From the NCBI GenBank assembly GCA_946626345.1, contig CAMOUB010000006.1:1-36355 (forward strand): a stretch of DNA of 36,355 bases, in the 5' to 3' direction. The notes beneath the pieces were generated by a model. The model saw only the letters and a program-made list of their open reading frames with translations. It did no database searches and was not told where the DNA came from. The DNA is from an uncultured Caryophanales bacterium (GTDB taxonomy: Bacteria > Bacillota_I > Bacilli_A > Acholeplasmatales > Anaeroplasmataceae). A program made the translations under genes and the position numbers. Of the stretch, positions 1 to 36,355 are shown one piece after another (the first letter of the stretch is position 1; every line of letters begins with the position of its first letter).

Positions 1-50
1 TACAAGATGGGATTTGCACCCACTAGATTATGTGCACCGAACTAGCGCAC
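1..50 (-). mobile_element. Putative 5' end of a group II intron (partial, runs off the window)
   Basis: Read on the minus strand, the sequence from base 50 begins GTGCG, the consensus 5' start of bacterial group II introns. It continues into folded sequence: a TGGG/CCCA stem (bases 8-11 with 19-22) around a TGCAAAT loop, and paired CTAG blocks (23-26 with 42-45). It enters the restriction-methylase frame just after the GEYYTP motif, where homologues continue without a break, so the junction looks like exon/intron (after the first base of codon 351). Only 50 bases are visible, so the reverse transcriptase, domains II-VI and the 3' exon cannot be seen. The alternative is another insertion that happens to start with GTGCG. 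Confidence 0.45.
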
Positions 51-1101
51 CACCCGCCAAATATAAAGGAGTATAGTATTCTCCCATAGCATGTCTTACC
101 CAAAAAGGAAAAATATTTTCATATAGCTTAATAAATAGTAAATTCTCACCCTTTGTATCTATTGTTGTTACAATGGCAATTTTATCATAGAAATAATTAA
201 AATCTTCCTCACTAAATTCATTTAAATACCAAGAAAAAAAATCACCATCAATTAAATTTAAAATATTATGATTTCGATAAAATTGGTTATTCTCAATTTC
301 TTTAAAAAATGTTTTCAAAAAAGTTGGCTTAGATTGGTGGGATGAGGTCTTGTCTAAAATAATTTTATGTAACATAAGCTTAAGAACAATTGAATAATAT
401 GTTTGTATTGAAAATAAAGCTTTATATTGCTTTTCTATATTGTCAATTTCTACATCAAATAATTCTTGATAAAACTTAATAACCTGTGCTTGCTTTTCAG
501 TATCCAAACTATCATGAGCTTCAGATAAATTGAATAGTTTTTGCCATTCATCATAAAATAACTTTGTTCTTTCATTTGTTGAATTTATGGCTAATTCAAA
601 TATCCTTTTTATTATTTCCTTGTTTGAATCGACGCCTAAATATCCATTAATATTTAAGTCTGTAATAACCAATTTTTCTTTATTAGAAATTACTTCACAA
701 ATATATCTAAATTGTTCTTCATTAATTTCACCGGAAAGTTTTTCATTTAAAACAAAATCATTTTCTTCAGAGGAATATGCATAAATTTCCAACTGTTTTG
801 CATTAGTTAAAATACCCCATGCATATGTTCCTAGGTCTTCTAAATAATCTTTAAGCTGTTTTCTATTTTCATCACACAAATTTACGTCTGGTGCTTTATA
901 TTCAATAACAAAATTTTCATATCTTGAATCAATATAAGTATGGACTGACGTAGCAACTTCGTTTCTAAATAAAATATTAAAATTATATTTTTCCAATAAA
1001 TAATCTTTTATGTCATTATTTAAAGCTTGTCGAACATCTTCTTCTGAAACATGATCGTTTCTAGATATTCTCAATTTTAAATTTTTCAAATTATTAAGCA
1101 T
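28..1101 (-). CDS. Type IIG-like restriction-modification protein, N-terminal part, interrupted
   Basis: The first about 130 residues look like a PD-(D/E)xK nuclease domain: D58 is followed by an E67-Y-K69 core strand in 'FVIEYKAP', as in restriction nucleases. A helical linker (about 150-330) follows. Then comes 'VRHAMGEYYTP' (GEYYTP at 340-345), the sequence that opens the N6-adenine methylase domain of type IIG and related enzymes. The frame stops 12 codons later, before SAM motif I and the NPPY motif, which cannot be encoded here. From base 50 leftward the sequence resembles a group II intron, so the last residues are probably not native. The start ATG at 1101 has a GGGAAGGAA ribosome site. 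If the intron splices, the enzyme could be restored; otherwise this is a broken gene with the nuclease domain intact. The family assignment rests on motifs only. Confidence 0.7.
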   Translation of the reverse strand: MLNNLKNLKLRISRNDHVSEEDVRQALNNDIKDYLLEKYNFNILFRNEVATSVHTYIDSRYENFVIEYKAPDVNLCDENRKQLKDYLEDLGTYAWGILTNAKQLEIYAYSSEENDFVLNEKLSGEINEEQFRYICEVISNKEKLVITDLNINGYLGVDSNKEIIKRIFELAINSTNERTKLFYDEWQKLFNLSEAHDSLDTEKQAQVIKFYQELFDVEIDNIEKQYKALFSIQTYYSIVLKLMLHKIILDKTSSHQSKPTFLKTFFKEIENNQFYRNHNILNLIDGDFFSWYLNEFSEEDFNYFYDKIAIVTTIDTKGENLLFIKLYENIFPFWVRHAMGEYYTPLYLAGGALVRCT

Positions 1102-1103
1102 AT

Positions 1104-1184
1104 TTCAATGTTCCTTCCCTAAAATGTTAAGTATCAAATTGTATGAATTTTTTGATTTGATAAAATATGGGAAAGTACATTGAA
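1104..1184. repeat. 81-bp nested inverted repeat between the R-M gene and the recombinase
   Basis: The outer arms 1104-1119 and 1169-1184 are inverted copies matching at 14 of 16 positions. The inner arms TATCAAAT (1132-1139) and ATTTGATA (1155-1162) match perfectly. The left arm begins 2 bp upstream of the R-M start codon and covers its ribosome site, so the structure could act as an operator, a recombinase subsite or an RNA hairpin in the R-M leader. The inner pair spans 31 bp, close to the size of the two-dimer binding subsites in serine-resolvase res sites. Confidence 0.6.
1131..1145 (+). repeat. Left copy of a 15-16 bp repeat flanking the recombinase
   Basis: GTATCAAATTGTATG at this position recurs in opposite orientation, with one extra A, at 2087-2102. 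The two copies enclose about 940 bp that contain the whole serine recombinase gene. This could be a recombination-site pair or the remains of element termini. Confidence 0.5.
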
Positions 1185-1252
1185 TTATTGGCTAATATAT
1201 AGCATTTTTGAGAAAAAAATAGTATACTATATAAGAATTATTGAAGAATTTT

Positions 1253-1302
1253 AGAGGTATCAAAACGTATACATTTTTATATTGTTCGTTGATACCTCTT
1301 TT
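1253..1302 (+). repeat. Inverted repeat upstream of the serine recombinase
   Basis: AGAGGTATCAA (1253-1263) pairs perfectly with TTGATACCTCT (1289-1299), with ACG/CGT just inside and a short T tract after. It could be an intrinsic terminator, although the loop of about 25 bases is long and no plus-strand gene lies upstream. It may instead be a recombinase binding site, since the TATCAAA core also occurs inverted at 1132-1162. The rest of the 1102-1369 gap holds AT-rich sequence with no further gene visible. Confidence 0.5.
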
Positions 1303-1356
1303 AATTTGCCTTCATACTTGATAAATCTTAGATTTTATGGCTTTATATGTAGAAAT

Positions 1357-1361
1357 GGAGG
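1357..1361 (+). promoter_or_regulatory. Ribosome binding site that fixes the recombinase start at TTG 1370
   Basis: A perfect GGAGG lies 8 bases before TTG at 1370. The upstream in-frame ATGs at 1337 and 1355 have no comparable site, and the family sequence (IYAYIRVST) begins at the TTG. Confidence 0.75.
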
Positions 1362-1369
1362 TGAGTAAA

Positions 1370-1969
1370 TTGATTTATGCATATATACGTGTTTCAACTA
1401 AACAGCAAAAGATTGATAGGCAATATGAAGAAATAAAAGTTCTTAATATTGATGACAAACATATCTATGTAGATAAAGAATCGGGTAAGGATTTTGATAG
1501 GACTAACTATAAGAAACTTATTAAGAAATTAAAAAAAGATGACCTACTAATTGTTAAATCAATAGATCGTCTTGGTAGAAATTATCATATGATACTTGAG
1601 GAATGGGCTCATATAACTAAAACTATAGGTGCTGATATAAAGGTTTTAGATATGCCACTTCTAGATACTAGAATTGAAGGTAAGAACTTAGTTGGTAAGT
1701 TTATAAGTGATATTGTTCTTCAAGTATTATCGTTTGTTGCCGAAAACGAAAGAAATAATATTAGAGAACGTCAGATGGAAGGAATTAGAATTGCAAAAGA
1801 AAAAGGCGTTAAGTTTGGTAGACCAAAAGTAGTCACTCCACCTAACACCAATGAATTATTAGATAAATATATTAATCATGAAATAACAAATACTGAAGCC
1901 GCTGCTATTATAGGAGTATCTAGAGGCACATTTTTTAGATTAGTTAAAGAGAGAAAATGCAACACCTAG
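1370..1969 (+). CDS. Serine recombinase (resolvase/invertase family)
   Basis: This is a 199-residue site-specific recombinase that cuts and rejoins DNA through a covalent serine intermediate. The catalytic serine is S9 in 'YIRVSTKQQ'. The conserved arginine motif is 'SIDRLGRN', the long dimer helix carries 'ENERNNIRERQMEG', and a GRP hinge leads to a C-terminal helix-turn-helix (TNTEAAAIIGVSRGTFFRLV). All family elements and the normal length are present, so it looks intact. The chosen start is TTG 1370, with GGAGG 8 bases upstream. The frame can extend to ATG 1337, which would add 11 residues not expected for the family. Inverted repeats lie on both sides and four phased motifs lie at the 3' end, so its own sites are probably local. 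Whether it resolves, inverts or merely marks a decayed element cannot be decided from the sequence. Confidence 0.88.
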   Translation: MIYAYIRVSTKQQKIDRQYEEIKVLNIDDKHIYVDKESGKDFDRTNYKKLIKKLKKDDLLIVKSIDRLGRNYHMILEEWAHITKTIGADIKVLDMPLLDTRIEGKNLVGKFISDIVLQVLSFVAENERNNIRERQMEGIRIAKEKGVKFGRPKVVTPPNTNELLDKYINHEITNTEAAAIIGVSRGTFFRLVKERKCNT

Positions 1970-2064
1970 CGTTTTGAACGTTTAAAATTGCAACCACCCT
2001 TTAAACTTTGCTCTTTGAAAATTCAACCCCCTAGTAAAATTAGGCAATTATAATGCAACCCCCT
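1958..2064 (+). repeat. Four TGCAACCCCC-like motifs phased at 31-33 bp
   Basis: Copies start at 1958 (TGCAACACCT), 1989 (TGCAACCACCCT), 2022 (TTCAACCCCCT) and 2054 (TGCAACCCCCT), giving spacings of 31, 33 and 32 bp, about three helical turns. The first copy lies inside the last codons of the recombinase. Phased short repeats of this kind usually bind one protein on one DNA face, as in transposon ends or accessory recombination sites. No protein coding is seen between 1970 and 2198. Confidence 0.55.
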
Positions 2065-2086
2065 ATTATTTTTCAAAAGATAAAAA

Positions 2087-2102
2087 CATACAATTTTGAT
2101 AC
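2087..2102 (-). repeat. Right copy of the repeat flanking the recombinase
   Basis: Read on the minus strand this is GTATCAAAATTGTATG, matching 1131-1145 with one inserted A and lying in inverted orientation. It sits about 33 bp beyond the last phased TGCAACCCCC motif, continuing that spacing. Confidence 0.5.
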
Positions 2103-2119
2103 AAAACTAAGGATTTTAA

Positions 2120-2145
2120 GGGAGTTGTAGAGACTTGAACTCCGG
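2120..2145 (-). other. Possible tRNA or tmRNA 3'-end fragment
   Basis: On the minus strand this reads as a T-arm (GGAG-TTCAAGT-CTCT with the GTTCAAGTC loop signature) followed by CAACTCCC, which resembles an acceptor 3' strand. No matching 5' half, D-arm or anticodon arm precedes it; a terminator does. Such orphan 3' ends are typical of attachment sites left by integrases that target tRNA or ssrA. The call is tentative. Confidence 0.3.
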
Positions 2146-2154
2146 TTTTTGGCA

Positions 2155-2184
2155 CAAAAAAAGTGATACTTTTATCGTATCACT
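2155..2184 (-). terminator. Intrinsic terminator of tRNA-Leu
   Basis: On the minus strand, AGTGATAC and GTATCACT (2177-2184 with 2162-2169) form a perfect 8-bp stem followed by seven T residues. It lies 15 bases after the tRNA CCA end. Confidence 0.88.
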
Positions 2185-2198
2185 ATATTTTTAAATAT

Positions 2199-2286
2199 TG
2201 GTGCTCCAGGCGGGACTCGAACCCGCACGATATCACTACCAGTGGATTTTGAGTCCACCGCGTATACCAATTTCGCCACTAGAGCA
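2199..2286 (-). tRNA. tRNA-Leu (anticodon CAA)
   Basis: This is an 88-base class II tRNA with an encoded CCA end. The acceptor TGCTCTA pairs with TGGAGCA (one G-U). The D-arm includes GTGGCGAAATTGGTA. The anticodon stem GTGGA/TCCAC holds the loop CTCAAAA, giving anticodon CAA, which reads UUG. A long variable arm follows, and the T-arm is GCGGG-TTCGAGT-CCCGC. The long variable arm and the sequence around the anticodon match bacterial Leu tRNAs. It has its own promoter and terminator and appears to be a single-gene unit. Confidence 0.96.
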
Positions 2287-2291
2287 TATAT

Positions 2292-2313
2292 AAAGGGGAA
2301 ATTTTTCCCCTTT
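2292..2313 (-). terminator. Hairpin between the glycosyltransferase gene and tRNA-Leu
   Basis: AAAGGGGAAA pairs with TTTCCCCTTT around 2 bases. On the minus strand it is followed by a weak TTTATAT tail. It is the only terminator-like structure after the argS-flippase-glycosyltransferase transcript. A good tRNA promoter lies upstream of it, so it would also be the 5' leader hairpin of the tRNA transcript. Confidence 0.55.
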
Positions 2314-2323
2314 TGATAGATAA

Positions 2324-2352
2324 ATTATATCATTTTAAATATTTTAAAACAA
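2324..2352 (-). promoter_or_regulatory. Probable tRNA-Leu promoter
   Basis: The minus strand has TTGTTT (2347-2352), a 17-bp spacer and TATAAT (2324-2329). It touches the stop codon of the glycosyltransferase gene and points at the tRNA, with an expected start near 2317. Confidence 0.65.
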
Positions 2353-3570
2353 TTAATTTTTCTTCTTCTTTTTCTTACATTTTGAGTTGAAAATTTCAAT
2401 TGCTTCTTGGTAAACACCTAATATATTTTCTGCAAATTTTTCTTTTGAAAATTTAGTTGAAGATGGTTCAGTATTTTTAATTATTTCACTTAAATCATTA
2501 TCAAGACAATAATTCATTTTATTAACAAATTCTTCTTCATTATTGAAAACAAAACCATTAACTCCTTCTTCAATTACCCCTTCAATACATAAATCATTTT
2601 GTACTAAAACAGGTACGCCTGAAGCTAGGGCTTCAATATATGTTAGTCCTTGTGTTTCAGATTTAGATGCTGAAACAAATACATCAGATATATGATAATA
2701 ATATGGTATTTCTTCCCATGGAATTAATCCTGTAAAGACAACCTTATCACTAATATTTAATGCTTTAGCATGTTCTTTTAATTCTTCTAATACAGGCCCA
2801 CCACCAACAATTAATAATCTAGCTTTATCATTTTTAGATACAACTTTTTCAAATGATGAAATTAAAAAATCTAGATTTTTCTCTTTAGCAGTTCTTCCTA
2901 TATAAGAGAATATAAATTTATCTTTTAAGCCTAATTTTTCTTTTAATGCCTCAAGTTCTTCTTTAGGAGCATTAAAATCTGTAAATCTATGTAATTCAAT
3001 TCCTGTAGGAATTATTCTAAAATCTTTTCCTTTAATACCATAATCCTTTAAATCAGGTATGATTTTTTTAGTAGGTAAGATAGTTAATGTAGATGATTTA
3101 TAAGTAGGCTTTGTAAATAATATTTGCATAACCTTAACCCATAATGGATGTAAAAACTTATCTGACCTTGGGAATAATGTACATATATATTGAATCCATG
3201 CAGTATGCATTGTATATACTACAGGTATCTTTAATTTTTTTGCTGCCTTTCTTGCAATGGCAGACATATTAAATTCTGTATTTATATGAATTACATCTAA
3301 ATTATATTTTGCAATTTCTTTACAAAACTTTTTTCTAAATATATTATATTTATAATCTTTTGCTGCTTTAAATGGATAATGAATTCCTGGGAAATTAATA
3401 ATCTTTTTATTTTTTAATTCAGGATGATCTTTACAATTTTCATCATCTATAGCTGTAAATATATAACATTCATGGCCTAGAGATTCTAGACCTTCATATA
3501 ACATTTTAATTGAAGTAACTACACCACTTATTTGTGGGTAGAATTGATCTGTAAATAAACCAATTCTCAT
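2353..3570 (-). CDS. Family 4 glycosyltransferase, probable diacylglycerol glucosyltransferase
   Basis: This 405-residue GT-B enzyme transfers a sugar from a nucleotide donor, most likely to diacylglycerol at the inner face of the membrane. The N-terminal acceptor domain starts 'MRIGLFTDQFYPQISGVVTSI', typical of monoglucosyl-diacylglycerol synthases of Bacilli and Acholeplasma. The donor domain carries the GT4 EX7E pair at E305 and E313 in 'ETQGLTYIEA'. The tail is a run of lysines, suited to contact with acidic lipid. It is the last gene after argS and a membrane flippase-like gene, 16 bases behind the latter, which supports a role in membrane glycolipid synthesis. The ribosome site GGAGGGGG lies just before the ATG. 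The exact acceptor and sugar are inferred from family resemblance. Confidence 0.82.
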   Translation of the reverse strand: MRIGLFTDQFYPQISGVVTSIKMLYEGLESLGHECYIFTAIDDENCKDHPELKNKKIINFPGIHYPFKAAKDYKYNIFRKKFCKEIAKYNLDVIHINTEFNMSAIARKAAKKLKIPVVYTMHTAWIQYICTLFPRSDKFLHPLWVKVMQILFTKPTYKSSTLTILPTKKIIPDLKDYGIKGKDFRIIPTGIELHRFTDFNAPKEELEALKEKLGLKDKFIFSYIGRTAKEKNLDFLISSFEKVVSKNDKARLLIVGGGPVLEELKEHAKALNISDKVVFTGLIPWEEIPYYYHISDVFVSASKSETQGLTYIEALASGVPVLVQNDLCIEGVIEEGVNGFVFNNEEEFVNKMNYCLDNDLSEIIKNTEPSSTKFSKEKFAENILGVYQEAIEIFNSKCKKKKKKN

Positions 3571-3586
3571 AGTCCCCCTCCTACTT

Positions 3587-4744
3587 CTAATCGTTCTCTC
3601 CCGTATCCTTTATACTATCTTCTTTAGTATCAGATACATTCTCGCCTATTTCTAATATAATTTCTTTTTCTTTTAAAGTCAATTCATTTTTCTTTAAATC
3701 CTTAGACAATCCTCTATCAAATAAAATATAATCAACAAGACCATATCCTAAAACAAAATAATAAGTTAACAATCTCCAAATTAACATTCCAGATTGTGCT
3801 ACAGAATCAGGGTCTGATGCTCCACCACTTGTAATTAAATTTTTAAATAAAACTAAAAACGCAAACTCTACACCACCAGACGCACCTGGAAGTGGTACCC
3901 AAATTGTTGTTGTTAAACTAAATGATGTTAATGCAAAACAATAAAAGAATTCTTTAGATGTTATAGGATTACCTATAACATAAAAGCCTACAAATGGTAC
4001 ACAATAATAAATCATATTAGCAATAACTTTTGTTAGTAAGCATAATAACCATATTTTCATATCTTTTCTCATTTCTTTGAATGCTGTTTGCATATCATTT
4101 ACATATTGAGAAATAGATTCTGTTTTATCACCTACTAATTTCTTTATCGGCTTAATTTTACATATAGCACTTATAAGACCAATTAAAGCTTTACCAAATA
4201 CTTTAGAGCATCCTAAAAGTAACAATAAAATCATTATAAATAGATTAATTGAAAAACCAACAATGAATAGGATAATAAAATTATCAATATCAGATAATAA
4301 TCTATTAAAATATATTATTGCACATACGATAGATATTAAATTTAATGACACTTGATATGCTAAGAAATTTAATAATAATTGTGATGTTGAATCTGATAAT
4401 GATACATTTTTTTGTTTTAATGCATATGCTTGAAATGGTTGTCCTCCAGATGAAAATGGAGTAACTGCATTAAAGAAAAATTCTGAACCAGATATCAAAT
4501 ATAAATCCCAAAATTTTAAATTTGGATATTGTCTTTTAACTAAAATAATTAATGATAATTTGTACACAAAACAATATAAAAATATAATGCCAATACAAGC
4601 TAATAGCCATAATGGATTAAATCCACTAGAGAATACATTAATTATCTTTTTAATATCTCCAATTTGGAATAACAAAACAACTAATAAAATTAAAATAGCA
4701 AGTATCAAAATCAGATATTTAATTATCTTCTTTTTTGAATACAT
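3587..4744 (-). CDS. Flippase-like integral membrane protein (YbhN / LPG synthase TM family)
   Basis: This 385-residue protein is almost entirely hydrophobic, with about eight to nine membrane segments between residues 9 and 340 and a charged cytoplasmic C-terminus. It carries the family signatures 'PFSSGGQPFQAYALK' near the start and 'VPLPGASGGVEFAF' toward the end, as in the PF03706 family (lysylphosphatidylglycerol synthase membrane domain, UPF0104). It lacks the soluble aminoacyl-transferase domain of MprF, so aminoacyl-lipid synthesis is not predicted. It starts 1 base after the argS stop and is followed by the lipid glycosyltransferase, so moving or presenting a glycolipid precursor is a reasonable inference. 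The position beside argS is suggestive of Arg-lipid chemistry but is not evidence for it. Confidence 0.78.
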   Translation of the reverse strand: MYSKKKIIKYLILILAILILLVVLLFQIGDIKKIINVFSSGFNPLWLLACIGIIFLYCFVYKLSLIILVKRQYPNLKFWDLYLISGSEFFFNAVTPFSSGGQPFQAYALKQKNVSLSDSTSQLLLNFLAYQVSLNLISIVCAIIYFNRLLSDIDNFIILFIVGFSINLFIMILLLLLGCSKVFGKALIGLISAICKIKPIKKLVGDKTESISQYVNDMQTAFKEMRKDMKIWLLCLLTKVIANMIYYCVPFVGFYVIGNPITSKEFFYCFALTSFSLTTTIWVPLPGASGGVEFAFLVLFKNLITSGGASDPDSVAQSGMLIWRLLTYYFVLGYGLVDYILFDRGLSKDLKKNELTLKEKEIILEIGENVSDTKEDSIKDTGEND

Positions 4745-4745
4745 T

Positions 4746-6446
4746 CTACATTTCCTCTAAATATTTAATTCCTAATAATCTTAAGCCTTCATTTAAAACA
4801 ATTCTTACTGCCTTAGCTAAGCTAAAGTTAGTATTTCTAATTACTTCATCTTCTACATTAATCTTTTCTAATGAATAGAATTTATTGAATGATGCAGCTA
4901 AATTTAATAAATATTTAGCAATTACTGATGGTGCCATTTCGTTTGCTGCTCTTTCAATTGTAGATTTGAATTCAGAAATCATTTTTACTAATTCAAAATA
5001 ATGTGGCTTAGTAAATAATTTTTCATCAATATTATTATAATCAAATTCTTTATCTCTTAAAATTGAGGCAATTCTTACACCTGTATATTGTAAATAAGGT
5101 CCTGTTTGTCCTTCAAATTTAACAGCATCTTGAATATTAAATTCAATATCTAATCCTCTATAATTCTTTAAATCAGCAAATACAATTGCAGCTATACCTA
5201 CATTCTTCGCGATTTCATCTTTATTTTTAATATTTGGATTCTTTTCTTCAATTTGAGCTTTAGCTAAATTAATTGCTGTCATTAATACATCATATAATTT
5301 AACTACATTACCCTTTCTTGTAGATGCCTTTTTACCATTAGTCAAATAAAGACCAAAATTAACATGATATACTTCATCTGAGAAATCATATCCCATTTTA
5401 TCAATTAATCTCTTTAATTGTTGAAAATGTAATTTTTGTTCATTTCCTACAACGTATAATATCTTATTAAATTTATATTCCTTTTTACGATAAAATACTG
5501 CAGCTAAATCACGTGTAATATATAAAGATCCACCATCACTTCTTTTGATTAATGCAGGTGGCATATCATCACCTAAATTAACAATCTTAGCACCTTGATC
5601 TTCAACTAATAAGCCCTTTGATTCAAGCTCATCTACTACTGCATCCATCTTATCATTATAGAAAGCTTCACCGTTATATGAATCAAATGAAATATCTAAT
5701 AAATCATAAATTTGAGCAGATTCTTTTAAAGATTCTTCTCTAATCCAACTCCATAAATCTAGATATTCTTTATCCTTTAATTCCATCTTTCTAAATGCTT
5801 CTCTTGCTTCATCTTCAAGTTCTGGATTTTTTTCAGCTTCCTCATGGAATTTTACATATAAAGCTGTTAATTCATTAATAGGATCTGCCTTAATTTTAAC
5901 TAGGTTACCCCATTTTTTATAGGCAACAATCATTTTACCAAATTGAGTTCCCCAATCTCCTAAATAATTGATTGAGAATGTATTATATGAGCATTTTTGT
6001 AAAATTAATTTTAAAGAATTACCAATCATTGTACTTCTTAAATGACCAATTGAAAAACTCTTTGCAATATTAGGGCTTGAATAATCTAATGTTACATTTT
6101 GATTCTTTCCAATTTCACTTAAGCCATAATTAGAACCCTTATTTATAGCATCAATTAAAATTGCTTTAGATAATTTTTCCTTATCTACAAATAAATTAAT
6201 AAATGCACCTACAGATTTAATATCAGAAATAGGAAGATTAAATGATTTAATTGCTTCTAATGCTTCACTAACAATTTCAGGCATTGGCTTTCTTAATGCC
6301 TTTACAGCAGCAAACATAGGTACAGAAATATCTCCTAATTCAGCCTTTTTAGGTTCTTCAACTACAATTTGTAATGAAAAATCATATTTATCCTTATAAT
6401 AAGCCTCAAGCTTTGTTTTTATTTCTTGTTTTATTGTATCAATCAT
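4746..6446 (-). CDS. argS: Arginyl-tRNA synthetase
   Basis: This 566-residue class I synthetase charges tRNA-Arg. The N-terminal Add-1 domain (about 1-110) is followed by the HIGH-type motif 'FSIGHLRST' (SIGH at 132-135, the usual Bacilli variant). The KMSK-equivalent loop is 'KASTRKGN' (373-380), and the anticodon-binding DALR domain ends in 'LRLLGIKYLEEM'. Length is normal. The ATG has a GGAGG site. A strong hairpin-plus-T terminator ends only about 18 bases before the start, leaving no room for a separate promoter, so expression may depend on read-through from the upstream gene. No T-box sequence is seen. The flippase and glycosyltransferase genes follow in the same transcript. Confidence 0.97.
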   Translation of the reverse strand: MIDTIKQEIKTKLEAYYKDKYDFSLQIVVEEPKKAELGDISVPMFAAVKALRKPMPEIVSEALEAIKSFNLPISDIKSVGAFINLFVDKEKLSKAILIDAINKGSNYGLSEIGKNQNVTLDYSSPNIAKSFSIGHLRSTMIGNSLKLILQKCSYNTFSINYLGDWGTQFGKMIVAYKKWGNLVKIKADPINELTALYVKFHEEAEKNPELEDEAREAFRKMELKDKEYLDLWSWIREESLKESAQIYDLLDISFDSYNGEAFYNDKMDAVVDELESKGLLVEDQGAKIVNLGDDMPPALIKRSDGGSLYITRDLAAVFYRKKEYKFNKILYVVGNEQKLHFQQLKRLIDKMGYDFSDEVYHVNFGLYLTNGKKASTRKGNVVKLYDVLMTAINLAKAQIEEKNPNIKNKDEIAKNVGIAAIVFADLKNYRGLDIEFNIQDAVKFEGQTGPYLQYTGVRIASILRDKEFDYNNIDEKLFTKPHYFELVKMISEFKSTIERAANEMAPSVIAKYLLNLAASFNKFYSLEKINVEDEVIRNTNFSLAKAVRIVLNEGLRLLGIKYLEEM

Positions 6447-6464
6447 AAATCCTCCAAATTAAGA

Positions 6465-6490
6465 TAAAAACTGAGACAGACGTCTCAGTT
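6465..6490 (-). terminator. Intrinsic terminator or attenuator directly before argS
   Basis: On the minus strand AACTGAGAC and GTCTCAGTT form a perfect 9-bp stem with a 4-base loop and a run of five T residues. It follows the stop of the upstream gene by 16 bases, and the argS ATG is about 18 bases further on. Confidence 0.85.
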
Positions 6491-6506
6491 AATAACAAAT
6501 TATTGA

Positions 6507-7193
6507 CTACTCAGTTGTTAAAACCTTATCAGCCTTAGCAAATTTAAATGCTGTGTTAATGTATGTATCCCAGCTATATTCAGCAGAATCTTCACTCTTA
6601 GAATATGTTTGTGAATTAAATACTAATGAGTCTGATTTAAATACTAATAATGCAGGATAAGTTTCTAAATCAAAATTATCTTGGCTCTTATATAAGCCAT
6701 TGCTTGATTCAACTAATGAATTGATATTCTCATTAATAATAGAATTATATTCATCAACCTTATTTTTATATGTAGCAGTTGCTTTTAAATCATCATCTGC
6801 TTTTTCAACATAATCAGCAAACCATAAATATACACTTTTTACATCATATTCTTTAGCTAGGTTATTTACCTTAGATAAATTTTCTAAGAATTCTGCATTA
6901 GCTAAAGAACCATAGAATACAAATGTATAATCATTAGATTTTTTCTTTTTAGAAATACCATTAATTTTTGTTTCCTTTAATACATTTTCTTCAGGAATAA
7001 ATGAATACTGAGCATTATTTTTACTATTGTAATCAGATATTGCTTTATTATATTTTTCAAGTTGTACAGCTGAACCCTTTGGAATATTAATAATAATTGT
7101 TGCAGCAATCAATGCTAAAATACCAACAATTAGAAATACTAATTCCTTAGTCCATTTAAATTTTGTTTTGTTTCTTTTACTCTTTGATGCCAT
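6507..7193 (-). CDS. Membrane-anchored protein with a cysteine-free thioredoxin-like domain
   Basis: I do not recognise a named family. The 228-residue protein has a Lys/Arg-rich cytoplasmic start (1-16), one membrane helix (about 18-38) and an extracellular domain. That domain contains 'YTFVFYGS', then a helix, 'VKSVYLWFADY', and near the end 'LETYPALLVFKSDSLV'. This order, with a cis-Pro-like 'YPALLVF', resembles thioredoxin-fold proteins such as TlpA or bacteriocin-transport accessory proteins. There is no cysteine anywhere, so it cannot be a redox enzyme. A strong promoter precedes it and a terminator follows it before argS. A binding, chaperone-like or structural role outside the membrane is possible. 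Confidence 0.6.
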   Translation of the reverse strand: MASKSKRNKTKFKWTKELVFLIVGILALIAATIIINIPKGSAVQLEKYNKAISDYNSKNNAQYSFIPEENVLKETKINGISKKKKSNDYTFVFYGSLANAEFLENLSKVNNLAKEYDVKSVYLWFADYVEKADDDLKATATYKNKVDEYNSIINENINSLVESSNGLYKSQDNFDLETYPALLVFKSDSLVFNSQTYSKSEDSAEYSWDTYINTAFKFAKADKVLTTE

Positions 7194-7252
7194 ATTTTTA
7201 ACTCCTTTTTAGGTAGGTTATAATTTATTATAATTTTTTCATATGCCATTTC

Positions 7253-7281
7253 ATTATATCAAAAATAGGGTAATATATCAA
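7253..7281 (-). promoter_or_regulatory. Promoter of the membrane-anchored thioredoxin-like gene and probably argS
   Basis: The minus strand has TTGATA (7276-7281), a 17-bp spacer and TATAAT (7253-7258), with an expected start near 7246, about 50 bases before the ATG. The remainder of the 7194-7486 gap is AT-rich and otherwise holds only the divergent glgA promoter. Confidence 0.8.
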
Positions 7282-7405
7282 TACAAAATACTTTTTTTTT
7301 AAGCCTACATAAATCTTGAAACTTTTTATTTTTTATGTTCAGATATTTCAATAAACTTTTTCTTAAAAAAAGTCTATTTTCTTTATAAATCTATCGCTTA
7401 TTTAC

Positions 7406-7435
7406 TTGATTAATAAGGCAAAACTATTGTATAAT
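7406..7435 (+). promoter_or_regulatory. glgA-glgC promoter
   Basis: TTGATT (7406-7411), an 18-bp spacer and TATAAT (7430-7435) lie about 50 bases before the glgA ATG, which has a GGAGGT ribosome site at 7475-7480. Confidence 0.75.
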
Positions 7436-7486
7436 ACAATATATAGAAGTTCTATGACAAAATTAAAATTGAATGGAGGTTAAGAT

Positions 7487-8902
7487 ATGAAAATCTTAAT
7501 TTGTGCTAGTGAAGGTGCACCATATGCCAAAACTGGTGGCTTAGCTGATGTTATAGGAGCTTTGCCTAAGGCTTTAATAGAAAATGGCTGTGATGCAAGA
7601 GTAATACTTCCATATTACAAAAAAATAAAAGATAAAAACATTGCCGAATATAAAGGATATGCATATGTTAGAATCGGTTCTTCTACTGAATATGTAGGTG
7701 TATTTGAAGCAATACATGATGGAGTTACTTTCTATTTTATAGATAGTGATAGATATTTTAATAGAGATGGATTCTATGGATATGGTGATGATGGAGAAAG
7801 ATTTGCATTCTTCGATTTTGCAGTACTTGAAGCAATGAAGGTAGTTCAATTCTTCCCAGATATCATTCATTTAAATGACTGGCAAGCAGGACTTGTACCT
7901 TATATTTTAAGAAATAATTATTGGGCATACCCTGAATTCAATAGAATTAAAACAGTATTCTCAATTCATAATATCCAATATCAAGGAAATTTCCCAATGG
8001 ATATGATGAATATATTATTCATGCCATATTCTAATTCACTAGAATTTGGTGGATGTATTAATTTTATGAAATCAGCAATTATGGAATCAAATGCTATTAC
8101 TACTGTTTCTCCTACATATAAAAATGAGGTATTAACAGATCAATATGGTTATTATTTAAATAATATATTAGGACTTAGATATTTTGATTTCTATGGAATA
8201 TTAAATGGTATTGATGTTGTTAAATATAATCCAGAAACTGATAAGAACCTATTTAAAAATTATAATATTAAGACAGTTACTTCTGGTAAGAAAGCAAATA
8301 AAGAAGGCTTGTTAAAGCAATTTGGTTTACCAGTTGAAGATGTTCCTGTATTTGGTTTAGTATCTAGATTAGTAGATCAAAAAGGTATTGATTTACTTGA
8401 ACCAATTATTGATGAAGTAATTAATTATAGTAATGCTAAATTCATTTTAATGGGCTCAGGTGATTCTTATTATGAAAACTTCTTTAGAAGTGTTGAAGCA
8501 AGACATCCTGATAGATTTAAATGCTATATTGGATATAGTGATGAGATAGCTCAAAAGATTTATGCAGGATCAGATATATTCTTAATGCCATCTAAATTTG
8601 AACCATGTGGCTTAGGACAAATGATCGCAATGCGTTATGGTACTCTTCCACTTGTAAGAGAAACTGGTGGATTAAAAGATACAGTAATTCCTTTTAATGT
8701 TTATACAGGTGAAGGTACAGGATTTACATTTACTAACTTTAATTCTTATGACCTAAAGGAAGTAATGTTCTTAGCTATTAATACTTATAACAATAATAAA
8801 ATTGCATTTAAGAAAATGATTAAATCAGCAATGGAAAAGGACTTCAGCTGGAAGCAATCAGCTTTAGCCTACATTGATTTATATAATAAGCTAGTAAGAT
8901 AA
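7487..8902 (+). CDS. glgA: Glycogen synthase (ADP-glucose type, GT5)
   Basis: This 471-residue enzyme adds glucose from ADP-glucose to the growing alpha-1,4-glucan. The ADP-glucose motif 'KTGGLADV' is at residues 15-22, the acceptor-side 'HLNDWQAG' is present, and the C-terminal GT-B donor site 'SKFEPCGLGQMIAMRYGTLPLVRETGGL' region contains the conserved catalytic glutamate. Length is typical of bacterial GlgA. It is the first gene of a two-gene unit with glgC 13 bases downstream, so the donor sugar and the polymer are made from the same transcript. No branching enzyme or phosphorylase gene is in the window. Confidence 0.96.
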   Translation: MKILICASEGAPYAKTGGLADVIGALPKALIENGCDARVILPYYKKIKDKNIAEYKGYAYVRIGSSTEYVGVFEAIHDGVTFYFIDSDRYFNRDGFYGYGDDGERFAFFDFAVLEAMKVVQFFPDIIHLNDWQAGLVPYILRNNYWAYPEFNRIKTVFSIHNIQYQGNFPMDMMNILFMPYSNSLEFGGCINFMKSAIMESNAITTVSPTYKNEVLTDQYGYYLNNILGLRYFDFYGILNGIDVVKYNPETDKNLFKNYNIKTVTSGKKANKEGLLKQFGLPVEDVPVFGLVSRLVDQKGIDLLEPIIDEVINYSNAKFILMGSGDSYYENFFRSVEARHPDRFKCYIGYSDEIAQKIYAGSDIFLMPSKFEPCGLGQMIAMRYGTLPLVRETGGLKDTVIPFNVYTGEGTGFTFTNFNSYDLKEVMFLAINTYNNNKIAFKKMIKSAMEKDFSWKQSALAYIDLYNKLVR

Positions 8903-8915
8903 TAGGGGGAATAAT

Positions 8916-10145
8916 ATGGAAACTTTAGCTTTAATTTTAGCTGGTGGACGTGGTTCTAGATTAGATATCTTATCAGAAAAGAGATCTAAACCAGCTGTAC
9001 CATTTGCAGGTAAATTCAGAATTATTGACTTTGCCTTATCAAATTGTACAAACTCAGGAATCTTTCAAATTGGTATTTTAACACAATATTTACCACTATC
9101 ATTAAATGAGCACATCGGTGTAGGTAAGCCATGGGACTTAGACAGACGTGATTCATTCGTAACATTATTACAACCAAATAACTCTTGGTATAATGGTACT
9201 GCTGACGCTGTAAGAAAGAATCTTGAATTCGTTAAGCGTTATGCTTCTAAATATGTATTAATCCTATCTGGAGATCATATTTATAAAATGGATTATTCAA
9301 AATTAATTGAACAACATAAACAAACTGGTGCTGATTTAACAATCGCTGCTAAAATCGTACCAATGGAAGAAGCATCTAGATTTGGTATTCTAGAAACTGA
9401 TTCTAATTTAAGAATTAATAAATTCGTAGAAAAACCAAAGGAACCAAAATCAAATAAAGCTTCTATGGGTATTTATGTATTCTCAACTCAAGCATTAATT
9501 GATGCAATTGAAGCTCATCCTGATATTGATGACCTAGACTTCGGTATGCATATCATTCCTGATATGATAAAGACTAAAAATGTATATGCATATGAATATT
9601 ATGATTACTGGAAGGATGTAGGAACATATGATTCTTATGTAGAAGCAAACTTAGAATTATGTAAGAATGCACAATTAGACCTATATGATCCAAACTGGAA
9701 AATCTATACAAAATCTGAAGACCTACCTCCAGTTAGAGTAGGTGGAGATGCTACTATTAGAACATCACTTGTATCAAATGGTTGTATCATTGATGGTGAT
9801 GTAGAAAATTCAGTATTATCACCAGGTGTTGTTGTAGGTGAAGGTTCTACTGTTAAAAATTCAGTAATCCTAAATGATGTAATCATTGGTAAGAATTGTA
9901 AGATTGAAGATACAATTATTGATAAAAATACAGTAATTGGTGATAATTCTGTTATCGGTACTGGTGATAAATCAATTGCTAATAAGGATAAACCTAAATT
10001 ATTATCTTCTGGATTAAATGTTATCGGTAAGAAATTAATTTTACCTGAGGGCTTAGTAGTTGAAAGAAATGTAAGAATCTTCTCTTCTCCTAATCCAAAG
10101 GAAATTACAGATAAGCATATTCGTGCTGGTGAAACAATTAAATAA
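8916..10145 (+). CDS. glgC: Glucose-1-phosphate adenylyltransferase
   Basis: This 409-residue enzyme makes ADP-glucose from ATP and glucose-1-phosphate, the committed step of glycogen synthesis. The nucleotidyltransferase signature 'GGRGSRL' (residues 10-16) is followed by 'SKPAVPFAGKFRIIDF'. 'GTADAVRKN', 'LSGDHIYKMDY' and 'FVEKPKEPK' mark the sugar-nucleotide site. The last about 120 residues are a left-handed beta-helix of hexapeptide-like repeats that builds the allosteric dimer interface. It follows glgA behind a GGGGG ribosome site. Length and motifs fit catalytic GlgC rather than the non-catalytic GlgD paralogue. Confidence 0.95.
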   Translation: METLALILAGGRGSRLDILSEKRSKPAVPFAGKFRIIDFALSNCTNSGIFQIGILTQYLPLSLNEHIGVGKPWDLDRRDSFVTLLQPNNSWYNGTADAVRKNLEFVKRYASKYVLILSGDHIYKMDYSKLIEQHKQTGADLTIAAKIVPMEEASRFGILETDSNLRINKFVEKPKEPKSNKASMGIYVFSTQALIDAIEAHPDIDDLDFGMHIIPDMIKTKNVYAYEYYDYWKDVGTYDSYVEANLELCKNAQLDLYDPNWKIYTKSEDLPPVRVGGDATIRTSLVSNGCIIDGDVENSVLSPGVVVGEGSTVKNSVILNDVIIGKNCKIEDTIIDKNTVIGDNSVIGTGDKSIANKDKPKLLSSGLNVIGKKLILPEGLVVERNVRIFSSPNPKEITDKHIRAGETIK

Positions 10146-10158
10146 TATGAATTATATA

Positions 10159-10190
10159 GAGTTGTAAGTTATTACTTACAGCTCTTTTAT
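10159..10190 (+). terminator. Terminator of glgA-glgC
   Basis: GAGTTGTAAGT pairs with ACTTACAGCTC (one G-U) around a 4-base loop, followed by TTTTATTTT, starting 14 bases after the glgC stop. Confidence 0.85.
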
Positions 10191-10200
10191 TTTATGTAAA

Positions 10201-10229
10201 ATAAAAAGAAAGCATTAAATTGCTTTCTT
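10201..10229 (-). terminator. Terminator of the RNA helicase gene
   Basis: On the minus strand AAGAAAGCA and TGCTTTCTT form a 9-bp stem that includes the last codons and the stop codon, followed by TTTTATTTT. Confidence 0.7.
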
Positions 10230-11543
10230 CTTTCTTCTTGCCTTCTTCTTTGCTTTTTGATCTTTAGCTTTTAATTTATCAGCTATTTCATTAATCATAG
10301 CTTGTCTTCTTTTCTTATATCCAGGCTTTTTATCTCCAAGAGGTACATATTTTGCTGCCTCTTTTTGATAATCAGTTGTAGGTTTAATTCTATCAGCTCT
10401 TGTATTTCTTCCTTTATACTCTACTAATTCACCATTTTTGAATTCAAAATATTCAGGCTTAATCTTTTTCTTAGCTAAATTATCTAAATAATCATTATCT
10501 AATTCATCATATAATGTATAAACAATACCATCATTATGCATTCTTCCAGTTCTTCCACTTCTATGAACATAGAATTCATAATCATATGGTAATTCATAAT
10601 TAATAATATGTGAAATACCAGGAATATCAATTCCACGAGCTGCAAGATCTGTTGCTACTATAAATTGATATTTCAATTTAGCAGCATCTTGAATAACTCT
10701 TTTTCTTTCACGTGGTGACATATCGCCTTGGATTTGTCCTACAAAATATCCTTTAGCCTGTAATTTACCAGCAAGGTCTATTACAGTTTCTTTTTTATTT
10801 GCAAATATTAAACATAAATAAGGATGGAATGTATCTAAAAGATTAGTTAGGACTTCAAATCTTTCTTTATATTTTAATGGAATCCAAATATGCTTTATAT
10901 TTAATTCTGAATCATCCTTTATTTCAGTAAAATATACATTTGTCATGTATTTCTTTAAATATGGTAATATTGCTTCAGCAATTGTTGCTGAAAAGAACAT
11001 CATACGTGATTTATCACATACCTTAGTTATTTCATCTAATTCCTCTTGGAATCCATTTTCAAATGTCATATCTACTTCATCAATAACTAATATTTTAGAT
11101 GTATATATTTTTAATACATTTTCATTTATTGCTAGATCTTTAATTTTTCCTGGTGTACCAATAACAATTTGAGGCATATTATTTTTTAATTTCTCAATTT
11201 CCTTTAATCTATCAGTTCCACCTGAATATAATTTTATATTAATAGTTTCACCACAAAATGATGCAATATGTGATGCAACCTTATATATTTGCATCGCAAG
11301 TTCCTTTGTTGGGGCTATTATTGTAGCTTGAACCTCTTGTAATTTTTCATCTAATGTTTGAAAAATAGGAATTAAAAATGCATGAGTTTTACCTGAACCT
11401 GTTTTTGATTTAGCTAATATATTTTTAGTATCACTAAAAAATTGATCAAAAACTGATTTTTGAACATCACTAAATTCAGTAAAATGTAGATCTTTAATAG
11501 CACTAACTATATAATTTTTTAATTCATATCCTAAATATTGCAT
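10215..11543 (-). CDS. DEAD-box family ATP-dependent RNA helicase
   Basis: This 442-residue helicase, counted from ATG 11543, has both RecA domains. Motifs are Q-motif 'FSDVQKSVF', motif I 'AKSKTGSGKT' (44-53), Ia 'APTKELAMQ', motif II 'DEVD' (155-158, in place of DEAD), motif III 'SAT' (185-187), 'ATDLAARGIDIP', and motif VI 'HRSGRTGR' (327-334). The Lys/Arg-rich tail (KKKARRKKK) is the usual non-specific RNA-binding extension. It resembles CshB-type cold-shock helicases involved in ribosome assembly and mRNA decay, but the exact subtype is uncertain. The upstream TTG at 11567 is rejected as start: AAAGGAGTG lies between it and the ATG, and the predicted transcript start is near 11564. Confidence 0.93.
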   Translation of the reverse strand: MQYLGYELKNYIVSAIKDLHFTEFSDVQKSVFDQFFSDTKNILAKSKTGSGKTHAFLIPIFQTLDEKLQEVQATIIAPTKELAMQIYKVASHIASFCGETINIKLYSGGTDRLKEIEKLKNNMPQIVIGTPGKIKDLAINENVLKIYTSKILVIDEVDMTFENGFQEELDEITKVCDKSRMMFFSATIAEAILPYLKKYMTNVYFTEIKDDSELNIKHIWIPLKYKERFEVLTNLLDTFHPYLCLIFANKKETVIDLAGKLQAKGYFVGQIQGDMSPRERKRVIQDAAKLKYQFIVATDLAARGIDIPGISHIINYELPYDYEFYVHRSGRTGRMHNDGIVYTLYDELDNDYLDNLAKKKIKPEYFEFKNGELVEYKGRNTRADRIKPTTDYQKEAAKYVPLGDKKPGYKKRRQAMINEIADKLKAKDQKAKKKARRKKKAI

Positions 11544-11570
11544 TTTACCACTCCTTTTTTTAACCAATTT

Positions 11571-11599
11571 ATAATAGCATTAAAAATAAAATATTACAA
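11571..11599 (-). promoter_or_regulatory. RNA helicase promoter
   Basis: The minus strand has TTGTAA (11594-11599), a 17-bp spacer and TATTAT (11571-11576). It lies immediately after the dinB stop and about 28 bases before the helicase ATG. Confidence 0.75.
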
Positions 11600-11602
11600 G
11601 TT

Positions 11603-12799
11603 TTATTTCTTTTTATTCTTATTAAAATAGATTGTTTCATCACCATATTTTTTATTAATTTCAGATAATAATTTATTTATATTTGCTTCCTTTTCAGTTC
11701 TATCAGTAACTGTAAAAATATTATATTCTTCCTTTAATTCGCTTCGCTTAACCATATTTGCAAAGCCAACTCCTGCAAGCCTATATGTTTTTTCTTCATT
11801 AAATAATTCATTTAATAAATCTTCAGCTATGCTATTAAATGTAAATAAATCATCTGTATATTCATCAAGAGTTTGTCTTTTACTAATAGTATTAAAATTT
11901 GAATCTCTTAATGTTACTACTACAGTTTTACAAACATATTCACCTTTTATTAATCTTTGATATATTTCTCTTAATAAAGCTCTAATACTAGATAAAATAT
12001 CAATCATTGATGATTTATGAATATCAAATGTTGTTTCAGTTGATATTGATTTAGAATTATTATATCTATCAGGCTTAACCTCATTTGATGATTTACCTAA
12101 AATATGAGTTGTTGCATATTCATATGTATTTATACCTACTAAAGATATAATTAAATCCCTATTTGATGGATTCATAAAATCACCAATTGTATTAATATTA
12201 GCATCTAATAATTTAGGATAAGTTTTCTTACCTATTCCAAATATATCTTTTACAGATAGAGGATATAATTTCTCTTCTATTTCTCTTTTTCTTAATACAG
12301 TTAAGCCAAGAGGCTTTTGCATATCAGATGCCATTTTAGCTAAAAATAATGTAGGTGCTATACCTATTGAACATGGTAGGTCTAATTCTCTTAATAATCT
12401 TAATTGTATCTCTTTAGCTAAAACTAATGGATGAACTCTCTTGGATATTTCTGTCATATCAGCATATACCTCATCAATTGATGCAACCTCTATTAAATTT
12501 GTATATTGTTTAATAATATCTATAAATAAATAATGATATTTTTTATATGCTTCAAAATTATGATTAACAACTAATAATGTAGGTAAGATTTTATATGCTT
12601 CAATAATAGGCATTGCTGAATGTATTCCATATTTTCTAGCTTCATATGAGGCTGTAGATAAGACCCCTTTTAAAGTTCCTTCTCTTCCTATAGCGAATGC
12701 TTTACCCCTAAGTGATGGATTCAATTTGCACTGGACACTACAAAAATATGCATTCATATCAATATGAAATATTATTCTTCCCTTATAATTTTTTAGCAT
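11603..12799 (-). CDS. dinB: DNA polymerase IV (Y-family translesion polymerase)
   Basis: This 398-residue polymerase copies past damaged template bases. The palm carboxylates are D14 in 'FHIDMNAYF' and D109/E110 in 'ASIDEVYAD'. The steric-gate aromatic lies in 'AYF' (18-19), and 'TASYEARKYGI' is the Y-family finger motif. The thumb 'GIGKKTYPKL' contains the helix-hairpin-helix, and a little-finger domain follows. The extreme C-terminus is Lys/Asn-rich and lacks a clear QLxLF-type beta-clamp peptide, which may lie elsewhere or be degenerate. A likely promoter (TGTTATAAT, 12851-12859) points at it. No LexA-type operator was recognised. Confidence 0.92.
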   Translation of the reverse strand: MLKNYKGRIIFHIDMNAYFCSVQCKLNPSLRGKAFAIGREGTLKGVLSTASYEARKYGIHSAMPIIEAYKILPTLLVVNHNFEAYKKYHYLFIDIIKQYTNLIEVASIDEVYADMTEISKRVHPLVLAKEIQLRLLRELDLPCSIGIAPTLFLAKMASDMQKPLGLTVLRKREIEEKLYPLSVKDIFGIGKKTYPKLLDANINTIGDFMNPSNRDLIISLVGINTYEYATTHILGKSSNEVKPDRYNNSKSISTETTFDIHKSSMIDILSSIRALLREIYQRLIKGEYVCKTVVVTLRDSNFNTISKRQTLDEYTDDLFTFNSIAEDLLNELFNEEKTYRLAGVGFANMVKRSELKEEYNIFTVTDRTEKEANINKLLSEINKKYGDETIYFNKNKKK

Positions 12800-12829
12800 T
12801 TTAATCTTCCTTTTTTTAATTAATTATTA

Positions 12830-12859
12830 TATAATGATTAATGATTAATTTATTATAAC
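12830..12859. promoter_or_regulatory. Divergent promoter region between dinB and the small membrane protein
   Basis: On the minus strand TGTTATAAT (12851-12859) is an extended -10 for dinB. On the plus strand TATAAT (12830-12835) suits the small protein gene. A direct repeat ATGATTA-ATGATTA lies between them. The -35 boxes are poor on both strands. Confidence 0.45.
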
Positions 12860-12885
12860 ATTTTTTATTAAGTGGGTGAAGAATT

Positions 12886-13113
12886 TTGAGTAGAAAAGAT
12901 GACTATAAAGCAACTGCTAAAAAGAATAAAAATGCTAAAGCATATAATGAAGATAAAGCAGCAGCTATAGAAGAGAAAAAAGATAAGAAAACTAAAGCTT
13001 ATAGAAATCCTGCAAAGACTTTAGCTGGAAAAATTATAATTATAATTCTTGCATTAGTAATGGCTTTAGGTGGTTTATTTAGTTTAATTTGGTTAATTAT
13101 ACAAAACAGATAA
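12886..13113 (+). CDS. Small Lys-rich single-pass membrane protein of unknown function
   Basis: This 75-residue protein has a TTG start behind GGGTGA. Residues 1-47 are highly charged (Lys, Asp, Glu) and hydrophilic, with no predicted fold. Residues about 48-70 form one strong membrane helix ('GKIIIIILALVMALGGLFSLIWLII'-like region), and the protein ends in NR. The positively charged N-terminus suggests N-in orientation with almost nothing outside. It has its own terminator, so it is probably a single-gene unit. I do not recognise the family. Codon use and the clean start and stop with regulatory sites support a real gene. Confidence 0.72.
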   Translation: MSRKDDYKATAKKNKNAKAYNEDKAAAIEEKKDKKTKAYRNPAKTLAGKIIIIILALVMALGGLFSLIWLIIQNR

Positions 13114-13115
13114 TT

Positions 13116-13140
13116 AAAAGGGGGTTACCCCTTTTATTAT
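13116..13140 (+). terminator. Terminator after the small membrane protein, close to the HAD gene start
   Basis: AAAAGGGG and CCCCTTTT form an 8-bp stem with a GTTA loop and then TTTTATTATTTT. The HAD start codon is only about 18 bases beyond the T tract. Confidence 0.85.
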
Positions 13141-13157
13141 TTTAAAAAGGTGATTAA

Positions 13158-13973
13158 ATGATAAAAATAGTAACAATTGACTTAGATGGCACATTATTTA
13201 CTGCTGATAAGAAAATTACATTTGAAAATAAAGTAGCAATTGCAAAATGTCATGATTTAGGAGTAAAAATAGTTATCGCAACAGGTAGACCCATATCTGG
13301 AGTAATGCCAGTCTTAGAAGAATTGGGATTAACTTCTACTTCTGATTATGCAATTATTTATAACGGCTCTAAAATAATTAATGTTGGTACAGGAGAAACT
13401 ATTAGTGTTTCTTCAATTGATGGAGCTATTATAAAAAAACTATATGCTGAATCGAAAAGACTTGGAGTATTTATCCATGCATATAAAGAAAATGGAGATT
13501 TAATAACTCCACTTATGAACCCTTATACTGAAGTTGAAGTAACAATTAATAGACTAGATTATAATATAGTTGATTTTAATACAATCAAAGATGATGATAA
13601 ATTCATTAAATGCTTATTTACAGGCTCTAATGAAGATATAACAAGAATTATGCCTTTAGTTAATAAAGAATTCTATACTAACTACAGTATGGTTAGATCA
13701 TCAAAAATCTTTTTAGAATTTTTGAAAAAAGGAATTGAAAAAGGTAGTGCATTAAAATCTTTAGCATCATATCTAAACATAAAAATGGAAGATACAATGG
13801 CTATAGGCGATGCAGGAAACGATATACCTATGATAGCTGCTGCAGGCATTGGAGTTGCTATGAAAAACTCTTTTCCTGAGGTATTCCCACACGCAAATTA
13901 CATAACAAAAAATGACAATAACAATTCTGGAGTTGCTGAAGCATTAAATAAATTTATTATAAATAATAGATAA
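13158..13973 (+). CDS. Cof-type HAD-superfamily phosphatase
   Basis: This 271-residue soluble phosphatase is of HAD subclass IIB. The nucleophile is D8 in 'DLDGTLF', with the general acid D10. Motif II lies in 'IATGRP', the lysine of motif III in 'LKKGIEKGSAL', and motif IV is 'GDAGNDIPMI', which binds Mg2+. The alpha/beta cap sits between motifs II and III, as in Cof/YidA/YbjI enzymes that hydrolyse sugar phosphates and flavin or pyridoxal phosphates. The substrate cannot be read from sequence. The ribosome site is AAGGTGAT. No free-standing promoter fits between the preceding terminator and the start, so expression may use read-through or a promoter inside the upstream gene. Confidence 0.92.
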   Translation: MIKIVTIDLDGTLFTADKKITFENKVAIAKCHDLGVKIVIATGRPISGVMPVLEELGLTSTSDYAIIYNGSKIINVGTGETISVSSIDGAIIKKLYAESKRLGVFIHAYKENGDLITPLMNPYTEVEVTINRLDYNIVDFNTIKDDDKFIKCLFTGSNEDITRIMPLVNKEFYTNYSMVRSSKIFLEFLKKGIEKGSALKSLASYLNIKMEDTMAIGDAGNDIPMIAAAGIGVAMKNSFPEVFPHANYITKNDNNNSGVAEALNKFIINNR

Positions 13974-13993
13974 AAGACCCATTTGGGTCTTTT
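13972..13993. terminator. Bidirectional terminator between HAD and hydrolase genes
   Basis: AAAAGACCC and GGGTCTTTT form a perfect 9-bp stem with an ATTT loop. It covers the stop codons of the two convergent genes and closes the long minus-strand operon. Confidence 0.85.
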
Positions 13994-14798
13994 ACTTTAA
14001 TCTTTTTATAATATCAGCAATTGTTCTTTTTGCTTCTAGTGAATCTGTTAATATTGGATAAATATGAGTCATACCTTCTTCTATTATTAATTCTAATTTA
14101 GTGTTATTATCTTTAATTATCTCTTTAAATTTTAAAATATCCAAATACAAAATATCATTAGTACCGCTATATATTGTTATATTAGGTAAATTAGATAAAT
14201 TTCCATATAATGGACTAACTAGATAATTTTTAGTATCTAAGTTTCCACTCCATCTTTTACCCATTTCTCTTAATCCTATATCTGATAATATAGGATCATT
14301 TTTTTCTATGCTAGAATAATCATTATCTAAAGATACATCTAACCATGGAGATATTAAAATTAATTCTTTAGGCATTTCATATTTTTCGTTACATAAATAT
14401 TCAGCTAATCCTAAAGCTAGACCTCCACCTGCAGAATCACCAATAAAATAAATATTGTGATCTATATATTTCATATATAGTTTTAATACCATATTATATG
14501 CATCTTGATATGTATATTTTGGTGCAAGTGGATATAGTGGAGCTAATACCATTTTATTGGTTTCTTTTGCTATTTTTTCGCATAACTTTATATGTTCAGG
14601 AAATATTTCTTTAATATAAGCTCCACCATGTAAATATATAATTATATCATTTGATGAAACTCCAAACTGTAAAACATAATTATCATTAATTTTAAAGTGA
14701 TTATAATTATTTAAAAATGAATAATCTCTAGAATTAGCTAAAATATCCATAAATTTATTCGCTTCTAATTTATCACAAAAATATATTTGCTTTGGCAT
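13992..14798 (-). CDS. Alpha/beta hydrolase (HSL-like esterase)
   Basis: This 268-residue hydrolase belongs to the hormone-sensitive-lipase-like group. The oxyanion motif is 'YLHGGAYIKE', the nucleophile elbow is 'GDSAGGGLA' (serine between Asp and Ala), the acid is in 'SGTNDILY', and the histidine in 'GMTHIYPI'. It should hydrolyse small esters or acylated compounds in the cytoplasm, as no signal peptide is present. It is the last gene of the seven-gene operon, 3 bases after the TIR-STAND gene. The link to its neighbours is unknown; it could deacylate a substrate of the ABC exporter or glycerate-related esters, but this is speculation. Confidence 0.88.
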   Translation of the reverse strand: MPKQIYFCDKLEANKFMDILANSRDYSFLNNYNHFKINDNYVLQFGVSSNDIIIYLHGGAYIKEIFPEHIKLCEKIAKETNKMVLAPLYPLAPKYTYQDAYNMVLKLYMKYIDHNIYFIGDSAGGGLALGLAEYLCNEKYEMPKELILISPWLDVSLDNDYSSIEKNDPILSDIGLREMGKRWSGNLDTKNYLVSPLYGNLSNLPNITIYSGTNDILYLDILKFKEIIKDNNTKLELIIEEGMTHIYPILTDSLEAKRTIADIIKRLK

Positions 14799-14801
14799 AA
14801 A

Positions 14802-17800
14802 TCACCTGTTATCATATTTTTTCTTTAAATTAACAATATAATCATAGACATATTTAATCCATTTTTCTAATATTGATTTATCTTCATCTGTATATTTAAA
14901 ATCTCTATTAGTAAAATCAATAATTGATTTAATTTCATCTAAAGATGGATTATATGAATCATTTTCTAGCAAACGTTTAACTAATTCCATCTCACAACGC
15001 TCATATATTTCTTTATTCTTTTCTGTAACAGAAATTGCTTCATTAATATGATTTATTGCAGCATCTTTCAAATTTAAGACATAATTAGCTAATGACATAA
15101 AGAATAACATTTGTCCTTTAACGTAGTCATTTGATGCATATGGTAAAATAACTTGAAAATCTTTAATTACCACATTAGCATTAAGTGTATATATGTTATA
15201 GAACATTCTTGCGAATAAATATCTAGAATAATATCTATCATAAATATATTCCTTATCATCATATGTTTCTTTTATTTCATTTAAAGCTTTCAAAGCACTA
15301 TCCGGATTATTATTCCATAAGTGTAATAAAGCAATTTCTCTTTTAAATGCTGCTACATAATTGATAATAAATCTTGGATAGTTTTGACTAGAAATATATT
15401 TATCTACTACATATTTTGATTTAGTTTCTTTTGATTTGTCATCAAAATCACCAAAATCATCAAAGTCATCGAAATCATCTGGTTCATTATTAACATTATT
15501 ATCATTATCTTCTTTTAATGTTGATAATAATAATTCAATGCCTTTATTGATAGTTTTTTCTGCAGCATCAAATTCTAATTTATGATAATGAATCTTACCA
15601 ATTATTAAATCAACAACACCTATATCATAATTAAATGCGCCATCATTTGCTTCATTTAATTTTTCACATAATCCACTATATTTAATACTAGATTCGATTT
15701 TACCAGATTTTCTAAATGTAAGGCATGCCATTTTTTTAAATTCTACTTCTAGGTCATCTGGCAGCTTGTCAATTCTTTCTTTTCCTGCTCTATTAACTCT
15801 ACCGATTAAATCGCCTGCTTCTATAAATTCTTCACAAATATATAAATAATCTACCATTGCTACAACATATGAATAATCTGTGTCATTATCAATTGTTTCA
15901 GTATATTCTTTTACAAATTCAGTAAAGCCAATCTTCTTTAATTTTTTATATGCATCTTTTTGATTATATAAATATTTTCTATATCCTACTAAATAATTTT
16001 TAAATATTTCTGATTTAAATATTTGTTTTAAATTAACACCTGATTTGATTCTTTTTAATCCAAGCTCATATACTTCATTAAAAAAAATTTTAAACGCTTC
16101 ATTCTCGCCTAATATTTTTTCTCTATTTTTAGCGAAATTTGTATCACATAATAATTCAGTAGCTCTTTTTAAATTTTTCTTTTCTTCATTTTCAATTAAG
16201 TGAGTAATAAAGTATCTACAAGTATATGTAGTTAATGAATCTTCTTCAATTGATTCTTCATAATGATTAATAAATAAATCATGGGCATCACCTAAAATAA
16301 TATGAAATGGATCGAAGCTATCTCCTTCTAATAACCAAGAACGTAAACTTGTGTGAGTTATTTCTACTGTTAAAGATGAAAACTGATTTTTAATATTAGA
16401 GCCTTCAGCATCTATGTTTATATCGTTTTGTTCTTGAGCATTTAATCTATTAATTTTTATGTAATTATTAAGTAATACAAATGTTTTATTTACTATTTCT
16501 TCTGGGCTTTTTATTTCATTACTTCCTAATACATTAATAATACTTGAAATAGATAATACCTGCTTTTGAACTAATAATATCATTAATACCTTTTTAGCAT
16601 CATCATATGATAAATATTTGTTTTCATTAAATGTACGCTTAAAAAATTCAGAATACATATTTTTAATACCTTTAGGTAGGTTATCAATTACATAATTAAT
16701 ATCTCTTTTTTCATCTTTTATTTCAGATACAACATTTTTTGCGTAAAAGAAATTATGTTCAGCCTTTTCAATTATTTTTTCAACAAGCTTATTATTGGAA
16801 TTATCATTTAAATAATCTTTTAATGTATCCTCTAAATATAATTTAATTGCTTCATCAACTTCTTCTTTTGTTTGTTTAAACACATCTACTCTAATTATAG
16901 GATTATATACTTTATTAATATCTTTATCACTTGTAATTATAAATTTAATTCCAAGCTTTGCAGGTATCATTTCATATGCTAAAAATTTAGGGAAATAATC
17001 TAGGTCCTGTTCATTAGTAATATTACTTATACCATCAATAACAAAATATATTCTATCAGGCTTTTTACTAATACTTGATAATGGTTCAACAAACAAATAA
17101 TCAAATATTGCAGATGAATCCTTTTCTTCTATATTATTAAAAGATTTTCTTTGTAACTTTAATGCATAATCAGGAATATAATTAGCTAATTCATATGCTA
17201 GAGTCATTAATATTCTTTTAGTATTACATCTATCATAATTATTATATTTACAGAAATTAATTCCTAATATTAGGCTATTATTATCAGCATAATTTGCAAT
17301 AAATGTAGATTTACCACTACCAGAATCTGCAATAATTAAGGCTAAATCACCTTTATTATTTTTAATCCAATCATCTAATTCTTGTCTAATTCTATCATAG
17401 CCATAAGATTTGGCATTATGATCAAAATACATATTTTGAGGAATTGGTTTTAATCCTTTATATAGTCTATGATATCCTGAATTAGAATCAATTTCTTTAT
17501 CATTAATACAATTAATTAATGCGTCAAAGCCTATTTTATATTCATCTTCATTTATTTTGCCATCTTTAAATGCTTCAAGCATCTCTATTTGTTGAATAGT
17601 ACATATAGAAATTAAAGGTTTAACCTCTTCTAATTTAATTGGAATAATTGGTTTATCAAATTGTTGTGCATAAGCTATTTCTTTTCTACAATATCCCTTA
17701 TCAGCAACAGCTCTTTCAGACATTATGAATACTACCTTATCGCACTCTTCTATTCCTCTTTCAATTTCTTCTTCCCAATCTACTGTTGGATGTAGGTCAA

Positions 17801-17945
17801 TTTTATCTAGCCAAATTGAAATATTATTCTTTCTTAAATCAGAAGCAAATCTATTTACATATGGGCAAAAATCATTATGTGCATAGGAAATAAATACTTT
17901 CTTTTCTCCCCTATTTCCTATCCACTTATGTAAATCAAATTCCAT
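14802..17945 (-). CDS. TIR-STAND NTPase with helical-repeat C-terminus (bacterial NLR-like protein)
   Basis: This is a 1047-residue protein counted from ATG 17945, which has GGGGAGAG upstream; the longer frame to 17981 lacks a site. Residues 15-150 are a TIR domain: 'KVFISYAHND' opens it, and 'GYCRKEIAYA' carries E89 at the position of the catalytic Glu of NAD-cleaving TIRs. A P-loop NTPase follows: Walker A 'ADSGSGKST' (206-214; Ala replaces the first Gly), Walker B 'FVIDG' (D304), and 'FIITSD' as sensor 1. The section about 360-600 fits winged-helix and helical domains of STAND proteins. From about 640 there are TPR-like helices, broken by an acidic DDF repeat (823-836). This matches the effector-switch-sensor layout of NLRs and bacterial anti-phage STAND proteins. 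Here it lies between a small kinase and a hydrolase in a metabolic operon. Activity and trigger are inferred. Confidence 0.85.
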   Translation of the reverse strand: MEFDLHKWIGNRGEKKVFISYAHNDFCPYVNRFASDLRKNNISIWLDKIDLHPTVDWEEEIERGIEECDKVVFIMSERAVADKGYCRKEIAYAQQFDKPIIPIKLEEVKPLISICTIQQIEMLEAFKDGKINEDEYKIGFDALINCINDKEIDSNSGYHRLYKGLKPIPQNMYFDHNAKSYGYDRIRQELDDWIKNNKGDLALIIADSGSGKSTFIANYADNNSLILGINFCKYNNYDRCNTKRILMTLAYELANYIPDYALKLQRKSFNNIEEKDSSAIFDYLFVEPLSSISKKPDRIYFVIDGISNITNEQDLDYFPKFLAYEMIPAKLGIKFIITSDKDINKVYNPIIRVDVFKQTKEEVDEAIKLYLEDTLKDYLNDNSNNKLVEKIIEKAEHNFFYAKNVVSEIKDEKRDINYVIDNLPKGIKNMYSEFFKRTFNENKYLSYDDAKKVLMILLVQKQVLSISSIINVLGSNEIKSPEEIVNKTFVLLNNYIKINRLNAQEQNDINIDAEGSNIKNQFSSLTVEITHTSLRSWLLEGDSFDPFHIILGDAHDLFINHYEESIEEDSLTTYTCRYFITHLIENEEKKNLKRATELLCDTNFAKNREKILGENEAFKIFFNEVYELGLKRIKSGVNLKQIFKSEIFKNYLVGYRKYLYNQKDAYKKLKKIGFTEFVKEYTETIDNDTDYSYVVAMVDYLYICEEFIEAGDLIGRVNRAGKERIDKLPDDLEVEFKKMACLTFRKSGKIESSIKYSGLCEKLNEANDGAFNYDIGVVDLIIGKIHYHKLEFDAAEKTINKGIELLLSTLKEDNDNNVNNEPDDFDDFDDFGDFDDKSKETKSKYVVDKYISSQNYPRFIINYVAAFKREIALLHLWNNNPDSALKALNEIKETYDDKEYIYDRYYSRYLFARMFYNIYTLNANVVIKDFQVILPYASNDYVKGQMLFFMSLANYVLNLKDAAINHINEAISVTEKNKEIYERCEMELVKRLLENDSYNPSLDEIKSIIDFTNRDFKYTDEDKSILEKWIKYVYDYIVNLKKKYDNR
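15438..15479 (-). repeat. 9-bp tandem repeat encoding an acidic DDF tract
   Basis: About four imperfect 9-bp units, each GATGATTTT-like on the minus strand, encode DDF-DDF-DDF-GDF-DD within the TIR-STAND protein (residues 823-836). Insertions or deletions of whole units would keep the frame, so length variation between strains is possible. The tract probably forms a flexible acidic linker between two helical-repeat blocks. Confidence 0.8.
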
Positions 17946-17946
17946 T

Positions 17947-18567
17947 TTATTCACTCTCCCCAATAAAATATGAATATACAAATCTTTCTAATTTTTTAAT
18001 ATATTTATCATCTGCTAAAGTAAGATTTTTTTCATATCTATCTTCAACCATTTCAATATCTGTATTGAATATATATGCCAAAGAATTATCCCACATATCT
18101 TCTTTTTTTAGCATGTCAAAAGTAGATATAATATGTTCATATATTTTAATAGAATCAGCTTGATTATCCGCTTCCTTTTTAGCTACTTTTCTTTCTTGAA
18201 TTCTTTCTATTACCTTATCTTTATTTGGGCAATATACATATAACCAAATAGTTACTATATCTAAATTTGATTTATCAATTGCATCTTTAATCCAATCACG
18301 TCTAAATTTTTTATGAAATGATGCATCTAATAAAATCTGATTACAATCATTAAGCTTTTCTATACTAATATCAATTGCTTTTTTATATCCTCTATCTCTT
18401 AAAGATTCATCTAACGAATTATCTGCAGTATATGATTCTCCAACCATTTCACGCTTAATTTTACCTTCAGATACTAATTCCATTTTAAGCTTATCACATA
18501 TTTTTTTACCAAGCGTAGTTTTACCTGCCGCTGTGTGACCACATAATACATATAAATACTTAGTCAT
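17947..18567 (-). CDS. Small P-loop kinase (AAA_33 / nucleotide- or polynucleotide-kinase-like)
   Basis: This 206-residue soluble protein has Walker A 'GHTAAGKT' (10-17), a mixed alpha/beta core, 'ILLDASFHKKFRRDW' as the second conserved strand with a basic loop, and a lid-like region 'RIQERKVAKKEADNQ'. This resembles AAA_33 kinases (zeta-toxin, chloramphenicol phosphotransferase and T4 polynucleotide kinase relatives), which phosphorylate small molecules or nucleic acid ends. The substrate is unknown. It overlaps the glycerate kinase gene by 8 bases and ends 1 base before the TIR-STAND start codon, so the two are probably translationally coupled. It is not called a toxin: no antitoxin-like partner is present. 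Confidence 0.75.
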   Translation of the reverse strand: MTKYLYVLCGHTAAGKTTLGKKICDKLKMELVSEGKIKREMVGESYTADNSLDESLRDRGYKKAIDISIEKLNDCNQILLDASFHKKFRRDWIKDAIDKSNLDIVTIWLYVYCPNKDKVIERIQERKVAKKEADNQADSIKIYEHIISTFDMLKKEDMWDNSLAYIFNTDIEMVEDRYEKNLTLADDKYIKKLERFVYSYFIGESE

Positions 18568-19648
18568 TGTATTCCTCCCAATTTATTGAATTAATTAATT
18601 TTTTTAAGCACTCTTTTGGATAATTTATTGATTCTTCAAGTGAGGCAACATTAGGTACAATAGGATATACATTTTTCAAATTAAAATTAGATTCCATTCC
18701 CCCACAAATAATTATATAATTTTTGGTTGCTTTTAATACACCATTTACAACCTTACCTTGGAATGTTTGTGAATCAAAATGACCCTCTCCTGTTATTATA
18801 TAATCATATTTTTTTACTAATTCATTTAATCTAATTTTATCAAATATTAACTCTGTACCACTAATTTCACTTGATTTAAAAAAACAATTTATTGCATATG
18901 CTACACCACCTGCAGCACCACCACCTAAATAATCATCAATCCCAGTTATTTTTTTAATAATTGGAAATACAGATTTAGCATTATTATCTAATGTTAATAT
19001 ATTTTCATTATCATTACATTTTTGTTTTCCATATTTTAATATAGTTCCTTCAGGACCAAAAATAGTAATTTTAACATCGTTTACTATTATAAAATCAATA
19101 TTATTATATTTATTTAATTCACTAGAATCAATTTTTTTGACTAAAGATAATTTATTATTTGATAAGAATTTAATTATATTATTATCCTTATCATAAAATT
19201 TAGCACCCATTCCTTCTAAGAATCCAAAACCTAAATCAACTGATGCAGTACCGCCAAGCCCTACAACTACTCTTTTTGGATTACAAATTTTAATCGCATC
19301 AACTATAAATTTTCCAAGCCCATATGAACTTGCATTATATGCACTTTTAATACCCTTTAATTTTTGAAGTCCACATACTTCTGCCATTTCAACATATAAT
19401 GTATTATCAGATTTATCATATACATATCTTGCCATAGATTCTTTATTTAAGGCATCTATACAAGAAATCTTATTTGAATCTATTTTTAGAATATATGATA
19501 TAGCCTCAATAAAGCCTTCTCCTCCATCAGATACAGGATAATAATCACATAATATGTTTTTCTTATTTAATTCTTCTTTTATAATTGAACCTATTTCATT
19601 TGAAGATAATGTTCCTTTAAATGAATCTGATACTACAAGACATTTCAT
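18560..19648 (-). CDS. glxK: Glycerate kinase (GarK/GlxK type)
   Basis: This 362-residue enzyme phosphorylates D-glycerate with ATP. The family start 'KCLVVSDSFKGTLSSNEI' contains the conserved DSFKG. 'PVSDGGEGF' follows, then 'VVGLGGTASVDLGFGFLEGMGA', and the C-terminal 'GEGHFDSQTFQGKVV' (usually GEGR-D-Q). Family members yield 2-phosphoglycerate, the compound interconverted with 3-phosphoglycerate by GpmI, the first gene of the same operon. The start overlaps the preceding ABC gene stop (ATGA) and has GGAGG. The pairing with GpmI suggests feeding glycerate into lower glycolysis, an inference from context and known reactions. Confidence 0.92.
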   Translation of the reverse strand: MKCLVVSDSFKGTLSSNEIGSIIKEELNKKNILCDYYPVSDGGEGFIEAISYILKIDSNKISCIDALNKESMARYVYDKSDNTLYVEMAEVCGLQKLKGIKSAYNASSYGLGKFIVDAIKICNPKRVVVGLGGTASVDLGFGFLEGMGAKFYDKDNNIIKFLSNNKLSLVKKIDSSELNKYNNIDFIIVNDVKITIFGPEGTILKYGKQKCNDNENILTLDNNAKSVFPIIKKITGIDDYLGGGAAGGVAYAINCFFKSSEISGTELIFDKIRLNELVKKYDYIITGEGHFDSQTFQGKVVNGVLKATKNYIIICGGMESNFNLKNVYPIVPNVASLEESINYPKECLKKLINSINWEEYND

Positions 19649-21417
19649 ATCTTTTCCTCCGTAATAAAATGAGATAATACAAGCTTTTTATATAGCTTAT
19701 CATTTTCTAATAATTCTTGATGTGTTCCACATTCTAATACCTTACCATCATCTATAACATAAATTGAATCAGCTTTATATATTGTAGATAATCTATGGGC
19801 AATAATAATTGTAGTTTTATCTTTTCTTAAATCCTCTATAGCTTCTTTTATTTTAAGCTCACTATAAATATCTATATTAGATGTAGGCTCATCCATAATT
19901 AAAAATTTCCTATTTTGAATCATCGCTCTACAAACTGATATCATTTGTAATTGGCCATTTGATAGCTTATTAGATGATGAATCAATTATTTCATTATATC
20001 CGTCCTTTAATTTCTTAATTGATGAATCTAGACCTATTTTTTTAGTAATTTCATATACTAAATTAATATCATAATTACTATTTCCATAAGTTAAATTTTC
20101 TAATATAGTACCACTAAATATCCATGGTTCTTGTGATACATATGATATCTCTTTTAAAAACTTATTATTTAGATTTCTATATTCGCATTCATTAGCATAA
20201 ATATTTCCATCATAATTACTATATAATCTTAAAAGTAATGATATAAGTGTAGTCTTACCACAGCCAGTATGACCTACTATCGCAGTCATACCATTTTTAA
20301 ATGATGTAAAATCAATATCATTTAATATTTTCTTTTCACCATCATACGAAAATGATAATTTAATAGTTTTTAATATAGATAAATCTAATATTTCTTGATT
20401 TCCATAATTAAAATCACTATAGTCATCATTTAAAAATTCATTTATTTTTTTAAATGATGCATATGAATTTGAAAATTCAGTAAATGAATTAGATAAATCT
20501 CCTACAGGATCTGCAAATTTCTTAGAATATAAAATAAATGCTGAATATATAGCAATTGTAGTTATACCTAAATTAACAAACAATAATGCCATAATTGAAA
20601 TAATAACAATACAAGAATGCTGTATTAAATGAGAAAAAGGAGATATTGACGAACCATATTTTTCAGCTGTTAGGGCTGAATTAAAATACATATTTCCTTC
20701 TTTTTCTAATCTAGCATCAAAATCATTTTCTAAATTATATGAATCAATTACTATTTTTCCATTAATCCATTCTAATAATTCATTTTCATAATTAGATAAA
20801 GAAACTGATTTTAAATAATACTTCTTTCTCATTATTTTAGATATATAAAATGTTCTTATAAATGATAACAATAAAGGAATTAATAAAAATATAGATAAAA
20901 TAGGTGAAATAATTAAAGAACAAATTAAGGCACCAAGAATAGATACAATATTTACAATCATTGAAATAACATTATTAGATAATGACTGAGAAATAGTATC
21001 TGTATCATATAAAATCATTGATGTAATTTTTCCTATTTTAAATGTTTGTAATTTAGAAAAAGGAATAGTTACAATTTTATCATATATATCTGATTTTAAT
21101 TTATAAGTCATTACTTCTGCAATATATCCTAAAAGTAATGAACCAATAAAAGAAAATAAGAAATTTGAAATATATAGAATAATTAAATAATTACAATTTT
21201 TTAATACATGATTAATATCATTAATATTTTCTGTTATATCTTTAATATAAAATGGCACAATTACTATAGCTATTTCAGCTATTATTATTAATAATAATGA
21301 AAAGAAAAATAATATCTTTTTTCCCTTTAATAATTTAAAAATACTTTTAATTGTAAAAAAGAAGCTAGAATCATTATTCTTTATTTTTTCATATTTTTTA
21401 AATTTATTTATTTCCAT
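19645..21417 (-). CDS. ABC exporter half-transporter, catalytically complete subunit
   Basis: This 590-residue type I exporter subunit has about six membrane helices (residues 35-300) fused to an ATPase. Walker A is 'GHTGCGKT' (382-389), the Q-loop is in 'YVSQEPWIF', the signature is LSNGQ (485-489), and Walker B with catalytic Glu is 'FLIMDEPTS' (D509, E510). The D-loop is 'SNID' and the switch His is H541. It begins 2 bases after the partner ABC gene, so the two should form a heterodimer in the membrane. The substrate cannot be read from sequence; family members export lipids, peptides or drugs. All key residues are present. Confidence 0.92.
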   Translation of the reverse strand: MEINKFKKYEKIKNNDSSFFFTIKSIFKLLKGKKILFFFSLLLIIIAEIAIVIVPFYIKDITENINDINHVLKNCNYLIILYISNFLFSFIGSLLLGYIAEVMTYKLKSDIYDKIVTIPFSKLQTFKIGKITSMILYDTDTISQSLSNNVISMIVNIVSILGALICSLIISPILSIFLLIPLLLSFIRTFYISKIMRKKYYLKSVSLSNYENELLEWINGKIVIDSYNLENDFDARLEKEGNMYFNSALTAEKYGSSISPFSHLIQHSCIVIISIMALLFVNLGITTIAIYSAFILYSKKFADPVGDLSNSFTEFSNSYASFKKINEFLNDDYSDFNYGNQEILDLSILKTIKLSFSYDGEKKILNDIDFTSFKNGMTAIVGHTGCGKTTLISLLLRLYSNYDGNIYANECEYRNLNNKFLKEISYVSQEPWIFSGTILENLTYGNSNYDINLVYEITKKIGLDSSIKKLKDGYNEIIDSSSNKLSNGQLQMISVCRAMIQNRKFLIMDEPTSNIDIYSELKIKEAIEDLRKDKTTIIIAHRLSTIYKADSIYVIDDGKVLECGTHQELLENDKLYKKLVLSHFITEEKI

Positions 21418-21419
21418 AA

Positions 21420-23084
21420 TTATTCTTCCCTCTCTAAAATTAATTCTTTGAAGAAAGAATTATTTTTCAAATCATCATATGTGCCTGAATTTATGTTACC
21501 ATAATCATCTAATATTATGAAATAATCATCATTATTTAATATTTTTTGATTTGCAGATATTATAATAATATCTTTATAATTATTCTTTATTCTATTCAAT
21601 ATTTCATTTTCAGTTATATAATCTAATGATCCAAATAAATTATCTAAAAATAATATTTTAGGTGATTTTAATAGTGCTCTTGCAAGCAATATTCTATTTT
21701 TTTCACCTGTACTTACTCTTTTTTGTACTCCTCCTATTATTTCATTTAATCCTTTTTCTTTTTCATTTATAAAAATATCTGCCATACTTGAATTTATAGC
21801 TAAATCTAATTCTTCTTTTGTATAACTTCTATTTAATGTAATATTATATAAAATTGTATTTTCAAATAAATAATCATCCTGCCATGAAAAGCCTAAATCA
21901 TTATTTTTATATTCCATTATATTTTTATTATCTAATACGACATGACCTGAATCAATTTTATATAGGCCTGATAATATTTTTATTAATGTCGTCTTACCTG
22001 ATGCGATTGGACCTACTATTTCAATATTAGTTTTATTTTTAATATTTAGATTAATATTATTAAATGAGAACTTTTCTTGATTTTTATATTTAAATGAAAC
22101 ATCTTTAAGCTCAATGAAGTTATCACTTCTATAATCATCAATAATTTTTGTATTAGAATTAAATTTATATGAATTAATTCTTTCATTTGCTGATATTCCT
22201 CTAGATACAATAATTACTAATTTAGACATAGAAAGTGATGCGTGAGATATTATTGCATAAAGACTAATAAATGATAAATAATTACCAATTGTAATATCTA
22301 CATTAATTGATTTAGCAGATAAATATAAAATAATTACAAATACTAAATTTAAGATAGCTGAAGTTAAAAGGTTACTTAAATTAGATAATATTATAGATTT
22401 ATAAGAATCATTAAATAATTCTTTATTTTTCTTATTAAATTTTATCTTTTCTTCATTTGAATTATCATATATTCTAATTTGTTTTGCACCATAATATGAT
22501 TCTCTTGTATTAATATTTATTTTTGTATAATCATTTTGAATCTTTTTAGATAATCTAACTCCAATTGCTGAAAATATTAATATAATACTAACAACTAAAG
22601 GAATAGATATTAATAGTGGCATAGTTATCTTTATTGAATAATATATACATAAAGATAGAGAGCCAAGTAATAATACAGGACATCTAATACCTAATCTTTG
22701 TAGATTTTGTAAGAATAAATAATAATTATTAAAATCAAGATTTAGTGTTGTTATTAAATCATTTTTATCTAAATTAGAAAAAGTATAATTATCTAATTTA
22801 TTAATCATTTTAACAAATTCTAATTTTCTTCTTCTAACTATTCTATTCGCATTTAATGATGCTAAATAATTTCCTGAATAATTTAGGATAAATGCGACAA
22901 TTATAGATAATAATACAACTATTATTAAAGTAATTGTTTTATTAGTAATACCATCACTTATATATGTATCAAAGCCCTGTGATATAAATATAGGAATTAA
23001 TAATTCAACTAAAGAGCCTGATACCTTTAATATAAATACCAATAAAAATAATAATTTATCAACCTTATCAAATTTAGCTTTCAT
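21420..23084 (-). CDS. ABC exporter half-transporter, degenerate-site subunit
   Basis: This 554-residue partner of the next gene has about six membrane helices (10-290) and an ATPase domain. Walker A is intact (GPIASGKT, 358-365). The catalytic Glu after Walker B is replaced by Asn (D481-N482 in 'ILFLDNLFGSLD'), the switch His is Asn (N512 in 'IIISANQ'), and the signature is VSTGE (457-461) instead of LSGGQ. This is the pattern of the non-hydrolysing site in asymmetric heterodimeric exporters such as TM287/288 and BmrCD. The start overlaps the end of gpmI by 11 bases, tying its translation to a glycolytic enzyme. Confidence 0.9.
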   Translation of the reverse strand: MKAKFDKVDKLLFLLVFILKVSGSLVELLIPIFISQGFDTYISDGITNKTITLIIVVLLSIIVAFILNYSGNYLASLNANRIVRRRKLEFVKMINKLDNYTFSNLDKNDLITTLNLDFNNYYLFLQNLQRLGIRCPVLLLGSLSLCIYYSIKITMPLLISIPLVVSIILIFSAIGVRLSKKIQNDYTKININTRESYYGAKQIRIYDNSNEEKIKFNKKNKELFNDSYKSIILSNLSNLLTSAILNLVFVIILYLSAKSINVDITIGNYLSFISLYAIISHASLSMSKLVIIVSRGISANERINSYKFNSNTKIIDDYRSDNFIELKDVSFKYKNQEKFSFNNINLNIKNKTNIEIVGPIASGKTTLIKILSGLYKIDSGHVVLDNKNIMEYKNNDLGFSWQDDYLFENTILYNITLNRSYTKEELDLAINSSMADIFINEKEKGLNEIIGGVQKRVSTGEKNRILLARALLKSPKILFLDNLFGSLDYITENEILNRIKNNYKDIIIISANQKILNNDDYFIILDDYGNINSGTYDDLKNNSFFKELILEREE

Positions 23085-24642
23085 GGATAATTAATCCCTC
23101 TTCCATAAAGGATGGCTTTTTTATATCTAATATTTCTAATATAGTAGCTGCAATATTAGCTAATGACCCTTCCTTTTTAAGCTTACATGGATAGCCATAT
23201 ATTCCAAATGGAACTAGGTTTAGAGTGTGTGATGGATTTAATGTTTTATTCTTTTTATATACCTCTTCTATGTTTCCATGATCTGCAGTAATAATTAATA
23301 CAATATTATTTAATTTACAATATTCATAAATTCTTTTAATACATTCATCTACTATTTCTAAGGCTTTTATGCATGCATTATAATTTGCAGTATGACCTAC
23401 TAAATCACAATTTGCAAAATTTAATAATGTAAAATCATAAAAATTCTTATCATTTTCTTTTATGAATGTATCAGTTATTTCTTTCGCTTTTAGCATTGGA
23501 TAATCAATATAGCTATTAACTGAAAGCGATGGAATTAAAACCTTTTTACAGTTTTTAATTAATGGATTTTCTATACCATCATATTTTTTAGCACCATCAA
23601 AGAAAAATGTTACATGTGCGAATTTTTCAGTTTCAGCTATTCTTAATTGACTTTTATTATTAGCTTCTAATACCTTAGCTAGTGTATTATCTAATGATAA
23701 TCTTTCATATATAACATTACCATTAACTGAATTAGCATAAAATAATAAAGAAATAAATTTAATATCTACATTTTTAGAATTAGGTAGGTATTTCTTTTGT
23801 AAATCAACATTTGATAATATAGATGAAAATTCAATAGCTCTATCAGCTCTTAAATTTAAATGAATTACAATATCACCATCTGTAACCTTACATGAATCCC
23901 CAAGTGTTTCATTATATGCAGGTCTTATATATTCATCAGTAACTGGTAAATTATTTTCTTTTAAATATTTATATTCATCATGTAAATATTTAATCGGATT
24001 TTTAAATGAATTACCTTTATGAGATATCATTGTATCATATGATTTTTCTATTCTATTATAATTAGATGTTCTATCCATAGAATAATATCTACCTGAAATA
24101 GTTGCTAGTGCTCCTACATTTAATTCCTTAAATTTATCTAAAAACATCTTTATATATTTGGGAGATGATTGAATAGGTGTATCTCTTCCATCTGTTATTG
24201 CATGAATAAATATATTATTAAAATTTAATTTCTTAGCTATTTCTAAAAAAGGATAAAAGTGATTCATATGTGAATGAATACCAGCATTGGATACTTGGCC
24301 TACAAGATGTATCTTTTTGTTATTTTTTATTGCATAATCAAACGCATCTAAAATAACCTTATTTTGATAAATATCTTTTGATTTAATCTTTTCTTCAATA
24401 AATGCGTATGGTTGCATTGAAACATAGCCTGCACCTATTGTCATATGACCAACCTCAGAACTTCCTGGTTCACCTTTTGTTAAACCAACAAATTCTTCTG
24501 ATGCGTTTAAATAAAGATGTGGGTTATTCTTATAAAATTTTAATATGTTAGATATATTAGCTTCTTTAACTGGATTACCAATAGTTTTTCTTGTGTGTCC
24601 AAAGCCATCTATTATAACTAACGCTACCCTTTTTTTATTCAT
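23074..24642 (-). CDS. gpmI: 2,3-bisphosphoglycerate-independent phosphoglycerate mutase
   Basis: This 522-residue, metal-dependent (Mn2+) enzyme interconverts 3- and 2-phosphoglycerate in glycolysis. The first metal site is 'VIIDGFG', and the catalytic serine is S62 in 'GSSEVGH' (most members have GNSEVGH). 'AITDGRDTP', 'SGRYYSMDR' and 'LNLRADRAIE' line the phosphotransferase domain, and 'ADHGN' with 'PSHTLNLVPF' gives the second metal site. It is the first gene of the operon, behind a strong promoter and a GAGG ribosome site. It is unusual to find gpmI leading exporter and TIR genes rather than gap-pgk-tpi-eno. Confidence 0.95.
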   Translation of the reverse strand: MNKKRVALVIIDGFGHTRKTIGNPVKEANISNILKFYKNNPHLYLNASEEFVGLTKGEPGSSEVGHMTIGAGYVSMQPYAFIEEKIKSKDIYQNKVILDAFDYAIKNNKKIHLVGQVSNAGIHSHMNHFYPFLEIAKKLNFNNIFIHAITDGRDTPIQSSPKYIKMFLDKFKELNVGALATISGRYYSMDRTSNYNRIEKSYDTMISHKGNSFKNPIKYLHDEYKYLKENNLPVTDEYIRPAYNETLGDSCKVTDGDIVIHLNLRADRAIEFSSILSNVDLQKKYLPNSKNVDIKFISLLFYANSVNGNVIYERLSLDNTLAKVLEANNKSQLRIAETEKFAHVTFFFDGAKKYDGIENPLIKNCKKVLIPSLSVNSYIDYPMLKAKEITDTFIKENDKNFYDFTLLNFANCDLVGHTANYNACIKALEIVDECIKRIYEYCKLNNIVLIITADHGNIEEVYKKNKTLNPSHTLNLVPFGIYGYPCKLKKEGSLANIAATILEILDIKKPSFMEEGLIIHES

Positions 24643-24668
24643 ATACTATAACCTCATTTATTATATAA

Positions 24669-24697
24669 ATTATATCATTTCATCATTATAATTACAA
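24669..24697 (-). promoter_or_regulatory. Promoter of the gpmI-ABC-glxK-kinase-TIR-hydrolase operon
   Basis: The minus strand has TTGTAA (24692-24697), a 17-bp spacer and TATAAT (24669-24674), about 27 bases before the gpmI ATG and just after the recN terminator. It defines the start of the seven-gene unit. Confidence 0.82.
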
Positions 24698-24711
24698 TTA
24701 TAATGAAAATA

Positions 24712-24742
24712 GAAAAAAGCCATATAGAAATACTATATAGCC
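24712..24742 (-). terminator. Terminator of the nusB-recN operon
   Basis: On the minus strand GGCTATATAG pairs with CTATATGGCT (two wobble pairs) around a 5-base loop, followed by six T residues. It starts about 10 bases after the recN stop. Confidence 0.82.
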
Positions 24743-24751
24743 ATTATAACT

Positions 24752-26431
24752 CTATTTATTATTTAATAATTCTTTAGCATGTTCTATTGCATAAAGTGAT
24801 AATTTATCACCTGATAGCATTGTTGCAATCTCTTCAACTCTTTTATCATAATCTAGATCTATTACCTTTGTATAAGTTCTATCATTTATTTCTTCTTTAT
24901 AAATAAATTTATGATAATCTCCCTTTGCAGCAACCTGAGGTAGGTGAGTTATACAAATAACCTGTAATTTTTTAGATATTTCATACATTTTATCTGCAAT
25001 CTTTTTTGCAGTTATACCTGATACACCTGTATCAATTTCATCAAATATCATTAATGACACATCTGTTTTAGAAGCAAAGAATGATTTAAATGCTAGCATA
25101 ATTCTTGATGCTTCACCACCTGATGCTACTTTATGTAATAATTTAAGTGACTCACCCTTATTAAAGCTAACTAAAAAATCACATGTATCTATTCCATTAG
25201 CTAAATAAACATTTTTATTAAATGGATCACTAATATCTGGTATATTTAAATTAATTTTAAATATAGCATTAGATAAATCTAGATCTTGGCATTCTTTAAT
25301 TATAGATTTTTCCATGTTTGAGGCAATTTTTAATCTATATTCGTGTAATGCATTGGCATTATCTTTTAATACATTATGATATTTTATTAATTCATTCTTT
25401 TTCTCTTTTAATAATTCATCATAATTATTAACCATTTCAATATCTAAAGATATCTTTTTATAATAATCAATTAATTCAATAACGCTCTTTTTATATTTTT
25501 CTTTAGCTTTATTAATATCATTTAATCTTTCTTGTTTAATATTTAATTCTTCTTCATCATAATCTAATGATTTAATCTCTTTAGCTATTTCATCTTTTAT
25601 TTCAGATGAAATATAATATGTATCTAATAATTTTTCACTAAATTCAGAATATCTTGAATCATATGCTGATATTTTTTCAATTAATTTAGCTGCATCATAA
25701 ATATTATCTAGGGCACTAAATTCATTAGATTCTAAGTTAGAATATGCTTGATTTAAATTAGTAGATATCTTATCAAAATTCTCTAATTTTTTAATTTCTT
25801 CTTCTAATTCCTTATCAATATTAGGATATAGTTCTAATCTTTCTATTTCATCCTTTTCATATTCTAAGAATTCTAATCTTTCTAAAGTTTCCTTTTGTCC
25901 GGTTAATACCTTATCATAGATTTTATATGCTTCATTATAGTCATATAATGATTTAACATATAAATTCATTAAATTATCAAATTTATTATCTAGCTTAGGA
26001 TCTACTAATTCTAAATAATTATCAGGATTAAATAATTTAATTGTATCATTTTGAATATGTATATCAGCTAATAGCTTTGATATTTGTTTTAAATATTGTA
26101 GCGTTATAGCCTCACCATTAATTTTAATTTGATTTTTTGAATTAGATATTATTCTTTCTATAGTAATATCTTCTAATATTTTTATGTTAAATTTTTCTAA
26201 TAATTTATTAATTTTATCGTTTGATGAAAATACTCCTATAATAGTTGATGAGGTTGCACCATCTCTAATCATATCATTATCAGCTCTTTCACCTAATAAT
26301 AAATTGATTGTATCAATGATTAAAGATTTACCAGCACCTGTTTCACCTGTTATAACAGTCATACCAGAATTAAAATCTAATTCTATATCTTCAATTATTA
26401 CGAAATTTTTAACAATTAATTTTTTTATCAT
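24752..26431 (-). CDS. recN: DNA repair protein RecN
   Basis: This 559-residue SMC-like ATPase acts early in double-strand-break repair, bridging DNA ends. Walker A is 'GETGAGKS' (29-36), and the two halves are joined by an antiparallel coiled coil (about 150-350, rich in Glu/Lys/Leu). The C-terminal half carries the signature 'HKVASGGEASR' and Walker B 'IFDEIDTGVSG'. Length fits the family. It is the last gene of the nusB operon, 2 bases after tlyA, as in many Firmicutes, and a terminator follows. Confidence 0.96.
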   Translation of the reverse strand: MIKKLIVKNFVIIEDIELDFNSGMTVITGETGAGKSLIIDTINLLLGERADNDMIRDGATSSTIIGVFSSNDKINKLLEKFNIKILEDITIERIISNSKNQIKINGEAITLQYLKQISKLLADIHIQNDTIKLFNPDNYLELVDPKLDNKFDNLMNLYVKSLYDYNEAYKIYDKVLTGQKETLERLEFLEYEKDEIERLELYPNIDKELEEEIKKLENFDKISTNLNQAYSNLESNEFSALDNIYDAAKLIEKISAYDSRYSEFSEKLLDTYYISSEIKDEIAKEIKSLDYDEEELNIKQERLNDINKAKEKYKKSVIELIDYYKKISLDIEMVNNYDELLKEKKNELIKYHNVLKDNANALHEYRLKIASNMEKSIIKECQDLDLSNAIFKINLNIPDISDPFNKNVYLANGIDTCDFLVSFNKGESLKLLHKVASGGEASRIMLAFKSFFASKTDVSLMIFDEIDTGVSGITAKKIADKMYEISKKLQVICITHLPQVAAKGDYHKFIYKEEINDRTYTKVIDLDYDKRVEEIATMLSGDKLSLYAIEHAKELLNNK

Positions 26432-26433
26432 AA

Positions 26434-27192
26434 TTATTCCTCTATTGATTTAATAATATTTAAATCAGGATTAATTCCTCTTTTGATTAAAGCTAAGAAT
26501 TCTTTATTACCAGAACCACCTAAAATAGGAGATGGCTTTAATTTAAATATATCTAGGTTATATTTATTTAGCTCTAATCTAACATTTTCTATTATTCTAA
26601 TATGATCTTTTCTATCCTTAACTATTCCATTTTTTATTTTTACATTACCTATTTCAAATTGTGGCTTAATTAAGCATACAAATAAAGTATTATCAAAAAT
26701 AAAATTATTAATTCCAGGAAGTAAATATTCTATAGATACAAATGAGACATCCATCACTAATATATCAGGCTTTTTATCTAATGAATTAATATCTAAATCT
26801 AAAATATTAGTATTTTCCATAGATATTATTTTTTCATTATTTTTAAGTGATTCATGTAATTGATTAGAACCTACATCTACTGCATATACAAGCTTAGCAC
26901 CATTTTTAATAGCACAATCTGTGAATCCTCCTGTAGATGAACCTATATCTAATACTATTTTATCCTTAAAATCTAATTTAAAGGCATTTATAGCACCTTC
27001 AAGTTTAAATCCACCACGTGATACATAAGGACATACATTTATAAGTTCTACTTTATGTATACCATCAATATCATATGATGATTTATTTATTATTTTTCCA
27101 TCAATTAATATATGAGATGCTTCTATTTCTGTTTTTGCTTTATTTCTTGATTCAAAATAGCCATTTAAAACTAAATATTGATCTAATCTCAT
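26434..27192 (-). CDS. tlyA: TlyA-family rRNA 2'-O-methyltransferase
   Basis: This 252-residue enzyme has an N-terminal S4 RNA-binding domain ('MRLDQYLVLNGYFESRNKAK', 1-60) and an FtsJ-like Rossmann methylase. The SAM loop is 'VLDIGSSTGGF' (80-90). K63, D148, K176 and E231 line up with the KDKE catalytic tetrad of 2'-O-methylases. Characterised homologues methylate cytidines in 16S and/or 23S rRNA, which sets sensitivity to capreomycin; older annotation as haemolysin is not supported by the domains. The start overlaps the xseB stop (TAATG). Position before recN is conserved in Firmicutes. Confidence 0.95.
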   Translation of the reverse strand: MRLDQYLVLNGYFESRNKAKTEIEASHILIDGKIINKSSYDIDGIHKVELINVCPYVSRGGFKLEGAINAFKLDFKDKIVLDIGSSTGGFTDCAIKNGAKLVYAVDVGSNQLHESLKNNEKIISMENTNILDLDINSLDKKPDILVMDVSFVSIEYLLPGINNFIFDNTLFVCLIKPQFEIGNVKIKNGIVKDRKDHIRIIENVRLELNKYNLDIFKLKPSPILGGSGNKEFLALIKRGINPDLNIIKSIEE

Positions 27193-27407
27193 TAGGATTC
27201 ACTCTTAAAATCTTCTAAGCCTGCTTCAGTCATTTTTTTAACAACTAGTTCTTCATTTTTAGTTAATATTTCATAACACTTCTTTGATAATTCTAAGCCT
27301 TCAGTATATCCTTTAACAGCTTCTTCTAATGAAATATCAGTGCTTTCAAGCTTTTTTAATGTTTGTTCTAACTCATTCATTAATTGTTCAAATGTTTTAT
27401 TTTCCAT
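27192..27407 (-). CDS. xseB: Exodeoxyribonuclease VII small subunit
   Basis: This 71-residue helical protein has the family pattern 'FEQLMNELEQTLKKLESTDISLEEAVKGYTEG', and it forms the small subunit that packs on XseA in the single-strand-specific exonuclease VII. It overlaps the end of xseA by 11 bases and ends in a TAATG junction with tlyA, so translation is coupled. Length matches the family. Confidence 0.95.
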   Translation of the reverse strand: MENKTFEQLMNELEQTLKKLESTDISLEEAVKGYTEGLELSKKCYEILTKNEELVVKKMTEAGLEDFKSES

Positions 27408-28605
27408 TTTTTGATACCTCCATTACAGTAGATATAACCTTACCATTTTTTAATTCAGTAACTAATGTATCACCTGTTTTAACATCTTTTATATCAGTTA
27501 ATATTTTTCCATTAACTCTATTTATAGAATAGCCCTTATCCATTATAGCTAAAGGATTTAAGGAATCTAGTGATGCTTTTAATATATCAAATTGATGCTT
27601 TTTCTCTTTAATGATATTAGCTATAAGCATATTTAATCTTAATGAATCATTATTTAATATTTCTCTTTTATGCTTTAAAACAGCTTTAGGATTTTTTGAT
27701 TCAATAATTCTATCATAATTTGCAAGCTTTAATTTAGCTTCATTTAATATATATGTAATTCTTTTTGTTAATGTTCTTTCATAAAAGCCTATATTATCTT
27801 TTAAGGCATCTACATTAGGTGTTGCAATTTCAGCACCTGCTGTAGGTGTTGCAGCTCTAATATCAGCAACAAAATCAGCAATTGTAAAATCTATTTCATG
27901 TCCTACAGCTGAAATTATTGGGATTTCACTATTATAAATGGCATAGGCAACAACCTTTTCATTAAATGCCCATAAATCTTCAATAGATCCACCACCACGT
28001 CCTACAATTAAAACATCACATAAATTATCTATATTTGCTTTTTTTATTTGCATAACTATATTATCTTTAGCATCGTTTCCTTGAACAATTGCAGGATACA
28101 ATATTACCTTAGTTAAAGGATATCTTCTTTTTATTGTATTAATGATATCTCTAATAGCCGCACCTGTAGGTGATGTTATAACACCAACTGTATTAGGAAA
28201 TCTTGGAATAGGCTTTTTATGTTCAGGTTTAAATAAGCCTTCTTCTTCTAATTCCTTTTTTAGTTTTTCATAAGCTATATATAAATCACCAAGTCCAGAT
28301 GTTTTAATTTCTTTTACATTAATTTGATATGATCCACTTGGTTCATATACTGTAACATTTCCTCTTACAAATACCTTCATACCATCTTCTGGTTCAAAAT
28401 TAACACGTGAGGCGTATGTAGCAAACATTGTGGCAGATATTTGTGCACCTTCATCTTTTAAAGTAAAATAAAAATGTCCACGAGAATTATGCTTAAAATT
28501 AGATATTTCTCCTTCAAGTAATACCTCATCTAAGTTATGGTCGTGGTCAAATTTATATTTTATATATTTAGTTAGGGCTGTTACAGTTAAATAACGCTCT
28601 TCCAT
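27397..28605 (-). CDS. xseA: Exodeoxyribonuclease VII large subunit
   Basis: This 402-residue catalytic subunit degrades single-stranded DNA in both directions without needing metal. The N-terminal OB fold (1-105, 'ILLEGEISNFKHNSRGH'-like) binds ssDNA. The catalytic core contains 'GVITSPTGAAIRDI', 'VGRGGGSIEDLWAFN' and 'ISAVGHEIDFTIADFVAD', the conserved GRGGGS and GHE-D motifs. A coiled-coil arm (about 270-350) and a small C-terminal domain that recruits XseB follow. It is somewhat shorter than the E. coli enzyme, as usual in Firmicutes. Confidence 0.96.
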   Translation of the reverse strand: MEERYLTVTALTKYIKYKFDHDHNLDEVLLEGEISNFKHNSRGHFYFTLKDEGAQISATMFATYASRVNFEPEDGMKVFVRGNVTVYEPSGSYQINVKEIKTSGLGDLYIAYEKLKKELEEEGLFKPEHKKPIPRFPNTVGVITSPTGAAIRDIINTIKRRYPLTKVILYPAIVQGNDAKDNIVMQIKKANIDNLCDVLIVGRGGGSIEDLWAFNEKVVAYAIYNSEIPIISAVGHEIDFTIADFVADIRAATPTAGAEIATPNVDALKDNIGFYERTLTKRITYILNEAKLKLANYDRIIESKNPKAVLKHKREILNNDSLRLNMLIANIIKEKKHQFDILKASLDSLNPLAIMDKGYSINRVNGKILTDIKDVKTGDTLVTELKNGKVISTVMEVSKNGK

Positions 28606-28618
28606 AATAATCTCCTAA

Positions 28619-29008
28619 TTATAAATTTTTATAGATGTTTTCTAATAATCTATTATTAAATCCTGTAGCCTTATGATCACCTTGATCTGAAAATTGTTTT
28701 GTAATTTCTAATGCTTCATTAATAACAATTCTCTTATCAGTATTACCATCAATAAATTCGGCTGTAGCTAATCTAATAATAGCTCTATCAACTATATTTA
28801 ATCTATTTAAAGAATAATTCTCTAATGATTTAGAAATTAAATCATCTATTCTTTCTTTATTAGATTCAACCATATCTAAAAAATTATTTACATCAGCTGT
28901 TAATTTATGTGATGCAACATCTTTTCTTGCTTCCTCTAATGAAATTCCATTAAAATCAGCACTATATAAAATTTGCATTGTAGCTATTCTTGCTTCTCTT
29001 CTTGTCAT
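28619..29008 (-). CDS. nusB: Transcription antitermination factor NusB
   Basis: This 129-residue all-helical protein binds the boxA RNA of rRNA leaders with NusE (S10) to prevent termination. Conserved features are 'RREARIATMQILYSADF' at the N-terminus and 'NIVDRAIIRLATAEF' and 'INEALEITKQFSD' toward the C-terminus. It is the first gene of the nusB-xseA-xseB-tlyA-recN unit, 13 bases before xseA. A promoter with an overlapping palindrome lies 31-59 bases upstream. Confidence 0.95.
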   Translation of the reverse strand: MTRREARIATMQILYSADFNGISLEEARKDVASHKLTADVNNFLDMVESNKERIDDLISKSLENYSLNRLNIVDRAIIRLATAEFIDGNTDKRIVINEALEITKQFSDQGDHKATGFNNRLLENIYKNL

Positions 29009-29038
29009 ACAATTACTCCAACAAATAAACTCAAATGT

Positions 29039-29067
29039 ATTTTAACATAAAATGTTAAATAATTAAA
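29039..29067 (-). promoter_or_regulatory. nusB operon promoter with overlapping palindrome
   Basis: The minus strand has TTTAAT (29062-29067), a 17-bp spacer and an extended -10 TGTTAAAAT (TAAAAT 29039-29044). The perfect palindrome TTTAACAT-aaa-ATGTTAAA (plus strand, 29041-29059) covers the spacer and -10, the classic position of a repressor site. Confidence 0.6.
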
Positions 29068-29072
29068 GTATT

Positions 29073-29108
29073 TTAAAAAACAAAGTGAGCCAGATTATAC
29101 TGACTCAC
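29073..29108 (-). terminator. Terminator of the tandem EAL gene pair
   Basis: On the minus strand GTGAGTCAG and CTGGCTCAC (one T-G) form a 9-bp stem with a TATAAT loop that contains the stop codon of the second EAL gene, followed by TTTGTTTTTT. Confidence 0.85.
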
Positions 29109-31053
29109 CAACTTTATTCTTTTCAAAAATGAATTTAATAAATTCATCATATGGTAAAGGTCTTGAATAATAATAACCTTGGATGTTATCACAATCAAAA
29201 TCTATAAATCTCTTTGATTGTTCTTCTGTTTCAATACCTTCAATAATGGTTTCTCTTTCTAGTGACTTAATTAAATTAAATGTATTTTTAAGTACTATTC
29301 TCATTTTATCATCAGTTGATGAATCAACTAATGATTTATCAATTTTTACATTTGTAATAGGTAATATTGAGAATCTTTCAATATTAGAATATCCTGTACC
29401 ATAATCATCTAATGAGAAGCTTATTCCATAATCCTTTAATTTCTTAATATTTTCTTTTGCTACCTTCTCATTTAATGAATCATAACTTTCAGTAATTTCA
29501 ATATTAATCTTATCAGGAGTTACACCATATTTTTCCATTGTATAAATTATATTTGAATATAAGTATGGTGATACACAATCTATCATTGAAATATTAAATT
29601 CAATATATTTTAACCCTGATTTTTTAAAATCGTCTGATGCAATAAATTTACAGATACTTTCAAATACATAATTATCTATTTGAATAATTTTACCTGTTTT
29701 TTCAGCTTGAGGAATAAATATACCAGGAGGTATTAAACCATATTCAGGATGGTTTAATCTAACTAATGCCTCAGCCGAATAATATTTATCACTTTTTACA
29801 TTATAAATTGGTTGATAATATACTAATAATTGATTGTTTTTTATAGCTTCATCTATTATAGAATCAATATTAGATATAATCTTAAATGTTTTATCTTCTT
29901 TTATTTTAGATAATCTAATTATGTTTCCATCTAAACTTAGTCTTTCACTATAATTCTTAATAAATATTAAATATTCATTATAATCTTTAAAATCCTGACA
30001 TGCATTTACTAATACAAATTGTGGATTAGGTGAATATTTACCACCATTTTTCTTTAATTTATCAGTTGAATCTTTTAATTCATCTAATATTTTATCTTCA
30101 TATCCAATTTCAGATAATACAATCGCAAATATTCCATTATCTAGATAAAACCAAGATACTGCATTATCTATCAATTTAAAACGTTGTGATAAATTCTTTA
30201 TAACATTTTTAACATAAGATATTGCAATATCATATGTATATAGGTCATATATTTCATAATAATTTTTTATTTTAGCTATAATTTGACATGATTCTTTTTT
30301 CTTAAATAAAAAGTATTTTTTCATCTCTTTGGCAAAAGCTTTAGTATTTCCAATATTGAATTTTGAATTATTATATTCAATAGGTATTTCAATAGCGATT
30401 GAAATAATTATTGCTGATAGGGCAGATGAAAATGATTCAATTAATAATCCTTGATATAAAAATTGTATTATTAAAGAAATTATAGTAATAGGGAATATTG
30501 CAAAAATAGTTATTTTTTCCCTTAGATTGAACATAAATCTATATCTTATGATAATAAATATTGTAACTAAGAAATAGAATACAGAATTAATATATGCAGC
30601 TAAAATCCAAGGTCCTCTATGATAATATAAATCTTCTGATATATTACCCATATTATCAACATAATCATAGTAGAAAAATCCATGATTATATAAATTTAAT
30701 AAAATTATTGTAACTACAAATAAAAATGGAATTAAAAATAAAATGATAAGCCATTTTTTTCTTTTCAATCTTCTTTCAAGTTCACATAAAGATATTACAT
30801 AAATTAAATAAATAACTAGAAGTGAGTTTCTAAAAAGATGATAAAGTGTTGTAAAAAACATTAAAGCACTATAATTTAGCATTGGTGAAAAACAAGAGAT
30901 TGCATCACATATTGTAGTTATTGTCATTGCTACAAGTAAAATCATATATACTTTTGAGCTTTTATTTTTATACATTCTTTTTGATAATGCTGCAACAAAT
31001 AATGCAATAATAATCATTAAGGCAGCACCATCAAATTGATAAATGCCAATCAC
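29095..31053 (-). CDS. Multi-spanning membrane EAL-domain c-di-GMP phosphodiesterase (second of pair)
   Basis: This 652-residue protein has about seven membrane helices (8-225) forming a sensor module, then a degenerate GGDEF domain (about 235-380, with 'YLDNGIFA' where GGDEF should be), then an EAL domain (395-645). EAL is intact: E428-A-L, N487, E522, D549/D550, K570, E605 and Q625 match the metal, substrate and catalytic positions of active enzymes, so hydrolysis of c-di-GMP to pGpG is expected. The start is GTG 31053 with AAGGAGGTG; an overlapping ATG is out of frame and meets a stop at once. It lies 29 bases after its paralogue and shares its transcript. Confidence 0.9.
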   Translation of the reverse strand: MIGIYQFDGAALMIIIALFVAALSKRMYKNKSSKVYMILLVAMTITTICDAISCFSPMLNYSALMFFTTLYHLFRNSLLVIYLIYVISLCELERRLKRKKWLIILFLIPFLFVVTIILLNLYNHGFFYYDYVDNMGNISEDLYYHRGPWILAAYINSVFYFLVTIFIIIRYRFMFNLREKITIFAIFPITIISLIIQFLYQGLLIESFSSALSAIIISIAIEIPIEYNNSKFNIGNTKAFAKEMKKYFLFKKKESCQIIAKIKNYYEIYDLYTYDIAISYVKNVIKNLSQRFKLIDNAVSWFYLDNGIFAIVLSEIGYEDKILDELKDSTDKLKKNGGKYSPNPQFVLVNACQDFKDYNEYLIFIKNYSERLSLDGNIIRLSKIKEDKTFKIISNIDSIIDEAIKNNQLLVYYQPIYNVKSDKYYSAEALVRLNHPEYGLIPPGIFIPQAEKTGKIIQIDNYVFESICKFIASDDFKKSGLKYIEFNISMIDCVSPYLYSNIIYTMEKYGVTPDKINIEITESYDSLNEKVAKENIKKLKDYGISFSLDDYGTGYSNIERFSILPITNVKIDKSLVDSSTDDKMRIVLKNTFNLIKSLERETIIEGIETEEQSKRFIDFDCDNIQGYYYSRPLPYDEFIKFIFEKNKVGESV

Positions 31054-31082
31054 ATTATCACCTCCTTAATTTTTTAATATAA

Positions 31083-33047
31083 TTAATTATACTTTTCTAA
31101 AAATTCAATAAAATTAGATTCAGGTAAAGCTTTAGAGAAATAAAAGCCTTGAATAAATGAACAATCAAATTTTAAGAAATCATTAAATTCAGATTCTGTC
31201 TCTATTCCTTCTATTACAGTCTTTCTATTAAGCTCATGAATCATTTTAAATGTTGATTTAATGGCGTTTCTCATTTGTTCTGATTTAGTTAGCTTTACAA
31301 GGTTCCTATCTAATTTTACATATCTAATAGGGAATTTAGCAAATTTTTCAAGATTTGAATAGCCTGTACCATAATCATCTAAGATGAATTCAAAGCCTGA
31401 ATCCTGTAAAATATTAATTCTAGTAAATAATATATCATCATAGACAAAAGGCTTTGATTCAGTAATTTCAAAATTAATATAATTTGGTTCAATATTATAT
31501 TTTGTTTTTAGTCTTAATACATTTTCAACAAAGCTAGGATTATTAAAATCTGAAACAGATAAATTAATTGTAACTAAATCAATTCCATAATTTTTTAAAT
31601 TAATTTCTGAAATAAACCTCATTACCTTTTCAATAACAATCAAATCAATTTGTGTTATTACGCCCTTTGTTTCTGCATAAGGTAAAAATAAATCAGGTAA
31701 AATAGTACCATATTTAGGAGATTCAATTCTTACTAGCGCCTCAGCACATGTAAATTTCTTTTCCTTTACATTATAAATTGGCTGATAATGAACATTAAAG
31801 TAATCAAATTTAATTGCTGTTTCTACTATTTCATCAATATTTGTTTTTACAAAATAATCATCTTGTTCTTTTATATTAGAATATTCAAATATACCTATTT
31901 CATTATTATTATGATATTCATCAGCAAATTTTAAGAATTTTTCTTCTGATTCAAAATCTTTAATACATTGAATAATTGTAATACTTAATTCAGGTGAAAA
32001 ATCAATGTTATTTAATTTAACTACTGATATTTCATTTCTTATCATCTCAGCAATATTTTGTGCTTTTGATTTCGAATTATATACAACAGCAAATACACCA
32101 TCATCTAATGAATAGAATTCATTTTTTTTATCTATTTGTTCTAATGCATTAGAGAATTGTTTTATATATGAATTAGCTCCATCAAAATTAAATTTATTAA
32201 ATATTTCATTATAATTAACCATTTTAATTAATAAAACATAATCTTTATCCTTATATGAAAAGATTCTATATACATCAATTTTAAATTGATTTAAGGAAGG
32301 TAAGCCTGTTTTAGAATCTATTATTAATTCAGGAGATTCAACATTTTGTACTATAATTAAAAATGCTAATGATACTATTATCATTTCATTTAAAGATTCT
32401 TGATTTCTAAATCTTAATATAATTGCTAATATTGTAAGTGGGATAATACTTATCATTGAGAAAAATTGTGGCCACTTGAATACTCTTTTATTTCTAATTA
32501 AATGTATTAATATAAATACTAAATAATATACATCAAAGAATGTTAGCATTGGTATTAGTTTTCCTGGTGTATATATTAAATCACCTGCTGGAGATAATTT
32601 AAATTCAAATATAAAATGTGTAAAGAATGTGCTAAATATTAATGATTGTAAAATAATTATTGGAACATATAGCATAAATATATAAATAGTTGATTTTCTA
32701 ATTTGATTAAATGTTTTTGTTAATCCTATAACGTATATTGTATAAAAAAAGATAATAAAATATCTTAATGAGAAATGAATTATATGCAATAGATATGATA
32801 TATAAAAATTATGATCAATGCTTGATATATTTAAAGCTCTATAATTATTTGAATATATAGCTGATAATAAATCAAAAAATGTAGCTAAAAAGCATATTAA
32901 TAATAATATTAAGAATAGATTACTTGATTTAGCTTTATTCATACGTCTTAAGAATACTGATATTGTTAAAAATGCAAATAAAAAAATTGCTGCCACATCA
33001 TAATATATCATATATTCTAAAAATATAAAGCTTAAGAATGAATGCAT
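31083..33047 (-). CDS. Multi-spanning membrane EAL-domain c-di-GMP phosphodiesterase (first of pair)
   Basis: This 654-residue paralogue of the next gene has the same layout: about seven membrane helices (15-235), a degenerate GGDEF domain and an EAL domain (405-650). The GGDEF domain keeps its opening 'DSKTGLPSLNQF' (244-255) but has 'SLDDGVFA' at the active site, so no cyclase activity is expected. EAL catalytic residues are all present: E436-A-L, N495, E530, D557/D558, K578, E614 and Q633. The degenerate GGDEF may bind GTP or c-di-GMP as an allosteric input, as in some characterised GGDEF-EAL proteins. The ribosome site is GGAGGTGAT; an extended -10 TGTTATAAT precedes it. Confidence 0.9.
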   Translation of the reverse strand: MHSFLSFIFLEYMIYYDVAAIFLFAFLTISVFLRRMNKAKSSNLFLILLLICFLATFFDLLSAIYSNNYRALNISSIDHNFYISYLLHIIHFSLRYFIIFFYTIYVIGLTKTFNQIRKSTIYIFMLYVPIIILQSLIFSTFFTHFIFEFKLSPAGDLIYTPGKLIPMLTFFDVYYLVFILIHLIRNKRVFKWPQFFSMISIIPLTILAIILRFRNQESLNEMIIVSLAFLIIVQNVESPELIIDSKTGLPSLNQFKIDVYRIFSYKDKDYVLLIKMVNYNEIFNKFNFDGANSYIKQFSNALEQIDKKNEFYSLDDGVFAVVYNSKSKAQNIAEMIRNEISVVKLNNIDFSPELSITIIQCIKDFESEEKFLKFADEYHNNNEIGIFEYSNIKEQDDYFVKTNIDEIVETAIKFDYFNVHYQPIYNVKEKKFTCAEALVRIESPKYGTILPDLFLPYAETKGVITQIDLIVIEKVMRFISEINLKNYGIDLVTINLSVSDFNNPSFVENVLRLKTKYNIEPNYINFEITESKPFVYDDILFTRINILQDSGFEFILDDYGTGYSNLEKFAKFPIRYVKLDRNLVKLTKSEQMRNAIKSTFKMIHELNRKTVIEGIETESEFNDFLKFDCSFIQGFYFSKALPESNFIEFLEKYN

Positions 33048-33093
33048 ATAATCACCTCCAATCTAAAATTTAAAATCGAATAATTCTTAATTA

Positions 33094-33102
33094 ATTATAA
33101 CA
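33094..33102 (-). promoter_or_regulatory. Extended -10 of the EAL gene pair
   Basis: The minus strand reads TGTTATAAT with the hexamer at 33094-33099 and an expected start near 33087, about 40 bases before the first EAL ATG. No good -35 is seen. No clear terminator follows the NAD(P)HX repair gene that ends at 33158, so read-through from it is possible. Confidence 0.55.
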
Positions 33103-33157
33103 TAGAAAAAACAAATATTGTAGATTGATTATTTAATTAATTATTAAATAAAGTATA

Positions 33158-34630
33158 TTATTTCAATTTTTTGATAATTTTAGGTATATTTTTAATAATT
33201 TCAGTGATTGTGACTGTCTCACAACATGCTTTTAGATTTATGGCTGCTTCTTCTAATATATAGCTTGCAAGAGTAGATATTTTATATACAGATTCATTTT
33301 TTAAATATGCTAATAAGCCAGATAATATACCAGATAATGCATCACCTGATCCTGCTTTTGCTAAAGAGGTAGAGCCAATATAATTAATAGCTATATCATT
33401 ATTATTTACAATAATTGTTGATGCACTTTTTAAAACTAATGTAATATTATATTCTTTAGCAAATTTAATTGCATAATCAATTGGATTTAATTTAATATCA
33501 CTTACTTTAACATTAATTAATCTTTCAAATTCTTTTAAATGAGGAGTTAATATAACTTCACATTTTTTATTTTTTAATATATCAACTCCATATTTAGCAA
33601 TTGTATTAATTCCATCAGCATCTATTAATAATCTTTTAGTATAGTTATTTAATAAATATTTAATTGATAAATATAAATCTAAAGATACACACATACCCAT
33701 TCCTATTGAAATAGAATCACTTCTTTTAATAATATCGTCTAATATCTTTTCATCATATTTTATATGACCATTATCTTCAGGAATTTTATTTACAATTAAT
33801 TCAGGGTTAGTTAATGCATATAAATTATATACTGATTCAGGAACAAATAAATTTTGATATCCTACACCCATTTTAAATGATAATAATGCTAAATAGCTTA
33901 TTTTAGATGCCCCAGGATAATTATTAGAGCTTGCAATAATTGATGCTTTTCCATATGATGATTTATTTGTATTTCTTAACCTAATAGGAAATATATTCTT
34001 AAAATCTTCTTTTTCTACAATATGAATATATTCATTAGGCTTTATCATATTAACTTTTACAATCTCAATTTTTTTATAAGAATCTAAGCCATCATCTAAT
34101 AACATTCCTGTTTTTATATATTCTACAGTTATACATAAATTAGATTTAATAAATGCTCCATAAGATATACCTGAATCTGCATCTATACCTGATGGTATAT
34201 CTAATGATACAATATTTTTATTTGAGTTATTAATTTTATTTATTATATCTATATATTCATTATTTAAGCTTCTTTTTAATCCTATTCCAAAGATTCCATC
34301 AATTATTAAATCATATTTGCTAAAATCAATTTCTTTAACAATTTTACCCATAAATTTATCTAAATTAATTAAGGCATCATTATTTTTAATTTCAGATATT
34401 ATATATGCTTCAACATTAATATTTAAAGAAAGAAAATATCTGCCTAAAACTAATGCATCACCTGCATTACCACCACTACCTAAAACTAATAAAACATTTT
34501 TAGGATTATAATATTTTAATGTTTTTTTAGCCATTTTTATTCCTGCATCTTCCATTAAATCATATGATTTAATTTTTGATTGTGTAGCTAAATCAATTCT
34601 TTTCATTTCTTCTTTTCTTAATGCATACAT
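33158..34630 (-). CDS. nnrDE: Bifunctional NAD(P)HX epimerase / NAD(P)HX dehydratase
   Basis: This 490-residue fusion repairs hydrated NADH and NADPH. The N-terminal YjeF_N epimerase (about 1-200) has 'SYDLMEDAGIKMA', 'VLGSGGNAGDALVLGRYF' and 'DGIFGIGLKR' with 'DIPSGIDADSG'. The C-terminal ribokinase-like dehydratase (about 215-490) has 'YPGASKISYLALLSFKMGVG', 'LTPHLKEFERL' and 'STSLAKAGSGDALSGILSGLL', including the nucleotide and catalytic motifs. Fusion of both activities is common in bacteria (YjeF). It is transcribed away from uppS from a strong promoter that contains a 21-bp palindrome. Confidence 0.95.
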   Translation of the reverse strand: MYALRKEEMKRIDLATQSKIKSYDLMEDAGIKMAKKTLKYYNPKNVLLVLGSGGNAGDALVLGRYFLSLNINVEAYIISEIKNNDALINLDKFMGKIVKEIDFSKYDLIIDGIFGIGLKRSLNNEYIDIINKINNSNKNIVSLDIPSGIDADSGISYGAFIKSNLCITVEYIKTGMLLDDGLDSYKKIEIVKVNMIKPNEYIHIVEKEDFKNIFPIRLRNTNKSSYGKASIIASSNNYPGASKISYLALLSFKMGVGYQNLFVPESVYNLYALTNPELIVNKIPEDNGHIKYDEKILDDIIKRSDSISIGMGMCVSLDLYLSIKYLLNNYTKRLLIDADGINTIAKYGVDILKNKKCEVILTPHLKEFERLINVKVSDIKLNPIDYAIKFAKEYNITLVLKSASTIIVNNNDIAINYIGSTSLAKAGSGDALSGILSGLLAYLKNESVYKISTLASYILEEAAINLKACCETVTITEIIKNIPKIIKKLK

Positions 34631-34649
34631 ATAATTATCACCTACATAA

Positions 34650-34678
34650 ATTATATATCTTAAAAAGATATATTACAA
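34650..34678 (-). promoter_or_regulatory. Promoter of the NAD(P)HX repair gene with internal palindrome
   Basis: The minus strand has TTGTAA (34673-34678), a 17-bp spacer and TATAAT (34650-34655). The perfect inverted repeat ATATATCTT-aaa-AAGATATAT (34653-34673) fills the spacer between the two boxes, an operator-like position. Confidence 0.72.
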
Positions 34679-34690
34679 ATTTTATAAATA

Positions 34691-34699
34691 TGTTATAAT
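34691..34699 (+). promoter_or_regulatory. uppS-ispH promoter (extended -10)
   Basis: TGTTATAAT with the hexamer at 34694-34699 predicts a start near 34706, right at the GAGGTGA ribosome site, giving a leader of only about 12 bases. This excludes the GTG at 34709 as start codon. Confidence 0.55.
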
Positions 34700-34717
34700 T
34701 TTTTTGAGGTGATTATT

Positions 34718-35440
34718 ATGGCAGAACTTGATATGACAAGAATCCCAAATCATGTTGCGATTATATTAGATGGTAATGGTAGATGGGCAAAAGAAAGAAA
34801 TAAACCAAGAATATATGGCCATAGACATGGAGCTTTTAATTTACGTGATTTAGCTAGATATGCTAACTCTATCGGTATTAAATATTTAACTGTTTATTGT
34901 TTTTCTACTGAAAACTGGAAAAGACCTGAAAAAGAGGTAAGCTTTTTAATGAATACACCATCTTGGTATATTAAAAGATTTTGGAAATCAATGGTAGAAA
35001 ATACTACTATTAGATATAAAATGATAGGAAGACGAGATAGATTACCTAAAAAGCTATTAAATGCTATTACAGATATTGAAAAAGAAACAGAAAATCATAC
35101 AGGATTAACTCTTACTTTCGCAATTGATTATGGAAGCTATGATGAAATCACTACTGCTGTTAAAAAAATTGCAGCTGATGTAAAAGATGGAAAATTAGAT
35201 ATTGAGGATATAAATGAAAAAACAATTGAATCTAATTTATTTACTAAGGATTATCCTCAATTAGATTTATTAATTAGAACATCAGGAGAATATAGAATAT
35301 CTAATTATTTATTATGGCAAATGGCATATAGTGAATTATACTTTACTAATACATATTTCCCTGATTTTACACCAGAAAAATTCAAAGAGGCTTTAATAGA
35401 TTTCCAATCAAGAAATAGACGCTTTGGTGGATTAAAATGA
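34718..35440 (+). CDS. uppS: Isoprenyl (undecaprenyl) diphosphate synthase
   Basis: This 240-residue cis-prenyltransferase, counted from ATG 34718, extends farnesyl diphosphate with isopentenyl units to make the lipid carrier for cell-wall synthesis. 'IILDGNGRWAKER' contains the catalytic Asp (D18). 'YGHRHG', 'TVYCFSTENWKRP' and 'RTSGEYRISNYLLWQ' are the family motifs. ATG 34718 has GAGGTGA 5 bases upstream; the in-frame GTG at 34709 overlaps that site and is rejected. The stop overlaps the ispH start (ATGA), so an isoprenoid-building enzyme and an isoprenoid-using enzyme are coupled. The usual neighbours frr and cdsA are not here. Confidence 0.95.
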   Translation: MAELDMTRIPNHVAIILDGNGRWAKERNKPRIYGHRHGAFNLRDLARYANSIGIKYLTVYCFSTENWKRPEKEVSFLMNTPSWYIKRFWKSMVENTTIRYKMIGRRDRLPKKLLNAITDIEKETENHTGLTLTFAIDYGSYDEITTAVKKIAADVKDGKLDIEDINEKTIESNLFTKDYPQLDLLIRTSGEYRISNYLLWQMAYSELYFTNTYFPDFTPEKFKEALIDFQSRNRRFGGLK

Positions 35441-36306
35441 TTATTCATAGATTAGAGCCACAAGGCTTTTGTAAAGGGGTTATTATGGCAATTGATATTG
35501 CAAAAAAATCAGTAAATGATAAAAATATCAAAAAGCCAATTTATATGTTAGGGGCATTAATTCATAATGAACACATTATTAATGAATTAAAAGATTTAGG
35601 TATTATTATTATTGATGATAAAAATAAAACAAGATTAGAATTATTAGATTTAATTAATGATAATTGCGGTACAGTTATAATATCTGCCCATGGAGCATCT
35701 GATTTAGTTTATAAAAAAATAAAAGAAAAAGGACTAGATTTAATAGATGCAACATGTCCTTATGTTAAATTAGTTCATGAAAAAATTGCTAAAAAAATTA
35801 AAGATGGATATGATATTTTATATATAGGAGCTAAAGGACATCCTGAATGTGAAGGTGTAATTACAAATAGTGATAAGATTCATCTAATTACTTCTTCTAA
35901 TATTATTGATACATATATAAATAATGATAAAATTTATGCAACAAATCAAACTACTTTATCAATATATGAAATAGATAATATTTATAATAAAATTAAAGAA
36001 TTATATCCTAATACAATTATTGATAATAAAATATGTGATGCAACAACTAAAAGGCAAAAGGCAGTTTATGAATCACCTTTAGTAGATTTATTAATAGTTG
36101 TAGGTGATTCTAGATCATCAAATACTAAAAAATTAAATGATGTTGGAATTAAAAAAGGATTAAAAACATTATTAATTGAAGATGTAAATCAAATCATAGA
36201 TTATGATTTTAATAATATTAATTCTATTGCAATTACATCAGGTGCATCTACTCCAAGCTATATAGTAGATGAAATAATTGAATACGTGAAAAAAGTGAGA
36301 CCTTAA
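35437..36306 (+). CDS. ispH: 4-hydroxy-3-methylbut-2-enyl diphosphate reductase
   Basis: This 289-residue iron-sulfur enzyme performs the last step of the MEP pathway, giving isopentenyl and dimethylallyl diphosphate. The three cluster cysteines lie in 'PQGFCKGV' (C12), 'DATCPYVKLVH' and 'NKICDATTKRQ'. 'ISAHGAS', 'GAKGHPECEGV', 'TNQTTLS', 'VVGDSRSSNTKKL' and 'SGASTPSYIV' supply the substrate-binding residues. There is no S1-domain fusion. It shows that the organism makes isoprenoids by the MEP route, which separates it from Mollicutes lacking that pathway. It overlaps uppS by 4 bases. Confidence 0.97.
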   Translation: MIIHRLEPQGFCKGVIMAIDIAKKSVNDKNIKKPIYMLGALIHNEHIINELKDLGIIIIDDKNKTRLELLDLINDNCGTVIISAHGASDLVYKKIKEKGLDLIDATCPYVKLVHEKIAKKIKDGYDILYIGAKGHPECEGVITNSDKIHLITSSNIIDTYINNDKIYATNQTTLSIYEIDNIYNKIKELYPNTIIDNKICDATTKRQKAVYESPLVDLLIVVGDSRSSNTKKLNDVGIKKGLKTLLIEDVNQIIDYDFNNINSIAITSGASTPSYIVDEIIEYVKKVRP

Positions 36307-36318
36307 AAGTCTCACTTT
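36292..36318. terminator. Bidirectional terminator after ispH
   Basis: AAAGTGAGAC and GTCTCACTTT form a perfect 10-bp stem around a 7-base loop that contains most of the ispH stop codon. T-rich tails follow on both strands, as expected between convergent genes. Confidence 0.85.
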
Positions 36319-36355
36319 ATTTTATATAATCTTTCAATACTGGTACATTATTAAT
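36317..36355 (-). CDS. 3' end of a convergent gene (partial)
   Basis: The minus strand from the window edge reads INNVPVLKDYIK and then a TAA stop at 36317-36319, immediately inside the bidirectional terminator. The convergent layout and the terminator's T tail on this strand support a real gene end. Only 12 residues are visible, so no function is proposed. Confidence 0.35.
   Translation of the reverse strand: MNNVPVLKDYIK

What the first reader, a model, noticed from the sequence alone, without database searches (positions are those of the whole stretch)
1..60. Group II intron-like sequence inserted exactly at the methylase GEYYTP motif of a restriction enzyme
Seen: the R-M frame is normal up to GEYYTPLYLA, then (minus strand, base 50) the sequence becomes GTGCG followed by short paired elements, and the frame stops. 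Known: GUGYG is the 5' consensus of bacterial group II introns, which can splice out of coding genes. Inference: the methylase half may exist as a second exon left of the window, making R-M activity depend on splicing. A restriction gene split between its nuclease and methylase halves by a ribozyme would be an unusual arrangement.
Basis: partly seen in the sequence, partly recalled or inferred. Interest (0 to 1): 0.6.

Follow-up and report, generated by a model that had tools for sequence, protein, structure and literature searches.

The report
Self-splicing intron splits restriction-enzyme gene
A mobile self-splicing intron interrupts a bacterial restriction-enzyme gene, the missing second half was found on another contig in exact reading frame, and sister copies of the intron sit inside the ribosome-binding sites of many other genes, which points to an unreported kind of target preference.

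Summary
The finding holds up. The window is one whole contig (C6) of a fragmented 1.43 Mb draft genome; base 1 is a contig end. Minus-strand bases 50-1 are the first 50 nt of a group II intron. The same start ends contig C62 and runs on in C38, where Rfam scores it as group-II-D1D4-6 (113 bits, cut-off 49). The 3' exon is on contig C3: 54 nt of intron 3' end, then the methylase half with motif I (DPTCGSG) and NPPW. The interior of this copy is unassembled, so splicing is inferred; a full relative in a sister species has the RT ORF, domain V and domain VI with its bulged A. The larger result concerns the other copies. At 10 of 11 three-prime junctions an ORF of 102-532 aa starts 5-9 nt downstream; 5' exons mostly end GGTG or GAGG/GGAGG, usually after a TATAAT-like box. 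These introns interrupt Shine-Dalgarno sequences; the restriction-gene site GGGTG|AT is a coding look-alike. A 2015 review lists three target specificities, and not this one.

The parts
1..50 (-). First 50 nt of a group II intron (5' end GTGCG at window 50-46; read 50 to 1); the rest lies beyond the contig end
   Evidence: Identical to C38:12120-12169 and C62:1-48; C38 copy scores 113 bits for RF02005
51..1101 (-). Exon 1 of the type IIG restriction-modification gene: nuclease half up to methylase motif X GEYYTP, 350 codons plus one base
   Evidence: PADLOC REase_MTase_IIG 103 bits for the 350 aa
51..56 (-). IBS1 position, CGGGTG; with the 3' exon start AT it spells the Shine-Dalgarno-like GGGTGAT
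   Evidence: pairs 4 of 6 with EBS1 CACCGT of the C38 copy (worked by hand); the own EBS1 is not assembled
28..30 (-). In-intron stop codon that ends the unspliced reading frame, giving a 357-aa fragment

Best explanation
A mobile bacterial group II intron (Rfam type D1D4-6) has inserted into a type IIG restriction-modification gene between methylase motifs X (GEYYTP) and I (DPTCGSG). The gene is now exon 1 (window 51-1101, minus), intron, exon 2 (end of contig C3). Splicing, probably helped by a maturase of the same intron family, would join GGT G|AT and restore a 944-aa enzyme. Unspliced RNA gives only a 357-aa nuclease-half fragment, so restriction and methylation would both depend on splicing. 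The assembly broke here because the intron is repeated in the genome. The site fits exon pairing by the intron's EBS1 loop: this family has EBS1 loops that resemble the anti-Shine-Dalgarno sequence and sits mainly in ribosome-binding sites just after promoters; GCG GGT GAT is a coding look-alike. Shown: intron identity, both junctions, in-phase exons, Shine-Dalgarno location of sister copies. Inferred: splicing in vivo, dependence of enzyme activity on it, mode of targeting.
For: RF02005 hit on the same element. 3' exon on C3 preceded by 54 nt that match the 3' end of the full intron in G019:C26 at 95%. Joined exons in phase: 944 aa, 634/942 identical to the uninterrupted L039 protein with one gap. 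Domain V/VI with the bulged A 7 nt from the 3' end in the full relative; RT/maturase there. Shine-Dalgarno location of other copies: 10 of 11 three-prime flanks open an ORF of at least 102 aa 5-9 nt downstream; P about 3e-7 against GGTG|A and GAGG|T background sites. Own EBS1-IBS1 pairing 31 of 36 against 22.3 for swapped pairs.
Against: The interior of this copy is not assembled and no RT lies in the held, 76%-complete genome. C6 and C3 are joined by homology, not by a contiguous read. IBS1 here pairs only 4 of 6 with the one family A EBS1 known from this genome. The RT frame of the G019 copy is interrupted before domain X. No RNA data.
Confidence: 0.88

Rival explanations
1. The intron is there but cannot splice (truncated, or lacking a maturase in trans), so the restriction gene is simply disrupted.
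For: No RT in the held genome; the related C48 copy is about 725 nt long without an RT ORF; the G019 RT frame is interrupted.
Against: Both ends are intact and exact, exon 2 has an open frame of 593 aa with conserved motifs, and the sister copies interrupt apparently needed leaders. The genome is incomplete and repeats are the part that fails to assemble.
Confidence: 0.2
2. Misassembly or a chimeric contig end, with no intron in this gene.
For: The feature is at a contig end of a draft metagenome-type assembly.
Against: Exon 1 and exon 2 of one gene each end exactly at the matching intron boundary on two contigs and complement each other to the base. Other copies end their contigs 48-55 nt into the repeat in the same way, the pattern expected of a repeat break.
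Confidence: 0.03
3. For the wider claim: the Shine-Dalgarno excess is only the by-product of a G-rich exon-binding sequence in an AT-rich genome plus selection against coding insertions, not a distinct targeting mode.
For: 22 of 41 GGAGG sites in 90 kb of this genome already lie in front of an ORF start; against that rate the 6 of 6 of family B has P 0.024 only.
Against: For GGTG|A only 16 of 141 sites do, yet 4 of 5 such junctions are Shine-Dalgarno sites. A perfect TATAAT precedes 8 of 17 insertions, against 18% of background Shine-Dalgarno sites and 5% of random sites.
Confidence: 0.4

Closest known systems
Bacterial group II introns of Rfam type RF02005 (e.g. introns with LtrA maturase on Peribacillus and Arthrobacter plasmids)
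   Same: Same domain I model, same 3' end style (...CTACTCGAC), RT about 49% identical
   Different: The four Bacillaceae-type copies read are not at Shine-Dalgarno sites; this lineage is
Group IIC (class C) introns, which insert after terminators or at attC sites (PMC4424553)
   Same: A targeted, intergenic way of spreading with a short exon-binding sequence
   Different: Here the insertion point is inside the ribosome-binding site, about 30-40 nt past any terminator hairpin at C38 and C62; only the G020:C134 copy directly follows a hairpin
C. difficile c-di-GMP group I intron riboswitch (PMC3984707)
   Same: Splicing in a 5' leader decides whether a ribosome-binding site stands in front of the start codon
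   Different: Group I, single domesticated locus, ligand-controlled; here a multi-copy mobile group II intron, no ligand known
C. tetani C.te.I1 group II intron (PMC3919590)
   Same: Group II intron without its own maturase ORF (as in the C48 copy) that splices in vivo between protein genes
   Different: C.te.I1 lies after a stop codon and shuffles surface-layer exons
Type IIG (Eco57I-like) restriction-modification enzymes
   Same: Eco57I Pfam domain and PADLOC REase_MTase_IIG match, VIEYK, DPTCGSG and NPPW motifs
   Different: Gene split by a group II intron; no such case found in the library searched

Membership tests
Group II intron | 5' boundary GUGYG | tested here: met
   GTGCG at window 50-46, minus
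Group II intron | Domain I matching a group II model | tested here: met
   113 bits, gathering 49, on the C38 copy that shares the window's 50 nt; only 50 nt of this copy are assembled
Group II intron | Domain V with catalytic AGC | tested here: inconclusive
   Present in the full relative L027 and in C35 and C48; this copy's domain V is unassembled, C3 holds only the last 54 nt
Group II intron | Domain VI with a bulged A near the 3' end and 3' end AY | tested here: met
   C3 ends ...GGTCTACTCGAC; the bulged A 7 nt from the end is predicted in L027 and C35, and the same UACUCGAC stands in C3
Group II intron | Intron-encoded RT/maturase in domain IV | tested here: inconclusive
   In the G019 relative (TIGR04416, 332 bits), frame interrupted; none in the held genome
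Group II intron | Exact exon ligation restores the gene | tested here: met
   On the DNA level: 944 aa, 67% identity to L039 with one gap
Group II intron | Splicing as RNA | not testable with these tools
   No RNA data
Type IIG restriction-modification enzyme | Nuclease and methylase in one chain with motifs X, I and IV | tested here: met
   VIEYK 65, GEYYTP 340, DPTCGSG 370, NPPW 549 in the joined protein; PADLOC type IIG hits on both exons
Type IIG restriction-modification enzyme | Cleavage and methylation activity | not testable with these tools
   Needs expression
Group IIC intron | Insertion directly after a terminator hairpin or at attC | tested here: not met
   The restriction site is coding; of 17 distinct 5' flanks only G020:C134 directly follows a hairpin

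The most novel reading that the evidence does not exclude
A lineage of group II introns in this bacterial genus has acquired a target specificity for Shine-Dalgarno sequences close behind promoters, with EBS1 loops that resemble the 16S anti-Shine-Dalgarno sequence, so that translation of many host genes depends on splicing; the restriction gene is an off-target coding copy at a look-alike sequence.
Probability: 0.55. Interest if true: 0.75.

Novelty: new variant of a known kind. Interest (0 to 1): 0.62.

Why it matters
A review (PMC4424553) names three target specificities of bacterial group II introns: homing sites, terminators and attC sites. Insertion inside ribosome-binding sites would be a fourth, and would make splicing a precondition for translating diverse host genes. 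[quoted passage not shown] The restriction gene is a clean test case: in a one-chain enzyme, both restriction and self-protection would depend on a ribozyme.

Tried and rejected
The window alone gives no intron hit in Rfam; domain I had to be read on C38. RT search of the own genome by PF00078: none. RT search in viral contigs: none. Relatives of the restriction gene in 100 related genomes: only a weak, stop-ridden 50-residue match, so no empty site in a near species. The first pattern search used a wrong anchor (GTTAGC) and missed family A. A terminator-targeting (class C) reading was considered because C38 and C62 follow terminator-like hairpins, but the insertions lie about 30-40 nt past them, beside promoter-like boxes. 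An ordinary insertion sequence was rejected: the ends are intron ends and the exons join without duplicated bases. A fold of the 54 nt on C3 alone is not informative, since the 5' strand of domain VI is missing. Three family searches failed on a wrong frame and were repeated in the right one.

Full report
Observation. The window is the whole of contig C6 in a 114-contig, 76%-complete draft genome, so base 1 is a contig end and not a gene boundary. On the minus strand an ORF runs from 1101 to a stop at 28-30. It reads as a restriction-methylase protein as far as GEYYTPLYLAG, after which GTGCGCTAGTTCGGTGCAC... begins at base 50.

The 50 bases are the start of a repeated element. The same bases end contig C62 and occur near the end of C38, where the element goes on to 285 nt. 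That copy scores 113 bits (gathering score 49, E 2.6e-32) for Rfam RF02005, group-II-D1D4-6. A full relative, 94% identical over the first 285 nt, lies in another species of the genus (G019:C26, L027:2494-4365, 1872 nt). It has a group II RT/maturase (TIGR04416, 332 bits over a cut-off of 300), domain V, and a domain VI that folds with a single bulged A exactly 7 nt from the 3' end.

The missing half of the gene. A search with the C-terminal half of a Ligilactobacillus homologue found the end of the own contig C3. The C3 end reads 54 nt of intron 3' end...GGTCTACTCGAC, then ATGTTGTTGAAAATACA.... Joined in a script, exon 1 (1051 nt, 350 codons plus one base) and exon 2 give 944 residues: GEYYTPLYLAG-DVVENTLKIAKTDGNIKLLDPTCGSG. 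An uninterrupted 947-residue protein from another draft genome (L039, found) is 67% identical over 942 columns with one gap. The joint lies between methylase motifs X (residue 340) and I (residue 370); NPPW is at 549 and the nuclease-type VIEYK at 65. Exons 1 and 2 both match PADLOC's type IIG family, and exon 2 matches Pfam Eco57I.

How it would work. In unspliced RNA the ribosome runs a few codons past exon 1 and stops, leaving a nuclease half without methylase or target recognition. Because the enzyme is one chain, restriction and protection would be lost or restored together, which may be why the site is tolerated (inference). Splicing itself is not shown. The interior of this copy is unassembled and no RT is in the held genome.

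Where the sister copies sit. Seventeen distinct 5' flanks and eleven distinct 3' flanks could be read. Family A (GTGCGCTAG) 5' exons end in GGTG, with one exception (TTGTTG); its 3' exons start with A. Family B (GTGCGCCAG, about 75% identical) 5' exons mostly end in GAGG or GGAGG; its 3' exons start with T. In 10 of 11 three-prime flanks an ATG or GTG 5-9 nt downstream opens an ORF of 102-532 aa; the exception is the restriction gene. By eye the host genes are diverse, including a MATE-type exporter, a DHH-type phosphoesterase and a pseudouridine synthase (not run through family searches). In 90 kb of this genome only 16 of 141 GGTG|A sites and 18 of 72 GAGG|T sites precede such a start; the combined P is about 3e-7. 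Against the stricter GGAGG rate (22 of 41) the family B part alone is only P 0.024. A perfect TATAAT stands 10-19 nt upstream in 8 of 17 insertions, against 18% of background Shine-Dalgarno sites and 5% of random sites. The simplest reading is that these introns interrupt Shine-Dalgarno sequences just downstream of promoters and that splicing puts GGAGG|T or GGTG|AT back together.

Mechanism of choice. The loop at about intron nt 197-204 (EBS1 by its place in the Rfam model) reads CACCGT or CACCAA in family A and, in family B, CCTCAA, CCTTCT or CATCCT. It pairs with each copy's own last six exon bases in 31 of 36 positions, against 22.3 on average for swapped pairs; 0.3% of permutations reach that. 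The register was chosen by eye and the copies are related, so this is support and not proof. CACC and CCTC are also pieces of the anti-Shine-Dalgarno sequence (general knowledge). In the restriction gene the codons GCG GGT GAT happen to spell GGGTGAT, so this coding insertion looks like an off-target event at a look-alike.

Known and new. Group II introns and type IIG enzymes are known kinds. Library searches found no restriction gene split by a group II intron and none of the titles and abstracts listed describes a group II intron placed in a Shine-Dalgarno sequence. A 2015 review lists homing sites, terminators and attC sites as the known specificities (PMC4424553). The nearest functional parallel is the C. 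difficile group I intron whose splicing positions a ribosome-binding site (PMC3984707). The library lacks most subscription journals, so absence there is weak evidence. More distant RF02005 introns from Bacillaceae-type plasmids are not at Shine-Dalgarno sites, so the preference appears to belong to this lineage.

Caveats. Most 3' and 5' flanks are on different contigs and cannot be paired, except C6 with C3 and the two full copies in G019. Selection against coding insertions may explain part of the Shine-Dalgarno excess. The RT of the G019 copy is interrupted before domain X, so it may be decaying or use a coupled second frame.

Noticed in passing
L025:1843-2567 (G000:C48:9842-10566): Complete related group II intron of about 725 nt with domains I, V and VI but no RT ORF, so it would need a maturase in trans. 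Further family B ends at C78 (5') and C18, C20, C86 (3').
   Followed up: partly
L027:2968-4257 (G019:C26): RT ORF of the full family A intron stops at an ATGA overlap before domain X, whose sequence continues in another frame: a frameshift, an assembly error or a coupled two-protein maturase.
   Followed up: no
L028, minus strand about 2520-2563 (G020:C134): One family A copy sits directly after a perfect hairpin (CAACAAATGT...ACATTTGTTG) and not in a Shine-Dalgarno sequence, recalling class C targeting.
   Followed up: no
L087, L088, L089, L090 (Arthrobacter and Peribacillus plasmids): The four related RF02005 introns follow similar 5' flanks of the type AACTATAGGGGCAGG; an uninterrupted stretch AACTATAGGGGCAGGATAGTT, a small palindrome, stands downstream in L088. 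Perhaps a repeated extragenic target.
   Followed up: no
window 1337-1969 (+) and 2202-2285 (-): A serine resolvase-type recombinase and a tRNA gene stand right beside the restriction gene, which has no clear relative in 100 related genomes: probably a mobile island at a tRNA.
   Followed up: no
L043:3749-3827 (G000:C35): Match to the c-di-GMP-I-UAU riboswitch below the curated cut-off (55.8 bits, gathering 65.9), on the contig that also holds an intron 3' end.
   Followed up: no
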